Below, one piece after another: positions 1 through 64,000 of a DNA stretch of 64,000 nucleotides. The stretch's first letter is position 1, and each line of letters begins with the position of its first letter. The translations under genes and the position numbers were made by a program. The notes beneath the pieces were generated by a model that saw nothing but the letters and a program-made list of their open reading frames with translations, did no database searches and was not told where the DNA came from. The stretch is from contig JANQEK010000014.1 in the NCBI GenBank assembly GCA_028278405.1, forward strand, positions 1 through 64,000, read 5' to 3'. Source of the DNA: Nitrospinaceae bacterium (GTDB lineage: Bacteria > Nitrospinota > Nitrospinia > Nitrospinales > Nitrospinaceae).

Positions 1-371
1 ACTTCATTTCCCGATTTTATTAGATTTTATTAAATAATTTTTTTGGAATTTTAAACCAGATAATCAACTAAATCTAAAATAAATCAATGTAATAGAAAAC
101 TTTTCGTCTTCTAAGGGTCAATAATAAGGATTAAGTTTTCGTAATAATTGATAAGCCCTTGATATAGTTAACCCTTAATCTGGTCTTTATATGTTTTTTA
201 AAGGACTGGAAGATTTCCGAGGTTTTTATGGTTTCGCGTATAGAAATTTCTAGGTTTTGGTATGATATAGGAAGATTTTTGAAGGTTTATTACCGCTCAT
301 GCTTACATAATGCTTACAAATATAATTCTAGATTTTTGGATAACCCTGTAAGCTATTGAAAAATAGATTAT
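1..371. other. AT-rich intergenic region upstream of tRNA-Arg
   Basis: No open frame of convincing length or composition is seen on either strand. The stretch is very AT-rich. A TATAAT hexamer lies at 321-326, a plausible -10 for the tRNA that starts at 372, but I find no convincing -35 hexamer at the right distance. The sequence TGCTTACA occurs twice, about 11 bases apart, just before it. I see nothing else that can be named. Confidence 0.4.
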
Positions 372-448
372 GCCCCCGTAGCTCAGCTGGATAGAGCACC
401 GGATTCCTAATCCGGGGGCCGTGCGTTCGAATCGCGCCGGGGGCACCA
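372..448 (+). tRNA. tRNA-Arg (anticodon CCT)
   Basis: A full cloverleaf can be drawn. The acceptor stem GCCCCCG pairs with CGGGGGC, the D arm carries AGCTCAGCTGG, and the anticodon stem CCGGA/TCCGG encloses the loop TTCCTAA, which gives anticodon CCT. The T arm carries GTTCGAATC. The discriminator base is A445 and CCA is encoded at 446-448. It reads AGG arginine codons. Confidence 0.95.
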
Positions 449-494
449 TTTCAATTTTCGAGAGCTAATCGGAGTGAGTTTAAGCTCGGAGGCT

Positions 495-854
495 TTAGCT
501 GATACTCCCCACCGAATCTATTGAAAAAGTATTGGTGGAGTCGACATGAAAGGCGGTACTGGTGAAATTAGTTTCCCCGCCGGAAGAGACAATATTGATT
601 TTGGTGGTTTGAGTGTACCCATATGCCGTACCGCTGGCTATAGGGACTGTACAGTCGCTGCTGGAGCCCTCATCGACCCAGTAACTTTTACAGGCCAAAT
701 AGATGTTGTGTAAATGTGACTTGGTGTCGGAATCATAAGCCCGGGCTTTGTATTGAGCAAAAACGGGGATCGCAATAGCCGCCAAAACCCCAATGATACC
801 GATTACGATGATTAGCTCTATGAGAGTGAATCCCTTTTTATTACTTAAAGCCAT
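495..854 (-). CDS. type IV pilin-like protein (PilA family)
   Basis: Encodes a 119-residue prepilin. It has a short basic leader ending in Gly8, then the class III signal FTLIELIIVIG with Glu5 of the mature protein, which is the standard prepilin peptidase (PilD) site and hydrophobic assembly helix. Two cysteines (in LACKS and SDCTV) could close a small disulfide loop. The ATG at 852-854 is preceded by GGGAG. A longer frame opening at 893 would begin inside the sigma-54 promoter, so it is rejected. The mature chain of about 111 residues is short, so this could be a major pilin of a short type or a minor pilin/pseudopilin. No other pilus assembly gene adjoins it; a PilB/GspE-like ATPase lies at 29180. 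Confidence 0.88.
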   Translation of the reverse strand: MALSNKKGFTLIELIIVIGIIGVLAAIAIPVFAQYKARAYDSDTKSHLHNIYLACKSYWVDEGSSSDCTVPIASGTAYGYTQTTKINIVSSGGETNFTSTAFHVDSTNTFSIDSVGSIS

Positions 855-892
855 TTGCAGTCTCCCACGACATTTCCCACCTGAGCTAATCA

Positions 893-908
893 AGCAATTT
901 TTGTGCCT
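893..908 (-). promoter_or_regulatory. sigma-54 promoter of the pilin gene
   Basis: Read on the minus strand, AGGCAC, five A residues, then TTGCT. The GG and GC dinucleotides are exactly 10 bases apart, as in the -24/-12 consensus TGGCAC-N5-TTGC; only the first base differs. Transcription would begin about 12 bases beyond the GC, leaving a leader of roughly 28 bases before the ATG at 854. Sigma-54 control of pilin genes is well known. Confidence 0.75.
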
Positions 909-1179
909 AAATTATTGAAATATATAACCCAATAGCCCTAATGCTCTAGGGAGCTGTTTTACAATAAAATGGAAAGCTTCTGAATTATCCGTTGTTTGAT
1001 TTAAAAGCAAAAATCGAGTGAACTTTTATATAACGGTGTTCACTATTTTGCGCATATATAGAAGCCCGAAATAATGCGGGTAGAGGGTGACACGGCAGGT
1101 GAGAATTAGATTGTGGAGCTCTAAAATAGAACGTGATACAACAACCTGTGCAGGCGGGATGATTAAATAGTGATTCCAC

Positions 1180-1317
1180 ATGGACGACAATAAAAAACTT
1201 GAACCCAGAGAACCCCGGAAGGAGAACCCGATTTTCACGATATGGGTGCATACCGGCTATGTTGTCCTGATCCTTTCCATGATCGCTTGGATGGTCTATA
1301 TGGAATTTTTTATGTGA
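1180..1317 (+). CDS. small single-span membrane protein
   Basis: A 45-codon frame encodes a charged N-terminus (about residues 2-16, rich in Lys, Glu, Arg and Pro) followed by one hydrophobic span of about 22 residues (VHTGYVVLILSMIAWMVYM) that ends near the C-terminus. In-frame stops at 1168 and 1171 fix the ATG at 1180 as the only possible ATG start. The charged-then-hydrophobic pattern is that of real small membrane proteins and is unlikely by chance, but the ribosome binding site is poor. No family is recognised. It lies 70 bases upstream of the globin gene on the same strand and could be cotranscribed with it. Confidence 0.5.
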   Translation: MDDNKKLEPREPRKENPIFTIWVHTGYVVLILSMIAWMVYMEFFM

Positions 1318-1387
1318 TGTTATGCCTTGAAGGCATAAAGCTAACCTTTTGTTGAAATCAATCCAACCGTTGAAGAGGGGTGCAATC

Positions 1388-1846
1388 ATGAAGACCCGTT
1401 ACAACCGATCGATCATAATCCTGACTTTATTGGCTGTGTTGAGTGCGTGTGCCACTTCAGAGTCCAAGACGGAGGCGACACTTTATGATCGGCTGGGAGG
1501 GAAGGAAGCGATTCAGGCGGTGGTGAGTGATTTTGTGGATACCGTTGGCGCTGATAAACGAATCACAAATCAAAAGGTGGCTGACCGATTAAAGGTTATC
1601 GACATCAACCGGTTAAAGGAATTGCTTACCGAGCAGGTTTGTATGGGATCAGGCGGGCCCTGCAAATATACCGGGCGTGACATGAAGACGACACATGTAG
1701 GTCTTCAAATTTCCAATCAGGATTTCGATTATGTCGTGGACGATCTGGTGAAAACGCTGGACAAATACAAGGTGCCGGAAAAAGAGAAAAATGATTTGCT
1801 GGCCATCTTGGGACCGATGAGACCCGACATTGTTGAGGTCCAATAA
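1388..1846 (+). CDS. group 1 truncated hemoglobin, lipoprotein-anchored
   Basis: Encodes 152 residues. The N-terminus is a lipoprotein signal (LLAVLSAC, lipidated Cys21). A truncated globin follows: YDRLGGKEAIQAVV starts helix B, and GGPCKYTGRDMKTTHVGL carries the predicted proximal heme ligand His103. Group 1 truncated globins bind O2 and NO and often oxidise NO to nitrate. They are normally cytoplasmic; this one should be tethered in the envelope. The ATG at 1388 is chosen over the in-frame codon at 1349 because it follows GAGGGG and begins the signal peptide. The fold assignment is firm; the periplasmic role (NO detoxification or heme sensing) is inferred. Confidence 0.88.
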   Translation: MKTRYNRSIIILTLLAVLSACATSESKTEATLYDRLGGKEAIQAVVSDFVDTVGADKRITNQKVADRLKVIDINRLKELLTEQVCMGSGGPCKYTGRDMKTTHVGLQISNQDFDYVVDDLVKTLDKYKVPEKEKNDLLAILGPMRPDIVEVQ

Positions 1847-1886
1847 TATTCAGTTTTTTCAGCAGGGAATTGCCTGGGGTGACCGC

Positions 1887-3737
1887 CTATAAGTTGGAGT
1901 TATGCGGCAGGGCTAAATTAAGATATTTGCCGCGCTCGCCGTACATCAGTCGTTGGTCTTCCAGATCTTTAATGATTTTTTCAAGTTCGGCACGTTCGAT
2001 TGACTCCCCGCTTTCCTCAAGGTGTGCGTGTATCTGATCCAAATTCCGCGGTGCATCGTTGCAGAACGCAAACGCTCTTCCGGCCGCTCCATCCAACCTC
2101 AGTTTTTTCGGATGTTCGGCTGACCTCTCATCGTACACCGTGGCAAAATCCATCGACTTGGTGAACAAAAGATAGGGAAGATTCTCAGATTGATGCCGCT
2201 CTTTCCAGTAGGCGACTGTCTGGTGCAGTTCCTCAACCAGTGCCGGGTCGATTTTCAAGTCGGTCTCAAACTCGAAATCGTACGCCACTTTCATGAGGTC
2301 GATGTTCTCGCCGCCATACACGTAGGGGTATGCCACTCCCGGACCGGTGATGCGGATTCCATACTGATCGGGCCGGGTGAAGTAGGGGCTGAACCGCTCC
2401 AGCCAGATATCGCCGACTGAGATCGGCGGTTGCAGGTGGGTGAGTGATTTGATCAGATCGATCTGCTGGCGGTAATCAGCATCCGTTTCCTGCGGGAAGC
2501 CGGTCAATATACTCCACGTAACCTCCATGCCGTAATACATGGCCCACTTCAGGCAGAATACGTTTTGCAGGGGACGCACCCCTTTGTCCATTTCCTGCAG
2601 TTGATTGTTGCTGAAACTTTCGATACCCGGCTGGATCACGTTCACTCCGCCGTGCGCTAGGTTTTTGATTTGCTGCTTGGTGAGGTTGCTCTTTACTTCG
2701 ATAAAAAACTGCAGGTCGTAATTATTCTGCGCGAACTCTCCGAACACGCCGTCGATGTATTTCATCTCCAGGATGTTATCCACCAGCCGGAACCGGTAAC
2801 TGTCGTACCGTTTCGACAGATGGGCGAGATCAGCGTGGACCTGTTCCATGGGACGCGCGCGGAACTCCATGGTTGAGGCGTTGAGACCACAAAAAGTACA
2901 GTGATGCTTCTCCCCCCACCAGCAACCCCGTGCGGTTTCGTACAGGATAATCGGATTATCCAACAGGGGAGAATGAGGATCGATCTCCCGGATCTGTTCG
3001 ATATAATCATCGTAGTCCGGCGGACCGTATTTTTTGAAATCGTTGAAATTTTCCTGGCTTTCTTCGAGGCGAATGTCGCCGTCTACCCGGTGAATCACGC
3101 CTTTGGGAATGGAGTCGCCCGACTCCAGGGCCTCCATTAAGGCAGGGAGCGAATCCTCCGCCTCGCCGGAGATGACGTAATCGATCCACTCGAACACGCG
3201 AAAATATTCGAGTCCCATTTCCGAGTCGAAGTTCGAACCGCCAAACAATATTCTAATGGAAGGGTGTTTTTCTTTAATCAACTTGGCCAGGGTGACACTG
3301 GCGATGTTCTGATTGAAGGTGGAAGTGAAGCCCACAACATCATATTCCCCCCAATCAACAGACTCTACGGCCCATTGGAGGAATTCGGGAACCATCTTAG
3401 CCTTAACGTCATGCAAAAATGATTCGGGACGGTTTATTTTTTGGCTGATATTCCTGAGATGGGATTTGAATCGCTCCGAGTACTCTTTGTTCTTCCGGGA
3501 TTCGCCGAACAGCAGGTGGGAAAACAGCCACTCCCCGATCAGAAACCGTTCCTCGCACAATTGTTTGTAGACTTCCAGATCGATCTGGTGGGCAAAATGG
3601 AGATTCAGGTAAAAGCTTTTCACCTCATGACCGTGCGTTTTCAGCAGGGTCGAAAGGGTCCCCAACTGAATGGACGGGTACACATGAAAGCCAAAAGGCA
3701 TGTTGACTAATGCGACTTTAGTGGACATGGCAGTCAT
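1887..3737 (-). CDS. B12-binding radical SAM protein, RiPP-maturation C-methyltransferase type
   Basis: Encodes 616 residues. It starts with the VALVNMPFG...PSIQLGTLS...YLNLHFA pattern of RiPP-maturation radical SAM protein 1, followed by a B12-binding Rossmann-like part (VVGFTSTFNQN, ILFGGSNF). The radical SAM cluster motif is C272-X7-C280-X2-C283 in the segment GCWWGEKHHCTFCG. The seven-residue first spacing is the hallmark of this group, whose members C-methylate ribosomal peptides. No precursor gene, protease or exporter is visible within several kilobases, so the substrate is unknown. It is divergent from the membrane protein gene at 3877 and convergent with the globin gene. An ATG at 3728 is an alternative start. 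Confidence 0.85.
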   Translation of the reverse strand: MTAMSTKVALVNMPFGFHVYPSIQLGTLSTLLKTHGHEVKSFYLNLHFAHQIDLEVYKQLCEERFLIGEWLFSHLLFGESRKNKEYSERFKSHLRNISQKINRPESFLHDVKAKMVPEFLQWAVESVDWGEYDVVGFTSTFNQNIASVTLAKLIKEKHPSIRILFGGSNFDSEMGLEYFRVFEWIDYVISGEAEDSLPALMEALESGDSIPKGVIHRVDGDIRLEESQENFNDFKKYGPPDYDDYIEQIREIDPHSPLLDNPIILYETARGCWWGEKHHCTFCGLNASTMEFRARPMEQVHADLAHLSKRYDSYRFRLVDNILEMKYIDGVFGEFAQNNYDLQFFIEVKSNLTKQQIKNLAHGGVNVIQPGIESFSNNQLQEMDKGVRPLQNVFCLKWAMYYGMEVTWSILTGFPQETDADYRQQIDLIKSLTHLQPPISVGDIWLERFSPYFTRPDQYGIRITGPGVAYPYVYGGENIDLMKVAYDFEFETDLKIDPALVEELHQTVAYWKERHQSENLPYLLFTKSMDFATVYDERSAEHPKKLRLDGAAGRAFAFCNDAPRNLDQIHAHLEESGESIERAELEKIIKDLEDQRLMYGERGKYLNLALPHNSNL

Positions 3738-3800
3738 CTTATCAATTCATATGGGGCAATTCACCTCAAAAGTGGGGCTGTCGAGGGTTTGGGAGATTTC

Positions 3801-3829
3801 TTTACAATGGGTAGGGCGGACTATAAACT
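3801..3829 (+). promoter_or_regulatory. putative sigma-70-type promoter of the gene at 3877
   Basis: TTTACA at 3801-3806 and TAAACT at 3824-3829 are separated by 17 bases. Transcription would start close to the palindrome at 3841. Both hexamers are only partial matches, so this is a modest prediction. Confidence 0.4.
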
Positions 3830-3840
3830 ATTAAGCAGAG

Positions 3841-3856
3841 CTGCCTGTACAGGCAG
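3841..3856. promoter_or_regulatory. perfect 16-bp palindrome in the leader, possible operator
   Basis: CTGCCTGTACAGGCAG is identical to its own reverse complement. It lies just downstream of the predicted promoter and 20 bases before the ATG at 3877. It could be an operator for a dimeric repressor of the divergent pair (radical SAM gene and membrane protein gene) or a leader hairpin. No T-run follows, so it is not a terminator. Confidence 0.5.
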
Positions 3857-3876
3857 TCAAACTGACGGAGGTTAAC

Positions 3877-4272
3877 ATGAATAAGCAGCGTTATTTTATT
3901 TCGGTATTGGTGACGTTTGTTTTTGTGTTTTTGTACGAATTTTTAGTTCATGGGTTTCTGCTCATGGATCTCTATACCCAGACTAAAGAATTGTGGCGTC
4001 CCGAAGAGGAAGCTAATATGTTGTTCATGTTTATGAGTCAATTGGGTTTCTCAGCGGTTATGGCCTATATTTTTACCCTGAATTACGAGGGTAAGGGTGT
4101 CGGCGAAGGGGTTCGCTTTGGTTTGTGTATCGGAATGCTTATTGGATCTATCGAGATTGGAACCTATTGTTATATGCCTATACCCATGGTACTCATGCTC
4201 AGTTGGGTATTAGTTTCTTTGCTGAAAGGCCTCGGCTCTGGAGTGGTTTTATCGTTGGTTTATAAGCAGTGA
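3877..4272 (+). CDS. small polytopic membrane protein, unknown function
   Basis: Encodes 131 residues with about four hydrophobic spans: roughly residues 6-30, 47-66, 80-98 and 103-127. The first loop (YTQTKELWRPEEEANM) is polar and acidic. No catalytic motif is visible and I cannot assign a family. The ATG follows GGAGG (3868-3872) at good spacing. It is divergent from the radical SAM gene and has its own promoter and palindrome upstream. The next gene, a cytochrome c, starts 62 bases after its stop and may be cotranscribed. Confidence 0.75.
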   Translation: MNKQRYFISVLVTFVFVFLYEFLVHGFLLMDLYTQTKELWRPEEEANMLFMFMSQLGFSAVMAYIFTLNYEGKGVGEGVRFGLCIGMLIGSIEIGTYCYMPIPMVLMLSWVLVSLLKGLGSGVVLSLVYKQ

Positions 4273-4334
4273 GCGGCAAGCGGGCACAGCAAGGTTGACA
4301 TTAATGTATACAATTGAAACAGATGGGAGCGCTC

Positions 4335-4709
4335 ATGAAAAAATCATTCGCGTGCATGGCGATAATGTTCTTTCTGGCGGCATGTAATAGCTCTTCGCAA
4401 AGAGATATTGTTGTTCATTCGGAACCTCTTCCGGAATCGGAAGGTGAACTTTTATATCTGGATATGAAATGCCCCACCTGTCATGGTTACCAGGGTTCGG
4501 GCGATGGATTTCTATCGGCCGGCTTGGAACCAAAACCGGCGGATTTTTCCTCTGTCGAGACCATGGGGTCAGTCAGTGACGCTCAATTAAAAAGCGCGAT
4601 CCGTAACGGTAAAAATACCGGTATGCCGGCTTATCCTCAATTCACCGACCGTCAGATCGATGAATTGGTTCGACATATCCGTTCTCTGTCTCAGCCCCCG
4701 GTGAATTGA
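4335..4709 (+). CDS. monoheme cytochrome c lipoprotein
   Basis: Encodes 124 residues. The lipoprotein signal ends in FLAAC (Cys17). The heme site CPTCH is at 46-50 and Met97 in GMPAY is the likely sixth ligand, followed by a C-terminal helix (FTDRQIDELVRHIRSL). This is the standard fold of a small class I cytochrome c, anchored in the periplasm and acting as an electron carrier. The ATG at 4335 is used because GGGAGCG precedes it and the in-frame ATG at 4314 has no signal-like extension. A strong terminator follows 18 bases after the stop. The redox partners are not shown by the context. Confidence 0.9.
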   Translation: MKKSFACMAIMFFLAACNSSSQRDIVVHSEPLPESEGELLYLDMKCPTCHGYQGSGDGFLSAGLEPKPADFSSVETMGSVSDAQLKSAIRNGKNTGMPAYPQFTDRQIDELVRHIRSLSQPPVN

Positions 4710-4727
4710 AACGCGAAGGACACTTTA

Positions 4728-4753
4728 CTCCGGACGATGTCCGGAGGTTTTTT
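4728..4753 (+). terminator. rho-independent terminator after cytochrome c
   Basis: The arms CTCCGGAC (4728-4735) and GTCCGGAG (4739-4746) form a perfect 8-bp stem with a 3-base loop, followed by G and six T residues. Confidence 0.9.
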
Positions 4754-4863
4754 CTTTGGATTTACGGTACAATAAAGTATAGTCAACGGTTTTTGTTGAA
4801 TCCTTCCTGGCTTCTCCAAAGCACACCGACACACATTTATCGATTGAGGAAGTACCCGTAACT

Positions 4864-6687
4864 ATGAGCAGTGAATTCATTCGCAACATCGGCATTATTG
4901 CGCATGTCGACCACGGCAAAACCACGCTTGTGGACTGCCTGCTCAAGCAGGCCGGAACGTTTCGCGACGATCAGGTGACCGAAACCTGCGTCATGGACAG
5001 TAATGATTTAGAGCGCGAGCGCGGCATTACCATCTTTTCCAAGAACGCATCTATCCGTCATCGAAAATACAAAATCAATATTGTCGATACCCCGGGCCAT
5101 GCCGACTTCGGCGGCGAGGTCGAACGCATCCTGAAAATGGTCAATGGCGTTCTGCTGATTGTCGATGCCGCCGAGGGACCTATGCCTCAGACCCGATTCG
5201 TTCTCAAAAAATCTCTCGATTTGGGATTGAAGCCTATCGTCGTGATCAACAAAATCGACCGCCCGGGAGCCGATCCGGCAAAAGCGCTTGATGAAGTTTT
5301 CGATCTATTTGTGAATTTAGGCGCCAACGATGAACAGCTGGATTTTGCCACCATCTACACCTCTGCCAAACAGGGTTTCTGCCGTCTGGAGCCGGACGGC
5401 GAAAATCAGGATATGAATCCTCTGCTCGACCTCATCGTTGAAAAAGTGGAGCCGCACAACGGAGAACCGGAAGGCGCATTTCAAATGCTGGTGTCTTCGA
5501 TTGATTACAGCGATTACGTGGGGCGTATCGCCATCGGTAAAATTCAACGCGGGCGTTACGACTCGAAAAAGCAATACACCCTGATCAACCGGGCCGGGGA
5601 TATGCAGGAATTCAAGATAACCAAACTATTTACCTACGAAGGGTTGGAACAGGTTGAAGCGGATTCTGCCTTGACCGGCGACATCATTGGCGTTGCTGGG
5701 ATGAAAGAGGTGGACATTGGTGAAACGATTGCCGACAGTGAATATCCTGAAGCTTTACCGGTCATCGAAATTGACGAACCGACACTGTCGATCAGCTTTC
5801 TGGTTAACGATTCTCCTTTTGCCGGCCGAGAGGGAAAATTTGTCACCTCACGGCAGTTGCGCGACCGGTTGTTTAAGGAAGTTAAAAAAAATGTAGCTCT
5901 CCGGGTTGAAGAGACCGATGCCGGCGATACCTACAAAGTATCGGGCAGAGGCGAGCTTCATCTTGGCATTCTTATTGAAACCATGCGCCGGGAAGGCTAT
6001 GAGTTTGCTGTATCCCGGCCGGAGGTAGTAATGAAGGAAATCGACGGCAAAACTCTGGAGCCCGAGGAGTTCGTTATCATCGATGTCGATGAAACTTATA
6101 TGGGGCCGGTTATGGAGGCTATGGGGCAGCGTAAAGGTTCCATGAAAAACATGCTGCATTCCGGAACCGACATGGTTCGTTTGGAGTTTGTGATTCCCAC
6201 CCGGGGTTTATTCGGTTTCCGTTCCCAACTGCTGACCCTTACCAAGGGGACGGGGACGATGAACAGTAGCTTCCACAACTATATTCCTTATTGCGGTTCG
6301 CTGGCGCGACGCGTTAATGGGGTCTTGATTTCACTTGAAGACGGAAAAACCACCAGCTATTCTATTTTCAATCTCGAAGACCGTGGAACTTTGTTTCTGG
6401 GAGCAGGGGAAGAAGTCTATACAGGAATGATCGTCGGCGAAAATAAAAAGGATAGCGATCTGGTGGTCAATATCTGTAAGGGTAAGAAGCTGACCAACAT
6501 GAGAACGACGAGTTCTGACGATACGATCAGTCTCACACCCCCGCGACGAATGAGCCTGGAGCAGATTCTAGGTTATCTGAATCATGATGAGTTGGCTGAA
6601 ATCACTCCCAACAGTATCCGCCTGCGTAAAAAACTGCTGGATGAAAACGACCGAAAACGGGATGCGAAAAGGCAAAACGCCTCCTGA
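4864..6687 (+). CDS. typA: translational GTPase TypA/BipA
   Basis: Encodes 607 residues, the usual family length. The G domain shows all signature motifs: HVDHGKTT (G1), ERERGIT (G2), [11 protein letters not shown] (G3), NKIDRPGAD (G4) and SAKQG (G5). EF-G-like domains II, III and V follow, with [21 protein letters not shown], then the TypA-specific C-terminal domain ([24 protein letters not shown] matches the family; here it begins LTPPRRM). TypA binds ribosomes and supports large-subunit assembly under stress. It starts with ATG at 4864 after GAGGAAG. It is isolated, with a terminator upstream and a hairpin downstream. Confidence 0.97.
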
Positions 6688-6724
6688 TTTTTATTTTCGA
6701 TTGCAGAGAGAATAAGCGGTCGGT

Positions 6725-6745
6725 GGGATGCCGGGTAGGCATCCC
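6725..6745. other. GC-rich hairpin between convergent genes
   Basis: GGGATGCC (6725-6732) and GGCATCCC (6738-6745) form a perfect 8-bp stem with a 5-base loop. It sits between the stops of typA and the convergent gene ending at 6759. Neither strand has a T-run after it, so it may act as an RNA 3' end stabiliser or a weak terminator. Confidence 0.5.
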
Positions 6746-6758
6746 ATTCGCCTGTGGC

Positions 6759-7235
6759 TCAATTAAGGTTTTCCGCGTATTGGGATGGAACCGAAAACAT
6801 GTTGGAAGGGCTCTCATAGAAAGTCTCGTTGCCGTTCACCCCATCCTCATTCACATCCTTATACATCAAATCCCAAGTGCCGTCCTCGTTTACGTCAAAT
6901 GCATAAAACAAGGCCTTTTTGGAAATCACGTAGATTTGATTTGCAGGTCCGTAATTGACATAGAAGACCGGAGCGCCCTTATAAAACCCAGGTAGTTGCT
7001 TGAGAGGCTCACCAGTCAAGTAGGTCTTGATAACGAAATGGACGGTGTGGTAATCGGCCCGGCCGTTACGGTCGAGATCGAAGCTGACATAAAGCAGCCC
7101 GTTACCTTTCAGGTTCCAGCCAATTTTGTTTTTCAGCGGGGGATCAACGAGAGGAAGATTTGGGAATCCCATTCCCAGGCTCGGAAGCAGTAGAATGATC
7201 GCCAGTATAGCGACTTTGCTTATCAGGTGTTTCAT
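6759..7235 (-). CDS. secreted protein with EF-hand-like Asp-rich loops
   Basis: Encodes 158 residues starting with a signal peptide (MKHLISKVAILAIILLLPSL). The mature part has two regions resembling calcium-binding loops: DLDRNGRADYH near residue 53, and the pair DVNEDGTWD...DVNEDGVNG near 115-135. Such DxDxDG repeats bind Ca2+ in dockerin, EF-hand and thrombospondin type 3 proteins. No enzyme domain is recognised. The ATG at 7233-7235 is chosen because AGGAGGT lies upstream on the minus strand at good spacing; an in-frame start at 7265 would lengthen the signal peptide awkwardly. The gene is monocistronic. Its function is unknown; envelope location is the only safe inference. Confidence 0.75.
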   Translation of the reverse strand: MKHLISKVAILAIILLLPSLGMGFPNLPLVDPPLKNKIGWNLKGNGLLYVSFDLDRNGRADYHTVHFVIKTYLTGEPLKQLPGFYKGAPVFYVNYGPANQIYVISKKALFYAFDVNEDGTWDLMYKDVNEDGVNGNETFYESPSNMFSVPSQYAENLN

Positions 7236-7257
7236 GACAAACACCTCCTCTTTTTTT

Positions 7258-7289
7258 AGCGGCAATCCGTTTCAAAAAAGTTTGCCGCT
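7258..7289. other. 8-bp inverted repeat in the leader of the secreted-protein gene
   Basis: AGCGGCAA (7258-7265) and TTGCCGCT (7282-7289) are perfectly complementary, 16 bases apart. It lies just upstream of the ribosome binding site of the minus-strand gene starting at 7235. It may form a leader hairpin; no poly-T follows on that strand. Confidence 0.45.
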
Positions 7290-7451
7290 TATCCGGATTT
7301 AATTTTCATGCCCTCCCTTTTCCGGATAAATCAGTTTCTCTTCTATCTAATACATTCAATTCCTGTGCCATTTTGACTTCTTCAGGCGGATATAAAAATA
7401 ACCCATTTATTTTCAATAAGTTAATAGATTTCCTGTAACAAAAACACACTT

Positions 7452-7507
7452 TCCAAATGTGCCAATTTTGGTCCAAATCGGCCCAAACTTGTCCATTTCT
7501 TGGACAA
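7452..7507. repeat. helically phased CCAA repeats plus palindrome
   Basis: The motif CCAAA/CCAAT/CCATT occurs five times, at 7453, 7462, 7473, 7483 and 7493, that is every 9-11 bases, so all copies face the same side of the helix. The last copy is part of a perfect inverted repeat, TTGTCCA (7489-7495) and TGGACAA (7501-7507). The block lies about 80 bases upstream of the B12 promoter at 7589 and about 220 bases upstream of the divergent secreted-protein gene. It may be an array of regulator half-sites. The rest of the 7290-7588 gap shows nothing I can name. Confidence 0.5.
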
Positions 7508-7588
7508 CTCAAATAGACTGAATAGGGGGATCAGTAATAATAGTCCTGAGATGAAAATTCCATATTTATTAGACGAATATAAATAGAA

Positions 7589-7616
7589 TTGACAACCTGA
7601 TGGATTTAAGTATGCT
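7589..7616 (+). promoter_or_regulatory. promoter of the cobalamin assembly operon
   Basis: TTGACA (7589-7594), a 16-base spacer and TATGCT (7611-7616). The predicted start near 7623 is just before the riboswitch. The same -35, spacer length and -10 occur upstream of the btuF riboswitch (61187-61214), which strengthens the call. Confidence 0.85.
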
Positions 7617-7642
7617 CAGATGAAAATTGTCTTTTTTGGAAA

Positions 7643-7782
7643 AGGGAAGACGGTGTGAAACCGTCGCGGACCCGCCGCTGTGACCGGGAACGAAACCTGC
7701 GATAGCCACTGTTTGATTTCAAATGGGAAGGTGCAGGAAGTAGGGTGATCCGGAAGCCAGAAGACCTTGCCGAAAATGAATC
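7643..7782 (+). promoter_or_regulatory. cobalamin riboswitch upstream of cobS
   Basis: This RNA element senses adenosylcobalamin. Its conserved blocks appear in order: GGGAAGACGGTG, then GAAACCGTCGCGG, CCCGCCGCTGTGACCGG, the B12 box GCCACTG...GGGAAGG, and the 3' block GAAGCCAGAAGACC. An intrinsic terminator at 7820-7853 follows before cobS, so control is most likely by transcription attenuation when cobalamin is plentiful. Confidence 0.97.
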
Positions 7783-7819
7783 ATTAACTCTTCGCGGACT
7801 GAGAGGCTGTGGGTTCTGG

Positions 7820-7853
7820 AAAACCCCCTTCCTGATCGGGACGGGGTTTTTTT
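7820..7853 (+). terminator. riboswitch-controlled terminator
   Basis: AAAACCCC (7820-7827) pairs with GGGGTTTT (7843-7850), with an inner TCC/GGA stem and trailing T residues. It lies between the riboswitch and cobS and is the probable expression platform. Confidence 0.85.
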
Positions 7854-7926
7854 GTGCCCGATTCCGAGTATTCGAATAATAGATATTCCCCCTTCATTCC
7901 GTCGAAGTCTTTAAGCACTAAATTCC

Positions 7927-8664
7927 ATGAGGAATTTTATTTCGGCGCTTTCCTTTTTGACTCTTTTTCCTTTGGGCAAGTTTGCGGGCAAACCTGAGGG
8001 AACCTCACTTCTTTATTTTCCACTGGTGGGAATCCTGATTGGAATCTTGCTGGCGGGTGTGGATTGGCTGGGATCGTTGTATTTGTATGATGAGCTTCGC
8101 ACTTTGACGGATGTGGCTTTTCTCGCTCTGATTTCGGGAGGATTGCATCTGGATGGGTTGGCCGATTCGGCTGACGGGCTGTATTTTCATCACGACAGGG
8201 AAAAATCTTTGGAGGTGATGAAGGATCCCCGGGTAGGGGTCATGGGTGTCTTGGCGATTCTGTTTTGTCTGGGGTTTAAATTTGTCGGAATATGGGTTCT
8301 GAAATTTGAACACTGCTGGCTTTGGTTGGTCATGGCTCCTGCGCTCGCCCGCTCGGCACAGGTGGTGGGTCTGGTATGGATGGATGATGCCCGGAAAACC
8401 GAAGGTCTTGGGCAGGCGTTGTATCAAAAAGGAAAGTACCATTATCTAACATTCTGCCTGATCCCATTGGTTTTGCCTTTTGGAATAAGTCTTTCTGTCG
8501 GCATTGCGGTTGTGGCGATATTTGTAATCATTAATTTTGCTCTTTTAAAGTTCTTTCGCAATCGCTTGGGAGGTATGACGGGTGATACTTTCGGCGCTTT
8601 AACGGAAATTATGGAAACAGTTTTTCTGGTTTTTGGAGGTTGGGTCTGTAAAGGATTGACCTGA
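7927..8664 (+). CDS. cobS: adenosylcobinamide-GDP ribazoletransferase
   Basis: Joins adenosylcobinamide-GDP to alpha-ribazole (or its phosphate), the last step of the nucleotide-loop pathway, in the inner membrane. The 245-residue length is typical. The signature GGLHLDGLADSADGL near residues 77-91 is followed by DPRVGVMG, and GMTGDTFGALTEI appears near the C-terminus. Several hydrophobic spans are visible. It is the first gene after the cobalamin riboswitch and terminator. cobU follows after 12 bases. Confidence 0.97.
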   Translation: MRNFISALSFLTLFPLGKFAGKPEGTSLLYFPLVGILIGILLAGVDWLGSLYLYDELRTLTDVAFLALISGGLHLDGLADSADGLYFHHDREKSLEVMKDPRVGVMGVLAILFCLGFKFVGIWVLKFEHCWLWLVMAPALARSAQVVGLVWMDDARKTEGLGQALYQKGKYHYLTFCLIPLVLPFGISLSVGIAVVAIFVIINFALLKFFRNRLGGMTGDTFGALTEIMETVFLVFGGWVCKGLT

Positions 8665-8676
8665 GGGTATAGGCTT

Positions 8677-9213
8677 ATGAGTAAAAAAATATTGATTACT
8701 GGAGGTTGCCGGAGTGGCAAAAGCCGTCATGCCCTGATGTTGGCCCGCGATATTCCCGGTGATAAGCTTTACGTAGCTACTGCAGAGGCACTCGACTCGG
8801 AAATGGAAGAGCGTATTGCTAAACATCAACGAGAGCGTGAAGCAGAGTGGGAAACGCATGAAGAACCGACAAAGCTTATTCAGGTATTTGAGCAACTTGA
8901 GAATCGAAATGGGGTATTGGTTCTCGATTGTCTGACATTGTGGATCAGTAATCTGCTCGGGGAAAACCTTGGTTCCGATTCTATTTTGGCGGAGACGAAG
9001 CGCTTGATGGACCAGTGCGAACAGATGCACTGCCAGATCATTTTTGTGACCAACGAAGTGGGGGCGGGCATCGTGCCGGAAAACAAGCTTGCCCGGGATT
9101 TCAGAGACTTGGTGGGTGGGGTCAACCAGCTCATCGCTCAACGCTGCGATGGAGTGATCCACATGGTTTCCGGTATACCCGTAACGATTAAAAACGAAAG
9201 TCAGGGACGATAA
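8677..9213 (+). CDS. cobU: bifunctional adenosylcobinamide kinase / guanylyltransferase
   Basis: Phosphorylates adenosylcobinamide and transfers GMP to make adenosylcobinamide-GDP, the substrate of CobS. The 178 residues begin with the P-loop ITGGCRSGKS. RIAKHQRERE...WETHEEP contains the conserved His that carries GMP in the family. VTNEVGAGIVPENKLARDFRDLVGGVNQ is the classic second signature. The full length and all motifs are present. It sits between cobS and bluB with gaps of 12 and 9 bases, so it is in one operon with them. Confidence 0.97.
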   Translation: MSKKILITGGCRSGKSRHALMLARDIPGDKLYVATAEALDSEMEERIAKHQREREAEWETHEEPTKLIQVFEQLENRNGVLVLDCLTLWISNLLGENLGSDSILAETKRLMDQCEQMHCQIIFVTNEVGAGIVPENKLARDFRDLVGGVNQLIAQRCDGVIHMVSGIPVTIKNESQGR

Positions 9214-9222
9214 GAGAATCCG

Positions 9223-9894
9223 ATGCAAAAATCCAGCCATCAGTTTTCAGAATTAAAGAAGGAAGGTTTGTATGATGCCATTTATAAAAGGCGGGATGTG
9301 CGTGAATTTTTGCCGGACCCGGTTCCGGAGGATGTGTTGGCAAGGATTTTAAATGCAGCTCACCATGCCGGTTCGGTCGGGTTCATGCAGCCCTGGAATT
9401 TTTTGATTATCCGGGACAAGCAAGTCCGGGAAAAGGTCCATCAAAATTTTTTGCGGGCAAACCAGAAAGCGGCGGACCGATTTTCCGGAAGGAAAAAGGA
9501 ATTATACGATTCCTTAAAGCTTGAGGGAATCCTGGAATGCCCCATCAATATTTGCGTGACCTGCGATTCCTCCCGATTAGGCCCCCATGTTTTAGGGAGA
9601 GATTCCATTCCGGAAACAGACGTGTTCAGTACGTGTTGCGCGATCCAAAATCTCTGGCTGGCTGCGCGGGCAGAGGGATTGGGGATCGGTTGGGTGAGTA
9701 TTTTAAATGTGAATGAACTTAAAGTGGAATTGAAAATTCCCGAGCATATTCTTCCGGTGGCGTATCTTTGTGTGGGATATCCTGAAAAATTTCTGGAGCA
9801 GCCCATGCTGGAAAAAGTGGGTTGGGCAAAGCGAATGCCGGTGGAAGAGCTGATTTTCCACGATGTCTGGGGAAATCGATCAGAACAGGATTAA
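9223..9894 (+). CDS. bluB: 5,6-dimethylbenzimidazole synthase
   Basis: A flavin enzyme that breaks down FMNH2 with O2 to form dimethylbenzimidazole, the lower ligand of cobalamin. The 223-residue protein has the nitroreductase-like fold with YKRRDVREFLPDPVP at the FMN site, then SVGFMQPWNFLII and CDSSRLGPHVLGRDSIPETDVFSTCCAIQNLWLAARAEGLGIGWVSI, all characteristic of BluB. Its oxygen need implies an aerobic or microaerobic host. It lies within the cob operon between cobU and cobD. Confidence 0.95.
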   Translation: MQKSSHQFSELKKEGLYDAIYKRRDVREFLPDPVPEDVLARILNAAHHAGSVGFMQPWNFLIIRDKQVREKVHQNFLRANQKAADRFSGRKKELYDSLKLEGILECPINICVTCDSSRLGPHVLGRDSIPETDVFSTCCAIQNLWLAARAEGLGIGWVSILNVNELKVELKIPEHILPVAYLCVGYPEKFLEQPMLEKVGWAKRMPVEELIFHDVWGNRSEQD

Positions 9895-9932
9895 CCTATT
9901 ATCGTTATGAAACTAAGGGGACATTGGAGTCT

Positions 9933-11078
9933 ATGAATAAAATTCCCGAAAAATTTGGTCGCTTGATGAGTCGTGTTCTATATCCATTTCATGGGGGAAA
10001 TCGCCATGCCGCGGCAAGGGAATTGGGCATGCCTGATGACCATGTTATCGATTTCAGCGCCAGCGTGAACCCATTAGGACCGCCGTCAAGTGTGCATTCA
10101 ACTTTGAGAAACATGGGATCAAGTCTTGCCGAGTATCCTGATCCGGACTCTACTCCATTCTGCGAGGCAGTCTCCGAATATTTGAAAGTTTCCTTGGATC
10201 AGATTCTGGTAACGAATGGATCGGCGGAATTGATTCATCTCTTGCCCAGGTTGTTAGAGCGCCGTAAAGAAGCGCTCATCCTGAATCCCTGTTTTTCAGA
10301 ATACGAGCATGTTTTTCAGTTGAATCGTGTTCCTGTGCATTCGCTGAATTATGAAATGGGAGAGATGTTCCATATGGATTCGAAAAAGGTGGTGAACTAC
10401 CTTAGGAATCACCCCGAAATCGAGATGTTGATTTTGGGTCATCCCAATAATCCGACCGGGCATGTGTGGAGTGAAGATGCTTTGGATACGCTTGTGCAAT
10501 ATTGCAAAACTCAAAGAATTATTATGGTGGTGGATGAAGCGTTTATTGAATTTTGTGATGAAACAATGTCCGTATTGAAATGGATGCAAAACAATCGACA
10601 TCTGGTGGTGATTCGATCAATGACCAAATTTTTCGGTCTTGCGGGTGTCCGCCTGGGATACGGTGTGATGCATCCAACTTTAAAAGCTCGTTTGAAAAAG
10701 TATCAGATTCCCTGGTCTGTCAATGTCTTGGCTCAGATTCTGGGGACCAGGGTTTTGGAAGATGTAAACCATGCACAACAAACCAGGATATTTGTCCGTC
10801 AGCAACGCCAGCGGTTTTTTATGCAATTGAACGGCATTGAGGGCATCCACGTTTTTCCGTCACACGCCAACTTTCTTCTATTTCAATTGTCCGACGGTTG
10901 TGCCGAAAAAGTACACGATCTTTATATAAATCTAATGAAGGAAGGATTGTTGGTTCGTAATTGCGGGAATTTTAACGGACTAGACAAAAGTTACTTCCGG
11001 GTTGCTGTTCGAGCAAAGAAGGAAAATACCTGCTTAGCTTCACGGATCGAAGTTCAACTCCAAAAAGTGCTGATTTGA
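9933..11078 (+). CDS. cobD: threonine-phosphate decarboxylase (PLP-dependent, CobD/CobC family)
   Basis: Makes (R)-1-amino-2-propanol phosphate, the linker attached to cobyric acid by CbiB. The protein has 381 residues and the aminotransferase class I/II fold. FHGGN...IDFSASVNPLGPP at the N-terminus is typical of this family and distinguishes it from histidinol-phosphate aminotransferase. HPNNPTG binds the cofactor region and SMTKFFGLAGVRLGYG holds the PLP lysine. The ATG at 9933 follows GGAG; an open frame from 9822 overlaps bluB and is not needed. cbiB follows after one base, so translation is probably coupled. Nomenclature differs between organisms (cobC in Pseudomonas). Confidence 0.93.
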   Translation: MNKIPEKFGRLMSRVLYPFHGGNRHAAARELGMPDDHVIDFSASVNPLGPPSSVHSTLRNMGSSLAEYPDPDSTPFCEAVSEYLKVSLDQILVTNGSAELIHLLPRLLERRKEALILNPCFSEYEHVFQLNRVPVHSLNYEMGEMFHMDSKKVVNYLRNHPEIEMLILGHPNNPTGHVWSEDALDTLVQYCKTQRIIMVVDEAFIEFCDETMSVLKWMQNNRHLVVIRSMTKFFGLAGVRLGYGVMHPTLKARLKKYQIPWSVNVLAQILGTRVLEDVNHAQQTRIFVRQQRQRFFMQLNGIEGIHVFPSHANFLLFQLSDGCAEKVHDLYINLMKEGLLVRNCGNFNGLDKSYFRVAVRAKKENTCLASRIEVQLQKVLI

Positions 11079-11079
11079 T

Positions 11080-12030
11080 ATGTCGTGGTATTACGAGATT
11101 ATTCTGGCGTATTGTTTGGATCTTTGCATCGGCGACCCCAAAAATTTCCCTCATCCGGTTCGTTGGATTGGAAAAACGGCTGGGATTATGGAGATCCACA
11201 CCCGCAGGTTTTTTTTGAATCCTTTTATCGCGGGTTGTGTGACAACGGCTCTCCTGTTGATCATCACAGTTGTCGGTGCAGGGCTTTTGCTTTGGGTTTT
11301 GGGGAACGCACACCCATATTTGGAAATTGGTTGCTCGGTATATCTTCTGTATGCCTGTTTTTCAGTACGGAGTTTGTATGACGAAAGCCAGCCCGTTGCC
11401 GATCATCTGCGCATGGATCAAATAGAGGAAGCGCGTATCTCTCTGTCACACATTGTAGGTCGCGACACCGAATCGTTGGGCGGACGCGGAATCACGCGTG
11501 CCACGGTGGAAACAGTTGCCGAGAACACCATTGATGGTATTATTGCCCCTTTATTTTACGCCTGCCTAGGTGGTGCCCCATTGGCTTTGGGATATAAGTG
11601 CATCAACACGCTGGATTCTATGTTCGGGTACAGGAACAAGGATTATGAATGGTTCGGAAAATTCCCGGCACGCCTGGATGATGTCGTGAACTGGATTCCC
11701 GCACGAATCGGGGGGATGCTGATGGTTCTGGCTTCATGGTTTTGTCGATACCGTGCTTTTCATGCGTGGGACATCATGATGCGTGACGGCAGCAAGCATT
11801 TGAGTCCGAATGCAGGAATCCCAGAAGCGGTGATGGCTGGAGCCTTGGGTATTCAGCTGGGAGGGCCAAGCGACTACCGTGGGAATTTAGTCCATAAGCC
11901 TTTTATTGGGGATTCGTATAAGGATATTGAGATCGATGACATTTCCAGAAGTCATCGGGTTATGTTTGTGACGTCATTTCTATCTCTGATTCTATTAGTG
12001 TGGATACTTCAGGGGTTAGGAATTCGCTAA
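11080..12030 (+). CDS. cbiB: adenosylcobinamide-phosphate synthase
   Basis: An integral membrane enzyme that joins aminopropanol phosphate (or aminopropanol) to adenosylcobyric acid. The 316 residues contain GDPKNFPHPVRWIGK near the N-terminus, RGITRATVETVAENTIDGIIAPLFY, GYRNKDYEWFGKFPARLDDVVNWIPAR and SPNAGIPEAVMAGALGIQLGGP, all family signatures. About five hydrophobic spans are visible. It starts one base after cobD and is followed by cobT 26 bases downstream. Confidence 0.96.
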   Translation: MSWYYEIILAYCLDLCIGDPKNFPHPVRWIGKTAGIMEIHTRRFFLNPFIAGCVTTALLLIITVVGAGLLLWVLGNAHPYLEIGCSVYLLYACFSVRSLYDESQPVADHLRMDQIEEARISLSHIVGRDTESLGGRGITRATVETVAENTIDGIIAPLFYACLGGAPLALGYKCINTLDSMFGYRNKDYEWFGKFPARLDDVVNWIPARIGGMLMVLASWFCRYRAFHAWDIMMRDGSKHLSPNAGIPEAVMAGALGIQLGGPSDYRGNLVHKPFIGDSYKDIEIDDISRSHRVMFVTSFLSLILLVWILQGLGIR

Positions 12031-12056
12031 CGGCGTTTTGTTCAGGGGTGTGAATC

Positions 12057-13127
12057 GTGGAATTTGATTTTCAGGAAATTGTCAAAAAAATCTCCTGTGT
12101 TTCTGAAGAAGATCTAACTCAAGCTCAAAAACATCTGGATTCATTGACCAAACCTCCGGGAAGTTTGGGGCGTTTGGAGGAGCTGGGGCGGCGATATGCT
12201 GCGATCAAGGGTGGGGTCCGCCCACGAGTAAGGAAAAAGGCTGTATGCGTGTTTGCTGCAGACCATGGAGTCGCGCAGCAGGGGGTCAGCGCATTTCCGG
12301 CAGAAGTGACACCTCAGATGGTGCTTAATTTTTTGAAAGGTGGAGCCGCCATCAATGTGTTGGCCAGGCATTTCAATACGGAAGTGGTTGTGGTTGATAT
12401 GGGAGTCAACTTTAATTTTGGAGAGGTCCCCAATCTTCTGGATAGAAAAATTGCCATGGGAACCGGAGATTTGTCTCTGGGTCCCAGTATGACGCGCGCG
12501 CAGGCTGAAAAAGCGATTCGGGTGGGAATGGAGTTGGCTCACGAAGCGACTGAAAGAGGCGTTGACATCCTGGGAACGGGAGACATGGGAATTGCTAACA
12601 CGACCGCCAGTGCCGCCGTTATCGCCGGTTTGACGCAACGTTCCGTGAAAGAGATTACCGGGCGCGGAACCGGAATTGATGATGAAACTCTGCAAAAAAA
12701 AATTGATGTTGTCGAGAAAGCACTACGGATCAACCAACCGGATACCAATGACCCGCTGGAAGTCCTGGCCAAAGTCGGAGGATTTGAAATTGCCGGAATA
12801 TGCGGGTTTATATTGGGAAGCGCAGAATCCCGGACGCCGGTGGTGATTGATGGGGTTATATCTGGCGCGGGCGCGTTGATTGCGCACCGATTGAATCCTG
12901 CCGCTGGTGATTACATGTTTATGTCGCACCGGTCCCGGGAGCCGGCGCATAGGGTGGTTCTTGAACAGCTTCAACAGGAAGCCTTATTTGATTTTGGAAT
13001 GCGTCTGGGAGAGGGGACCGGCGCCGTCATCGGCATGAACCTTTTGGAGGCGGGGGTAAAAATCTTTTCGGAGATGGCGACTTTTGAAAATGCCGGAGTC
13101 TCAGGAAAAGGTGTCAGCGAAAAATGA
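12057..13127 (+). CDS. cobT: nicotinate-nucleotide:dimethylbenzimidazole phosphoribosyltransferase
   Basis: Activates dimethylbenzimidazole to alpha-ribazole phosphate, the CobS co-substrate, using nicotinate mononucleotide. The 356 residues match the family: LTKPPGSLGRLEELG, AADHGVAQQGVSAFPAEVTPQMV, GTGDMGIANTTASAAV and the C-terminal EGTGAVIGMNLLEAGV with the catalytic Glu. The start is GTG at 12057, after AGGGGTG; no suitable ATG exists upstream. It ends the riboswitch-controlled operon and is convergent with the kinase gene that ends at 13147. Confidence 0.96.
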   Translation: MEFDFQEIVKKISCVSEEDLTQAQKHLDSLTKPPGSLGRLEELGRRYAAIKGGVRPRVRKKAVCVFAADHGVAQQGVSAFPAEVTPQMVLNFLKGGAAINVLARHFNTEVVVVDMGVNFNFGEVPNLLDRKIAMGTGDLSLGPSMTRAQAEKAIRVGMELAHEATERGVDILGTGDMGIANTTASAAVIAGLTQRSVKEITGRGTGIDDETLQKKIDVVEKALRINQPDTNDPLEVLAKVGGFEIAGICGFILGSAESRTPVVIDGVISGAGALIAHRLNPAAGDYMFMSHRSREPAHRVVLEQLQQEALFDFGMRLGEGTGAVIGMNLLEAGVKIFSEMATFENAGVSGKGVSEK

Positions 13128-13146
13128 CTGGCGACCTTTCAACGAC

Positions 13147-14277
13147 TCACTTTTTTAGAGGAATTTCAAACCAGAAGGTTGCTCCCGATCCCAGTTGGCT
13201 GTCCACACTCAGAAAGCCCTCATGAGCCTGAATCATTTTCTTGGAAATGGCCAGCCCCAGGCCCGAACTGGCTTCGCCGGCTGTGGGCCGTGCGGATAGT
13301 TTTTGGAAGTGCTGAAACAGCTTTGCCTGGTCCTCGTCGGAAATTCCCGGCCCCTCGTCCTTGACACTGAAAACCAGTTTTCCTTCCTCCTCTTTCAGGC
13401 TGATAAAAATAGTTGTCCCGGATTCGGAAAATTTAATGGCATTGCTGATCAGGTTGTCAATGACCTGGCCTATTTTGTTGGCATCAATCAGGCATTTGGG
13501 AATGTCCTGGAGGTCGGATTGAAATTGGATCTTTTTTTTGTCGGCAAAAAACTGATTAATCATGATGTGATGATTGATAAGCTCTTTAAATGATTCAGGC
13601 TGAAGATCCAACTGCAATTTTCCGCTTTCAATGACAGATACGTCTAAAAGATCATTGACCATTTTCAGCATGTTCTCACTGCTTTTATTGATAAAGTCCA
13701 GAAACTGATCTTTAGTTTCCTCGGGCAGTTCCTTTTTGTCTTCTCGAAGAATCTGTGAATAACCCTTGATTGCACTCAGATAATTTCTCATATCGTGAGA
13801 CGCCATTCCCAGAAAACTGTTTTTAATTTCATTGAGTTCTTTTAATTGGACATTTTTGGATTCCAGCTGCCGTATCAATTGTTGAACCTTCAAATGGGTT
13901 TGGACCCGCTCAATCACTTCGCTATGATTGAAGGGTTTGGTGATATAATCCACTCCTCCCTCTTTAAATCCCTGGACAACATCTTCTGGTTCGACCCGGG
14001 CGGTAATGAAAATCACCGGGATATTGCGAGTGTCGTTCTGGGATTTCAATTTTCGGCATGTTTCAAATCCGTCCATTTCCGGCATGTTGACGTCAAGGAG
14101 AATCAAGTCCGGCAAAAACTTCTCTGTAATGCTCAGAGCCTGCGCGCCGCTCTGTGCAATAGAGATGAGATAATTTTCTTCCAGAATTTCTTCTAGAATA
14201 CTCAAGTTCGTAGGATTATCATCTACGATCAAAACTTTTGATTTGTCGGCAGGGCTCGTATCGTTCATGCTTGACAT
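13147..14277 (-). CDS. receiver-histidine kinase hybrid (soluble)
   Basis: Encodes 376 residues without a membrane span. An N-terminal receiver domain (about 14-130) has VLIVDDNP, the phosphoacceptor Asp in LILLDVNMPEMDG, and ITKPF with the conserved Lys. A short coiled coil leads to a HisKA domain (MASHDMRNYLSAIKGYSQIL, phospho-His present) and a HATPase domain with N box DNLISNAIKFS, DEGPGIS and SGLGLAISKKM. An input receiver fused ahead of the kinase core suggests that the kinase is tuned by phosphorylation from another kinase. It is divergent from the sigma-54 activator at 14443, a possible partner. An ATG at 14268 is an alternative start. Confidence 0.93.
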   Translation of the reverse strand: MSSMNDTSPADKSKVLIVDDNPTNLSILEEILEENYLISIAQSGAQALSITEKFLPDLILLDVNMPEMDGFETCRKLKSQNDTRNIPVIFITARVEPEDVVQGFKEGGVDYITKPFNHSEVIERVQTHLKVQQLIRQLESKNVQLKELNEIKNSFLGMASHDMRNYLSAIKGYSQILREDKKELPEETKDQFLDFINKSSENMLKMVNDLLDVSVIESGKLQLDLQPESFKELINHHIMINQFFADKKKIQFQSDLQDIPKCLIDANKIGQVIDNLISNAIKFSESGTTIFISLKEEEGKLVFSVKDEGPGISDEDQAKLFQHFQKLSARPTAGEASSGLGLAISKKMIQAHEGFLSVDSQLGSGATFWFEIPLKK

Positions 14278-14442
14278 GCCATTGGCATTAATAATGAATT
14301 GATTGTTTATCCGGGATTGCCAAAAAAATCAAATTAGATTACCCTTATAAAACAAGAGATTATAGGTTTATTTCGCTCCAGCTTGTTTAGTTCGCTAAAC
14401 CCAACAAAATATTGTAGTTGCCTTTTTGGGAATAATCAAATT

Positions 14443-15870
14443 ATGAAGAAACCTTTAATTTTCGTTGTGGACGACGAGCCTGAATCCGGAGGTTTGCTCG
14501 CCTATTTTCTGGAGAAAGCCGGATATGAGGTGGAGGGGTTTACCAATGGGCCGGATTGTCTGAAAGCGCTGGATCGTAATCCCGGTATTGTGTGTCTGGA
14601 TGTTCAAATGCCGGAAATGGACGGATTGGAGGTTCTCAAAAGGATCAAGACGGAGAACTCCAAAATAGGGGTCATCATGGTCACCTCCAATAATGTTGTG
14701 GATACGGCGGTTCAGGCGCTGAAACTGGGGGCTGCGGATTATATTATCAAACCCGCAGACCGCGAAAAGTTGCTGTCTACGGTGGAGGATGCTTTGGATC
14801 AGACCCGGGTCATGGGCGAAATCCGCAATATGGAAAAAAACATGGAAAGCGATTTCGCCTACAAAAATATTGTGGGTGAGAGCCAAGCGATCAAAAATGT
14901 TTTTAACCAAATTGAGCAGGTCAAAGACAGCAATGTCAATGTGTATATCAACGGCGAAAGTGGAACGGGCAAGGAACTGGTGGCTCGCGCCATCCATTTC
15001 AGTGGATTGGAGGAAAACAGGCCATTCATCGATATCAATTGCAGCGCACTGGCTGAAAGCCTGCTCGAGACTGAAATGTTTGGTCATGAAAAAGGGGCTT
15101 TTACCGGTGCTGTGGGAACCCATCGCGGCAAGCTGGAATTGGCAGACGGCGGGACTCTGTTTTTCGATGAAATAGCCGATATGAGCCTGAAGCTCCAGGT
15201 CAAGCTCTTACGATTTCTTGAGGAGAAAAGTTTTGAGAGAGTAGGGGGCACCAAAAAAATCAAGGTCAATGTGAGAGTGGTATCGGCAACCAATAAAGAC
15301 CTGCAGAAAGAAGTTGAAAAAGGGAATTTCCGCGAAGATTTGTACTACCGCCTGGTGGTTTTTACCATTCATGTGCCTCCGTTGAGAGAAAGAAAAAATG
15401 ATATCCCCCTCTTGTGTAATTATCTCTTGAACAAATTTAAAGATGAGTTGAATAAGGAAATTAGCCATATTTCGTCTGACGCGATGGATATCTTGAATCG
15501 TTACCGGTGGCCCGGAAACGTTCGACAACTTCAGAATGTGATTTTGCAATCAATGCTGATGTCCCAGACGGGTACGGTTGAAGTCGAGCACCTTCCTCAG
15601 GAAATCCAAAAAGCGCATGAGGAGACACCGGCTCCGGCCAAGGGTAAATCGGATTCACCCCGGAAAGAGGGCCCATCATCGGACGAATTAGAAGGGAACT
15701 CAGGGGATTCCAGCAGGATATCTCTTGATGAAGGGGAGAAGCAGACCCTCCTGAGTGCCCTCAAAATGACCAACTGGAACATTTCCGAGGCCTCGAATCT
15801 TTTAAGCATCAGTCGAACCACCTTTTACCGGAAGCTGAAAAAGCACGGATTAAGTCAAACCCGGAATTGA
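14443..15870 (+). CDS. NtrC-family sigma-54-dependent response regulator
   Basis: Encodes 475 residues. The receiver (about 1-120) has FVVDDEPE and Asp in IVCLDVQMPEMDG. The AAA+ domain (about 145-385) has Walker A GESGTGKE, the sigma-54 contact loop GAFTGA, Walker B GGTLFFDEIAD and the arginine finger region FREDLYYRL. A Fis-type helix-turn-helix ends the protein (NISEASNLLSISRTTFYRKLKKHGL). It should activate sigma-54 promoters; candidate promoters in this window lie before the pilin and before the Lys-rich secreted protein. ATG 14443 starts directly at the receiver; the longer in-frame start at 14383 adds an unlikely extension. It is divergent from the hybrid kinase. Confidence 0.95.
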   Translation: MKKPLIFVVDDEPESGGLLAYFLEKAGYEVEGFTNGPDCLKALDRNPGIVCLDVQMPEMDGLEVLKRIKTENSKIGVIMVTSNNVVDTAVQALKLGAADYIIKPADREKLLSTVEDALDQTRVMGEIRNMEKNMESDFAYKNIVGESQAIKNVFNQIEQVKDSNVNVYINGESGTGKELVARAIHFSGLEENRPFIDINCSALAESLLETEMFGHEKGAFTGAVGTHRGKLELADGGTLFFDEIADMSLKLQVKLLRFLEEKSFERVGGTKKIKVNVRVVSATNKDLQKEVEKGNFREDLYYRLVVFTIHVPPLRERKNDIPLLCNYLLNKFKDELNKEISHISSDAMDILNRYRWPGNVRQLQNVILQSMLMSQTGTVEVEHLPQEIQKAHEETPAPAKGKSDSPRKEGPSSDELEGNSGDSSRISLDEGEKQTLLSALKMTNWNISEASNLLSISRTTFYRKLKKHGLSQTRN

Positions 15871-15917
15871 TCACCCGAAGGGTACCCCAGCCAGTGTGTT
15901 GAGGATAAAGACATAAA

Positions 15918-15953
15918 AAAAAACGCCTGACGGTCAAACCGTCAGGCGTTTTG
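15918..15953. terminator. bidirectional rho-independent terminator
   Basis: ACGCCTGACGGT (15923-15934) and ACCGTCAGGCGT (15938-15949) form a perfect 12-bp stem with a 3-base loop, flanked by A residues on the left and T residues on the right. It serves the convergent genes ending at 15870 and 15986. Confidence 0.95.
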
Positions 15954-15985
15954 CTAATTAACAAATCTTTCGATTTGATTGTTAA

Positions 15986-16573
15986 CTAGGGAACACAACC
16001 GGCAAACTCGATCCAGGTCCATTCGTTCTCTGCGCATTGGGCTTCGTCACAGAGAAATGTGTTCTCAATGCTACACGTAGGTGGAGGAGGATCCTGCGGA
16101 GGATTGGTCGGTTCCGTAGGATCAGCCGGAGGATCGGTCGGTTCCGGTTCAGTCGGTTTCGGATCAGCCGGTTCCGTAGGTTCAGGTTGACTGTACTTGG
16201 CAAGCTTCTTTTCGTACCAAGCAAGCTTTTTCTTGTTCCAAGCAAGCTTTCTCTCCATTCGCCTCATTTTTCTTTTTACCCATTTCTTGTTCTGATTGCG
16301 ATTGGAAAGTTTTTCAATCTTGTTTTCGTACTTATCAATTTTTCGTACTTGCCGGGCAATTTTTCTTTCCAGCTTTTTCTGTAACCTTTTTTCCCATTTT
16401 TCGGGATTACGCTTTTTGAGCTTGCTCATTTTGTAGCTCTTGTACCACTTCTTGTACGGCTTCTTGTACGATCCATGGCCACCGTTACCGTGTGCCAGGA
16501 CTGGTGACCCGAAGACCGTGCTCACAAAAGCCACCATCACGATTTGAACTAGCCAAAACTTAACTTTTTGCAT
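15986..16573 (-). CDS. secreted Lys-rich coiled-coil protein with Pro-rich tail
   Basis: Encodes 195 residues with no known family. A signal peptide (to about residue 27, VLAHG) is followed by a Gly/His/Tyr/Lys stretch and a very basic, probably helical region (about 45-125) rich in Lys, Arg and Trp, with repeats such as KLAWNKKKLAWYEKKLAKY. A Pro/Glu/Thr/Asp low-complexity linker follows (about 128-168). The end has four cysteines, likely two disulfides. The ATG follows GAGAGGTAACTGAAG, and a sigma-54 promoter lies 75 bases upstream. It may be a surface or matrix protein that binds acidic polymers; that is inference. A strong bidirectional terminator follows. Confidence 0.75.
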   Translation of the reverse strand: MQKVKFWLVQIVMVAFVSTVFGSPVLAHGNGGHGSYKKPYKKWYKSYKMSKLKKRNPEKWEKRLQKKLERKIARQVRKIDKYENKIEKLSNRNQNKKWVKRKMRRMERKLAWNKKKLAWYEKKLAKYSQPEPTEPADPKPTEPEPTDPPADPTEPTNPPQDPPPPTCSIENTFLCDEAQCAENEWTWIEFAGCVP

Positions 16574-16645
16574 CTTCAGTTACCTCTCTCTTGTTAATAA
16601 CTATAGATCTATATACCCCAAGAAGAGTATTATATGCCCTAAATA

Positions 16646-16662
16646 CAGCAGGAAATGTGCCA
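16646..16662 (-). promoter_or_regulatory. sigma-54 promoter of the Lys-rich secreted protein gene
   Basis: On the minus strand TGGCAC is followed by five bases and then CTGCT. GG and GC are 10 bases apart, as required for -24/-12 elements. The leader to the ATG at 16573 would be about 64 bases. The remaining sequence between 16663 and 16989 is AT-rich and shows no gene I can support. Confidence 0.7.
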
Positions 16663-16989
16663 AGAAAGCCTCTAAATAGTCAATTTTAATTACATATTTG
16701 AATATAAAAGGCTTACCGGGCAATTTTTTTGCGTGGCTGGTCTAAATAAGGGACTTGGGTGCTATGAAAGAGGGGGTTATCTGCCAATTATAGGCTCTCT
16801 TTTGCCAATTTCTGTCACTTTTTACATAACCTATTGATATAATTTTCATTGATTGAATTTCGAAGATTGCACAAAATTGACCGTTTTTGCTTTTTTTAGC
16901 CAAAGGACTTGTTATCTGGGAAGATATGGGAGTAGAGAGGGTCGAGGCTTGTGCGGAGTACCAATTGTTAGGAGTTTTGCCAGGCGGAG

Positions 16990-19020
16990 TTATGGAATCG
17001 GCAGGGAGACCGTAAAGCAGGTTCCCTTACTGCACTGGGTCTCTACTTTAATAAGACCCCCGTGAGACTGGACAATACTCTGGGATACCCAGAGTCCCAG
17101 ACCGGTTCCCTCTTCCTTGGATTTGGTGGTAAAAAAGGGCTCAAAAATGTCCTTCCGGGTTTCTTCGTCCATTCCAATTCCATTGTCCTCAACTATGAAA
17201 TATAAATGGGAGTTCTGATGGTAAGTGCTCAAACTGATTTTTCCGCCGGTTTCGGGAATGGCATCCATGGCATTTTGGAAGAGGTTCAGAGCTACCTGCT
17301 TGATCTGATCCGGGACGGCTGATACTTCTGGAAGGGTTTCACTGTACTGGATTTTAAGGCTGATATTTCTGTCCTCTAACTCCTTTTGGGTCAATAGTAC
17401 AATTTCCTCCAGAATCCGATTGATCTGTACCGGCTCTTTGCTTTCCCGGGTGGGACTGAAAAAATGATTGAGCCGTCGCGTCAATTTGGCGATGCGATCG
17501 GTTTCACTGATAGCCATATCAATAAAACGCTCATCCGCTTCTTCCAGCGGAACACACATTTTAGTGCGCTCCAGAACATTGCGGATGCCAAAAAGCGGGT
17601 TGTTGATCTCATGCGAAATGGAGGCGGAAAGTTTGCCGATGGAAGAAAGCTTTTCTGCGTGCAGCAATTGCTCTTGATAGATTTTCAGTTTTTCTTCGGC
17701 TTGTTTTCGCTCTGTGATGTCTTGAACGATTCCCCTTAGTTTCTGCGGTTTTTTCTGTTCGTTGTAAAAAGTTTTGCACTCCTGATGAACGGTTCGAATG
17801 GTTCCATCGGGCAGCACGATTCGATGATCGATGCTGTAGTTTTTTTTGTTTTTCATGATTTCTTTGTTGGTGCTGTCGACGAATTTGCGGTCTTCCGGAT
17901 GAACAGTATTCATAAATCCCTGGTAGGATGGGTTGAATTCATTTGAGGGAAGACCGAAAATCCGATACACCTCCTCGGACCACCATAGTTTGTCCATTTC
18001 AATATCGTAGACCCAGTTCCCCATCTTCCCGATTTTCTGTGCAATGGAAAGTTCGCGTTCGCTGTGCCTTAAGGCTTCTTCAACTTTTTTGCGCTCCGTA
18101 ATGTCCTGAACGATTCCACGGGCTTTTAGTGGATTGTCCAGGTCATCAAGGAAAACTTTCGATTCTTCATAAATTATTCTCTCTGTATCGTTGGGCAACG
18201 GAATCCGGTATTCGACCTGATGCCCTTTGCCGGTGCGAAAGGATTCCCGATGGGATGTGTCCACCCTCTGTCGGTCATCCGGGTGGATTAATTTTAAAAA
18301 TGTCTTATAAGTTCCTTGAAAGGCTTGCGGACTGGTTTCGAAGATCCTGTGGGTTTCCTTGGACAATCTGATCTCCTGGGTGCTCATGTTGTAAACCCAG
18401 CTTCCCAAACGCGCTATTTTTTGGGCCAGCGCCATATCCCACTCGCTTTGAATGAGCTCCTTTTCGACCAGCTTCTGTTGGGTGATATCTCTTCCGGACA
18501 GTAAAATCCTCTGGATTAAATCCTCCGAATCTTTTAACGCGAGGCATTCCCATTCAATGAGGTGTTCTTCCCCTTTTTTGTTAATGATGGGTATTACGAT
18601 GTAACCGATGGAGCTTTCCTCTCCGGAATACAATTTTCGCAGCGACTTTAATGCGCTCATTTGCATGGAAGGGGTGACAAAGCGATCAAGCCAATTTTCG
18701 CCGATTATCTTTTTTTGAGGATATCCCAGGGCTTTACAGCCGGATTTATTGATGGCTTGGATTTCATGATCCTTCCCCAGGCTGATAACGATATCGTTGG
18801 ACAGATGAATAATAGTCTCTATGTTAGCGTCTGAGAAATCCCGGCTGACTACTTTCAAGGGTGAGATGATCTGTGACGAAGCTCCGGATTTAGAGTCCTT
18901 TTTTTTTGTTGTTTTTAAGGACTGGCGCTTGGACGAAGGAGGAGTGCCATTACCACGTTTGGAGGGTTTTTGTTTTTTGGTAGCGGACTTTTTCATAGAG
19001 GCGAATGTAGGATTTGCCAA
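16990..19020 (-). CDS. soluble multi-PAS sensor histidine kinase
   Basis: Encodes 676 residues. After a basic, low-complexity N-terminus (about 1-50) come three PAS domains, each ending with a PAC motif (LLSGRDITQQ, ARGIVQDITERKK, LRGIVQDITERKQ). PAS 2 and PAS 3 are close copies of each other (LAQKIARLGSWVYNMS and IAQKIGKMGNWVYDIE). The HisKA box LSASISHEINNPLFGIRN has its phospho-His, and the HATPase has QNAMDAIPETGG, DNGIGMDEE and GTGLGLWVSQSI. No membrane span is seen, so the signal is cytoplasmic. No cognate regulator is adjacent; the NtrC-type regulator at 14443 is the nearest candidate. Confidence 0.93.
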   Translation of the reverse strand: MANPTFASMKKSATKKQKPSKRGNGTPPSSKRQSLKTTKKKDSKSGASSQIISPLKVVSRDFSDANIETIIHLSNDIVISLGKDHEIQAINKSGCKALGYPQKKIIGENWLDRFVTPSMQMSALKSLRKLYSGEESSIGYIVIPIINKKGEEHLIEWECLALKDSEDLIQRILLSGRDITQQKLVEKELIQSEWDMALAQKIARLGSWVYNMSTQEIRLSKETHRIFETSPQAFQGTYKTFLKLIHPDDRQRVDTSHRESFRTGKGHQVEYRIPLPNDTERIIYEESKVFLDDLDNPLKARGIVQDITERKKVEEALRHSERELSIAQKIGKMGNWVYDIEMDKLWWSEEVYRIFGLPSNEFNPSYQGFMNTVHPEDRKFVDSTNKEIMKNKKNYSIDHRIVLPDGTIRTVHQECKTFYNEQKKPQKLRGIVQDITERKQAEEKLKIYQEQLLHAEKLSSIGKLSASISHEINNPLFGIRNVLERTKMCVPLEEADERFIDMAISETDRIAKLTRRLNHFFSPTRESKEPVQINRILEEIVLLTQKELEDRNISLKIQYSETLPEVSAVPDQIKQVALNLFQNAMDAIPETGGKISLSTYHQNSHLYFIVEDNGIGMDEETRKDIFEPFFTTKSKEEGTGLGLWVSQSIVQSHGGLIKVETQCSKGTCFTVSLPIP

Positions 19021-19164
19021 AATGTAAAAAGGCTGGAACGTATCATGGAGTCACGCACAACCGCCTGATTTTAGTCACTTTGGGGTTTCTATTATTATGC
19101 CTCTGTTATCTCCATCCGACAATAATTATTAGTGAAAAGAGTCCGTATCTCCCCGTTTTCTTAG

Positions 19165-19315
19165 CTAAAAACTGAATCCCAGGACGGCAATAAATGTAAT
19201 ACCGAAGGTGCGCACGAGGGTCGATCCAGTGGCAAATCGTAGACAAAGGAAATACCCAACCCGCCCAACTGACAACAACACCAAGAAGAGTTCTTACTTT
19301 CGGGTATAGGGTTCC
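19165..19315 (-). pseudogene. remnant of an ABC-3 family metal (zinc/manganese) permease
   Basis: Three successive minus-strand frames join into one recognisable permease C-terminus: LLGVVVSWAG in one frame, GLGISFVYDLP in the next, and TGSTLVRTFGITFIAVLGFSF plus a TAG stop (19165-19167) in the third. Together they match the last spans of ZnuB/TroC-type permeases, where a LSYxxDLPTGxTIV segment is usual. So at least two frameshifts are present and about 200 N-terminal residues are missing. It lies directly downstream of the ZnuD-like receptor gene, where a zinc permease gene would be expected. No other gene is seen between 19021 and 19425. Confidence 0.6.
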
Positions 19316-19372
19316 GGCAAGTTGGCCAGACCCGTACACTCAAAAAACTGATCTCGGGTTGCCCAAAAGAAT

Positions 19373-19414
19373 GACCTGCTCCCCAAAAGCTGGTCCAGTT
19401 GTTGGGGGCAGGTC
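19373..19414 (-). terminator. large hairpin after the TonB-dependent receptor gene
   Basis: GACCTGC (19373-19379) pairs with GCAGGTC (19408-19414), extended by a CCCC/GGGG stem after a bulge. On the minus strand the hairpin is followed by ATTCTTTT, a weak T-run. It probably ends the receptor transcript, 12 bases past the stop. Confidence 0.5.
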
Positions 19415-19425
19415 AACTTAATGAG

Positions 19426-21471
19426 TTAATAATTGATTCGAACTCCGACTTCTGCCCCAATTCCGGGTTCCGGGGCAAAATTCCTCAAAAAAGAAGCTGA
19501 ATTACGGATATCTTCATCCAGCAAGTTGTTTCCTTTTGCATAAACCAGCAAATTTGCTCCCTTAAAATCCTTTACTTGATACTGCGTGGTGATGTTGAGA
19601 AGGAAATATCCAGGAGTATCGGCCTCGTTCAGACCTGGATGATTCTGGCGTTCAGCTCGGGTCAAACGGACATTAGAGTTCCAGTTTCCAAGAGCATGGT
19701 CAACTTGAAAACCCCAGCGTAATGGAGGGATTTGAGGAACATCAACATCATTTGTCAACTCGGCACGCGTGAAATCGCTGAACAAAGTTAAATCGAAATC
19801 ACCCTGTCTGTTTTTTAACAAATGAAAAATAATCTTTGATTCATAACCATACAACCGGGCATTTGCCTGTTGATTAACAGCCTCGGGATCTCCCATGACC
19901 AAAGCTCCCGTACGTTGAAGGAAGATATAGTCCTGCACCCAGTTATAAAACAGGTCCACTTGCACGTTGACCCATTTTGAAATGAGTTTGTAGCCCAAAT
20001 CGATATTATTGGATTTTTCCTTGCGTAAATTAGGGTTACCCCTTTCAAAAACACGTGTGGCCTCATGAAATCCTTCGAAAAACAACTCTTGCACTTGAGG
20101 AGCCCTTTCCGAATGCGTGAAGGCCAGGGTCACGATATTATTGTCATTAATATTCCATAATTCTGAAACCGAGGCGCTAACGGGAATGTAGCTTTTATAA
20201 GGAACCGTTGCGTCGTCTATTGGGTCTACCGTGGCATGTTCTATTCGTAATCCAAATTCAGTAACTGTGTTACCAATAGCAAACTCTTCCTGGGCAAAAA
20301 AACTGAAGTTATTGCTCCGAGTAACTGGGACAAGAAATTCATTATCCTCAATTTCGAGAGCAGAAAATCTACTTGAAATCATTTGAATACCGAAAACACC
20401 ATTCAAACCTGCAAAAGGCTTGTGCGGTGCTTCAACTCGGCCTTCAAATGTATCATTGCGGAACAACGCTTCTTCCCCTTCAGTGTGCTGATAATCGGTG
20501 TAGCTGAGACGAGTCCGAATGGCTTCAAGAAAGCTAATGGGATTGTTCCATTCACTTTTAAAATCATATTTAGACTGCTTCAAGAGGATACGAATCGTTT
20601 CGCCGCCAGCTTCACCCTCCGGAGGGACTCCATATATATTTTCCAGAGTATTTGCCGAAAAGCCCACAAAACCACTGTCTCCAAAGAAGGAAAGACCCGC
20701 TGTACCCCCTTTTGCCCTGGAACTACTGTTATTTAAGGTGCCATCTGGATTTTCATCCACAACTAGACCGGGATCGCTGACCTGAGCTCTGGGGACATCA
20801 ATCGCTAACCCTCCAATATCAATATCATCATTATCCCGATAAAACCCATCAAAATGGTAAGCAAAATTCCCGCTTCCACCTTCCAATTTGAACGCTGAAG
20901 AAGATTCATCCAAAGCCGAATCGTATTTTTGCTGAAATGTGATACCAAATACTTTATCCGGAACTTGTGTGGGAATTCGATTGTCGATCACGTTAACCAC
21001 CCCACCAATTGCCCCGCTACCGTAAAGCAAAGTTGCCGGTCCACGAAGAATTTCAACCCGATCCGCAAGCAGAGGCACTGACCCAGAAGCATGGTCGGGA
21101 CTGGCTTGAGAGGCATCATTGACTCCCAATCCATTGGTTAAAACTCGAACCCGTGGACCGCTCTGCCCTCGGATCACTGGCAGGCCCACCCCAGGACCGA
21201 ATGATTGTCCATGAACGCCCGGTTCCTGCTTTAAAGTTTCGCCGATAGTGCCGCGTGACTTTAAGATCAATTCTTCATCATGCAGAACGGTAACCGGTTT
21301 TGCGGAGCTGGAAACACTTTTTTGCATAGGGGTGGATACAACTACTTCTTTAAGATGGATTGGATAATGCTCCTTAGGACCTACGGATTCATTTGGCTTA
21401 TCCTCGGCAAAAACCCCGGTTGCTCCCACTGAGAAAAGACAACACAGGGCAATAACTCTTACTATAGACAT
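19426..21471 (-). CDS. TonB-dependent outer-membrane receptor, ZnuD-like
   Basis: Encodes 681 residues. A signal peptide ends near AEDKP. A TonB-box-like segment (KEVVVSTP) and the plug follow, with LKQEPGVHGQSFGPGVGLPVIRGQSGPRVRVL, NDASQASPDHASGSVPLLADRVEILRGPATLLYGSGAIGGVVNVID. The SPDHA element is typical of the ZnuD zinc (and heme) receptors. A 22-strand-type barrel ends in the aromatic-containing VGVRINY. Substrate zinc is supported by the adjoining ABC-3 permease remnant and by the small metal-locus-like protein upstream, but is not proven. The gene looks intact even though its transporter partner is decayed. Confidence 0.9.
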   Translation of the reverse strand: MSIVRVIALCCLFSVGATGVFAEDKPNESVGPKEHYPIHLKEVVVSTPMQKSVSSSAKPVTVLHDEELILKSRGTIGETLKQEPGVHGQSFGPGVGLPVIRGQSGPRVRVLTNGLGVNDASQASPDHASGSVPLLADRVEILRGPATLLYGSGAIGGVVNVIDNRIPTQVPDKVFGITFQQKYDSALDESSSAFKLEGGSGNFAYHFDGFYRDNDDIDIGGLAIDVPRAQVSDPGLVVDENPDGTLNNSSSRAKGGTAGLSFFGDSGFVGFSANTLENIYGVPPEGEAGGETIRILLKQSKYDFKSEWNNPISFLEAIRTRLSYTDYQHTEGEEALFRNDTFEGRVEAPHKPFAGLNGVFGIQMISSRFSALEIEDNEFLVPVTRSNNFSFFAQEEFAIGNTVTEFGLRIEHATVDPIDDATVPYKSYIPVSASVSELWNINDNNIVTLAFTHSERAPQVQELFFEGFHEATRVFERGNPNLRKEKSNNIDLGYKLISKWVNVQVDLFYNWVQDYIFLQRTGALVMGDPEAVNQQANARLYGYESKIIFHLLKNRQGDFDLTLFSDFTRAELTNDVDVPQIPPLRWGFQVDHALGNWNSNVRLTRAERQNHPGLNEADTPGYFLLNITTQYQVKDFKGANLLVYAKGNNLLDEDIRNSASFLRNFAPEPGIGAEVGVRINY

Positions 21472-21623
21472 TGAGTTTCTCCTGAATTTGGACTATGACC
21501 TCATCTGCCTGAAGAGATCGTACGTCTACCGCAATTTCGACTGGCTTTTGCAGACGGAATAATCCCTGACAGATTTTCCAAAAAGGTCAGTTGTTTAATG
21601 TTTATGGTTTATGAAAATTCAAT

Positions 21624-21920
21624 TCAGGAAAAGGCAGGCGGGCTGAGCCCGAAGTAGGAATATTTGAAGCTTTTGAAATGAAGTGTAGCAACTTCCGCTT
21701 TGTTTGAAAGAGTGACCGGAACAAAATCGAGAGAAGGAAGCTCCGAGTCCACATCGACACTGATCTGGGTCCATTGACAAGGGGCGCAATCTTCATCGGT
21801 CGAATGAAGGTCGAACTCATGATTATGCAGAAAAATAGAAAACCCGGCCATTATGCTAAAGCTGATCAATACCAGACCAACAAGAGACAGGCGGTGTTTT
21901 TTATTTTTGAGCAAATTCAT
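21624..21920 (-). CDS. small secreted/anchored protein of a metal-uptake locus
   Basis: Encodes 98 residues with one N-terminal hydrophobic span (about 11-31). Just after it comes HNHEFDLHSTDEDCAPCQW, a His/Asp/Cys cluster with a CxxC pair that could bind a metal ion. Similar short His- and CxxC-bearing proteins (DUF2946-like in style) often sit beside metal transporters and TonB receptors. It is 152 bases upstream of the ZnuD-like receptor on the same strand, so it is likely cotranscribed. Family membership is not certain; metal binding is inferred from residues alone. Confidence 0.65.
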   Translation of the reverse strand: MNLLKNKKHRLSLVGLVLISFSIMAGFSIFLHNHEFDLHSTDEDCAPCQWTQISVDVDSELPSLDFVPVTLSNKAEVATLHFKSFKYSYFGLSPPAFS

Positions 21921-22060
21921 ACCGTATTTATGGGAAACAGGTCGAGTAGCGGCCCGGGAAATAACGAACCTTTGTTAATGACAGCGTTAGATGTTACGAA
22001 ATTATATTGGATTCATCAATAGAAAGATTATTTGAGAAAAATAGGAAAGATAGGATAGGG

Positions 22061-22080
22061 CCTCCCCCTAATGGGGGAGG
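22061..22080. other. perfect GC-rich hairpin, no T-run
   Basis: CCTCCCCC (22061-22068) and GGGGGAGG (22073-22080) form an 8-bp stem with a TAAT loop. It lies about 70 bases past the stop of the minus-strand gene ending at 22150. No T-run follows on either strand, so it is a weak terminator candidate for that gene at best. Confidence 0.4.
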
Positions 22081-22149
22081 AGGGTTGCCGGTTTAACTCA
22101 GGGGAGGGAGAAGAACTGTCCTTGGCAAAGGCTACAGAGGAGAGGTAGT

Positions 22150-22350
22150 CTAATCTTCAGAAAAGTTGATATCGTCCAATTCCCATCCCAGTTGCTCCCG
22201 ATCCTTTTTTGAGAGGCCTTGGGCATTGATTTGAATATTTTTACGGGCCGGATCAAAAACCTGATTCCAGTAAGCCCGGCTCAGGGTTTTTGAGGTGATT
22301 TCTTTCTTTAGCTTGCCCCTTTTATTGAATATGCGTACTGGGTAAAACAT
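22150..22350 (-). CDS. small conserved-looking protein, unknown function
   Basis: Encodes 66 residues, basic in the first half and acidic at the C-terminus (LGWELDDINFSED). No signal peptide, membrane span or known motif is seen. The ATG at 22348-22350 is chosen because GGAGGGC lies just upstream; the open frame continues to 22422 but has no ribosome binding site there. The sequence is not low-complexity and has normal codon use, so it is likely a real gene. Its function cannot be assigned. Confidence 0.55.
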   Translation of the reverse strand: MFYPVRIFNKRGKLKKEITSKTLSRAYWNQVFDPARKNIQINAQGLSKKDREQLGWELDDINFSED

Positions 22351-22635
22351 GGTGCCCTCCCTTCTGGGAATGGGGAAATCCTGGTTCATGGTTATCAATT
22401 GGGCTGCCTGAACATGAAACAATGATGAGGATGTCAGGATTTCCAGCCTGAATTGGAAACAGTATAAAAGGGAAGAATTAAGGGAAAATTAAATGGAAAT
22501 TAAAAAATTTTAATCATTTGGGGCTAATTTTTTGGGACTAGTATCAAAAATTGTCTTAATTCCGGGGAGAAGGAGCTTTTTTTGAAAACCCGTCAGGCGT
22601 TTTTGAATCTAATTTGTTTAGAATAGGGGAACTTC

Positions 22636-22836
22636 GTGGACCGCATAATTAACAGGAACCAGCTAAATAACTTATTCTACAGGGATATCTTGGCTCAACC
22701 CTTGAACTTGAAAGAATCCCTCAAGATTCGGGATGGTTTGGAGGAGACCCATACCTCCCTGGCCCGGTGGCCTCAGTTAGAGCTCGCTCCGCTGACCACC
22801 TCCGACCTAAGCCGTTTCTGGATGAGCAACAACTAA
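22636..22836 (+). CDS. possible small protein, unknown function
   Basis: A 66-residue frame with a GTG start at 22636, preceded by AGGGGAA at acceptable spacing. The product is mixed polar/hydrophobic, without signal or membrane segments, and contains NNLFYRDILAQPLNLKESLKIRDGLEETHTSLARWPQL split into ordinary helical-looking stretches. No family is recognised. It is the last frame before the transposon inserted at 22952. The call is tentative. Confidence 0.35.
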   Translation: MDRIINRNQLNNLFYRDILAQPLNLKESLKIRDGLEETHTSLARWPQLELAPLTTSDLSRFWMSNN

Positions 22837-22943
22837 TCCCCACCTGCCTGAACCCACCCTGTTTTTTTGGGCAACTCGTTAAAATAAATGTTTTTGGATC
22901 AATTTATTGTTTAGCTTTTATTTTCGCTTTTTATTCGCTATAC

Positions 22944-22951
22944 TGTACTTT
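22944..22951. repeat. left target-site duplication of the IS1595-type element
   Basis: TGTACTTT directly precedes the left inverted repeat and is repeated exactly at 24783-24790. Eight bases is the usual duplication for IS1595-family elements. Confidence 0.9.
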
Positions 22952-22965
22952 CGCGTTTATCCCCT
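22952..22965 (+). repeat. left terminal inverted repeat of the IS1595-type element
   Basis: CGCGTTTATCCCCT is the exact reverse complement of 24769-24782. Similarity continues imperfectly inward (TATGTA at 22971-22976 and GTGTATA at 22985-22991). Confidence 0.92.
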
Positions 22966-23028
22966 AGGAGTATGTATCATGGTAGTGTATAATTTAGCCC
23001 ATTCCGAGCTAGTCTGGAGGGGTGGATT

Positions 23029-23712
23029 ATGGAACTTGGCGACCTTTGGAAATGGATCGAAAAAATATGGCCGGAGTTGCCTATGATCCGGCAAGTCTGG
23101 AAAACCATGTTAACTCTTATTTTCTTGGTTGTGGTTGTTTTATGGTGGATTTTCGAGTACAGGTTTTCAGATAGCGTGAATTCACTTATTGAACAAAAAG
23201 AATCAGTCAAAGAGCAAATGAGTGTTGTTGAAAAAACTAACGATTTTTTACAAGCTCAGCTTGACTCTTACCAGAATAAATTTCCTAATCAGACACCAGA
23301 AGAAATTTTAAAACAAGTAGAAGGTCTTCGTGAAAAATTAACAAAATTTGAGCCACGCCAAATAACCGAAACAGAAAAGGCTCGAATAATCCCCATATTA
23401 GACCTTAAAGGTAAGCCAACTCCTAAAATAGAGATATTTTGTAATAATGATGTGGAGAGCAATAACTACTGTAAACAATGGGTAAAAATTTTAATTGAGT
23501 CAGGTTGGACTGGGGTTGATAAAGAAGTAATTCGGTCGGCTGTAAGTTTCCCGCCATTTAAAGGGGTTATTATCGGTGTTAAAAATAAGAATATAGTTGG
23601 TGCAGGAAATCTTCAAAAAGCCTTTAAAAGTCTTGGTATAAATGCTCAAGGCGTAATTAAGCCAGCGTTAAAAGAAAATACAATAATGTTGGACATAGGA
23701 GAAAAGGGGTAA
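23029..23712 (+). CDS. transposon passenger: membrane-anchored coiled-coil protein, unknown
   Basis: Encodes 227 residues. A short N-terminus leads to one hydrophobic span (about 28-44, LTLIFLVVVVLWWIFEY), then a predicted coiled coil (about 52-105, EQKESVKEQMSVVEKT) and a C-terminal globular domain (about 115-227) with two Cys (FCNNDVESNNYC) and ending GVIIGVKNKN...FKSLGINAQGV...NTIMLDIGE. Codon use is AT-rich compared with chromosomal neighbours. The ATG follows GGAGGGG. It lies inside the IS1595-type element, upstream of the convergent transposase gene, so it moves with it. No family is recognised; it may be a sensor or signal-transducing envelope protein. Confidence 0.75.
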   Translation: MELGDLWKWIEKIWPELPMIRQVWKTMLTLIFLVVVVLWWIFEYRFSDSVNSLIEQKESVKEQMSVVEKTNDFLQAQLDSYQNKFPNQTPEEILKQVEGLREKLTKFEPRQITETEKARIIPILDLKGKPTPKIEIFCNNDVESNNYCKQWVKILIESGWTGVDKEVIRSAVSFPPFKGVIIGVKNKNIVGAGNLQKAFKSLGINAQGVIKPALKENTIMLDIGEKG

Positions 23713-23716
23713 ATGA

Positions 23717-23893
23717 ATGTCGCGCGGGAAACACCTAAGCCTCGAAGAGGCCCGTAAGAAAGACCAACTCAAACAGTTTGCGAAAGAGCGTCCATCCAAG
23801 GGTGACGAAAAGCTCTTTGATGAAACGTTGAAGCGTATGGCGATCAAACCTAAAAAGCCAAAATCAGGCGGTCGAACATCAAAGAAGGATTAG
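23717..23893 (+). CDS. small basic protein inside the IS1595-type element
   Basis: A 58-residue frame, MSRGKHLSLEEARKKDQLKQ at the start and a Lys-rich end (KPKKPKSGGRTSKKD). It starts 4 bases after the stop of the passenger gene, so the two are probably cotranscribed. Its last 44 bases overlap the 3' end of the transposase gene on the opposite strand. The composition is consistent with a nucleic-acid-binding or unstructured helper protein. No family is recognised. Confidence 0.55.
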   Translation: MSRGKHLSLEEARKKDQLKQFAKERPSKGDEKLFDETLKRMAIKPKKPKSGGRTSKKD

Positions 23894-24707
23894 AACGCAT
23901 GTTGTATCGATACTCAAACTCACCCAAATATTTCGGCAGGTGTTTCTTGGAGACATGGACATGAGTCCCGCGAATACTCCGCTTGATCTGGCTCCAGAAT
24001 CCCTCAATGCTGTTGGTATGGTGGATGCCGTTAACGTATTCCTTCACGCCATGCTTTACCGTGCCATGCTGATACCCGTTATGCTTAAGATCTTTGTAGG
24101 ATTTCCATTCATCCGAGCTAATCATCGTTCCCTTTTCAATCTTTTCGTCAATGATGGTTCCGAGGGTGCGCTCCGTCAGGTCAGGGACAACGCGGGTCAT
24201 GACATTGCCTTTGCGTTCCACCATTCCAAAAATCTTGGACTTGTTAGAGAACCGTCCCTCTTTTTCAGGTCGGTGTCCGCCAACATAGGTTTCATCAATT
24301 TCAACGTGGCCCGAAAGGTTGTCGTCACCGTCCACCTGGCCCATGTATTTACGAATCTCATGCGCCATGCGCCAAGCACACTTGTATGTTACGCCCAGCT
24401 GCCTTTGAAGCTCTTTAGCCGCGACCCCATGTCGGGAAGTCGTGAACAGGTAGATCGCGTAGAACCACTTTTGAAGCGGGGTGCGGGACCGGTGAAACGG
24501 AGTCCCCGCCATTGGGTGGATATGGTGTCCACACCAAGCACACTGATAGGCAGGCATTTTCTTGATACGGGAAAACTTGCCGTATTTTTCACACTTAGGG
24601 CATTCAAATTCAAGCCCGTAACGTATTGACATTAAATGACTTATACAGGAATCATCATCGGGAAAGCGTTTAAAGAAGTCACTGACTGTAAACCCTTTGT
24701 TTTTCAT
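23850..24707 (-). CDS. IS1595-family (ISXO2-like) DDE transposase
   Basis: Encodes 285 residues. An N-terminal zinc ribbon (CPKC...CAWCGHH, about 36-60) is followed by TPLQKWFYAIYLFTTSRHGVAAKELQRQLGVTYKCAWRMAHEIR, typical of the family, and by the DDE catalytic domain: Asp in HVEIDETYVGG, Asp in ISSDEWKSY, and the last acidic residue in the NSIEGFWSQIKRSIRGTH segment (N/E variant of this family). It is full length with no frameshift, so the element may still be active. It starts ATG at 24707, inside the right end of the element. Confidence 0.95.
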   Translation of the reverse strand: MKNKGFTVSDFFKRFPDDDSCISHLMSIRYGLEFECPKCEKYGKFSRIKKMPAYQCAWCGHHIHPMAGTPFHRSRTPLQKWFYAIYLFTTSRHGVAAKELQRQLGVTYKCAWRMAHEIRKYMGQVDGDDNLSGHVEIDETYVGGHRPEKEGRFSNKSKIFGMVERKGNVMTRVVPDLTERTLGTIIDEKIEKGTMISSDEWKSYKDLKHNGYQHGTVKHGVKEYVNGIHHTNSIEGFWSQIKRSIRGTHVHVSKKHLPKYLGEFEYRYNMRSNPSLMFDRLILAF

Positions 24708-24768
24708 GGCTTAGGCTCCTTTCGAGTACCAGTTGCCACTAATATACACCCTGGGCCTACATATGTCA

Positions 24769-24782
24769 AGGGGATAAACGCG
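24769..24782 (-). repeat. right terminal inverted repeat of the IS1595-type element
   Basis: AGGGGATAAACGCG is the exact reverse complement of the left repeat at 22952-22965. Confidence 0.92.
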
Positions 24783-24790
24783 TGTACTTT
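24783..24790. repeat. right target-site duplication of the IS1595-type element
   Basis: TGTACTTT directly follows the right inverted repeat and equals 22944-22951. Confidence 0.9.
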
Positions 24791-24805
24791 TTTCAGGAGG
24801 AGTCA

Positions 24806-24985
24806 ATGGTCACACATCCGGTGAATAATATTGAAGAAGAAATTCATCCTGAGATGGAGCTTCTGAACCAAACTTGCTTGGATTTGGCAGCTCAGATTAA
24901 GGAGCTCAAAAAGGAGAATGCTTGGTTAAAAAAATTGATTCAGGAGAAACAAAGGAGAGGGGCGGAGATGTCAGACAATACCTGA
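24806..24985 (+). CDS. small coiled-coil protein, unknown function
   Basis: Encodes 59 residues, mostly one amphipathic helix (EMELLNQTCLDLAAQIKELKKENAWLKKLIQEKQ) with heptad spacing, in the style of SlyX or ZapB-type small proteins but without a clear match. The ATG at 24806 has AGGAGGAG at ideal spacing; an in-frame GTG at 24782 would lie in the transposon end and is rejected. The transposon lies only 15 bases before this ribosome binding site, so the native promoter has probably been displaced. It is convergent with the large kinase gene ending at 24996. Confidence 0.65.
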   Translation: MVTHPVNNIEEEIHPEMELLNQTCLDLAAQIKELKKENAWLKKLIQEKQRRGAEMSDNT

Positions 24986-24995
24986 CAGGTTGGTT

Positions 24996-27900
24996 TTAGG
25001 ATTTTCCGTTTTTACTTACGGGTTGTTTGAGTGGCAGAGTGAGTGTGAAGGTGGTGCCTTCACCCGGCTCGCTGTGAAAATCAATATCCCCTTTATGATT
25101 TTTGGCGATACCCAACGAAGTCAACAAGCCCAGGCCCGGCCGATGGATGGCCGATTTGGTGGTAAAAAAAGGATCGAAAACCCGATCCATATCAGCTTCT
25201 GCGATTCCGCAACCGGTATCTGTAATATGAATTTTTACGTTTGATCCATCTTGCTCAGTGGAAACAACTATCGTGCCTTCTTCCTCGCTTAAAGATTCCT
25301 CGGCATTCTTGACAATATTATCGATAGCCTGGCGAATCTGCGGATTGATTCCGTCTACAGTAGGCAGATTTTTTGCGTAATTTTTTTCCAGGGTGATGGT
25401 GCGGTCTTTAACCGAATCCAAATGATTTTGGATTATTTCGTCCAGAATTTTGTGGACGTCCAACGATTCGAGGTTTTTCTTGGTTGGAGGTTGGAAACTT
25501 TTCAGCTTGCCAATAAGGTCAGCGACTCTCCGGCATTCGTTAATAGCAACAGTAACCAGCCCTTTGTGGATGTCCGCCATTTCGGCCTGCTTCTTAACTT
25601 GCCCCAGAATATTTGCTATTCCCTGAATCGGGTTGTTGACAAGATCGACAACAGCGGTGGTAATATGCTCCACCATATTTAGTTTTTCTTCGCGAAGCGC
25701 ATTCTTTTGTTTGTCGTTACTCTTTAAAATGTCTTCGAACTGATACTGCTTGGCGTTCAGGGTTTCCTCGAACTGTTTCTTTTCTTCTTTAAGTTTTTTC
25801 TCGTTTTCCTTTAGTTTTTTCTCGTTTTCCTTTGACTTGTTTTCACTTTCCTTTAACTTTTCCTCTAGTAGAACAGCTTTATCGACAGTGGATTTTAACA
25901 AAAACTCATTTTCACGCAGTTTGCTTTGGGCGTTCTGCAATTCCGAAACATCTTGACCGACCGCTAAATACCCTTGTACAGATTCATCGTCAGGATTAAT
26001 TTCCTTGATAACATTCCATAAAAAGAAATGATTGTTTTTATCGCTCAATACTCTTTGGGTTTCAAAGTTAACAGTGGCTTCGGTATTGATTCGTTTCTCA
26101 ATATCTGAGAAAACTTTTTCCCAGTTTTCTTCGGGAAGGATGACTTCGAAGAAATTTTTATCAAGGGTGGTTTCCCGAGTCCATTGGAAGGTGGATTCAG
26201 CTTTATCATTCATGTCGGAAATATGGTAGCTGGGGGAAAGGGTAAGCAGGATCAATCCGGAGTCGCCCAGCAAGGTGGTGAACTGTCTTTTGATGGATTC
26301 GATTTTTTCTTCATTTTTAGAGTCAGAAAGATTAGTCAGATAACCTAAAATATTGACGATACCATTCCTGTCTTTGAAAGAGGTCATGCTGATCAGACCT
26401 TTAAATTCCTTCCCATCGTACTTTTTGATTGGAATTTCGAGTCGGTGTTTGGAATTTTCATTAAGAGGAGTCTTGAAATCATTTTCAAAATCAAAGGCAT
26501 CTTTTTCAGCAAACATAAATGAAATAGATTGGTTCAATGCCAGTTCAGGAAGATATCCTGTAATGGATTCCGCCGCTTGATTCCATGACAAAATGGCACC
26601 ATCTTGATCCAAAGTGAATAAGGGAAGATCCATTTGCTCGTAGCGGGCCGTTTTTTCTTTGGCCTCTTCGACCAGATAATTTTTTTCCTTGATGTCCGAC
26701 ATGAGTTGCTCGTTGGCAATTCCCAGGCTTTCCAGCTCGTGCTGGGCGTCCTCAAGTTGGATGCTGTGAGTAAAAAATTCTTCCTGAACCTTTCGAAGTT
26801 CATCCAACTCTGCACCCATAACCTGATTCGCCGTTTCAAGAACTTCTATGTCTTTTTTGTATTTGGTGATGGATTTTTGAACTTCATTTAAATTTTTCTC
26901 CAACTGTGCTTTTTGGGATTTTTCATCTTCAAACTTGCTTCTGATAGAATTGATCTCGTCATCTTTCTTGGATAACTTTGTTTTAAATTCTTTCTTCCCA
27001 CCGCCTCCCTCAGCCTGCAGTTTTTCCAGCTCGGCAGTTTTCTCTTTCAGCTGAATCTCCATAGAGTCTCGGCTGGCGCGCAGATCCGTTTCAACTGCTT
27101 TTAACTCTTTCAACTCAGACGTCAACTGGACTTGAGCCCGGTCCATGCTTTTGATTTTTTCCTGAAAATCCCTTTCAAAGGACTCACGGACTTTTCTCAA
27201 TTCCTTGTCAATAGACGGTGCAGGTTCTGGTGTTTTCGTAGTCTCCGGAGTCGCTGGAGTTTCTGGAGTCTCTGGAGTTTTTTCCATGGTCAGTTGAGGA
27301 AGGAGCTCTTCTTCGAGTTGTGCTTTTGCGGCTTCTTCCGGGGAGGGATCGGTTTCCATTTCAAGCGGGGCGTCAGCCGTTGAGGCCGGGCTGGTAACGG
27401 ATGATATCAGCCGGGCAATTACCTGAATAATATTGATTTCGTCACTATCCCATTTCTTTTCTTTTTCATTGGATTCAAATCCGAGATAACCCATAACAGA
27501 ATCGTTATGAATTATGGGTACGTTGATCAATGACTTGATTCCTTGAGACATGTACACTTCTTTTTCAGAAGACGCTTCTTCAGGAATTTCTTCTATCTTC
27601 GGGATATGAATGACTTCTTTTTGCTGGATTTTCTTTTTGAACCAAGGAAAATTGTCCAGAGAGGTTTCCTCTCCAGGGTCAGGCTCCATCATCGGCTCAC
27701 CTGAAACCCACAAGTGGGTATTGATCATATGTGAACCTGACTGGGTAAATTTGAAAATATAACCGTGATCAACATTTGATATTTCACCGAACAATTCCAG
27801 TATTTTTTGGATCCTTTTTTTTATATCTTCTGAATCCTTTTTTTGTTCCGACGACAGGTTCATCAGATTACTTTCAAGCTCAAACCAGAATCTGAATCGG

Positions 27901-28652
27901 GACCTCGCATTTGCACTTTTTATCGCCTCGCTGTGATACTTCTTTTTGTTGAAATTTAATTCTGAAGTCAGCTTTTTGATATGCGGTTCATATTTTCCTT
28001 TAAAATGTGAGAGCTCTCCTCTCAAGCGAATTTGCTCAGAAATATCCTGCCCCGAATTAATGGAGCCGTAGATTTTGCCGTTTTCATCCCTTAAGGGTGC
28101 GCATTGCCAGTCGATAAATTTTTCAGATTCGTCTTTTGCTTTTACATTGGCGGTAAAGCGAGTAAAGGTCTGGTTTTTATCCCTGACAAACTGTTGGTAT
28201 TTATTCTTCAGGGCCGCACGGTTTTTTTCCGGTATTAAAAAAGAAATCCAATCCTGTCCCAACATCTCATCTTCCTTGTAACCTAAAAGGAAAGAAGTTT
28301 TTTTGTTGATTTGCATGATTTTGTTTGAATTATTGATGATCAGGATGATGGAGTTATCGACTGAGAAAAAAACCTTGGAAAGAGTTTGCTCACCGTGCAA
28401 TGCCGTTCTCAATGATTTTATTTCATCCCAGGTGTTCTTCATGCTTTTCAGGGGAAGAATCAAAGTCAAGCTTACGATAGAGAGGCAGGACACGACAAAA
28501 GTCCAACGGTCCAGGGAGTTTTTATGGACTTCAATTTCGAGGTAGTGGACCAGTATGAGATCTTCCAGCCAGAATTCCCACAGGACTAAAAATACGAAGG
28601 CGAGAAATAGTGTGATTGCTACCAAAAACCCGGAATTATTTTTTAGTTGCAT
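24996..28652 (-). CDS. large membrane PAS/GAF kinase-like protein lacking the phospho-His
   Basis: Encodes 1218 residues. Two membrane spans lie near 9-27 and 49-68. A PAS domain with PAC (GSINSGQDISEQ), a GAF-like domain (about 270-420), a Pro/Thr-rich linker, a very long coiled coil (about 470-650), two more PAS domains and a second coiled coil follow. The C-terminus has a HisKA-like helix and a complete HATPase (DNIVKNAEESL, DTGCGIAE, FDPFFTTK, GLGLL). In the H box, aligned without gaps to SHEINNPL, Asp1003 (GAT, 25644-25646) replaces the phosphorylated His: VVDLVNNPIQGI. So it may not autophosphorylate. It is divergent from the GAF-PilB ATPase gene at 29180. Confidence 0.88.
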   Translation of the reverse strand: MQLKNNSGFLVAITLFLAFVFLVLWEFWLEDLILVHYLEIEVHKNSLDRWTFVVSCLSIVSLTLILPLKSMKNTWDEIKSLRTALHGEQTLSKVFFSVDNSIILIINNSNKIMQINKKTSFLLGYKEDEMLGQDWISFLIPEKNRAALKNKYQQFVRDKNQTFTRFTANVKAKDESEKFIDWQCAPLRDENGKIYGSINSGQDISEQIRLRGELSHFKGKYEPHIKKLTSELNFNKKKYHSEAIKSANARSRFRFWFELESNLMNLSSEQKKDSEDIKKRIQKILELFGEISNVDHGYIFKFTQSGSHMINTHLWVSGEPMMEPDPGEETSLDNFPWFKKKIQQKEVIHIPKIEEIPEEASSEKEVYMSQGIKSLINVPIIHNDSVMGYLGFESNEKEKKWDSDEINIIQVIARLISSVTSPASTADAPLEMETDPSPEEAAKAQLEEELLPQLTMEKTPETPETPATPETTKTPEPAPSIDKELRKVRESFERDFQEKIKSMDRAQVQLTSELKELKAVETDLRASRDSMEIQLKEKTAELEKLQAEGGGGKKEFKTKLSKKDDEINSIRSKFEDEKSQKAQLEKNLNEVQKSITKYKKDIEVLETANQVMGAELDELRKVQEEFFTHSIQLEDAQHELESLGIANEQLMSDIKEKNYLVEEAKEKTARYEQMDLPLFTLDQDGAILSWNQAAESITGYLPELALNQSISFMFAEKDAFDFENDFKTPLNENSKHRLEIPIKKYDGKEFKGLISMTSFKDRNGIVNILGYLTNLSDSKNEEKIESIKRQFTTLLGDSGLILLTLSPSYHISDMNDKAESTFQWTRETTLDKNFFEVILPEENWEKVFSDIEKRINTEATVNFETQRVLSDKNNHFFLWNVIKEINPDDESVQGYLAVGQDVSELQNAQSKLRENEFLLKSTVDKAVLLEEKLKESENKSKENEKKLKENEKKLKEEKKQFEETLNAKQYQFEDILKSNDKQKNALREEKLNMVEHITTAVVDLVNNPIQGIANILGQVKKQAEMADIHKGLVTVAINECRRVADLIGKLKSFQPPTKKNLESLDVHKILDEIIQNHLDSVKDRTITLEKNYAKNLPTVDGINPQIRQAIDNIVKNAEESLSEEEGTIVVSTEQDGSNVKIHITDTGCGIAEADMDRVFDPFFTTKSAIHRPGLGLLTSLGIAKNHKGDIDFHSEPGEGTTFTLTLPLKQPVSKNGKS

Positions 28653-29179
28653 CAGTGTGACCTTTTTGAGGAAAAAATATTTATCCCGTGGTGGTGTTGC
28701 AGATTGAAACCAATCATATGTCTTTCAGGGGGCTTGAAAATTCCTGGGTCCTTTCCGATTGAATCGACAGACCCGCTTGTTCAGAGATGGCCATTCACCC
28801 TATGAAGATTGCTCCCAAAGGGGGAGGTCGCTTCGACAGGCAAATAGCCGATTCCACAGATTCTAATTGTGTTTCGATGTAAAAATTATACCCGATAACA
28901 CCTTGAAAAGCAACACATTAGGACAGGCTTAAAATTCTGCAAACAGTCCGGATGAAAGGTAAATGTAGTGTCTCAGGTAGATTTACCGATGGCGGGAAAT
29001 GAAAACTTTCTTAAATGATTGAAAAAGGCTGGCTAGTATCTGAAAACGGATAATTTACGCTCGCTTTCAAAACTCTGGAAGCACAAGGTTAAGCATCAGT
29101 TTTAATTGGACTTGTATTTCCAAAAATCAGGCCTTAACCTAAAAACATACCCCATTGTAAATGTATTCCTAACTGTGCC
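28653..29179. other. 527-base divergent intergenic region
   Basis: It lies between the divergent kinase-like gene (28652) and the ATPase gene (29180) and must hold both promoters. I see no frame with a supportable start, no clear -35/-10 pair, no sigma-54 element and no strong hairpin. Confidence 0.4.
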
Positions 29180-32116
29180 ATGCCTTTCTTTAAAAAAACA
29201 GAAAAAGATAGTTCCGCTTCGGGCAATTCTCAAGGCTCAGATTCCCGTGAGACTGGTTTAGCTTCGGAAACAGCAGGAGATCAAAATGATGGAAGCGGAC
29301 TGAGAAAAAAAAGCGGCGGGAGACGAGTATCGGATCGTCTCAAGCCCCTCCTGGCGAAAGTGGTTTCCGTCGTTTCATCCGATAGCATCAACGAAGCTTT
29401 CTTCAATTTGACAGATGGCATGAAGGAGTTTTTCGAATGCGAGTTGCTTGTCATCTACTCCGTCAGTCCTGACAAAACCCAACTTTTTTCCATAAGCTAT
29501 ATTTCTGACGATGTTGTCGAAAAACGTATCAACGTTTCCAAGGCTAATTTGCCGGGATATGCGTTTAAAACAGGAACTTCGCTCAATATTGTCGATGTCT
29601 ACGATAAAAAAGAGTTAGCAAAACACCCCGGCTTGGCCCATGATTCCTCATGGGACAAAAAAATCGGAATTAAATCCCGTTCGGTGATTGCCGTTCCCAT
29701 CTTTCACAAATCCAAAACCATCGGTGTACTTGAAATCATCAACAGCCTGGATTCCACTCCGTTTTCAGAGCAGTTATTGAAGTTGGCGGAAAACCTTTCG
29801 GAATCTTTGGGTAGCGCTCTTGAGAAACTGGCCCATGAAGAGGATAAGGAAAAACTTCAAAAAATCGGATTGGCTATTCAAGAAGCGACTGTGATGGAGG
29901 ATATTTTATTTGACACCACTCTGCCAATGCTTGATTTGTTTGATGCGGATATAGTCAATATTTTTGCAGTGGATAAAAGGCGAAACGAAATTTACTCGAA
30001 AATAAAAACACCTTCGGGAATAAAAGAGAGAAGGGTTCCAATCGATCCCAAAAGTGTTGTTGGATGGGTGGCATTGGAAAAGCGAATGGTTAATATCAAT
30101 AACGTGAATCTCCCTGAATCTCTGACCAAGTATCACCCGGACCTTGTGTACGATAAAACCTGGGACAGGGAAATGGGGGTGGAAACAAAGGCGATGTTAT
30201 GTTGTCCCATGATTCATGGAAGCAAGCTCATGGGCGTTCTTCAGGTTGTCAATACTCGGGTGGTGGAGCCGTTCGATTCAAACCATGAAAAGAATATCAT
30301 TGCGGTTGCCCAGATGCTGGCGATCGCCTTCCACAATAACTCCAAATTTGCTAAAGCCAAACCTCATAAATTCAGTTATCTGATTAATCAGGGAATTGTT
30401 TCTCCTGAGGAGTTGGAGTCTTCTTTGGTCAAAGCCAGAAAGGACAAGGTAGACCTGGAGAACGTTCTTTTGCAGGAACGGGGAGTCAAGCGTACCGACC
30501 TTGGTAAATCTCTTGAAAGTTATTATGGAATCCCCTATTTCGGATACAACGACTCTACTCTTCTTCCCAAAAGCTACTTTGAAGGCCTGAACAAAAAGCA
30601 CTTGATTAAAAACCACTGGGTTCCCATTCATAAAGATGATGGGTTGGTCGTTGTGTTACTCGATGATCCTTCGGATATGGACAAGGTTCGGAATATCAAG
30701 ACGACATTTCCCAGGAGGGAAATCCAGTTCAAGGTGGGTTTGAGAGCAGATATTATCGACTATCTTCTTGCAACTCCCGTAGCAGATGATCCTGGGAAGG
30801 ACAGCTATCACAGAGAAACAGAAAACGTTTCCACACTCCTGGAATCCTTGATCAGTGAAACCCAGGAGAGCGTGGTTGAAATGGCTGAGGAGGAGGATGA
30901 GAATGCGATATCTGAAAAGGACAGCTCGATTGTGCGGTTGGTCAATAAAATTATTCTTGATGCCTATGACAAAGGAATTTCTGATATCCACGTAGAGCCG
31001 GGTATGCGGGACGAGGAGATGATGGTCCGGTATCGCAAGGAGGGGGAATGTGAAGTAGCTCAGAAAATTCCGAATATATACAGGCGGGCTTTTGTATCCC
31101 GTATCAAAATCATGGCCAAGCTGGATATTGCGGAGAGACGTATTCCTCAAGATGGAAAGATCATGATGAAATACGGCAACCGGCAAATAGAACTTCGTGT
31201 GGCTACCTGTCCGACGGTTGGGGGCAACGAGGATGTGGTTATGCGTATTTTGGCGGCCAGCAAGCCTATGTTGATTGACGAATTAGATCTATCGGAACGG
31301 GATGTAAAGTTAATGAAAGCTAACGTGAAGAAACCTTATGGTCTTATTCTTGTTGTGGGTCCGACCGGCTCGGGTAAAACGACCACACTGCATTCGACAT
31401 TGGGTTTCATCAATACTCCCAAAAAGAAGATCTGGACGGCCGAGGATCCGGTGGAAATTACCCAGCGCGGTCTCCGCCAGGTTCAAATGCACAACAAAAT
31501 TGGCCTGGATTTTGCGCGTGCCTTACGTTCTTTTTTGAGAGGTGATCCCGATATCATCATGGTAGGTGAAATTCGTGATGTGGAAACTTGTTCCATTGCT
31601 CTGGAAGCTTCTCTGACCGGGCATCTGGTTTTGAGTACCCTGCATACCAATTCAGCTCCTGAAACAATTACCCGATTGATCGATATGGGGATGAATCCAA
31701 TCAATTTTGCGGATGCGTTGAATTTGATCGTTGCCCAGCGGTTGGTTAAAACATTGTGCAAACATTGCAAGCAGGAATATCATCCATCGCGCGAAGAGTA
31801 CGATATGCTGGCAAGCGAATATGGTTATGCTGAATTTCAGAAGTTGGGCGTGGAATATGACGAAAGCTTCAAGCTTTACAGGCCTGTCGGATGCAAGGAA
31901 TGCGGTAAGAGCGGCTATTTGGGACGTATGGGTTTGTATGAATTATTGGAAGGGACTCCGAAGATCAAGCGGTTGATTATGCAGATGGCGCTGGTCGAGG
32001 AAGTTCAGGCACAAGCCCTGGAAGATGGCATGACTACTTTAAAACAGGACGGCATTCAGAAAATCCTTAAGGGAGAATGCGACTTCAAGCAGGTCTCAGC
32101 TGTGTGCGTGGTGTAA
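29180..32116 (+). CDS. PilB/GspE-type assembly ATPase with two N-terminal GAF domains
   Basis: Encodes 978 residues. A low-complexity, charged N-terminus is followed by two GAF domains (about 45-220 and 225-390; both contain a WDKK/WDREMG element and a VLEIINS/VLQVVN strand), a MshEN-type N-domain (about 395-540) and a complete secretion ATPase: Walker A GPTGSGKTTT, Asp box, Walker B region GDPDIIMVGEIRD, HLVLSTLHTN and the four-Cys zinc site (CKHCK...CKEC). Such ATPases power pilus extension or type II secretion. The GAF pair suggests control by a small ligand such as a cyclic nucleotide. No ribosome binding site is evident before the ATG. The REC-TM-DUF1566 gene follows 63 bases later. Confidence 0.92.
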   Translation: MPFFKKTEKDSSASGNSQGSDSRETGLASETAGDQNDGSGLRKKSGGRRVSDRLKPLLAKVVSVVSSDSINEAFFNLTDGMKEFFECELLVIYSVSPDKTQLFSISYISDDVVEKRINVSKANLPGYAFKTGTSLNIVDVYDKKELAKHPGLAHDSSWDKKIGIKSRSVIAVPIFHKSKTIGVLEIINSLDSTPFSEQLLKLAENLSESLGSALEKLAHEEDKEKLQKIGLAIQEATVMEDILFDTTLPMLDLFDADIVNIFAVDKRRNEIYSKIKTPSGIKERRVPIDPKSVVGWVALEKRMVNINNVNLPESLTKYHPDLVYDKTWDREMGVETKAMLCCPMIHGSKLMGVLQVVNTRVVEPFDSNHEKNIIAVAQMLAIAFHNNSKFAKAKPHKFSYLINQGIVSPEELESSLVKARKDKVDLENVLLQERGVKRTDLGKSLESYYGIPYFGYNDSTLLPKSYFEGLNKKHLIKNHWVPIHKDDGLVVVLLDDPSDMDKVRNIKTTFPRREIQFKVGLRADIIDYLLATPVADDPGKDSYHRETENVSTLLESLISETQESVVEMAEEEDENAISEKDSSIVRLVNKIILDAYDKGISDIHVEPGMRDEEMMVRYRKEGECEVAQKIPNIYRRAFVSRIKIMAKLDIAERRIPQDGKIMMKYGNRQIELRVATCPTVGGNEDVVMRILAASKPMLIDELDLSERDVKLMKANVKKPYGLILVVGPTGSGKTTTLHSTLGFINTPKKKIWTAEDPVEITQRGLRQVQMHNKIGLDFARALRSFLRGDPDIIMVGEIRDVETCSIALEASLTGHLVLSTLHTNSAPETITRLIDMGMNPINFADALNLIVAQRLVKTLCKHCKQEYHPSREEYDMLASEYGYAEFQKLGVEYDESFKLYRPVGCKECGKSGYLGRMGLYELLEGTPKIKRLIMQMALVEEVQAQALEDGMTTLKQDGIQKILKGECDFKQVSAVCVV

Positions 32117-32179
32117 GCTTCAGGTAAGTTACCTCTAGAGATAGTATCCTTTTTCTCCTGATGCCGGTTAAAAACCAAA

Positions 32180-33229
32180 TTGGATCAGACCAAAGAAAAG
32201 ACCAAGTACAAAATTCTGGTGGTCGACGATGAAAAGAAAGTTCTAATCGTCGCACGCAAGATTTTAAGATCTGCCGGATATGACGTGGAGGTTTGCCTCA
32301 ACCCCGAAGAAGCGGCTGAAATTGTGGCCAATCGGGGGCCCGTGGCGGTATTGTTTTCTGATGACCGGATGCCGGGTATGCGCGGTACGGAATTATTGGA
32401 GCAGGTGAAACGTGTTTCTCCCTCTACAGTCCGGGTTTTGACAACTGCATTTTACGACCGGCAACTTATTGAGGATATCGTTAATAAAGGAGAGGCCTTC
32501 CGCTTTGTTAAAAAACCGATTGACTTCAACAAGGTTCTCAAAATTATTCGGGAATGTGTTGACCAGTATGAGATCAACAAAAAATCCCAGGGACTTCAGG
32601 ATTCTATTAAAAGCCTCTCCCAGGAAAACCAGGCACTGAAGGGTGAGACGGATAATCTGTCTCAAAAAATCAGCAAGCTGAAAAAAAAGATTACGATGGC
32701 AACGGCTTTCGTCATCCTGCTTGTAGGCGCTGCAGCAGCGTATAATTTTTATGGAGAATTTCAACGCCAGGAGATTCTCAAGGAAACCAGCGTCACCTTG
32801 GGTGATTGGATCGTCTACGATAATGATACGGCTTTGGACTCGGTCAACCGCCTGATGTGGATGACCCAGGATTTTCGGATCCTTGAGAGGAGATATCCCG
32901 CCTCGTGGGAAGAAGCCCGCGATTGGGTACATCTGATGAATGCCAAACGGTTTGGGGGATACCGTGACTGGCGAGTACCGACCATTCAGGAATACAAGCT
33001 GACGTTTGATCCCGACCGGACGCGGCTGGCCTTCGACAAAAACAAGGATTATCCAGTGGGTTACCCCAAGGCGTTCCAGGATGGTGGAGGATATGGGTTT
33101 TGGTCCATCGATGAGGTGAAGGACGATTCTGCTAAATATTTCTTTTTTGCCGGGGGGTACGATAAAACGGCTTCAAAGGATTACAGCAGTCCTACCATGA
33201 GTGTCCGCCTGGTTCGAACCGTCAAGTAG
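32180..33229 (+). CDS. receiver domain fused through a membrane span to DUF1566
   Basis: Encodes 349 residues. A receiver (about 10-125; VVDDEKK, Asp in VLFSDDRMPGM, FVKKPI) is followed by a coiled coil (about 133-170), one membrane span (about 172-190, MATAFVILLVGAAAAYNFYG) and a C-terminal DUF1566/Lcl domain: NRLMWMTQDF...SWEEARDWVHLMNAKRFGGYRDWRVPTIQEY...GYGFWSIDE...SVRLVR. DUF1566 domains are usually extracytoplasmic. So a cytoplasmic phosphoacceptor would be linked to an outside domain, an unusual order. The only start that fits is TTG at 32180, with no clear ribosome binding site. It is cotranscribed with the ATPase, and its last 8 bases overlap the convergent gene. Confidence 0.85.
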   Translation: MDQTKEKTKYKILVVDDEKKVLIVARKILRSAGYDVEVCLNPEEAAEIVANRGPVAVLFSDDRMPGMRGTELLEQVKRVSPSTVRVLTTAFYDRQLIEDIVNKGEAFRFVKKPIDFNKVLKIIRECVDQYEINKKSQGLQDSIKSLSQENQALKGETDNLSQKISKLKKKITMATAFVILLVGAAAAYNFYGEFQRQEILKETSVTLGDWIVYDNDTALDSVNRLMWMTQDFRILERRYPASWEEARDWVHLMNAKRFGGYRDWRVPTIQEYKLTFDPDRTRLAFDKNKDYPVGYPKAFQDGGGYGFWSIDEVKDDSAKYFFFAGGYDKTASKDYSSPTMSVRLVRTVK

Positions 33230-34007
33230 TTCTTCCGGAGTGCTTCAAGTGAGTCTTGATCATGGACGCAAGATGACCGCTTTCCACCATTTCCCTAACT
33301 TTGAAAACCGCTTCCGGAGTGAAATCCTTTTTCTGAAACAATTTTCCCTTTCTTTCCAGAGGCAACACCTCGCATTGATCTTTGAACCACTTGTGAACAA
33401 CCTGTATTGTCAGATCCACGCCCAGAATCAGTGATTTCCCCATCAGACTTTGCTCTGTATCGTTTTCTTCGATTTCTATGGTTTTCTGCGCCAGGATTTC
33501 GCCGGTGTCGATGCCGGCATCGATTTTTAAGAGAGTCGCGCCCAGGCAATCCAGCTTGCCTTCATAAATCGGCCAGAAATTGCAGGATGAGCCTCGGTAC
33601 TTTCCGGATAGTCCGATGTGAAGATTCAGTATCTGGTTAGCAAAACGGTTCATAATGTTTTGGCCGACCAAACTGGTTCCAAACAAAACAATAAGATCCG
33701 GCTGCAGAGCCTCAAGGGCTTTCAGGGTATGGGTGGAATTTAGCTGGCCTGAAGCAATGGGTATGCTCTTGGGCAGGTTTTTCGGTGCTTGCAGCTTCGA
33801 GGGTGCAAAATGGTTTTCTTCATATTCCCTTCTTCGCCGGAAAAACCACTCCCAGGCTTCCTGGTGTTCTTTAAAAGGGGAGGTGAAGTCGGGGTAGGTC
33901 ACCTCTTCAACGAACACGCACTCGACAGGAAATTCCCGGCTCAAACAATTAACAAAGTACTGATGATTCAGGTCCGGCCCAGTGATAAGAACAATTTTTG
34001 ATTTCAT
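33222..34007 (-). CDS. formyltransferase-family protein
   Basis: Encodes 261 residues with the catalytic pattern of the 10-formyltetrahydrofolate-dependent formyltransferases: Asn and His in LNLHIGLSGKYRG and Asp in KIDAGIDTGEIL. This family includes Fmt, PurN and sugar N-formyltransferases. The N-terminus (SKIVLITGPDLNHQYFVNCL) differs from Fmt and the protein lacks the Fmt C-terminal domain, so a small-molecule or sugar acceptor is likely. ATG 34007 is preferred over the in-frame 34046, which overlaps the previous gene. It is the last gene of a three-gene minus-strand operon. Confidence 0.8.
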   Translation of the reverse strand: MKSKIVLITGPDLNHQYFVNCLSREFPVECVFVEEVTYPDFTSPFKEHQEAWEWFFRRRREYEENHFAPSKLQAPKNLPKSIPIASGQLNSTHTLKALEALQPDLIVLFGTSLVGQNIMNRFANQILNLHIGLSGKYRGSSCNFWPIYEGKLDCLGATLLKIDAGIDTGEILAQKTIEIEENDTEQSLMGKSLILGVDLTIQVVHKWFKDQCEVLPLERKGKLFQKKDFTPEAVFKVREMVESGHLASMIKTHLKHSGRTT

Positions 34008-34026
34008 GAGGGACTCTCGAATCGTG

Positions 34027-34566
34027 TTACTCAAGCTCTCTTGCAATTGTCCGGGCGAATTCCGCGGCAGCTTCCGGTCCCGACGCGGTGATCACTTTTC
34101 CGTCTTGAACCACGGGGGAAGGAGAACGTGTCAAGCCGGCGGTATCCAGCTCCGATAAAAACCCTTCATCCTGTGGCCCGGCGGCCTCGTCGGATAAAAG
34201 GGAAGCGCGGGACAGTACAGCCACACCCAATCCAATGGCGCCGATGATCCGCTCCGCTCGAAAATGATCCGTCAGGATTTGAGGAAGTATGGTGTCTTCC
34301 CAAAGGGAGTTGGGTGCGCCCTTACCACCCATAACAAGGACAGCATCATATTTTCCGGGAATGCCTTGCTGTTTGTCCCAGTCGACCAGCATGCCGTCGG
34401 GAGTATATCGGGTTTTGTTCATTCCCACAGCTTCCTGTCCAGACTTGGAAAGAACGACAGTTCGCAGGCCTGCGGTTTTGAATACCTCCAGCGTATCAAA
34501 CAACTCCTGCTCCTGAAACTGGCTTTTAGGGATGACAATTAGAATGTTTTTTGATTTAAGCGCCAC
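34027..34566 (-). CDS. DJ-1/PfpI-family protein without the catalytic cysteine
   Basis: Encodes 179 residues of the DJ-1/PfpI fold: IVIPKSQFQEQELFDTLEVFKTAG, YDAVLVMGG, then the nucleophile elbow. There the usual AIC[HG]G reads AIGLG, with Gly112 in the Cys position. The whole protein has no cysteine. It therefore cannot act as a cysteine hydrolase, deglycase or glyoxalase of the known type and may be a binding or structural homologue. The start is GTG at 34564-34566 with no good ribosome binding site. It lies 15 bases after the rhodanese gene and 19 before the formyltransferase gene. Confidence 0.85.
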   Translation of the reverse strand: MALKSKNILIVIPKSQFQEQELFDTLEVFKTAGLRTVVLSKSGQEAVGMNKTRYTPDGMLVDWDKQQGIPGKYDAVLVMGGKGAPNSLWEDTILPQILTDHFRAERIIGAIGLGVAVLSRASLLSDEAAGPQDEGFLSELDTAGLTRSPSPVVQDGKVITASGPEAAAEFARTIARELE

Positions 34567-34581
34567 AGTAAGGGAGGAAGG

Positions 34582-34896
34582 TTATTGTTCGGAGGGGTAA
34601 TTCTGCTGCCAGGCTTCGAATCCTCCCATCATGCTATGAACGTCCTTAAATCCTTTGGACATCAAGTAGCCTGCGGCGCCCTGGCTGGAGATGCCGTGGT
34701 AGCAGCACACCACCAGGGTTTTTTCCTTGTCCAATTGCCCGATTATTTCTTCAATGTTTTCCTCGGTCAGCGAAAGGGCGGATGGGATATGCCCCATTGC
34801 GAACGAGGCCGAGTCACGGATATCGACAATCGTTGCGGACCCCTCTTCAAGGAACTCATTTACTTTATGGACATCTATCTGGCTGATGTTCGGCAT
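34582..34896 (-). CDS. single-domain rhodanese (GlpE-like sulfurtransferase)
   Basis: Encodes 104 residues, the usual length for a one-domain rhodanese. VDIRDSASFAMGHIPSA is the CH2A region, and the active loop CYHGISS with Cys65 closely resembles that of GlpE (CYHGNSS). It ends with GGFEAWQQNYP, also typical. It transfers sulfane sulfur from thiosulfate or a persulfide to thiols or cyanide in the cytoplasm. It is the first gene of the operon with the DJ-1-like and formyltransferase genes; the biological link is not evident. Confidence 0.92.
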   Translation of the reverse strand: MPNISQIDVHKVNEFLEEGSATIVDIRDSASFAMGHIPSALSLTEENIEEIIGQLDKEKTLVVCCYHGISSQGAAGYLMSKGFKDVHSMMGGFEAWQQNYPSEQ

Positions 34897-35000
34897 AGAA
34901 AAGTCTCCGTGCTCTGGAATATGGGAAATACTGCTGTTTTTTGATGATTCGGGCGCAGAGAAGCAGAAAATTGAAAAAATGGCACATTCAAAGTTCTATG

Positions 35001-35019
35001 CATATCAAATTTTGATATG
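35001..35019. promoter_or_regulatory. 19-bp near-perfect palindrome between divergent genes
   Basis: CATATCAAA (35001-35009), one central T, then TTTGATATG (35011-35019). It lies midway between the divergent rhodanese operon (start 34896) and the pentapeptide gene (35121). Symmetry and position suit an operator for a dimeric regulator. Confidence 0.5.
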
Positions 35020-35120
35020 ATTGAAAACCTCAAACTGAGATTCAGGTGATATTTAAATCAAACTAAAACTTGCCGGTTCGCTCAAGGCGGCCGGGCATGT
35101 GATTTGGGAGATAAAGGGTA

Positions 35121-35639
35121 ATGGCAAATGCACAACATGTAGAGTTGATTAAAAAGGGATCTGAAGCGTGGAATCAATGGCGTGAACAAAATCCGGATGA
35201 GCCAATTGATTTATCTGAAGCCGACCTGCGGGGAACCGCTCTTACCAAGGTCAACCTCAATCAAGCCAACCTCAAGCAGGCCAAACTGCAGTTTTCCAAT
35301 ATGTCCGGAGCCTTATTGGAAGGCGCCAACCTGGAATCGGCTCGTTTGCAGGAGGTGAACCTTCAGGGCGCACAATTAGAGAACGCCAACCTTAAAAAAT
35401 GCAATCTCATGGAGTCCAATCTTCAAAATACGAATCTGCAAAACGCGGATGTGCAATCAGCTCAATTCAATGAAGATGTGATGTTCGGGAAGACCAATCT
35501 GAAGGGTGCCAACCTGACCGATGCTTCGGGGTTGAGTGTGATGCAGATCCAAATTTCCCAAGTGGATAAAGATACCCAACTTCCGGAATACCTGAGCGAC
35601 GATATGGAGGACGAAGACTTTCTCAATAGCATGATCTGA
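35121..35639 (+). CDS. pentapeptide-repeat protein
   Basis: Encodes 172 residues. After about 30 N-terminal residues (VELIKKGSEAWNQWREQNPDEPIDLSEADL) come some 20 A(N/D)LxX pentapeptides running to about residue 135 (ANLKQAKLQFSNMSGALLEGANL...). These fold into a right-handed quadrilateral beta-helix. The end is acidic (DDMEDEDFLNSMI). Functions in the family vary from gyrase protection to effector or scaffold roles. No membrane span or toxin domain is present. It is monocistronic, divergent from the rhodanese operon. Confidence 0.9.
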   Translation: MANAQHVELIKKGSEAWNQWREQNPDEPIDLSEADLRGTALTKVNLNQANLKQAKLQFSNMSGALLEGANLESARLQEVNLQGAQLENANLKKCNLMESNLQNTNLQNADVQSAQFNEDVMFGKTNLKGANLTDASGLSVMQIQISQVDKDTQLPEYLSDDMEDEDFLNSMI

Positions 35640-35814
35640 TCCCGCCGGGAGTTCACCCAATTCCGCATTTATGAATAGTTTTCGTTTCTCTATCGAACTT
35701 TCCTTCCTTATTTCCGAATCCCATCCTTCCTTCAAATTTCGCGTGAAATTTTGAAATAGCCTTTATACTAAAAAACGGGGCGGAGCGAATTTTTCATGCA
35801 TGTATGGAGGAGCT

Positions 35815-36648
35815 ATGGAAAGAGGAATAGGCAGGCTGATTTCCGGACTGACCAGCCTCGGGGCTTTGGCGATTGTCACTTTCTTGATGTATACCAACCC
35901 CTATACGCCGGAAGGACACGAAGGCTATGTTTTTGAACAACCGCGAGTGTGGGGCAACGGTGGATTTCAGGGGGCCGTTCGTGGTCCGGGCAATTATGGA
36001 TTCGCCATCTGGAGGAACCGTGCCATTAATGTGGATTTCCGTCCTCATACCATCAACGAAGATTTTAAAATACTGGCGCGTGACGATCTGAACGTGTCAT
36101 TCCGCTTCCAAGGAGTGTTTAAAGTCAACGAGGGCACAATTCAGGAAGTGGTGGAAAAATATGGTGGCCGGGTCTGGTACCAACGGTTTGTCAAGGAACC
36201 GTTCCGTTCGTTTGTAAGAGATTCCGTTCAGATCTATGATTCCCGTGAAATTAAAACCAAACGGGAAGTCATCGCCGCGCAGGTTCAATCCAAACTTATG
36301 CAACACCTGCAGGGAACGCCGTTTGTATTAGTCAAGCTAGTAGTCGGTAATATCGATTACCCTAAAGCTGTTGCTGAAGCGGTGGAGAAAAAGCTAGCGG
36401 CGGAGCAGGAATTAGAAAAAAAGGCGATTGAAAAGAGGATCGCCATGAAAAACGCAGAAATACGAGTTGAAGAAGCCAAAGGGATCGCGCGGGCGCAAAA
36501 AATCATCAATGCCACGCTGACAAAAAATTATTTGCAGCACGAAGCGATCAACGCTCAACTCAAAATGGCGGATTCCCCCAACCACACCACGGTGTATATC
36601 CCGTCCGGGACGAATGGGATTCCTCTGGTTTATGACTCCAGAAAATAA
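35815..36648 (+). CDS. SPFH/prohibitin-domain membrane protein
   Basis: Encodes 277 residues. One membrane span lies near the N-terminus (about 9-27, SGLTSLGALAIVTFLMYTN). An SPFH domain follows (about 30-190: GYVFEQPRVWG...RAINVDFRPHTINEDFKILARDDLNVSFRFQGVFKV), then an Ala/Glu/Lys-rich coiled coil (about 190-250, AAEQELEKKAIEKRIAMKNAEI). Such proteins form membrane scaffolds. ATG 35815 is chosen over 35800 because GGAGGAGCT precedes it. The PH-domain protein gene follows after 26 bases, so they are probably an operon. Confidence 0.88.
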   Translation: MERGIGRLISGLTSLGALAIVTFLMYTNPYTPEGHEGYVFEQPRVWGNGGFQGAVRGPGNYGFAIWRNRAINVDFRPHTINEDFKILARDDLNVSFRFQGVFKVNEGTIQEVVEKYGGRVWYQRFVKEPFRSFVRDSVQIYDSREIKTKREVIAAQVQSKLMQHLQGTPFVLVKLVVGNIDYPKAVAEAVEKKLAAEQELEKKAIEKRIAMKNAEIRVEEAKGIARAQKIINATLTKNYLQHEAINAQLKMADSPNHTTVYIPSGTNGIPLVYDSRK

Positions 36649-36674
36649 CAACTGAAGATAAGGGTACCCGGTCT

Positions 36675-37154
36675 ATGAGTTATATCCACAAAAGTTTGCT
36701 GGACGGCGAAGAAATAGTTTATCTGACCCGGCGCCATAAAATTGTTTTTACCTTGCCGGTGATCTGGTTGCTGATAGCGGCCGCTCTTTTCGGGATCAAG
36801 TGGTTCTTTGTGTTCCGGCCCGAAGTCAATTTTGCGCTGATGATTTTCAGCGGTATCTTCCTGACGGCGGCCCTTATCCATGCCCTCATTATATGGATCA
36901 ATTATCTGTGCGCCGAGTTCGGGATCACCAACCAGCGGGTGATTGTCAAGGAAGGTTTCCTGAAGCGAAAAACCATTGAAGTATTTTTAAAAAGCGTGGA
37001 AAGCGTCCAGGTGGACCAAAGCATCTGGGGGCGAATTTTAAACTTTGGAACCATCATCGTCTCCGGCACCGGAGGTGTCAGCGATCCCTTCAATATGATT
37101 CGCAATCCGCTGGATTTCAAAAAACAGGTTCAGCAACGCCTCGCTCATATTTAA
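36675..37154 (+). CDS. bacterial PH-domain (bPH2/DUF304) membrane protein
   Basis: Encodes 159 residues. It begins YIHKSLLDGEEIVYLTRRHKIVF, typical of YdbT/DUF304 proteins, followed by two membrane spans (about 27-45 and 54-75) and a bPH2 domain (ITNQRVIVKEGFLKRKTIEVFLKSVESVQVDQSIWGRILNFGTIIVSGTGG). The function of these proteins is not well defined; they are thought to act at the membrane. It is 26 bases after the SPFH gene, suggesting a joint membrane-organising role. DUF6868-like and tRNA genes follow. Confidence 0.9.
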   Translation: MSYIHKSLLDGEEIVYLTRRHKIVFTLPVIWLLIAAALFGIKWFFVFRPEVNFALMIFSGIFLTAALIHALIIWINYLCAEFGITNQRVIVKEGFLKRKTIEVFLKSVESVQVDQSIWGRILNFGTIIVSGTGGVSDPFNMIRNPLDFKKQVQQRLAHI

Positions 37155-37289
37155 CCCACCCATGGCAAAAAAAGAATTTGTTTGCCTTAACGTTCAGTAG
37201 CAAAAATTGGCAATTTCCGTAAAGTGAGCCATATTTATTAGAGAAATGTTTTGAGAGTATTGTGCTGCTGATTATAAGGAGGAATAAAA

Positions 37290-37532
37290 ATGACACTGGA
37301 AACAGTCCGTGATTTTTTAGCCTGGTGCTCGGTTATCAACGTGGGATTGCTGTTGTTTTGGTGGTTATGGTTTGTGTTCGGACATGACTTCATGTATCGA
37401 TTCCATGGAAAATGGTTCAAATTGTCAGTGGAGAAGTTCGATGAAATTAACTACGCACTCATCGGATTTTTCAAGATAGGGATCATTTTATTTAATGTTG
37501 TTCCCTATTTCGCATTGCGTATTGTCGGATAG
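37290..37532 (+). CDS. small two-span membrane protein (DUF6868-like)
   Basis: Encodes 80 residues with hydrophobic spans at about 14-32 and 58-75, and the conserved-looking middle FGHDFMYRFHGKWFKLSVEKFDEINY. It resembles the DUF6868 family of short membrane proteins of unknown function, judged from memory of that family's pattern. A strong ribosome binding site AAGGAGG precedes the ATG. Confidence 0.75.
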   Translation: MTLETVRDFLAWCSVINVGLLLFWWLWFVFGHDFMYRFHGKWFKLSVEKFDEINYALIGFFKIGIILFNVVPYFALRIVG

Positions 37533-37566
37533 CCAATTTTGAAATGTATGCAAAAGGTTTTAAACG

Positions 37567-37599
37567 AAAAAAGGGGTCACGGCTGAGTGCTATAACCCC
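37567..37599 (-). terminator. rho-independent terminator after tRNA-Pro
   Basis: On the minus strand GGGGTTA pairs with TGACCCC (one G-T pair) around a 13-base loop and is followed by six T residues. The wobble pair fits only the minus-strand RNA. Confidence 0.7.
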
Positions 37600-37610
37600 A
37601 ATATGTGAAA

Positions 37611-37688
37611 TGGTCGGAGCGAGAGGATTTGAACCTCCGACCCCTACACCCCCAGTGTAGTGCGCTAACCAGGCTGCGCTACGCTCCG
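37611..37688 (-). tRNA. tRNA-Pro (anticodon GGG)
   Basis: Read on the minus strand, the acceptor stem CGGAGCG pairs with CGCTCCG, then discriminator A and encoded CCA (37611-37613). The anticodon stem CTACA/TGTAG encloses CTGGGGG, giving anticodon GGG. The T arm has GGTTCGAATCC. Confidence 0.95.
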
Positions 37689-37964
37689 ATATTTTTAAAT
37701 TTCTGCCCACTTTAACAGCACGGCTAAAGTCAATGATAACATGCCCTTTGGCGTGTCGGCTTTGCCGTCACATTCCACTTCCGCCTTGCTCGAAAATTCA
37801 AAATAGAGGATTCCCTTGGGGAAGTCAACCGCTTATCCATCGGCTCCCCAAGCCCGGTTATATTTTGCTTGATGCCTCCCGCCACTATGATAGAATCCGC
37901 TGATCTCTATGATTTTTAAGGGGATTATAGCCCTCAACCGTTCTTCGGAAGGACCCTGATTATT

Positions 37965-38285
37965 ATGAAAGTTGTCAACGTTAAAGACCAGGTGCAGTTC
38001 AAATCCGAGAAAATGAACAAGGTCAGCCTTTTCGATTCGGACCGGTTTTTTTGTGATGTATACTGTCTCGAGCCCGGCCAGATCCAGAAAGTGCATGTCC
38101 ACGAGGGGTCGGACAAGATATATTATCTGTTGGAAGGGAAGGGCAAGATCACCGTCGGGTCTGAGGAAAAGGAACTGTCGGCGGGTCAAATTACGATGGC
38201 TCCTTCCGGCGAGGTACACGGGGTGGTGAACCATACGCAGGAACCACTGGTCATGCTGGTGTTTATGGCGCCCAAGCCCCAGTAA
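37965..38285 (+). CDS. small cupin-domain protein
   Basis: Encodes 106 residues forming one cupin beta-barrel. Motif 1 (PGQIQKVHVHEGSDKIYYLLEGKG) supplies His-x-His and Glu metal ligands, and motif 2 (MAPSGEVHGVVN) supplies the last His. Such one-domain cupins bind Fe, Mn, Zn or Ni and can be enzymes or metabolite sensors. The ATG follows GGAAGGA. The gene starts 52 bases upstream of the B12 radical SAM gene on the same strand, so the two may be cotranscribed. The substrate is unknown. Confidence 0.88.
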   Translation: MKVVNVKDQVQFKSEKMNKVSLFDSDRFFCDVYCLEPGQIQKVHVHEGSDKIYYLLEGKGKITVGSEEKELSAGQITMAPSGEVHGVVNHTQEPLVMLVFMAPKPQ

Positions 38286-38337
38286 TTTTTTTGATACCTG
38301 ATCCCGGTCCGCTCCGGGTTGATCCAAGGAAGTAACA

Positions 38338-40113
38338 ATGATTTATCTGGTGTTTCCATCGTCCTGGCATCCGTCGCAGCCTTATCTAAGCCTGCCGGCC
38401 CTGAAGGGATTCCTGAACCAGCATGGGATCACCGATGTGGTTCAGAGAGACCTTGCCATTGAGTTGTTGGATCACCTGTGTTCCTGGAAAAACACCCAGC
38501 CCCTGTACGATCGTATTCTGAAAGACCTCCACCAGCTCGGCTCCAAACCGTTTCTCACTGACATCGAAAAAGAGAAGTTTGAAAAACTGCGCGAGGCGGA
38601 GGAAATCATCCCGGCTTTGAAAGACCAGATCGACGGTGCGAAAACGATTCTGCGTACGGAAGAGTTTTACCAGGTCGACCGATATATGGAAGCCCTGAAA
38701 ATTATCGATGTCTGGCTGGACAACATTCTGGCGTCGTATTATCCCTCGCAGTTGACGGTTATCGGAAGCCAGCTGCGGTTTTCGCCATACTCCACTCAGG
38801 AAATTCTCGATTCCTTCAAGCACCCGGAAGAGAACTTCTTTTACGATTTGTACAAGCAGCATTACGTTCCCGATATCATCAAAGAAGACATTGATATCCT
38901 TGGAATCTCCATCACCTCCGTCGAGCAGATTATTCCCGGCCTGACTCTGGCGCACCTCATTAAAGAGGCCCGGCCTAAAATTCATATCACAGTGGGCGGC
39001 AGCGTGTTCACCAAGCTGGTGGACGTTCTCGAAAAAGGTTCGCCGCTATTTGATTTTGTCGACAGCTTCATCGTGCACGAAGGGGAAACACCTCTGTTAC
39101 GGCTAGTGGAGCATTTGCGGGGAGATGGCGACCTGTCTCAGGTGCCGAATCTCATTTACAAGAAGAATGGTGAGGTGAAGGTGAATCGCCCCTTTGCCAA
39201 GGAAGAGTTGAATGCTTTGCCGACGCCGGATTTTGACGGCATGCCTTTCGATTTGTATCTGACGCCGGAGCGTGTTCTGCCCATTATGGGATCGCGTGGG
39301 TGCTACTGGGAAAAATGTGCGTTCTGTTCGATTCCGTTCGACCACATGGATTTCCACGTGCGCTACGCTGAAACGGTGGTGCAGGATTTCAAAAACCTGA
39401 AGGAAAAGTACGGATGCAATTACTTCTTCTTTACCGACGAAGCGCTCCCCATCAATTTTCTGAAAACGTTTTCCGAGAAACTGATCGAGCAGAACGTCGA
39501 CGTCCAATGGACCGGAGAGCTCAAATTCGAGAAAAGCCTGTTACGCGACAACCGCATGGAAACCCTTTACAAGTCGGGTTGCCGCAAGCTGATTTTCGGG
39601 ATGGAATCCTACAACCAGCGGGTACTGGACGCGATGAAAAAAGGCTGTCCCACGGAAGTGATCGACAAAACCGTTGAAGAATGCATCCGCATCGGCATCG
39701 GCATGCATTTTTACATTCTGGTCGGGTTCCCCACCGAAACGCGGGACGAGGTCATGGATTCGGTAAACTTTGTGATGAACAACCAGGCTATTCTCGATTC
39801 GCCGGGTTTTTCATGCATTGCTTCGCAGTTCGACCTGGAAAAAGGGACGCCGCTGGCCAAGAATCCGGAAGAGTGGGGCGTATACGACTTGAGCAATCCA
39901 CCGAACCATGATTTATCGTTAGGTTTTTCCTACAAGATCAGGGAAGGGCTCAACGCCGAACAGGCGACGGAAGTTTATCAGGAAGTCGTGCAGAGAATCA
40001 GCCGCGAGGTCATGACTTTTCCCCACAACTACTCACTGGCGGATGGCCTGCTTTACCTCGGCTACCACGAAAGAGAAAACATCCAGGAACGGATCTCTGC
40101 CCTCTCCACCTGA
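38338..40113 (+). CDS. B12-binding radical SAM protein
   Basis: Encodes 591 residues. A long N-terminal part contains a B12-binding region (IDILGISITSVEQIIPGLTLAHLIKE, ITVGGSVFTKL). The radical SAM domain has GSRGCYWEKCAFC, cysteines 322, 327 and 330 (C-X4-C-X2-C), and later GMESYNQRVLDAMKKG and YILVGFPTETRDE. The family covers methyltransferases and ring-forming enzymes; the substrate cannot be told from the sequence. It is not of the RiPP type seen at 1887. A cupin gene lies upstream. As a likely B12 user it fits the cobalamin genes in this window. Confidence 0.88.
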   Translation: MIYLVFPSSWHPSQPYLSLPALKGFLNQHGITDVVQRDLAIELLDHLCSWKNTQPLYDRILKDLHQLGSKPFLTDIEKEKFEKLREAEEIIPALKDQIDGAKTILRTEEFYQVDRYMEALKIIDVWLDNILASYYPSQLTVIGSQLRFSPYSTQEILDSFKHPEENFFYDLYKQHYVPDIIKEDIDILGISITSVEQIIPGLTLAHLIKEARPKIHITVGGSVFTKLVDVLEKGSPLFDFVDSFIVHEGETPLLRLVEHLRGDGDLSQVPNLIYKKNGEVKVNRPFAKEELNALPTPDFDGMPFDLYLTPERVLPIMGSRGCYWEKCAFCSIPFDHMDFHVRYAETVVQDFKNLKEKYGCNYFFFTDEALPINFLKTFSEKLIEQNVDVQWTGELKFEKSLLRDNRMETLYKSGCRKLIFGMESYNQRVLDAMKKGCPTEVIDKTVEECIRIGIGMHFYILVGFPTETRDEVMDSVNFVMNNQAILDSPGFSCIASQFDLEKGTPLAKNPEEWGVYDLSNPPNHDLSLGFSYKIREGLNAEQATEVYQEVVQRISREVMTFPHNYSLADGLLYLGYHERENIQERISALST

Positions 40114-40169
40114 AGACAAGCGCCTCCTCTAGGCCGCAATTCTATCAATTCCAACTAAGAGGATAGTTC

Positions 40170-40340
40170 TCAGTATCCGTCGCCTCTGGAACCGGATCCT
40201 TCGCGTTTTTTAGACATGCTGGAGTCTTTGGTTTTGGAAGAGTCGGATTTGTGATGCTGGTGTGAGCATGCCGCGGCTCCCAGGCCCAGGCTCATCAGAA
40301 ATACTACGATCGATCCCCATCCCAATATACGTTTCATCAT
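40170..40340 (-). CDS. tiny lipoprotein, Ser/Lys-rich
   Basis: Encodes 56 residues. The signal sequence MMKRILGWGSIVVFLMSLGLGAAAC (read as two parts) ends in a lipobox with Cys25, followed by SHQHH and a short charged, Ser/Lys/Gly-rich tail. GGAGACC precedes the double ATG at good spacing. It is too short for an enzyme. The His cluster after the lipid anchor could bind metal. No family is recognised. It stands alone between the radical SAM gene (convergent) and the efflux operon upstream. Confidence 0.65.
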   Translation of the reverse strand: MMKRILGWGSIVVFLMSLGLGAAACSHQHHKSDSSKTKDSSMSKKREGSGSRGDGY

Positions 40341-40407
40341 GGTCTCCATATTTAAAATTAGATGTTATCTTCGTCTAAGTCGCTGCCGGGCGCAAACCCT
40401 TACAGGA

Positions 40408-41109
40408 TTATTGAAAGTACCAGAATAGAAAGAAGGGCAGGCCGAAGGTAAAGATCAACGCAAGGGCATTGAGGCCCTGTAGCAGAAGCATTTGGTCGGT
40501 CAGCGTGGAGATAACAAACTCAACTCCAACCCGCCGAACAGCGCTTTCGATGTCCGCCCGATCCAGATGGTCTTTTCCCTTTTTATTCAATTCCTCCATC
40601 ACATCGTCGAGGAAGATGAATTTGAGGATTTTCAATATGGCCCGGAAGAACAGTCCCTTCATCCAATTAATCGGTCCTCCCTTCAATTTGAGATCATCCA
40701 AAAACTTTTTTCCGATTTCATCAAACTTGCGGGCCAGCTCTTCTTTAGGGATACTTTTATTCACTTTTGGATAATTCGACAATACCCCGCTCACTAGGAT
40801 ATCCAGCAAGTCATGCAGACCGCCCACCATTTGCTGGAATTTGGAGCGTGCGGTTTGAATGATGCTGGCAATGATACCGTGAACCGGTCCCCAGAGCCCG
40901 TACCAGAGGAGAGCGGAAATCAATACCATCCATTGCAGCCAACCGCTCCATTCGGTTGCCCCTATATAGACCTCTTTCAGGCCATATGTGCCGATCATTC
41001 CGACAGCAAACCCAACGCAGCCAAACAAAAACAGGTTCACAAAGGTTCCGATCAACAATTCCGCAAAAAACTTTTGCCAGTAGCCGAGAACCCGGGTTTT
41101 ATCCGTCAT
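40408..41109 (-). CDS. membrane protein translationally coupled to the RND pump gene
   Basis: Encodes 233 residues. Three or four hydrophobic spans (about 17-43, 60-82 and 208-231) surround a soluble, basic middle part (about 85-200; EELARKFDEIGKKFLDDLKLKGG, DDVMEELNKKGKDHLDRADIESAVRRVGVEF). No known domain is recognised. Its start overlaps the stop of the RND pump gene by 4 bases (ATGA), so the two are translated together, which suggests a role linked to the pump. Confidence 0.75.
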   Translation of the reverse strand: MTDKTRVLGYWQKFFAELLIGTFVNLFLFGCVGFAVGMIGTYGLKEVYIGATEWSGWLQWMVLISALLWYGLWGPVHGIIASIIQTARSKFQQMVGGLHDLLDILVSGVLSNYPKVNKSIPKEELARKFDEIGKKFLDDLKLKGGPINWMKGLFFRAILKILKFIFLDDVMEELNKKGKDHLDRADIESAVRRVGVEFVISTLTDQMLLLQGLNALALIFTFGLPFFLFWYFQ

Positions 41110-44100
41110 AACCCCCTCGGATTCTGTGTGAGGATCTTTACCTCGCTGGGTGTGGAAGCGGGCGGTTGGCTTTGGGCTGGAGGAGTCGAGGAACCGGTCT
41201 TCATACCAAAACTCAGATTCAATAGGCAGGGAATGAGCAGAAGCGTAAAAATCGTGCTGAAGAACAGACCCGACAAGATGACCACGCCTATGCCACGGTA
41301 AATTTCACTCCCCGCACCGGGCAAAACCACCAGCGGCATCAAACCGAAGATGCTGGTAAAGGTACTCATAAAAATCGGTCGGATACGGTTGCGCACGCTT
41401 TCCAGAATTGCATCCCGGTAGAACATGTTGTCGCGCCGGATATGGAGCAGAGTCTGGTGGATAATCAGAATAGCGTTGTTCACTACAACCCCGATCAGGA
41501 TGATAAATCCCAGCATGGTCAAAACATCCAATGGTTGAATAACAAACAGGTTCAGTGCCCACAGTCCGATCACTCCACCCACCGCCGCCATGGGTACGCT
41601 GAGCATGATGATCAACGGGAATCCCCAGTGTTGAAATAATACCGCCAAGAGGAGATAGGTAATGATAACCGCCAGAATAAAATTTCCTGACATGGCTTGT
41701 CGGGTTTTCTCGAGCTTGTCCGCATTGCCGGTCAAGTTGATGGAATATTCGCCGGACAAAGTACCATCGTCCTTCAAAGGTTGGATAATCTGGTTTTTGA
41801 CCAGGTTAATTCCCTCTTCAAGAGACATTTCGACTGGAGGGCTGATTTCCAGAGTCACCGACCGCTTGCGTTCGAAATGACGTATCTCATCGGAACTTAC
41901 CGTCTCAACCATTTCTGCGACATTGACCAGCGGCACGGCGCGGCCCTTTTCCGTGTGAAGAATCATTTCAGGAATGTCCTGGGTTTTTCTGACATCCTGC
42001 TCACGGCTTTGCAGGATGAGGTCGATGCCTTCCCGCGGCATGTAGGGTACCTTTATTTTGTCCGGGTTAAGGAACACTTCGTCAGCATAGACCCCATCCA
42101 CCAGCGCGGCCACCGAGTAACCCAATTCGAATACATCGATGTTGAGTTCAGCGATCGACTGCCATCGGGGTTGAATCCGGATTTGCGGTTGTCCCAACTC
42201 GATTCCAGGTTTGGGACGAATCTGTGCTCCAGGCATGACATTTTTAAGTTTAAAAAAAGAATTACGCGCAATCTCTGTGATTTTAACCAGATCGGGTCCC
42301 ATGATGTTCATCTCAATGCCGCGCGATCCGCTAAACGCACTGGAAAACAGGGACAACTGGCGGGTAATGGCAATCATCCCTGGAACCTTGACCAACTCCT
42401 TTTTTAAAACAGGGATCAGTTCCGGTGCGCGCTCCGGGTCTTTTGCTTTTACGATAGTAAACAGTCGGCCTCGGCTTCCAATAAACAAAAAATTGCGGAC
42501 CGCCGGTCCTTCGAGCTCTGCTTCTTCAGGACTTCCCGGCATGGCTTCCCAGTAAGCCCGATAGTTTTTTTCCATCTCGTTGCCGATGTTGTGCATCTCA
42601 TCGATGTTATATCCCTGAGGCGGAATCATCATGCCGATGATCACGTTCTGGTCACCTTCGGGTAAGTATTCGGTTTTTGGGATCAATAGCCATGCTCCAT
42701 ATAACGGGAGAACAGTTAGGGTCAGAACGAGCACTGACTGAACAAAAGGAAAACGAAATATCCGCTTTAATCCACCGATCACAATGCGATTGAACGCTGC
42801 TGCGAGAGGAACCAAACCAAATACATTTCGAAAAATAGTTTTTAATATTCCACTCGAAGCATGATGCATTTCCTCATAGTGCAAAAGTTTTCGCGCTAAT
42901 GCGGGAATGACCAAAATGCTGATGATCATTGAAAGGGTCACCGCCGAGCTGATGGCGACTGCGATGTCCTGAAACAGTTGTCCAACCTCCTCTTCGATGA
43001 AGAGGATGGGGATGAATACCGCCAGAGTGGTGAGAGTGCTTGCAAAAATGGCGCCCCAGACTTCGCTGGCTCCGTCATGCGCTGCGGTCAGGGTGTCTTT
43101 GCCCATTTGCCGGTGGCGGTAAATATTTTCCAGAACAATGATGGATGCGTCGACAACCATGCCCACGGCAAACGCCATGCCTGCCAGCATGATGACATTG
43201 ATTGTTCGTCCCATCAGGGTGATGATCAAAAACGAACCGATCACGCTGATCGGAATGGCCAGGGCGATGACGAGAGTGCTGTAAAAACTTCTTAGAAATA
43301 AAAGTAAAATGACAATAGCCATGGTTCCGCCCACGAGCAGGTTAAAAGTGACCATGTCGATGGAGCGTGAGATATATTCCGTTTTGTCTGCAGTCTGAGC
43401 GAGGTGAAGGCCAAGAGGGTGGAGCAGGTTTTCGTTCATATCCGCCACGACGATTTTTATATCCCTCATCACCTCGATAATGTTGGAGCCAATTTCCCGC
43501 CGCGTATTAACAGCGATTCCCGGCATGCCGTTGTGCCGAACGTAATCGCGCAATTCGTCGTAATCGACTTTAACTTCCGCCACATCCTTGACGTAAACCG
43601 GACGTCTGTTGATATGGGTGATGATGGTCCGCTCAACATCTTTGGGGCTTTTGAATTCCCCGGTGGTGCGAATGATGTAACGTCGTTTGCCTTCGTCGAA
43701 ATCGCCGCCGCTCACATTCCGATTCTGCTTACGCAATGCTTCCCGCAGTTGAAAAATACTGATGCCCCGTTCCGCCAACGCATGCGGATCGAAGATGACC
43801 TGCAGCTCCAGCGGGCTCCCGCCATAGACAGAGCTATCGGACACACCGGGTATCCGCTCGAATCGGGTTTTGATAAAGTCCTCCGCAAAATCCCGGTAAT
43901 GGTAGACGTTGACCTCAGCTTCCTTGCCGGGAAGTGGTGATAAGACAAACCAGCCAATGGGCCGGTCTGAGATATTGACCGTTTTTATGGTGGGTTCATC
44001 GGCGTCCTCCGGATAGGCCTGTACTTGGTTCAAAGCATTTGCTGTGCGGACCAGCGCGTCCTGCAGGTTGGTTCCTACCTGAAATTCCAGGTACACCTGC

Positions 44101-44366
44101 CCGAGGCCGGTTTTGGAGGAGCTTTCCATTTCCACCAGGCCGACAATCGATTTCAGGTGCTGCTCCTGTTCGTCAATGATTTCCCGTTCGACTTCCTCCG
44201 GACTCGCTCCCGGCCAGGTTGTGCGGATGCTCAATTCCGGCTGGCTGATCTCGGGAGTCAATTGAACAGGTATGCGGAGCAGTGACATGATGCCGAACAT
44301 GAGGATCAGGATGACTCCAACGGCGACGGTGACTCCGTATTTGAGAGACTGTTCGACCAGTTTCAT
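41106..44366 (-). CDS. RND-family inner-membrane efflux transporter (AcrB-type)
   Basis: Encodes 1086 residues, a normal length. The N-terminus MKLVEQSLKYGVTVAVGVILILMFGI leads to the first span, followed by the periplasmic porter domain (GASPEEVEREI), the span with AFAVGMVVDASIIVLENIYRHR carrying one proton-relay Asp, and the second half with spans at GNFILAVIITYLLLAVLFQHW and GFIILIGVVVNNAILIIHQ. It pumps substrates out by proton antiport together with the adaptor at 44376 and an outer-membrane channel that is not in this window. The substrate is unknown. Only one of the two Asp residues found in E. coli AcrB span 4 is present, as in many HAE1 relatives. Confidence 0.95.
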   Translation of the reverse strand: MKLVEQSLKYGVTVAVGVILILMFGIMSLLRIPVQLTPEISQPELSIRTTWPGASPEEVEREIIDEQEQHLKSIVGLVEMESSSKTGLGQVYLEFQVGTNLQDALVRTANALNQVQAYPEDADEPTIKTVNISDRPIGWFVLSPLPGKEAEVNVYHYRDFAEDFIKTRFERIPGVSDSSVYGGSPLELQVIFDPHALAERGISIFQLREALRKQNRNVSGGDFDEGKRRYIIRTTGEFKSPKDVERTIITHINRRPVYVKDVAEVKVDYDELRDYVRHNGMPGIAVNTRREIGSNIIEVMRDIKIVVADMNENLLHPLGLHLAQTADKTEYISRSIDMVTFNLLVGGTMAIVILLLFLRSFYSTLVIALAIPISVIGSFLIITLMGRTINVIMLAGMAFAVGMVVDASIIVLENIYRHRQMGKDTLTAAHDGASEVWGAIFASTLTTLAVFIPILFIEEEVGQLFQDIAVAISSAVTLSMIISILVIPALARKLLHYEEMHHASSGILKTIFRNVFGLVPLAAAFNRIVIGGLKRIFRFPFVQSVLVLTLTVLPLYGAWLLIPKTEYLPEGDQNVIIGMMIPPQGYNIDEMHNIGNEMEKNYRAYWEAMPGSPEEAELEGPAVRNFLFIGSRGRLFTIVKAKDPERAPELIPVLKKELVKVPGMIAITRQLSLFSSAFSGSRGIEMNIMGPDLVKITEIARNSFFKLKNVMPGAQIRPKPGIELGQPQIRIQPRWQSIAELNIDVFELGYSVAALVDGVYADEVFLNPDKIKVPYMPREGIDLILQSREQDVRKTQDIPEMILHTEKGRAVPLVNVAEMVETVSSDEIRHFERKRSVTLEISPPVEMSLEEGINLVKNQIIQPLKDDGTLSGEYSINLTGNADKLEKTRQAMSGNFILAVIITYLLLAVLFQHWGFPLIIMLSVPMAAVGGVIGLWALNLFVIQPLDVLTMLGFIILIGVVVNNAILIIHQTLLHIRRDNMFYRDAILESVRNRIRPIFMSTFTSIFGLMPLVVLPGAGSEIYRGIGVVILSGLFFSTIFTLLLIPCLLNLSFGMKTGSSTPPAQSQPPASTPSEVKILTQNPRGL

Positions 44367-44375
44367 GATGCGGCT

Positions 44376-45668
44376 CTAGTGGATTTTCTTGACGATGTTG
44401 ACTTTGGAGTTGGGTTTCAGGCGTTCGTTTCCTTGAATCACGATCCAATCTCCGGGCTTAATCTTTTTGCCCTGAAAGCCAATGGCAATCAGATTTTGTT
44501 CCAGCCTTCCGGTTTGAACGACAACCTTGTGAACCTTGAGCGACTTGTCTTTTGACTTGCGAACCACCCAGACCACGGTTTCTCTGGGGCTGCGGACGAT
44601 CGCGTCCTTCGGAACAAACAGGGTTTTCCGTTTTTTCTTTCCCGGTTTCAATTCTACCCGGACCAGCATTCCCGGCGCCAGTTTGGAATTGGTTTTTGCG
44701 ACTTTGATGCGTATCGGAAAGGTCCGCGATACCGGGTCTCCGGAACGGATTTTTTCGATCACTGTTCCCTTGAAAGATTTTCCATTGGAATGGTTTTCAT
44801 AGGATTCCAGCATGATTTTTGCCGTTGATCCAATCTCTATTTGATTGAACTGAAACTGTGGTACATGGACTTCGACCTTAAGAGGTCTGGCGCGGATCAT
44901 GGAAAGAGCCGGATCTCCCTGTTCCAGCCATTGGCCGACTTCTGTTTCCTTTTTAATGATGTAACCGTGGAACGGGGCGAACAGAGTCGCCCTATTGATA
45001 TTGTCTTGAATCATCTGAATACGAGCTTCCGCAGCTTTCAGGTTGGCTTCCTCCTGTTTTATTTTTTCCGAACGGGGGCCAGCCACAAGCTCGTTCAGCA
45101 TCGACTGTTTTTCCTCCAACTCTGCCTGTGCAGCCTGGGCCTGGGCGTCGGCTTTGTCAAATTCGTCGAGGCTGAGAACGCCATCTTTATACAATTTTTT
45201 GATTCGCTTGAGCTCATTATCGGCTAACCGGACCCGGGCCTTGGATTGGATGACCGCGGATTTAGCTGCTTCGATGGTTTCCGGGCGGGTACCGGTATTC
45301 AGTTCTTCCAAACGGGCCTCAACCAATTTTTTCTCAGCTTTTGCCAAGTCCCGCTGGATGACGAAGGGGTCGATTCGCAATTTAACCAGAGGAGTTCCCT
45401 TGCGCACATATTGACCTTCCTGGAACAGCAGTTTGTCCACCCGACCGTCCACTTCAGATGCCAGTTGAGTTGTCGCCCAGGCTTGAACCGTTCCGGGATA
45501 TTCAAATGACGAGTGCGTGGCGATTTCCCTGGCTTTGGCCACCCCCACAGGGACCGGGCGGTCTTTCTTTTTTTGAGCGTACAGAGAGGAGGGTAAAGCC
45601 AAGCCACCTATTATTAAGACGACAAAAGCTACTTTTATTAAATAAGGAGTTATCTTATAGAATCTCAT
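44376..45668 (-). CDS. RND efflux periplasmic adaptor (membrane fusion protein)
   Basis: Encodes 430 residues. A signal/anchor segment (about 10-31) is followed by the HlyD/AcrA layout: lipoyl-like half motif (STTQLASEVDGRVDKLLFQEGQYVRKGTPLVKL here as ATTQLASEVDG), a long alpha-hairpin (about 110-235, coiled coil rich in Glu, Lys and Ala), second lipoyl half (ATLFAPFHGYIIKKETEVGQWLEQG), a beta-barrel and a C-terminal membrane-proximal domain. It bridges the RND pump and the outer-membrane channel. It is 9 bases upstream of the pump gene, first in the operon. Confidence 0.94.
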   Translation of the reverse strand: MRFYKITPYLIKVAFVVLIIGGLALPSSLYAQKKKDRPVPVGVAKAREIATHSSFEYPGTVQAWATTQLASEVDGRVDKLLFQEGQYVRKGTPLVKLRIDPFVIQRDLAKAEKKLVEARLEELNTGTRPETIEAAKSAVIQSKARVRLADNELKRIKKLYKDGVLSLDEFDKADAQAQAAQAELEEKQSMLNELVAGPRSEKIKQEEANLKAAEARIQMIQDNINRATLFAPFHGYIIKKETEVGQWLEQGDPALSMIRARPLKVEVHVPQFQFNQIEIGSTAKIMLESYENHSNGKSFKGTVIEKIRSGDPVSRTFPIRIKVAKTNSKLAPGMLVRVELKPGKKKRKTLFVPKDAIVRSPRETVVWVVRKSKDKSLKVHKVVVQTGRLEQNLIAIGFQGKKIKPGDWIVIQGNERLKPNSKVNIVKKIH

Positions 45669-45854
45669 GTATCACTTAAGCCTTACGGGTTCAGCTGACC
45701 GCTCATGGAAGCTTCGCATTATGCCCAAGGATCATCTTAAAAGCCAATGATTTCACTGGTTAGCATATCGTATGAAAATTTCCCGTGCATTAATCTTTTT
45801 GCGCTTCTATGGAGGCTAATAAGGCGGGGAATGGGTAAAAAGAGAGAGGCGGAA

Positions 45855-46691
45855 TCAGGATTGGACTTGAATCGTCAGGATCAAGTCACCTCTTCGTTCA
45901 TTGGTGATCGATCCTTTTTCGCGAAGGCGTAGTTTCTTGCCGGAAGAAATTCCGGGTGGGATATTGACCTGAAGGTGTTCGGAGCTTTCACCGATCCGGT
46001 ATGAAATCTGTTTTTTAACTCCCGTCTGCGCTTCGTCCGGGGTTACTGAAATGTTGTAATACAAATTTGCATCGTTTTTTGCAGGGGTGTCCTTGGCGGG
46101 TTTGGCAAACACGTTTTTAATGGATTCAGCCATAGAGGGGGCTGACTTCCTGGGTGATTGTGATTGTTCTTGGGCCTGTTTTCTTTTTTTGAAAGCATAG
46201 AGAGAGGAACCTACTGTACTTAGCAACCACAGGCCCGTTCCTATTTTTCCCAAGGGACCGGGAATCATTCGCAGAAATCTGGCGATTCCTCCGGCAGTGC
46301 CAAAAAAAACGGTGCCAAAAAAGTCCGGGCCGGTGCGGAAACCGGACTGTTTGAAATCAGTATTCAAATCGTTGAAAATATCTTTACCGAATGCCTGGCG
46401 GAACATGTTTTCGAAAATTTCTTGTTGACTGTAACGAAATTGAGGCCCGCCCTGTGCCCCGGCAAATGGGTTTTTGCGAAACACATCATATTCGCGGCGT
46501 TTCATGGGGTCCATGAGGACGCCATAGGCTTCGGTGATTTCCTTAAAGCGCTCCTCACTTTTGGGATCATTGGGATTGCGGTCAGGGTGGTGCTCCAGAG
46601 CCAGTTTCCGGTAGGACTTCTTGATCTGTTCCTCGGTGGCTTGTTCCGGGATTCCGAGTATCTGGTAATAATCTTTAGTATGAGTTTTCAT
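45855..46691 (-). CDS. membrane-anchored J-domain (DnaJ-like) protein
   Basis: Encodes 278 residues. The J domain (about 6-72) has the HPD motif (LEHHPDRNPND) needed to stimulate DnaK ATPase. Instead of the Gly/Phe region and zinc fingers there is a Phe-rich middle and a hydrophobic stretch near 136-166 (FLRMIPGPLGKIGTGLWLLSTVGSSLYAF), then a basic linker and a C-terminal domain resembling DnaJ CTD II (YYNISVTPDEAQTGVKKQISY...VNIPPGISSGKKLRLREKG...GDLILTIQV). It is probably a CbpA-like co-chaperone tied to the membrane. It follows the gene at 46707 by 15 bases. Confidence 0.88.
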   Translation of the reverse strand: MKTHTKDYYQILGIPEQATEEQIKKSYRKLALEHHPDRNPNDPKSEERFKEITEAYGVLMDPMKRREYDVFRKNPFAGAQGGPQFRYSQQEIFENMFRQAFGKDIFNDLNTDFKQSGFRTGPDFFGTVFFGTAGGIARFLRMIPGPLGKIGTGLWLLSTVGSSLYAFKKRKQAQEQSQSPRKSAPSMAESIKNVFAKPAKDTPAKNDANLYYNISVTPDEAQTGVKKQISYRIGESSEHLQVNIPPGISSGKKLRLREKGSITNERRGDLILTIQVQS

Positions 46692-46706
46692 TACAATAAA
46701 CCCGAC

Positions 46707-47246
46707 CTACATCCCCAGTTGTTGAGGATAGGTGGCTTCAGCGACTTCCGGGCCTTCCAGCCGTGTATTTTGTTTGGTTGTTGCCAGTCGATACGTTTCG
46801 TCTTTGTGAAGACTTTGATTAAGGTTTAAAAAATCAATCAGGATCGGAATGGAGGAAATTTCCATATCCTTCTTTATAGGCACAATGATAAAGTCCTCCG
46901 TGCTCAAGACATCGCGGTATTTTCGCTTCATATTCATGTTGTAGGCCTTGTAGCCGGGTACGGCTTCTGCTCCCCGGTAGGGCTCTCTGTTCAGTACCTT
47001 GTACTGCTCGGGAATATACACATTGGCGAAATAATCCGGACCGAGGGAATGGTGGACTACTGTCTGAACTTTCAATATCCGGAGGCTATCACTGGTAGGC
47101 GACATTTTCATGCTGACATAGTAAGTCCTGTCGTGGAAATTGAGATTTTCCATGAAAACGATGCCGTACAACACGTTGAACTTGAATTGCAGAAAGATTC
47201 CCAGAGCGATCCAGCCGAATATTTTCCAGAATTTTTTCACTTTCAA
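46707..47246 (-). CDS. anchored periplasmic protein, unknown function
   Basis: Encodes 179 residues. One N-terminal hydrophobic span (about 10-30) is followed by a beta-rich domain with a repeated Tyr/Pro/Val pattern (YYVSMKMSPTSDSLRILKVQTVVHHSL...YFANVYIPEQYKVL). No family is recognised. It lies just upstream of the J-domain gene in the same direction, so the two form a probable operon and may share an envelope-folding task. A perfect inverted repeat lies in its upstream region at 47297. Confidence 0.65.
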   Translation of the reverse strand: MKVKKFWKIFGWIALGIFLQFKFNVLYGIVFMENLNFHDRTYYVSMKMSPTSDSLRILKVQTVVHHSLGPDYFANVYIPEQYKVLNREPYRGAEAVPGYKAYNMNMKRKYRDVLSTEDFIIVPIKKDMEISSIPILIDFLNLNQSLHKDETYRLATTKQNTRLEGPEVAEATYPQQLGM

Positions 47247-47296
47247 GACCCCGTTTAATTCCTTAAGATGGACAATTCTTCATTTTTAAACAAAAA

Positions 47297-47315
47297 TAAC
47301 AGGTTTTTCCTGTTA
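47297..47315. promoter_or_regulatory. 7-bp inverted repeat in a divergent promoter region
   Basis: TAACAGG (47297-47303), TTTTT, CCTGTTA (47309-47315). It lies between the divergent genes starting at 47246 and 47437, within an AT-rich stretch that must hold both promoters. An operator is possible; no terminator-like T-run follows. Confidence 0.4.
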
Positions 47316-47436
47316 ATTATATATAAAATGGGAGTTCAGCGGTGAGGCATATAATTAATTATTTCATACTGATACAGCTAAAAGCAACCTCTTGTCACTG
47401 TCCGGCAATATTTTGTCAATAGGGGTGAAGATAGGC

Positions 47437-48051
47437 ATGAAACGAGGATATTTAATTGCACTGGAAGGGGTCGACGGCACGGGGAAATCCACCCAGTGCC
47501 AATTGCTGGCGGAATATCTGGAATCCTGCGGTTTTCCGGTGGTTCGTCTCCGTGAACCCACGACCGGTGTGTGGGGGCAAAAAATTCGTAAAATCCTGAC
47601 GGAAGGGCGCGGGGAAGTGACTCCTGAAGAGGAGTTGCAATATTTTATCAATGACCGCAAAGAAGATGTCGAGCAGAATATTATCCCGGCGCTGGAGGAG
47701 GACAAAATCGTATTGATTGACCGCTATTATTATTCCACAGCGGCTTATCAGGGGGCTTTGGGATTCGATCCGCAAAAAATCGTCAATGATAACGAATCAT
47801 TTGCGCCGCGCCCGGACCTTCTTTTTATCATTCAAGGGTCGCTGGACGAAAGTTTTCGACGCATCGAGAAGGGTAGGGACGGTTTCAGCTCCTTTGAAAA
47901 GCGCGACTATCTGGAAAAAGTTCAAAAAATTTTTGACACGTTTGACGGAAATCATATTCGCCGAATTGATGGCGATCCCCCGATAAAAGAAGTTCAACGG
48001 GTTCTACGGCAGGAGGTCAACGGTCTGCTGAAAATTGAGGAAGCTTCATGA
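47437..48051 (+). CDS. tmk: thymidylate kinase
   Basis: Phosphorylates dTMP to dTDP for DNA synthesis. The 204 residues have P-loop EGVDGTGKST near the N-terminus, VRLREPTTG and the DRYYYSTAAYQG motif, typical of the family, then DLLFIIQGSLDESFRRIEKGRDGFSSFEK near the lid. ATG 47437 starts right at the first beta strand; in-frame starts at 47392 and 47425 (GTG) are possible but add unneeded residues. ubiX overlaps its last four bases. Confidence 0.95.
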   Translation: MKRGYLIALEGVDGTGKSTQCQLLAEYLESCGFPVVRLREPTTGVWGQKIRKILTEGRGEVTPEEELQYFINDRKEDVEQNIIPALEEDKIVLIDRYYYSTAAYQGALGFDPQKIVNDNESFAPRPDLLFIIQGSLDESFRRIEKGRDGFSSFEKRDYLEKVQKIFDTFDGNHIRRIDGDPPIKEVQRVLRQEVNGLLKIEEAS

Positions 48052-48602
48052 AACGGTTTATCATAGCTATTACCGGTGCCAGCGGTGTTTGTTACGCAAA
48101 GCGTTTGTTCGACGTATTGCAACCGAAAGCGGAGCTGCACGTCATTATCTCTGAGCGGGGAGGAGAACTATTAAATCTAGAATTAGATTTGACCTCCAAA
48201 TATTTTGCCAAAGAGAATGTCACCGTTTATAAAAATTCCAAGATCAATTCTTCCATCGCCAGCGGTTCGTTTCCGATAGACGGTATGGTAGTGGTTCCGG
48301 CCAGTATGGGAACCATTGGACGTATTGCCGCAGGAACCTCGGAAAGCCTGGTAGAGCGGGCGGCTGACGTGGCATTGAAAGAGCGCAACAAGCTTGTCCT
48401 GGTACCGAGGGAAACACCATTCAGTCAAATTCATTTGAAAAACATGCTCGCACTGGATCAGGCGGGTGCGTTGATTTTACCCGCCAATCCGGCGTTTTAC
48501 CAGAATCCCCGATCGATTGATGATCTGGTAGATTTTGTGGTAGCTCGCATATTGAATCAATTGGACGTAGAGCACGATTTAACTGAACCCTATAAGCCTT
48601 GA
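48048..48602 (+). CDS. ubiX: flavin prenyltransferase UbiX
   Basis: Adds a dimethylallyl group to FMN to make prenyl-FMN, the cofactor of UbiD-type decarboxylases. The 184 residues show AITGASGVCYAKRLFDVL at the N-terminus, the central VVVPASMGTIGRIAAGTSESLVERAADVALKERNKLVLVPRETPFSQIHLKNML and LPANPAFYQNP, all family signatures. No ubiD gene is in the window. Its ATG overlaps the stop region of tmk, indicating coupling. Confidence 0.95.
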   Translation: MKRFIIAITGASGVCYAKRLFDVLQPKAELHVIISERGGELLNLELDLTSKYFAKENVTVYKNSKINSSIASGSFPIDGMVVVPASMGTIGRIAAGTSESLVERAADVALKERNKLVLVPRETPFSQIHLKNMLALDQAGALILPANPAFYQNPRSIDDLVDFVVARILNQLDVEHDLTEPYKP

Positions 48603-48621
48603 GAACAGGAACTGCCTTAAC

Positions 48622-49812
48622 ATGATTTATCTCGATAATGCTGCCACCACGCCAATGGATCCTGAAGTGATTGACGTGGTTCAGAGATCAATGCAAAAGG
48701 ACTTCGCCAATTCGGGAACGGTCTATTCGTTGGGATTGGATGCCAGGCAACGCATTGAAGAGGCGGAAAACCGGATTCGAAATAGTTTGTCGATTCCCTC
48801 CGATTATAAAATCATTTTTACCAGCGGTGGAAGTGAATCCAACAATCTTTTTATAAAAGGATATGGTTTTCCCGGTAAAAAAATGGCTTATCTGGGACTC
48901 GAGCACCCGAGCATTGTTCAAACACTGGAGTCGTTTCGTGACTTTGGCAATGAACCGGTCTCTTTACTGTCGTTTCAAAAGGAAGGACGGTTGGATGAGT
49001 CCGCCATTTCTCTGCTTAAGAAAGAAAAAGTACGGTTATTGTGTTTGTCGCATGTGAACAATGAATTGGGTAGTGTCAATGATCCTACGTTATTATTGTC
49101 TGCGTTGAAAAATCAATCCCCTCAAACGCGTTTATTTCTCGATGGTGTGCAGGCGGTAGGTAAACTGAAGCTGTCTACTGAAATGTGGCGGGGCCTGGCC
49201 GGATATTCGATTTCTGGTCATAAAATCAATGGACCAAAGGGTATCGGGTTGTTAGTGATCGAAGGAAACCTGGATCTGAAACCGCAGATCCACGGTGGAC
49301 AACAGCAGCACCGTTTGCGCTCGGGAACCTTGCCGGTTCCCCTGATTGTTGGGTTGGCCCACGCCATCCAACGTGCTGTCCAGAAAACGGATGAGATAGT
49401 GAAGAAAAATCAGAAGCTGTTTCGTCATCTAATCGCAGGTCTGAAAAATCTGGCGGAGAGTTTGCCTGAGTTAGACCTGGGTTTTAATTCGTCACTATCG
49501 GAGGAATTGTCCCGGCAGTCGCCTTCCATCGTCAATTTCCGTTTTGCGCCTGTGGAGGGTGAAGTTATGCTCCACCACCTGGAAGAAAAAGGGATTTATG
49601 TGGGGTTGGGAAGCGCCTGCAGCGCCCATTCCAAGGAGCCATCGAAAATTTTGACAGGTATCGGATTGACGCCGGAAGAAGCCCGCTGCAGTTTGAGAAT
49701 TTCATTTGGCTCTCAAAATAACCTTGCGGACATTGATACTTTTCTTGAAGCGTTCGGCGAGGCCTACCGTCAACTCTATTCCACCTTCAACCGAAAAACC
49801 GCCCACAAATGA
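48622..49812 (+). CDS. cysteine desulfurase, NifS/IscS family
   Basis: Removes sulfur from cysteine to make a protein persulfide for Fe-S clusters or tRNA thiolation. The 396 residues start YLDNAATTPMDPEV, with the PLP lysine in SISGHKINGPKGIG and the persulfide Cys in GLGSACSAHSKEPSK. The pyridoxal-binding His is in LEHPSIVQ. Its stop overlaps thiI by 4 bases, so it most likely feeds ThiI, like the NifZ-ThiI pair of Gram-positive bacteria. Confidence 0.94.
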   Translation: MIYLDNAATTPMDPEVIDVVQRSMQKDFANSGTVYSLGLDARQRIEEAENRIRNSLSIPSDYKIIFTSGGSESNNLFIKGYGFPGKKMAYLGLEHPSIVQTLESFRDFGNEPVSLLSFQKEGRLDESAISLLKKEKVRLLCLSHVNNELGSVNDPTLLLSALKNQSPQTRLFLDGVQAVGKLKLSTEMWRGLAGYSISGHKINGPKGIGLLVIEGNLDLKPQIHGGQQQHRLRSGTLPVPLIVGLAHAIQRAVQKTDEIVKKNQKLFRHLIAGLKNLAESLPELDLGFNSSLSEELSRQSPSIVNFRFAPVEGEVMLHHLEEKGIYVGLGSACSAHSKEPSKILTGIGLTPEEARCSLRISFGSQNNLADIDTFLEAFGEAYRQLYSTFNRKTAHK

Positions 49813-51002
49813 ACGAACGCAGGACTATCCTGGTCCGGTATGATGAGATCGGGCTAAAGGGAAAAAACAGGGACCAGTTTATCAATCGGCTGGTGAAAAA
49901 TATCCAACTGCAGATGAAGGATTTGGAGGGATTGGAATTCAGTGTTCCTCATGGGCGCATCTTTATTCATTGTTCCCCGGAAACCGCCAAGGAATGCACT
50001 CACAGGCTGCAAAGAATTCCCGGAGTAGCTTCGGCCAGTGTGGGTGTCACACGTGAGCCGGATTTCGATGTTCTCGCTGCTGTTGGGGTGGAGTGGATCG
50101 AGCCTCAACTGCAACCGGGAAAGGTTCTCAAGTTTTGTGTGCGCACCAACCGGGCAGATAAATCTTATCCCCATAAATCGCCGGACATCGACCGGGAAGT
50201 GGGTTCGCGCATTCTCGGGCAATTGCACGCGAAGGGACTCGAAGTGAGTATAAAGGAAGCGGATTACATTCTGGAAATCGAGATTGGTCAGGATGAAACG
50301 GTAATCTTTAACAATCGCATTCCCGGCCTGCGGGGATTGCCCGTTGGAAGTTCAGGAAATATTCTTGGGCTCATCTCAGGCGGTATTGACAGTCCGGTGG
50401 CATTGTATCGAATGATCAGGCGCGGTTGCCGGGCACATGGGATATTTTTCGACAATCGTCCGTTCATGGGTCGGGGAGGCTACGATAAGGTGGTAAAGCT
50501 CTCCAAACTCCTCAATGAGTATCAAAGGAAATCCCGTTTATATGTGGTTCCCTTTGAAGATATTCAGGTGGCAATTCGCGATTGTTGCCGTCCGGCTCAC
50601 CGTGTGGTTCTGTACAGGCGAATGATGTACCGGATCGCCCAGGCAGTGGCCCGGCAAAAAGGTTATCTGGCTCTGGCCACCGGTGAGTCTGTGGGCCAAG
50701 TCGCTTCGCAGACTCTTGAGAATTTGAATGCGGTTTCCCAGGTCGTCAATATGAGTGTGTTTCGCCCGCTGATCGGAATGAACAAACAGGAAATAATCAA
50801 CGAGGCGAAAGTACTGGGAACCTATGGTATCAGTATCGAACCATATCCCGATTGTTGTTCGGTTTTCATGCCGCCGCGGCCTGCGACACGCGCCAAGATT
50901 CCGGATTTGGAAGTGGATGAAACCAAGTATCCCTGGGAACAGCTGATGTTGGATGCCATTGCCAAAATGGAATGTGTGAATCTGGATTCCTTACCCCTCT
51001 GA
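49809..51002 (+). CDS. thiI: tRNA 4-thiouridine synthase ThiI (no rhodanese domain)
   Basis: Adenylates U8 of tRNA and puts in sulfur. The 397 residues have an N-terminal ferredoxin-like part and THUMP domain (about 60-165) and a PP-loop domain with SGGIDS at 190-195. A conserved-type Cys lies in PDCCSVF. It ends there, without the C-terminal rhodanese domain of the E. coli enzyme, so sulfur must come directly from the coupled cysteine desulfurase. Its 3' end overlaps the convergent folK by 12 bases. Confidence 0.94.
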   Translation: MNERRTILVRYDEIGLKGKNRDQFINRLVKNIQLQMKDLEGLEFSVPHGRIFIHCSPETAKECTHRLQRIPGVASASVGVTREPDFDVLAAVGVEWIEPQLQPGKVLKFCVRTNRADKSYPHKSPDIDREVGSRILGQLHAKGLEVSIKEADYILEIEIGQDETVIFNNRIPGLRGLPVGSSGNILGLISGGIDSPVALYRMIRRGCRAHGIFFDNRPFMGRGGYDKVVKLSKLLNEYQRKSRLYVVPFEDIQVAIRDCCRPAHRVVLYRRMMYRIAQAVARQKGYLALATGESVGQVASQTLENLNAVSQVVNMSVFRPLIGMNKQEIINEAKVLGTYGISIEPYPDCCSVFMPPRPATRAKIPDLEVDETKYPWEQLMLDAIAKMECVNLDSLPL

Positions 51003-51488
51003 GGATATACGTTTTATCTCCTGCGGACTCGGAATTTTGTCCAACAATTCCTGTACGGATATTTTCAGTGAAGGATGAATGAGGTCCGGAGCGATCTCGT
51101 TCATCGGTTCCAATACAAAGCTTCTTTCTGGTATTCCGGGATGAGGAATTTCCAAGCCGTCTTGCTTCAAAATCAAATCATCATAGAAAAGAATATCAAG
51201 ATCAATGATTCGGGGGCCCCACTTTTCGTTGCGAGTTCGACCCATGGACTGCTCGATGGATAGACATGCTTGGAGTAAATCCTCAGGAGAGAGGCCAGTG
51301 GTCAGTTGGATCGCGGCGTTAACAAACCAGTCTTGATCGGGTAGGCCAAACGGTTCCGATTGATATAAGGAGGATTGAGTCAGGAGGGTCAGATCAGAGT
51401 GTGCGTTGAGATGCTCGATCGCCTTCAGGCAATTCTCCGCCGGAGATCCCAGATTGGAACCGATGCCTATGTAGGCGGTATGCAACAT
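50991..51488 (-). CDS. folK: 6-hydroxymethyl-7,8-dihydropterin pyrophosphokinase
   Basis: Transfers pyrophosphate from ATP to hydroxymethyldihydropterin in folate synthesis. The 165 residues have YIGIGSNLGSPAENC, SSLYQSEPFG, FVNAAIQL, the active-site segment RNEKWGPRIIDLDILFY and IPHPGIPERSFVLEPMNEIAP, all characteristic. It is 20 bases after dapL on the minus strand and is the last gene of that run. It is convergent with and slightly overlaps thiI. Confidence 0.96.
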   Translation of the reverse strand: MLHTAYIGIGSNLGSPAENCLKAIEHLNAHSDLTLLTQSSLYQSEPFGLPDQDWFVNAAIQLTTGLSPEDLLQACLSIEQSMGRTRNEKWGPRIIDLDILFYDDLILKQDGLEIPHPGIPERSFVLEPMNEIAPDLIHPSLKISVQELLDKIPSPQEIKRISSEG

Positions 51489-51508
51489 GGGAGAAGACTC
51501 CCTTTGAT

Positions 51509-52750
51509 CTAAAATTCAAAATTGACCGACGATAGCCGTTTTTTGATTTCACCCATGATTCGGTTTTCATCGGCCGGGTCCTTGGCTGCAAATGTGGCCG
51601 AAAACCGGACAAAATTCCCGACATCATCCCAGGGCACGGTGGAGATCAAATGCTCGGTGATCAGGTATTGTGAGAAATCTTCCGCGCTTTCAAATTTTCT
51701 TCCACCGGCAATACCTTTTGGCGCTTTTACGAACAGAAAGAATGATCCGCCTGGCATTTTCGCATTGAAGCCTACCGAGTTCAAAGTATCGACCAGGGAA
51801 GTGAGCCGCCGTTGATATTTTTCGACGATGCGCGCCGTGATTTCCGGATGTTCAAGGGCATAGATGCCTGCTCTTTGAATGGCGGCGAACTGGCCGGAAT
51901 CTATATTGTCCTTTACATGAGCAAGACCTTTCACTACCAATTCATTGCCGACAATGAAAGCGATGCGCCAACCCGTCATGTTGTAGGCCTTGGAGTGTGA
52001 ATGAAGTTCCACTCCGACATCCATCGCACCCGGCACGGAAAGGAAGCTGATGGGTTTGGCGCCGTAAGTAAGCGTTGCGTAGGCGGCATCCTGAATGACA
52101 ACGACACCGTGGGTCTTGGCGAATTCGACGACCTCTTCATAAAATTTAAGGGTGGCGTTGGCGCCGGTCGGGTTGTTGGGATAGTTGATGTACAGTAGCT
52201 TGGCTTGCTTCGCAGTTTTGGAGTCGATACTTTTAAGGTCGGGTAAAAAATTGTTACTCTCTTTTAGCTCCAGATTGACTACTTTGCCGCCCAGGTACTG
52301 GGTGTGAGTTCCCATCACCGGATAACCCGGAATGGTCATCAAAGTGATGTCGCCGGGATTGATAAAGATGGAAGGCGCCATGGCAAGGCACGGCTTCGAC
52401 CCGATCGTGTGGTTGACGTGCTTTTTGGGGTCCAGGCCGGTCACACCAAACGTTTTTGTCATATATTTGACCGCAGCGGTTTTGAATTCATCAATTCCGT
52501 TATCGGTGTATCCTCGGTTCTCCGGTTTTTCAGCTTCGCTTTGCAGAGCCTTGACGACACCCACGTCGGCCATTTCATCCGGCTCGCCCACACCCATGTC
52601 GAACAGTTCCTTACCGGGGTTGGCTTCCAGCGCTGCCCGCTTGGCACGTTTGATTTTTTCAAATTTGTATATTTTTGTGTCTTTGCCGAACTGGTTTCCT
52701 CCCAGACGGTCAGAAAACAGGTTTTGAATATAACTTTCAGTCGATGACAT
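51509..52750 (-). CDS. dapL: LL-diaminopimelate aminotransferase
   Basis: Converts tetrahydrodipicolinate directly to LL-diaminopimelate in the lysine and peptidoglycan pathway. The 413 residues form an aminotransferase class I/II fold, with PGKELFDMGVGEPDEMAD, IGSKPCLAMAPS, NYPNNPTGANA and the PLP lysine in HSHSKAYNMTGWRIAF. GSKPCLA and the DNGIDEFKTAAVKYM region favour the DapL2 type over general aspartate aminotransferases. ATG 52750 is chosen over 52795 because GGAG precedes it. DapL occurs mostly in plants, Chlamydiae and several deep bacterial phyla, a taxonomic hint. Confidence 0.9.
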   Translation of the reverse strand: MSSTESYIQNLFSDRLGGNQFGKDTKIYKFEKIKRAKRAALEANPGKELFDMGVGEPDEMADVGVVKALQSEAEKPENRGYTDNGIDEFKTAAVKYMTKTFGVTGLDPKKHVNHTIGSKPCLAMAPSIFINPGDITLMTIPGYPVMGTHTQYLGGKVVNLELKESNNFLPDLKSIDSKTAKQAKLLYINYPNNPTGANATLKFYEEVVEFAKTHGVVVIQDAAYATLTYGAKPISFLSVPGAMDVGVELHSHSKAYNMTGWRIAFIVGNELVVKGLAHVKDNIDSGQFAAIQRAGIYALEHPEITARIVEKYQRRLTSLVDTLNSVGFNAKMPGGSFFLFVKAPKGIAGGRKFESAEDFSQYLITEHLISTVPWDDVGNFVRFSATFAAKDPADENRIMGEIKKRLSSVNFEF

Positions 52751-52864
52751 CCAATGAACTCCGAGCTCTATTGATATTGATGGATTATTCCGCAAAGTCG
52801 GTCAATGTAGCCAAACTCAGACGCGTTGTCAAGATATGTGAGGGTCCCTGAGAAAAGTTTCAGA

Positions 52865-53290
52865 TTAATCTGTAGAGGCGCCCGCGGTTTCCTCATCTAC
52901 CTCTTCGGTATCCGCCTCATCATCGCTCTCATCCTCCTCGACAACAAGATCGGCTGTCTTTTGTGAATATCTCAGGTACTTGATGATTTCAGTAATTTCT
53001 TCGGCGTTTACGTTGCTTTTTTGCGGAGGCATTTTGTCTGTTCCGTTGAGAATTGTCTCTCGGATTTCATCATTGGAGAATTCTTTTTCAATATAGTCGG
53101 TATCAATCAAACGCGGAGCTTTGGACTGCATACCCATAGCATCCGAGCCATGGCAGTTTGAGCAGACGCGATGAAAATATTCCTGGCCTTTTTTGAACTC
53201 CTGCGGTACTTCCTTGGTGGGTTGTGGGGAACAGGCGGCCACGCAAGATATCAGTGCTAAGAGAATGAAATTCCGCCAAGTGTTTCTCAT
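52865..53290 (-). CDS. monoheme cytochrome c lipoprotein with acidic tail
   Basis: Encodes 141 residues. A lipoprotein signal ends in SCVAAC (Cys20). The heme motif CSNCH is at 43-47 and the likely distal ligand is Met87 in GTDKMPP. The cytochrome fold ends with EEITEIIKYLRYS. After that comes a tail of about 25 residues rich in Asp and Glu (VVEEDESDDEADTEEVDEE). ATG 53290 is preferred to 53308 because AGGAAAG lies before it. The partner oxidoreductase is not nearby; the gene lies between tonB and dapL. Confidence 0.9.
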   Translation of the reverse strand: MRNTWRNFILLALISCVAACSPQPTKEVPQEFKKGQEYFHRVCSNCHGSDAMGMQSKAPRLIDTDYIEKEFSNDEIRETILNGTDKMPPQKSNVNAEEITEIIKYLRYSQKTADLVVEEDESDDEADTEEVDEETAGASTD

Positions 53291-53379
53291 TGATTCTTTC
53301 CTATTCATGTTGATGATTTCAGGTTGGTTTTTCCGGTCCGGAGGGTTGGAGCCGGATTGAGTAAAAAGATATTCTAATT

Positions 53380-54531
53380 CTATTTGAGTATAAAAGAAAT
53401 GGGAAGTTTGAATTGGTAGGTATCTGTTTTCAATTCGGCAGGAATTTCAGGGTAGGGGGCGGCCTGATGGACTGCGTCCAATGCCGCCTGATCCAGCAAT
53501 TTATGACCGGAAGTCTGGGCGAGATCGGCTCGCATTACTCCACCCGCTTTGTTCAATGTGAAAGTGACAACGGGTTGACCTTCCATTCCCCGGCGTCGCG
53601 CAATCCGTGGATAATATTTGGCGTCAGCGATCTGTTGACGAACCTTGCCGGCAAACAATCCGCGCACAACATTTAGGTCTTCCCCCAAACCGTCATGAGA
53701 GTCCGGTAGACCTTGGGGTGATTTTCGGGGAAGAGCCGCCACCCTGGTTCTGGGATTGAGGGAAGGTGTAAAAGCCTGGGTTACCATTTGGGCCGTGGGA
53801 GAAACGGGTGTCGGAATAGTGGTTTTGGAAAGTGACGGGCCGGGTCGTCGGTGAATGCTATCCGATACATTTTTTGGAGATACCAGGGAGATAGCGGTTC
53901 GAGAAACTGTGGCTGCAGTATTTGAGAAATCGCTTGGTTGGGACAGCTGTCTGTGCTGAATCACCTTTCGTTGACCAGAGACGTGGATATGTGCCGGTTG
54001 TGTCGGTCGAGCCGACTTTGTTGCAGATACGTTGAGAGTTGGCGATGGCCGAACATTAACTCCGTGGCTGGACTCAGGTCTTCGTGTGTCTGCTTCCATT
54101 GATCGGACAACCTGAGGTTTGATGTTTTCATTAGATAGAAATGTGCGCTGAATCCTGCGCGCTTTAGATTGTAATTTGCGAGATGCCATGGATGGCTTTG
54201 TCCATGACTCAGGGAGTGACGCAGGATTTTCGGAAGATGGAGTGTGGCGTGCCGTCAGGGTGGGAATGGAAGGAGAAGAGACACTCATGGGTTGAGCGGG
54301 AGAGAAATAAGCTGTTTTCTTCAGAATGGGTTTTGGCGAGTTCTTTTCAATTTTGGCATCCGGCAATATCTTAACTTTTACTATCCTCTGTTGGTTCTTT
54401 GGAACGGAATCCCAGCTCCACTGCCAGGATGAATACAGCGCAAAGAATCCCGCATGCAGGGCCAGCGAACCCGTAAAAGCGAGATAGCCCAGAGTTTTTC
54501 CCGGTAATTTGGATGTTGAAATCAAGTTCAT
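53380..54531 (-). CDS. tonB: TonB-family energy transducer
   Basis: Encodes 383 residues. One N-terminal membrane span (about 12-34, LGYLAFTGSLALHAGFFALYSSW) is followed by a long Pro/Ser/Thr-rich periplasmic region (about 50-285) and the TonB C-terminal domain (about 290-383; YYPRIARRRGMEGQPVVTFTLNKAGGVMRADLAQTSGHKLLDQAALDAV). It carries energy from ExbBD to outer-membrane receptors, here most likely BtuB, whose gene is 43 bases upstream. exbB and exbD are not in the window. A hairpin with T residues lies between btuB and this gene, so it may get less transcript than btuB. Confidence 0.92.
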   Translation of the reverse strand: MNLISTSKLPGKTLGYLAFTGSLALHAGFFALYSSWQWSWDSVPKNQQRIVKVKILPDAKIEKNSPKPILKKTAYFSPAQPMSVSSPSIPTLTARHTPSSENPASLPESWTKPSMASRKLQSKARRIQRTFLSNENIKPQVVRSMEADTRRPESSHGVNVRPSPTLNVSATKSARPTQPAHIHVSGQRKVIQHRQLSQPSDFSNTAATVSRTAISLVSPKNVSDSIHRRPGPSLSKTTIPTPVSPTAQMVTQAFTPSLNPRTRVAALPRKSPQGLPDSHDGLGEDLNVVRGLFAGKVRQQIADAKYYPRIARRRGMEGQPVVTFTLNKAGGVMRADLAQTSGHKLLDQAALDAVHQAAPYPEIPAELKTDTYQFKLPISFILK

Positions 54532-54535
54532 ATTA

Positions 54536-54562
54536 AAAAGTAGGAGGAGGCGAACCTCCTCC
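54536..54562 (-). terminator. hairpin with T-run between btuB and tonB
   Basis: GGAGGAGG and CCTCCTCC (54543-54550 and 54555-54562) form an 8-bp stem with a TTCG loop on the minus strand, followed by TACTTTTT. It lies within the 43 bases between the two genes and is probably a partial terminator; it also covers the only GGAGG near the tonB start. Confidence 0.65.
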
Positions 54563-54574
54563 CGTTGACATTAA

Positions 54575-56461
54575 TTAAAAGGTGAATACAAATCCTGCGT
54601 AAGCGGAAATGCCTGCAGTGCCCAGACGAAAGGGTTCTTCGTATTCCTTGTCTAATAAATTTTCACCTCGCAGCGTGAGCTTGATGCATTTGTTGACTTG
54701 ATAACTGATCGCTGCGCGAACGAGCGCGCGTCCTCCGACGCGACTGGGGCTGAATGTGCCAACAGTTGCCTGATCCAAGGCACTTCGGTAACTAACCGTG
54801 ACAATAGAATCCAGCTTCTTATCCCAGTTATGGTGCAGGCTGACCGAAAAAATATTCTTGGGACGACGACGCAGAGTGGAGCCGTCACTGTCATCTACCG
54901 CATTGTTCCATGTATGTGTGGCGGTGATATCCAGATTGTCCAAAATCTTAAAATTTAAGAAGTTTTCGAATCCCTCGGAGGAAGCATTTCCGACATTTCG
55001 AGCTTGAGAGATAAAAGGTACAAAGCTGATTGTGACTCCCTCAATCAGGTCCTTATAATTAACATTAAAATAAGTGGACCCGAAGGACAGGCGTCCTGAC
55101 AACAAGCTGAATTCAATACCGAATTCTCGGCTTTCACTCTCTTCAGAACGTATATTGGGATTTCCAAAGTTTGGAAATATGAGTTGATTGATGGACGGTG
55201 CCCGGAACCCGGTTGCGTAGTTGGCGCGAAGTTTGATGTCGACGGAATCAGTTTTTATTTTATAGGCCCCTTCGAATTTGTAAGTGAGTTTGTTATTGAA
55301 TCGTGTGTTAAAGTCCTGACGAAATCCAGCAGTTAGATACAAAGAGTCAAAAAATGTTGCATTGGTTTGCAGGTAATATCCCTGGCTCTCATTTGCAAAC
55401 TCAAAGAAAAAAGGCGGGTCTGCGAATACGCTTGGCCCAGAGTTATTCTTGCCGCTGGTTTTTTGATATTCAAATCCGAAAACGGCCGAAATAAATTTAT
55501 TGAAAGTCACGTTGTTCTGAATGTCTACGGTGGAGTTCCAGCTGGTGATGTCGGAGTTTGCGAAGGATAGGTCTGTAGTAATTATATTATCGTAGTAGTA
55601 GTTGAAGTTAATTTTTGCATCCCACCACTCAGTAATCGATTTCTGTAAGGGTATAGCAAAATAAAATGTCTCGTTACTGGAATTGTTGCCGATAAGATCC
55701 GAAGTGAATGCATCAAAGTCGGTTTTGGCATGGGTATATCGTGTGATAAATTCAACCCGTGCATCATCCAAGAAATTGTAACCTGCGCGGGTTGAAAGGG
55801 TGGTATTGCCATAACCATCTTTTTCCGTGGCTCCCCGGTCCTTGTTAAAAGCAGAAAAACCGTCACTATCAGTTCGGGAAGCGGTAAGTGCATAATCGAA
55901 GTTGTTAATTCCTCCAGAGCTGGAAAAGGTTTCCTTGAATGTGGCGAAACTTCCCCCTTCAAAAGCCAGTGAATGCGTCGGTTTTCCCTTACCTCTTTTG
56001 GTGACGATATTGACCACTCCGCCTACGGCATCGGCTCCCCACAAGGTGCTCTGTGGGCCGCGGAGAATTTCAATGCGCTCTATGTTATCCATCTGAAGAT
56101 GTTGAAAGTTGAATGAGCCTAACGTATTGGATTTGACCTGGACCCCATCGATCAAAACCAGGGTAGATTGTGCATTCGCACCTCGCATGAACAAGGTTGA
56201 AGTAGCTCCGAGACGTCCCGGAGTAACGATGTTAAGTCCCATTTGTTCTCTTAGGATATCCTTCACCTGCATGTGTTGTTTTTGCTTGATTTCTTCCTGA
56301 GTGATGACAGTCAGGTTAGAAGCAGGATTGTCTTCTTCGATGGAAGTCCGCGTCGCAGTGATTTCAATCGTCTTGAGTTCTTCCTCATTATCCTCAGCCA
56401 GTGTGGATATGGGTAACAGCAACATACAGATCACGAGTAATAGTATTTGAGCAGTTTTCAT
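54575..56461 (-). CDS. btuB: TonB-dependent cobalamin receptor BtuB
   Basis: Encodes 628 residues. A signal peptide ends near LAED. The TonB box is KTIEITATR. The plug has NIVTPGRLGATSTLFMRGANAQSTLVLIDGVQVKSNTLGSFNFQHLQMDNIERIEILRGPQSTLWGADAVGGVVNIVT split over several conserved segments typical of BtuB, and the barrel ends YAGFVFTF with a terminal Phe. It moves cobalamins across the outer membrane. A cobalamin riboswitch in its leader confirms the assignment. AAGGAAATTC precedes the ATG at 56461, close to the riboswitch end. Confidence 0.95.
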   Translation of the reverse strand: MKTAQILLLVICMLLLPISTLAEDNEEELKTIEITATRTSIEEDNPASNLTVITQEEIKQKQHMQVKDILREQMGLNIVTPGRLGATSTLFMRGANAQSTLVLIDGVQVKSNTLGSFNFQHLQMDNIERIEILRGPQSTLWGADAVGGVVNIVTKRGKGKPTHSLAFEGGSFATFKETFSSSGGINNFDYALTASRTDSDGFSAFNKDRGATEKDGYGNTTLSTRAGYNFLDDARVEFITRYTHAKTDFDAFTSDLIGNNSSNETFYFAIPLQKSITEWWDAKINFNYYYDNIITTDLSFANSDITSWNSTVDIQNNVTFNKFISAVFGFEYQKTSGKNNSGPSVFADPPFFFEFANESQGYYLQTNATFFDSLYLTAGFRQDFNTRFNNKLTYKFEGAYKIKTDSVDIKLRANYATGFRAPSINQLIFPNFGNPNIRSEESESREFGIEFSLLSGRLSFGSTYFNVNYKDLIEGVTISFVPFISQARNVGNASSEGFENFLNFKILDNLDITATHTWNNAVDDSDGSTLRRRPKNIFSVSLHHNWDKKLDSIVTVSYRSALDQATVGTFSPSRVGGRALVRAAISYQVNKCIKLTLRGENLLDKEYEEPFRLGTAGISAYAGFVFTF

Positions 56462-56499
56462 GAATTTCCTTTCTCTCGAAGGATGATGAAAGATATCCC

Positions 56500-56632
56500 G
56501 GATCAGGTTTCCTGACTTGGGGCGACCTACTCACCGTGCCTTCCCGTCCATGCGGACAGTGGCCAACTACGGCTTTCGTTCCCTTCACAGTTGCGGGACA
56601 GTGCCGGATTTTCACCGCGCTTCCCTGTTTCC
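56500..56632 (-). promoter_or_regulatory. cobalamin riboswitch upstream of btuB
   Basis: On the minus strand: ACAGGGAAGCGCGGTG, AATCCGGCACTGTCCCGCAACTGTGA, the B12 box GCCACTG...GGGAAGG, and AAGTCAGGAAACCT. It starts only about 20 bases after the stop of cobQ. No terminator hairpin lies between it and the btuB ribosome binding site, so it more likely blocks translation than transcription. I find no TTGACA-type promoter directly upstream; the transcript may begin inside cobQ or come through from btuF. Confidence 0.96.
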
Positions 56633-56649
56633 GGAAATTAAATTGTGGC

Positions 56650-58158
56650 TTAATTCAAGCCGATAATATGTTTTACCTCACTTATATTGATAGATTGTGT
56701 GATCAAATCCGCCAGCCGGTCCAATTGTCGGGAGCGAAACTCCCGGTAGCTGAATTTTTCTTCCGGTTGCGGTAGATTTCTTTTTTGACGTACGAAATTC
56801 AGAAATGCCTCTCGTATGGGATCGTTATCCAGAAACCCGTGCAAATAGGTTCCTATGACGTTTCCCTGTTCATTGCACAGCCCAAGACTGTAAGGACACT
56901 CGCCATTGACCGACCGGAACAGGAGAGGATACTCTTTTTGGAATTGCGTTCGACCGGAATGTATTTCGTAGCCGTCCACCTCCAACCCCGGCTCAAAAAC
57001 AGAAGAGGGGAGTGTGGGGAGTATCCTCCGCCGGGTAATTTTTTCCTGCTCCATGATCGTGGTGGCTTGTATAAAATCGAGTCCCGGTATCTCTTCGATG
57101 GTACTTTCAACATGGTCTGGGTCAGACAGACGCGTTCCCAGCATTTGGAATCCTCCGCAGACGCCCAGAATCAATCCGTTTTCCTTATGGAAACGCTTGA
57201 TATATTGATCCCAACCCATTTCAATCATAAACTGCATGTCATCGATGGTGTTCTTGGTGCCGGGAAGAATCAGGAGATCCGGGGAACCCGCCTGTACCGG
57301 GCTGCGGACATAACGAACCGCCACTCCGGGATCGGAGACCAGCGGTGAAAAATCCGTGAAGTTTGCGATGTGGGGTAGTTGTACGATGGCTGCATCCACC
57401 ACACCCTGTGTACTGCTTGTCAGAGGGGAGTTGTGATGAGGAATAGCATCCTCTTCATCGACGAACAATTCTGCATCGAAGGGAATGACGCCCAAGACCG
57501 GTTTGCCCGTCATTTTTTCAAATTGGGTGATGCCGGGTTTCAATAGATCGATGTCACCGCGGAACTGGTTGATGATAAATCCGCGTACCCGTTGTTGTTC
57601 TGATGGAGACAGCAAGTCCAGGGTTCCTTTCATCCAGGCAAACACGCCTCCTCGATCAATATCACCGACGATCACAACCGGCGCATCGGCCATTTCTGCC
57701 ATCGCCATGTTGACCATGTCGTGTTGGCGCAGGTTGATTTCCGCTGGTGACCCGGCACCTTCCATGATGATGAGTTCGTATTTACTTTTTAAGGTATCGA
57801 AAGCCTGTTCAACCTCCTTCACGTAATTGGGTCGATTCGCGTAATAATCCTTGGCATTGCGCTGACCCATCACCTTACCCATGACGATGATCTGCGAGTT
57901 GTTATCCGCGCTGGGTTTGAGCAGGATAGGGTTCATGGTGACATGCGGCGCAATACCACAGGCCTCAGCCTGATAAACCTGGGCGCGACCGATTTCTCCA
58001 CCCTCTTCAGTCACATATGAATTCAAAGACATGTTCTGTGCTTTAAACGGGGCCACTTTATGGCCTTCGCGGTAAAAAGCGCGGCACAGGGCAGCGGTGA
58101 TGATACTTTTCCCTACACCGGAGCCGGTGCCCTGGATCATCAATGTTCTGGCGCTCAT
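56650..58158 (-). CDS. cobQ: cobyric acid synthase (adenosylcobyrate amidotransferase)
   Basis: Amidates four side chains of adenosylcobyrinic acid a,c-diamide with glutamine and ATP. The 502 residues have the N-terminal ATP-binding part (MIQGTGSGVGKS, APFKAQNMSLNSYVTEEGGEIGRAQ, EGAGSPAEINL, GDIDRGG) and a glutamine amidotransferase domain with the nucleophile Cys in GVCGGFQMLG and the His in GTYLHGFLDN. All parts are intact. Its start overlaps btuC by 4 bases. It gives the product to which CbiB adds aminopropanol. Confidence 0.96.
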   Translation of the reverse strand: MSARTLMIQGTGSGVGKSIITAALCRAFYREGHKVAPFKAQNMSLNSYVTEEGGEIGRAQVYQAEACGIAPHVTMNPILLKPSADNNSQIIVMGKVMGQRNAKDYYANRPNYVKEVEQAFDTLKSKYELIIMEGAGSPAEINLRQHDMVNMAMAEMADAPVVIVGDIDRGGVFAWMKGTLDLLSPSEQQRVRGFIINQFRGDIDLLKPGITQFEKMTGKPVLGVIPFDAELFVDEEDAIPHHNSPLTSSTQGVVDAAIVQLPHIANFTDFSPLVSDPGVAVRYVRSPVQAGSPDLLILPGTKNTIDDMQFMIEMGWDQYIKRFHKENGLILGVCGGFQMLGTRLSDPDHVESTIEEIPGLDFIQATTIMEQEKITRRRILPTLPSSVFEPGLEVDGYEIHSGRTQFQKEYPLLFRSVNGECPYSLGLCNEQGNVIGTYLHGFLDNDPIREAFLNFVRQKRNLPQPEEKFSYREFRSRQLDRLADLITQSINISEVKHIIGLN

Positions 58159-59192
58159 ACTTTCCCCCGCTTATGTTGCCGCTTCAACAGCCAGACGAAA
58201 AACGGACCTCCCAACATGGCGGTAATCACTCCCACCGGAATCTCGGCCGGTGCGATCAGGGTGCGTCCTACGGTATCGCACAGGATCAGAAAGCTGGCAC
58301 CGAAGAACATGGAGCCGGGAATCAGCAACCGCAAATCCGGGCCCACAAGGAGACGTACGATATGCGGCACAATCAGTCCGACAAATCCGATGGGACCACT
58401 GATAGCGACTACCGTGCCGGTGATCAACGAGGCCAGGATAAAGCCGATTTTCTGGGTCCGCACCACATCCACTCCACGACTCATGGCCGATTGCACCCCG
58501 GCGCTGATCAAGTTTAAATCGCGCGATACGTAGATAAGGCCACCAATGCCCAAGACCAATAGCGGGCAAATGGACCATACGGTCTGATAATCGGTGATGT
58601 CCAGGCCGCCCATCAGCCATCGGACGATTTGAAACGACTGTGTGAAGTCTGACATGTAGTGGATGAACATAACCATGGACGCGAAAAAGAAATTAGCTGT
58701 AACGCCTGCAAGCAAAAGGATGGAGGTTGGAAAATCGCCATGCCGGGTTTTAACCAGACCGAATACCAGATACATGGTTCCCAGGGCTCCTGCGAATGCG
58801 GCAATAGACAGTGTGGAAATTCCCAAGAACGTAAAGTTCAGGTTGAGGCTGATGGCAATCACCGCTCCAAATGAGGCGCCACTGGAAACGCCCAGGGTAA
58901 ACGGTGCGGCAAGGTCGTTGCGCAGAAGGGCTTGAAACACCGCGCCGGTGACAGAAAGGGCTGCGCCGGTGACCGCTCCCAGAAATATCCGCGGAAGACG
59001 GGCCAGGAACAGGATGTTGGCATCCACATTGTCTGCAGCATCGATTCCGCCTGACAAGGCTTTGCCGAGATCGATCGAAGTGGGACCGATCAATGGCGTA
59101 ATAATCAGTGTCGCCAGAAATATCAAAAAGAACACGCCGATGCCTGTGGCGAATTTTCGGGAGCTCATGATTGAGGGATTGAATTCACTCAT
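58155..59192 (-). CDS. btuC: cobalamin ABC transporter permease (FecCD family)
   Basis: Encodes 345 residues with about nine to ten membrane spans and the FecCD signatures LARLPRIFLGAVTGAALSVTGAVFQALLRNDLAAPFTLGVSSGASFGA and GPIGFVGLIVPHIVRLLVG (each shown here in part as family landmarks). It forms the inner-membrane channel for vitamin B12 with the ATPase and binding protein encoded next to it. Starts and stops overlap by 4 bases with both the ATPase gene and cobQ. The assignment to cobalamin rests on the riboswitch and on cobQ. Confidence 0.92.
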   Translation of the reverse strand: MSEFNPSIMSSRKFATGIGVFFLIFLATLIITPLIGPTSIDLGKALSGGIDAADNVDANILFLARLPRIFLGAVTGAALSVTGAVFQALLRNDLAAPFTLGVSSGASFGAVIAISLNLNFTFLGISTLSIAAFAGALGTMYLVFGLVKTRHGDFPTSILLLAGVTANFFFASMVMFIHYMSDFTQSFQIVRWLMGGLDITDYQTVWSICPLLVLGIGGLIYVSRDLNLISAGVQSAMSRGVDVVRTQKIGFILASLITGTVVAISGPIGFVGLIVPHIVRLLVGPDLRLLIPGSMFFGASFLILCDTVGRTLIAPAEIPVGVITAMLGGPFFVWLLKRQHKRGKV

Positions 59193-59992
59193 AATCGCTC
59201 CGGCACCACTAGTAGACTGCCATCCTCATCATCTTTGAAAATTTTTACTTTCACTTCGTAAACTTCTTCGAGGATTTCCTTTTGAAGGACTTCAGCGGGC
59301 GGTCCTTCGCAAAAGACCTGTCCTTCCTTCAGAAGAACCAGCCGTTTGCAGAATTTCGAAGCCAAATGTAAATCGTGCATGGCCAGAATAAGAGATTTAT
59401 TTTCCCGCTCATTCAGTTGTCTTAAAATATTCAGGATCTCGATTTGATATTTGATGTCCAGCGCCGAGGTGGGTTCGTCGAGAAGCATCACCTCCGGTTT
59501 TTGAGATATAGCGCTGGCGATCATGACTCTCTGTTTTTCACCGCCGCTGATCTCATTGAAACTCCGATCGGCGAATTCCAGAACCTGAGTTTGCTTCATG
59601 GCGGCCTGTGCGATCTGGTAATCGTCTTCTCCTTCAAACGATAGAGGCGAAAGGTAAGGGTGACGTCCCATCAGCACGATATCGATCACTTTGAAAGAAA
59701 AAGCTATCTGCTTTTCTTGTGGAATCCAGGCAATGGAGATGGCCAGGTCCTTTTTTCTGTAACGGTTCAACTCACGATTTTTGAAAAAGACTGTTTCTGA
59801 GGGGGAGGGCAAGATGCCTCCGATCAATTTGAGCAGGGTGGATTTGCCGGAGCCGTTGGGTCCGATGACACCCGTGAATTCACCCGCCTGGAAGTTGAGA
59901 GAAACGTCCCTAAGAACCGGATCTTCCGCATAAGCGAAAGTCAGTCCTTTGGTTGCGATCATGGCGGATGATGTGTGGGTTGCTGTGGTCAT
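59189..59992 (-). CDS. btuD: cobalamin ABC transporter ATPase
   Basis: Encodes 267 residues. Walker A GPNGSGKSTLLK, Q-loop PQEKQIAFSF, signature NEISGGEKQRVMIASA, Walker B EVMLLDEPTSALD and the switch His in LAMHDLHLASKF are all present. It powers the BtuC channel. The ATG at 59992 lies 4 bases after the btuF stop and is preferred; a TTG at 60007 inside btuF would add five residues. Its end overlaps btuC by 4 bases. Confidence 0.92.
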   Translation of the reverse strand: MTTATHTSSAMIATKGLTFAYAEDPVLRDVSLNFQAGEFTGVIGPNGSGKSTLLKLIGGILPSPSETVFFKNRELNRYRKKDLAISIAWIPQEKQIAFSFKVIDIVLMGRHPYLSPLSFEGEDDYQIAQAAMKQTQVLEFADRSFNEISGGEKQRVMIASAISQKPEVMLLDEPTSALDIKYQIEILNILRQLNERENKSLILAMHDLHLASKFCKRLVLLKEGQVFCEGPPAEVLQKEILEEVYEVKVKIFKDDEDGSLLVVPERL

Positions 59993-59996
59993 TGCC

Positions 59997-60902
59997 TCAA
60001 TTCTCAAACGCTTCCGGATGAATTGCCCGGGTGAAGTGATCCAGAATATTCAGGAACCGGGGGCCTGGAATGAGGATATAATCGGCTCCGATAAAATAGA
60101 TGGTTTTATTTTTGACGGCAGTCAATGTAGGGAAACGTTGCCATTGCTTGAGTTTTTCTATTTTCTCCTGGGGCGTGAAATCGGAGTGGGGACCGGCTTG
60201 GATGATGATCTCCGGTGAATGGCGTAAAATATATTCTTTTGAAATTTTTGGGTAGTTTATCGTGGGATCGGTGAGAACGTTTTCCCCGCCCGCAAGTTCT
60301 ATTAGTTCTCCGAGGAAGGTGCTTTTGCCGACAGCATACAACGCACCGTTGGGATCTCCGCCTTCGTTCAATAAGAGAAGGGTAGATTTCCTGGGAATTC
60401 CCTGAAGACGCGCTTTCTGGGTTTGGATTCCGGCTTTCAGTTTTTGAATAAGCGATTGGGCGGCAGTCTCGGCACCTAATTTCTTGCCAAAGATTTCTAT
60501 GGTTTCAAAAATATTTTCCAAGCGGTTCATGGAAATGGCGAGCGTTTGGATTCCCAGGTTTTGAGCATTGATCCGCAATTTATGGCTGTCGTCCTGATGG
60601 ATGATCAAGTCCGGCTTAAGCCGGATCCAGGCCTCGACACTGGGATTCAGCAGGCCGCCGATTTTGGGCCGTTCGCAGGCTTCCTTGGGATAAGAGCAGA
60701 AATCGGTGACGCCGACCACACGGTCTCCCACACCCAGGGCAAACAGGGTTTCGGTGATGGAGGGTGACATGGAAATGATGCGCTGAGGGTAGTGCTGAGC
60801 GGCCCATGAGCTATCCAGGCCGCAAACAATCCATGCGCAGAGGAAAAAAGCGATGCGTTTCAATATCCCCGGTGCCACGCGGGGAATGGAATGACCAACC
60901 AT
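59997..60902 (-). CDS. btuF: periplasmic cobalamin-binding protein
   Basis: Encodes 301 residues. A signal peptide ends near SSWAAQH. The type III substrate-binding fold follows: RIISMSPSITETLFALGVGDRVVGVTDFCSYP, then KIGGLLNPSVEAWIRLKPDLII, and TLLLLNEGGDPNGALYAVGKSTFLGELIELAGGENV. It captures cobalamin (or cobinamide) delivered by BtuB. AGGAG precedes the ATG at 60902. It is the first gene of btuF-btuD-btuC-cobQ, after a riboswitch and terminator. Confidence 0.92.
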   Translation of the reverse strand: MVGHSIPRVAPGILKRIAFFLCAWIVCGLDSSWAAQHYPQRIISMSPSITETLFALGVGDRVVGVTDFCSYPKEACERPKIGGLLNPSVEAWIRLKPDLIIHQDDSHKLRINAQNLGIQTLAISMNRLENIFETIEIFGKKLGAETAAQSLIQKLKAGIQTQKARLQGIPRKSTLLLLNEGGDPNGALYAVGKSTFLGELIELAGGENVLTDPTINYPKISKEYILRHSPEIIIQAGPHSDFTPQEKIEKLKQWQRFPTLTAVKNKTIYFIGADYILIPGPRFLNILDHFTRAIHPEAFEN

Positions 60903-60935
60903 GTATCTGACTCCTGCTCGGAGACCCGGAAGGCC

Positions 60936-60963
60936 AAAAAAAACCCTTTCCGGGAGGAAAGGG
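60936..60963 (-). terminator. riboswitch-controlled terminator before btuF
   Basis: On the minus strand CCCTTTCC, loop TCCC, GGAAAGGG and then eight T residues. It lies between the riboswitch and the btuF start and is the probable off-switch at high cobalamin. Confidence 0.95.
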
Positions 60964-61021
60964 GCTTTTCTTATGATTGCCCTCCACCTCTCAGGTTCCG
61001 AAGAGTGTGTGAAGCTGGTTC

Positions 61022-61155
61022 AGACAGGCTTTCTGGCTTCCGGATCGGCCTAATACCTGCGCCTTCCCGTTTCTTGGGAAACAGTGGCTTCAAGCAGGAT
61101 TCGTCCCCGGTTACAGCGGCGGGCCCGCGACGGATTCGCACCGTCTTTCCTCAAC
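61022..61155 (-). promoter_or_regulatory. cobalamin riboswitch upstream of btuF
   Basis: On the minus strand: GAGGAAAGACGGTGCGAATC, CGTCGCGGGCCCGCCG, CTGTAACCGG, the B12 box GCCACTG...GGGAAGG, and GGAAGCCAGAAAGCCTG. The core is very like the cobS riboswitch, and a strong terminator follows, so both work by attenuation. Confidence 0.97.
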
Positions 61156-61186
61156 ATCTGAACGCAGATCAGTTCAATTGGGAACC

Positions 61187-61214
61187 AGCATAGCAGAAGG
61201 CTTCGGGCTGTCAA
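61187..61214 (-). promoter_or_regulatory. promoter of the btuF-btuD-btuC-cobQ operon
   Basis: On the minus strand TTGACA (61209-61214), 16 bases, TATGCT (61187-61192). Both boxes and the spacer length equal those of the cobS operon promoter at 7589. The -35 lies only 25 bases after the stop of the esterase gene. Confidence 0.88.
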
Positions 61215-61238
61215 GATTTTTCGGGAATTTCGGGAGAG

Positions 61239-61895
61239 TCAATCGCCGTCAAAAAACCGGGTTAAATCTGTAATATTGTCGGCACTGACTTCGTGGCTCT
61301 GAGGGGTCTCCTTTTTGGTGAGGCGATGCCCCTGGTCTTCCAGTTCATCGAGCGCGAACTCGGCCAGAAATGAAGGAATCACCTCATCGTTGAGCCCATA
61401 GATGCCCAGGATAGAGGTGTTGTGAATCTGTTTGGGACAATCCTCTGGAACTTCAGGCAGAAAACCGCAGACCGAAGCGACCTTATACAACGGATGAGGC
61501 CCGAGCAGAGAGTAAACCAGCGCTGCGGCCCCTCCCTGGGAAAAGCCCCACATGCAGACTTCAGCATCACGGTCCGTTAGTTCTTTGATGTAACGATGAG
61601 CTTCCTCAACCATTTGGGTGGTGTATTCCAGAAAATGGCTGACTCCTTCTTTTTGGCGTGGTCCGTCCTGCCACCAGCTCCAAAGCCCCTCGCCGGCATC
61701 GGCCGGTCCTTCGGGATATACAAAGATTGTATTGGTCAGTTTCAATTTGTTGCCGTGTATCAGCATGTTTTCCGGTGTGGAATCGGCTCCATGAAACCCC
61801 ATTAGCACCTTCGCCGGTTCATCAAAATTCAATTCCGATTCCCCAAGGATCACTTTTTTGTTATTCCATTGTGTGTTTTTGTAATGAATGGTCAT
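61239..61895 (-). CDS. alpha/beta-hydrolase, carboxylesterase/phospholipase type
   Basis: Encodes 218 residues with the alpha/beta-hydrolase triad: Ser in the elbow GFSQGGAA, Asp in IYGLNDEVIP and His in PQSHEVS. VLMGFHGADSTPEN holds the oxyanion region. The layout matches the YpfH/EstB-type small esterases (abhydrolase 2 family). No signal peptide is seen, so it is cytoplasmic. Its ATG overlaps the stop of the nucleotidyltransferase gene by 4 bases, indicating joint translation. The substrate is not known. Confidence 0.88.
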   Translation of the reverse strand: MTIHYKNTQWNNKKVILGESELNFDEPAKVLMGFHGADSTPENMLIHGNKLKLTNTIFVYPEGPADAGEGLWSWWQDGPRQKEGVSHFLEYTTQMVEEAHRYIKELTDRDAEVCMWGFSQGGAAALVYSLLGPHPLYKVASVCGFLPEVPEDCPKQIHNTSILGIYGLNDEVIPSFLAEFALDELEDQGHRLTKKETPQSHEVSADNITDLTRFFDGD

Positions 61896-63256
61896 TCGAT
61901 CAATTCCGCCTGTGATGAGATCAACTTTTTTGCCAACTGCTCAGCTTCGTCTGGAGTATGGATATTACCCAAAACCCGTGCTTCCTCCACTTTTTCAAGA
62001 ATGGACTTGAACTCCGGAGAAGGTTTCAATCGGAGTTTGCTTTTCAAAACATCACCGTCCAATAAGGCAGGCTTTTCTTGTGCCGGTAGATACCTCTGTA
62101 CGTAAAAATCGAGAATTCGACTGATCACAGGCAAAAAGTATTTGATGTCCTCCTGATTTCCAAGACGAACAGCGAGAGACAACAGTATAGAGGAAAATAG
62201 TTCCTTGCCGCTTCTATGGATAAACTGATAAACGGTTGAATTTTCCTTAAAACCTTCACCGGTGCTGCGTACTCCCGAAAGAATGATCCGGGTAAATTTC
62301 AGAGTTCGGTCGATAAACTGAATGTCTGCATTACTCAACCGGAACTCCCTCAAGAAATTTGTGACTCCAGAGGTTGTGTCATAGGTTGCCGCAAACAAGT
62401 GAATCAAGGCGCACCATTTTAATAAGGCTCTGTGATGATTGGTTGACAGGGATTCTCGCATGAGTTGCGAGTGTTTTTCAAGGAATCGGTCTGCATGCAT
62501 AAGAATACTCTCCGTTTCCCGGAAAGTATCCAGAGTATTCTCCCATTGAGATTTGTGGGCCGGAATTCCCGGTTTCAATTTTAATTCTTCGATTCCTGGG
62601 AATAAAATTTCAATCAATCCGGTTGGTTCCATCAAATCCAGACGGGACCGAGGCGCTTCCAACATCAAAAGAAGCTCATAGCAAACTCTTTCCCTGGCGA
62701 CTTTATCGAGTTCGGCCCGGTATGTTTTTATTTGAGAGAGGGTTTGCGGTTCGATGTCGAATTCCAAAGTACTGGCAAAACGAAACGCGCGGAGCAAGCG
62801 GATCGGATCATCTTTAAAAGCTTGCTCCCTGACAGACCGGATAAATTTTTGATTCAGATCTCGCTGTCCTTGAAAAGGATCGATGAGTTTAGATTTCTCA
62901 TTTGCGAGCGCCGCAAGGGGCATGGCTATGGCGTTGATCGTGAAATCGCGTTGAGCGAGATCGTCTTCAATTTTTTCTCCCTGTTGCGTAGTGAAATCAA
63001 AATATAAATTTGGGTCCAGCGCCACCCGATAAGTTTCGTGTCCGGGTGTTTCGTCCATAGGGATCAGCGGTCGACCGATCTTTTGTGCCCAGGCTCGGGC
63101 GATTTTCGGAGCATCCTGCGCAGTCAAGTCGTAGTCTGCGCAGGGTATCCCGATAAGGTGATCCCGTACAGTTCCGCCGACCAGGTAGGCCGTGCTGCCC
63201 AGTTGCCGGGAAAGTTGATCGATGTCTTCCAATTTTGCTTTTATTGACGCGTCCAT
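61892..63256 (-). CDS. CCA-adding/poly(A) polymerase family nucleotidyltransferase
   Basis: Encodes 454 residues of class II tRNA nucleotidyltransferase type. LVGGTVRDHLIG and DYDLT give the catalytic carboxylates, QRDFTINAIAM is motif B, and DDPIRLLRAFRFASTLEFDIEP and VARERVCYELLLML are the nucleotide-selecting and neck motifs. Family members add CCA, add only C or A, or act as poly(A) polymerases. Both tRNA genes in this window already encode CCA, which would suit a repair role. The start is ATG at 63256. Confidence 0.9.
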   Translation of the reverse strand: MDASIKAKLEDIDQLSRQLGSTAYLVGGTVRDHLIGIPCADYDLTAQDAPKIARAWAQKIGRPLIPMDETPGHETYRVALDPNLYFDFTTQQGEKIEDDLAQRDFTINAIAMPLAALANEKSKLIDPFQGQRDLNQKFIRSVREQAFKDDPIRLLRAFRFASTLEFDIEPQTLSQIKTYRAELDKVARERVCYELLLMLEAPRSRLDLMEPTGLIEILFPGIEELKLKPGIPAHKSQWENTLDTFRETESILMHADRFLEKHSQLMRESLSTNHHRALLKWCALIHLFAATYDTTSGVTNFLREFRLSNADIQFIDRTLKFTRIILSGVRSTGEGFKENSTVYQFIHRSGKELFSSILLSLAVRLGNQEDIKYFLPVISRILDFYVQRYLPAQEKPALLDGDVLKSKLRLKPSPEFKSILEKVEEARVLGNIHTPDEAEQLAKKLISSQAELIE

Positions 63257-63331
63257 GAAGCTATGTCAGGAGAGTTGCTGGTGAATTTATAATATCAGTT
63301 AGAAGGAGTAAAGCCAAAGGAGGAGGTAATT

Positions 63332-64000
63332 TTAGTGGAGGCGTATTCCGTATCCGCTGGAAAAAGGGAGGCCGTGATTAGGGTTGAGTGGATCCAGCGA
63401 GACAAGCTTTTTGGGACCATCGATACCATCCTTAATGATCAGTCTATCCTCTTCGATTTGTATGAGTCGATAGGTAGGAAAACCATAGCCTTTGTGCATC
63501 CCGACAAAACCCTTGTCCCCAAAATAAAGACATTGTGCCTGCGCACGATCCTGCATCCGGAACAGATTGTGGTCGATGGGATTGGGTTCCAGTTGATCGA
63601 CGTAGGGAGCGAAATGAGCCTTGACAGAACGGTAAGCGTTTCTAATCTCGGGCGATGGAGTATAGAGATAGGAACCGGGATCGGTGATACGGTCAATGCC
63701 GTCAATTTGAAGCTCTATGGAAAGAGCATCGTTATGAGCGTGACCTCCACTACTGCTTTTCCCTATGAGGCCGCAGCGAATCGACAAAAACAATTTGGGT
63801 GAAACCATGAGGTACAATCCGAAATCAGGAAAACAAATATATTTTAAGCCGGACTTTAAATTATGCTCATGGGCGAAAATTTCGTAGGTGTTGCATTGTT
63901 CAGGTGGAAGCTCGTCCAGTTTTTGCTGTCCTTCGTCCCATGCAGAGTGAGTATTGGTGTTGGGATGGAAAGTCGAAGTTTTTGGGTTGAAAGATGAAAG
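63332..64000 (-). CDS. heparinase II/III-like protein, partial (5' end outside window)
   Basis: The C-terminal 222 residues of a longer protein; the frame stays open from 64000 down to the stop at 63332, so the start lies beyond the window. YICFPDFGLYLMVS, CGLIGKSSSGGHAHNDALSIEL and ITDPGSYLYTPSPEIRNAYRSVKAHFAP match the heparinase II/III C-terminal domain, in which HAHND and the DPGS segment are conserved. In many genomes such proteins sit in exopolysaccharide or surface-polymer clusters and are named for this fold. A start inside the window (for instance the TTG at 63815-63817) is not needed. Confidence 0.85.
   Translation of the reverse strand, partial: LSSFNPKTSTFHPNTNTHSAWDEGQQKLDELPPEQCNTYEIFAHEHNLKSGLKYICFPDFGLYLMVSPKLFLSIRCGLIGKSSSGGHAHNDALSIELQIDGIDRITDPGSYLYTPSPEIRNAYRSVKAHFAPYVDQLEPNPIDHNLFRMQDRAQAQCLYFGDKGFVGMHKGYGFPTYRLIQIEEDRLIIKDGIDGPKKLVSLDPLNPNHGLPFSSGYGIRLH

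Follow-up and report, generated by a model that had tools for sequence, protein, structure and literature searches.

We have found that positions 22952 to 24782 of the window, i.e. of the whole 64,000-nucleotide stretch that was analysed, hold an intact 1,831-bp element of the IS1595 family, and the reading that we prefer, at a probability of about 70%, is that of an autonomous "transporter IS", in which a fixed core would be combined with a swappable cargo gene. The core would consist of the two ends, the transposase gene and a small companion gene that is encoded convergently and overlaps the 3' end of the transposase gene; the transposase would be driven from a -35 box inside one of the ends, and the slot for the exchangeable cargo gene would lie between the companion gene and the other end. 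The features of the element are as follows (strand in parentheses, where one applies).

22944..22951: left target-site duplication TGTACTTT, read directly; present as a single copy at the empty site of sister genome G016
22952..22976 (+): terminal inverted repeat on the cargo side (25 nt), complementary to the other end at 84% overall and without mismatch over the first 14 bases
23029..23712 (+): cargo gene, 227 aa, predicted to encode one membrane helix, a coiled coil and an alpha/beta C-terminal domain; no family match
23717..23893 (+): companion gene, 58 aa, SLEEARK type, with an F-x2-LL-like core motif; relatives in most related elements, under protein-level selection
23850..23893: antisense overlap of 44 bases between the companion gene and the 3' end of the transposase gene, from the ORF coordinates
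23850..24707 (-): IS1595-family transposase, 285 aa, with zinc ribbon and DDE domain (NF033547, PF12762, PF12760)
24741..24769 (-): promoter-like TTGACA-17-TATATT for the transposase, 11/12 consensus, with its -35 box inside the terminal repeat
24758..24782 (-): transposase-side terminal inverted repeat, pairing with the cargo-side end
24783..24790: right target-site duplication TGTACTTT, read directly

An earlier note on this DNA had described an intact IS1595-type element with passengers, perfect 14-bp inverted ends, an exact 8-bp target duplication and a full-length transposase, and each part of that description has held: the ends, which may resemble those of ISNwi1, pair perfectly over their first 14 bases and at 84% over 25 nt; the same 8 bases flank them on both sides (the chance of an exact 8-bp repeat at one fixed offset is about 1.5e-5); and the transposase is complete, three curated models placing it in the IS1595 family (NF033547, 3.6e-65; PF12762, 2.9e-42; PF12760, 1.2e-8). 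The search for an empty site, which the note had suggested as a check, was conducted by joining the two flanks and running them against related genomes; in the sister genome G016 the alignment spans the junction, with a single target and zero insert. The element occurs once in its own 3.16-Mb draft genome, and the other suggested check, i.e. the same passenger at other sites, came back empty, as the 227-aa cargo was not found in a second copy or at another site anywhere searched; the mobility of this exact unit therefore rests on the ends, the duplication and the empty site.

On one side of the insertion point stands a TATACT box, on the other the ribosome-binding site of a small gene for a coiled-coil protein (24806-24985), and the stretch around it is conserved in the sister genome. 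This gene encodes 59 aa and is SlyX/ZapB-like in appearance; as the element separates it from the TATACT box, which is conserved and lies on the other side of the split (22911-22943), its expression may be silenced. Within the left flank, 24 bases (query 575-598) recur exactly elsewhere in G015 and G020, two sister genomes, in the manner of a repeated promoter element.

Among the related elements described below, TTGAC occurs in 32 of 45 transposase-side ends, versus 8 of 45 cargo-side ends; in the first set of elements, it is found on the transposase side only in 22 and on the cargo side only in one. Judged by consensus matching, the transposase-side end would thus double as a putative -35 box, which would also account for the divergence between the window element's two ends beyond base 14.

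The 227-aa gene is true, exchangeable cargo. Its product has no family match in Pfam, NCBIfam or PADLOC; it has a long coiled coil and an alpha/beta domain that is ill-defined in a single-sequence structure model of low confidence (pLDDT 58), and weak coiled-coil matches link it to Rz-like spanins. Homologue searches returned nothing convincing in viral contigs, plasmids, phages and solved structures, or in the sampled genomes of the phylum and of the class of the L008 host, one of these searches having been run without a positive control. Nor was there a confident match in the 77 genomes of the phylum besides its own; the passenger in place in relatives that lack the element, which the earlier note had named as contrary evidence, was thus not seen.

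In order to place the element, about 85,000 species genomes were scanned for the transposase, which yielded 70 loci, and elements were delimited by similar ends together with an 8-bp repeat, a rule that worked for most of these loci. The 46 delimited elements (the first set, the window element, L118, L126 and L127, and L115; i.e. 45 and the window) range from 1,524 to 3,490 bp, with a median of 2,014 bp, and therefore none of them is transposase-only; passengers are more than an occasional extra here, since every delimited relative in the branch is too long for a transposase alone. A length that does fit a transposase alone, about 1,054 bp, is seen in L130, which we used as an outgroup and whose flanking repeat has two mismatches. 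The end pairs that a script proposed for L049, L067, L069 and L072 were set aside as fortuitous pairings in AT-rich sequence. In the tree of the 70 transposases, the outgroup sequences fall outside the cargo-bearing branch, and the window transposase belongs to a supported set of six elements (97/92), the other five of which come from Proteobacteria. Host phyla are mixed along the tree, a pattern that fits horizontal transfer, with the caveat that most of the hosts are metagenome bins. On a short Chitinophagaceae contig (L047, ~897-912), a second transposase-like ORF lies near the transposase end, convergent with the first; the facing ORFs are either two copies or a palindromic assembly artefact.

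The second enclosed gene behaves differently from the cargo. Both genes had been called unrelated to transposition; that description is correct for the 227-aa gene, and it does not suit the 58-aa gene, which starts 4 bases past the cargo stop and travels with the transposase in most related elements. Its relatives, found across many phyla, are convergent with the transposase gene and usually overlap its 3' end, and they exist either free, as small proteins, or joined to a passenger as its tail; with the exception of a protease clade, a companion stands beside the transposase in nearly all loci with a transposase at least about 53% identical. Short ORFs with the F-x2-LL core occupy the convergent slot in Bacteroidota, in candidate phyla and in one Lokiarchaeota-binned contig too. 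Five loci (L016, L019, L021, L072 and L074) have a companion that lies apart from the transposase end, yet is conserved. The companion was present, mostly once, in 26 of 26 re-searched genomes, which had been picked for having it, and in 3 of 369 sampled genomes of the class of the L007 host, two of the three being already known, so the companion-bearing element type is uncommon. A tblastn search of 72,556 plasmids with a hand-made consensus query found nothing, although L126 is a plasmid element that has a diverged companion. A literature search found no description of the companion. In another genome of the same phylum, a lone companion-like ORF (L003, G046, 1483-1659; LKEAREKGKLKEFIKERGK...) has no transposase nearby and is possibly the remnant of an old insertion.

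The relationship among these short proteins was examined by held-out profile tests, in which profiles trained on one group were scanned on the other groups. With the window-group profile, 8 ORFs of the antisense slot appear in the top 12 of 6,365, against an expectation of 1.9% (p 5e-12, an approximate value, as the slot had been noticed before the profile test); with the distant-group profile, the best outside matches among 15,913 ORFs are members of the window group, followed by the protease tails. Between companions, the pairwise difference is 0.39 at first, 0.28 at second and 0.61 at third codon positions, and Ser and Leu are each spelled by six codons in their invariant columns, which indicates that the companion is protein-coding and under selection at the protein level. 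Companions diverge in step with the transposases: the two sets of distances correlate, with a Mantel r of 0.71 (p 2e-4) overall and of 0.47 in the close subgroup. The structure model of the companion (mean pLDDT 74) has three short helices, the last of which bears the motif; the C-terminus of the transposase holds a similar sequence, MFDRLLxSF, on which profile comparison aligns the companion motif exactly, at a moderately unusual score that 3 of 200 column shuffles equal. Mimicry of the transposase C-terminus is a lead, suggested by this weak resemblance.

The cargo, in turn, is discordant with transposase relatedness across the elements that we compared. Across 406 pairs of elements, the ten whose transposases are closest (72-84% identical) have no detectable shared cargo, and the seven pairs with related cargo have transposases that are 55-68% identical, some of them sharing no more than the N-terminal membrane part. 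Different cargo is also borne by the second elements or partial copies that occur in two genomes (L115 and L113). A membrane helix is predicted in the cargo of 22 of the 30 companion-type elements. Recognisable cargos are a PemK toxin (L021), a Peptidase_M78/CapP-like protease with a membrane protein (L014 and L074), a SocA_Panacea antitoxin with a membrane protein (L072), Trypsin_2 (weakly in L033, above the cut-off in L063) and a type II methylase (L054); these named cargos point to maintenance or defence functions, most cargo having no assignment. The partners of the Panacea antitoxin (L072, 5392-6258) and of the M78 proteases are small, family-less membrane proteins, and are candidate membrane toxins. 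In an alphaproteobacterial clade (L033, L034, L035, L037, L039, L041, L044, L063 and L119), one conserved trypsin-like passenger, with an SGSPVF motif in most members, carries a C-terminal tail related to the companion (NPxHREDFxxLVxAA).

The two genes of the window could also be read as a toxin-antitoxin-like or effector-immunity pair, i.e. a membrane toxin with a promiscuous small antitoxin, whose addictive effect stabilises the element. Panacea antitoxins neutralise many toxins, and such a pair would agree with adjacent genes whose starts and stops nearly touch or overlap, with the prevalence of membrane-helix cargo (the 22 of 30 elements above) and with the PemK, Panacea and M78/CapP-like proteins among the cargos. 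We consider it unlikely, however: the companion correlates with the transposase while the cargo changes; L072, L014 and L074 keep a companion despite having a recognisable antitoxin or protease of their own; one clade has the tail fused to its trypsin-like passenger; and no known toxin or antitoxin family is matched by the 227-aa protein (Pfam, NCBIfam, PADLOC) or by the 58-aa protein (Pfam, NCBIfam). Less likely again is a companion ORF without any protein role in transposition, where the convergent transcript, antisense to the transposase mRNA, limits transposase expression; the overlap with the transposase 3' end (44 bases in the window, and an overlap in most relatives too) speaks for such regulation, but the selection on the protein, with six codons at each invariant Ser and Leu column and third positions the most variable, argues against it, as does conservation of the companion in the five loci where it lies apart from the transposase end. 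A third idea, that transposon ends happened to enclose two host genes in a one-off capture, is favoured by the lack of relatives of the 227-aa cargo in any collection searched; we reject it as very improbable, because in the sister genome the site stands free of these genes and because the architecture recurs in dozens of elements.

We therefore return to the transporter IS with a fixed core, of which the 58-aa companion is better seen as a part, together with the ends and the transposase. The transposase would move the whole unit, and the element would have crossed phyla; cargo exchange, which we infer from distant elements and not from a recent swap caught in the act, would proceed through recombination between the companion gene and the cargo-side end. 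The membrane-anchored coiled-coil cargo may benefit or addict the host, to judge by sister elements, whose cargos include toxin, antitoxin, protease and methylase genes. Because the companion stays while the cargo changes, we tentatively propose, as the least certain step of this reading, that its target is the transposition machinery and not any one cargo, possibly through a resemblance to the C-terminal helix of the transposase. A broader proposal is rather more doubtful: that a wide IS1595-type branch, extending over several bacterial phyla and Lokiarchaeota-binned contigs, has an unrecognised accessory protein with a transposase-C-terminus-like helix, free or fused to cargo, which serves as a fixed point for cargo swaps in minimal shuttles of 1.5-3.5 kb.

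IS elements are usually counted as transposase-only; this branch looks like a very small vehicle that spreads interchangeable accessory genes, sometimes toxin- or defence-like. The whole branch bears cargo: most of it consists of unannotated membrane proteins, the rest includes toxin, antitoxin, protease and DNA-methylase genes, and which cargo is on board can hardly be told from the transposase. If the companion is indeed part of the machinery, it would be a handle for finding such elements and their cargo systematically, and the branch would offer a simple system for the study of gene gain and exchange in the smallest transposons.

Members of the IS1595 family have a DDE_Tnp_IS1595 catalytic domain with an N-terminal zinc ribbon, generate an 8-bp target duplication and usually consist of a lone transposase gene (PMC8101967). 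The window transposase has these domains (PF12762, PF12760, NF033547) and TGTACTTT stands on both sides, but two further genes lie inside the element, which is therefore a transporter IS and not a simple IS. Transporter IS (tIS) of the IS1595 family, e.g. ISNha5, were described by Siguier, Gagnevin and Chandler (2009), as that account is relayed in PMC11891212 and PMC8101967; they combine an IS-type transposase and ends with passenger genes outside a direct role in transposition, the passenger of ISNha5 being a transcription regulator (PMC11891212). The 227-aa cargo within the ends, together with the empty site in a relative, agrees with this definition, with the role of the 58-aa gene as a caveat.

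The transposase-only L130, located on an X. citri plasmid, represents IS1595 sensu stricto (ISXO2-like); its transposase is related to that of the window at the family level (about 31% identity), and unlike the window element it lacks a companion and lies outside the cargo-bearing branch. Among unrelated systems, the toxin-antitoxin modules of Tn3-family transposons, in which the pair sits by the res site and other passengers vary elsewhere (PMC7157771), similarly make accessory genes an integral and exchangeable part of a transposition module, but Tn3 elements are replicative transposons with a resolvase; Tn7-like transposons (PMC8649781) likewise carry diverse accessory and defence cargo on a constant core, with unrelated machinery and far larger cargo. 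At the family level, the window element is of a known kind, i.e. a transporter IS of the IS1595 family, and shares with ISNha5-type elements the transposase domains, the 8-bp duplications and the passengers between IS ends. In a comparison made without ISfinder entries, its branch differs from them in the conserved convergent companion and in the change of cargo from element to element; the division into a fixed core (ends, transposase and companion) and exchangeable cargo goes beyond the earlier note.
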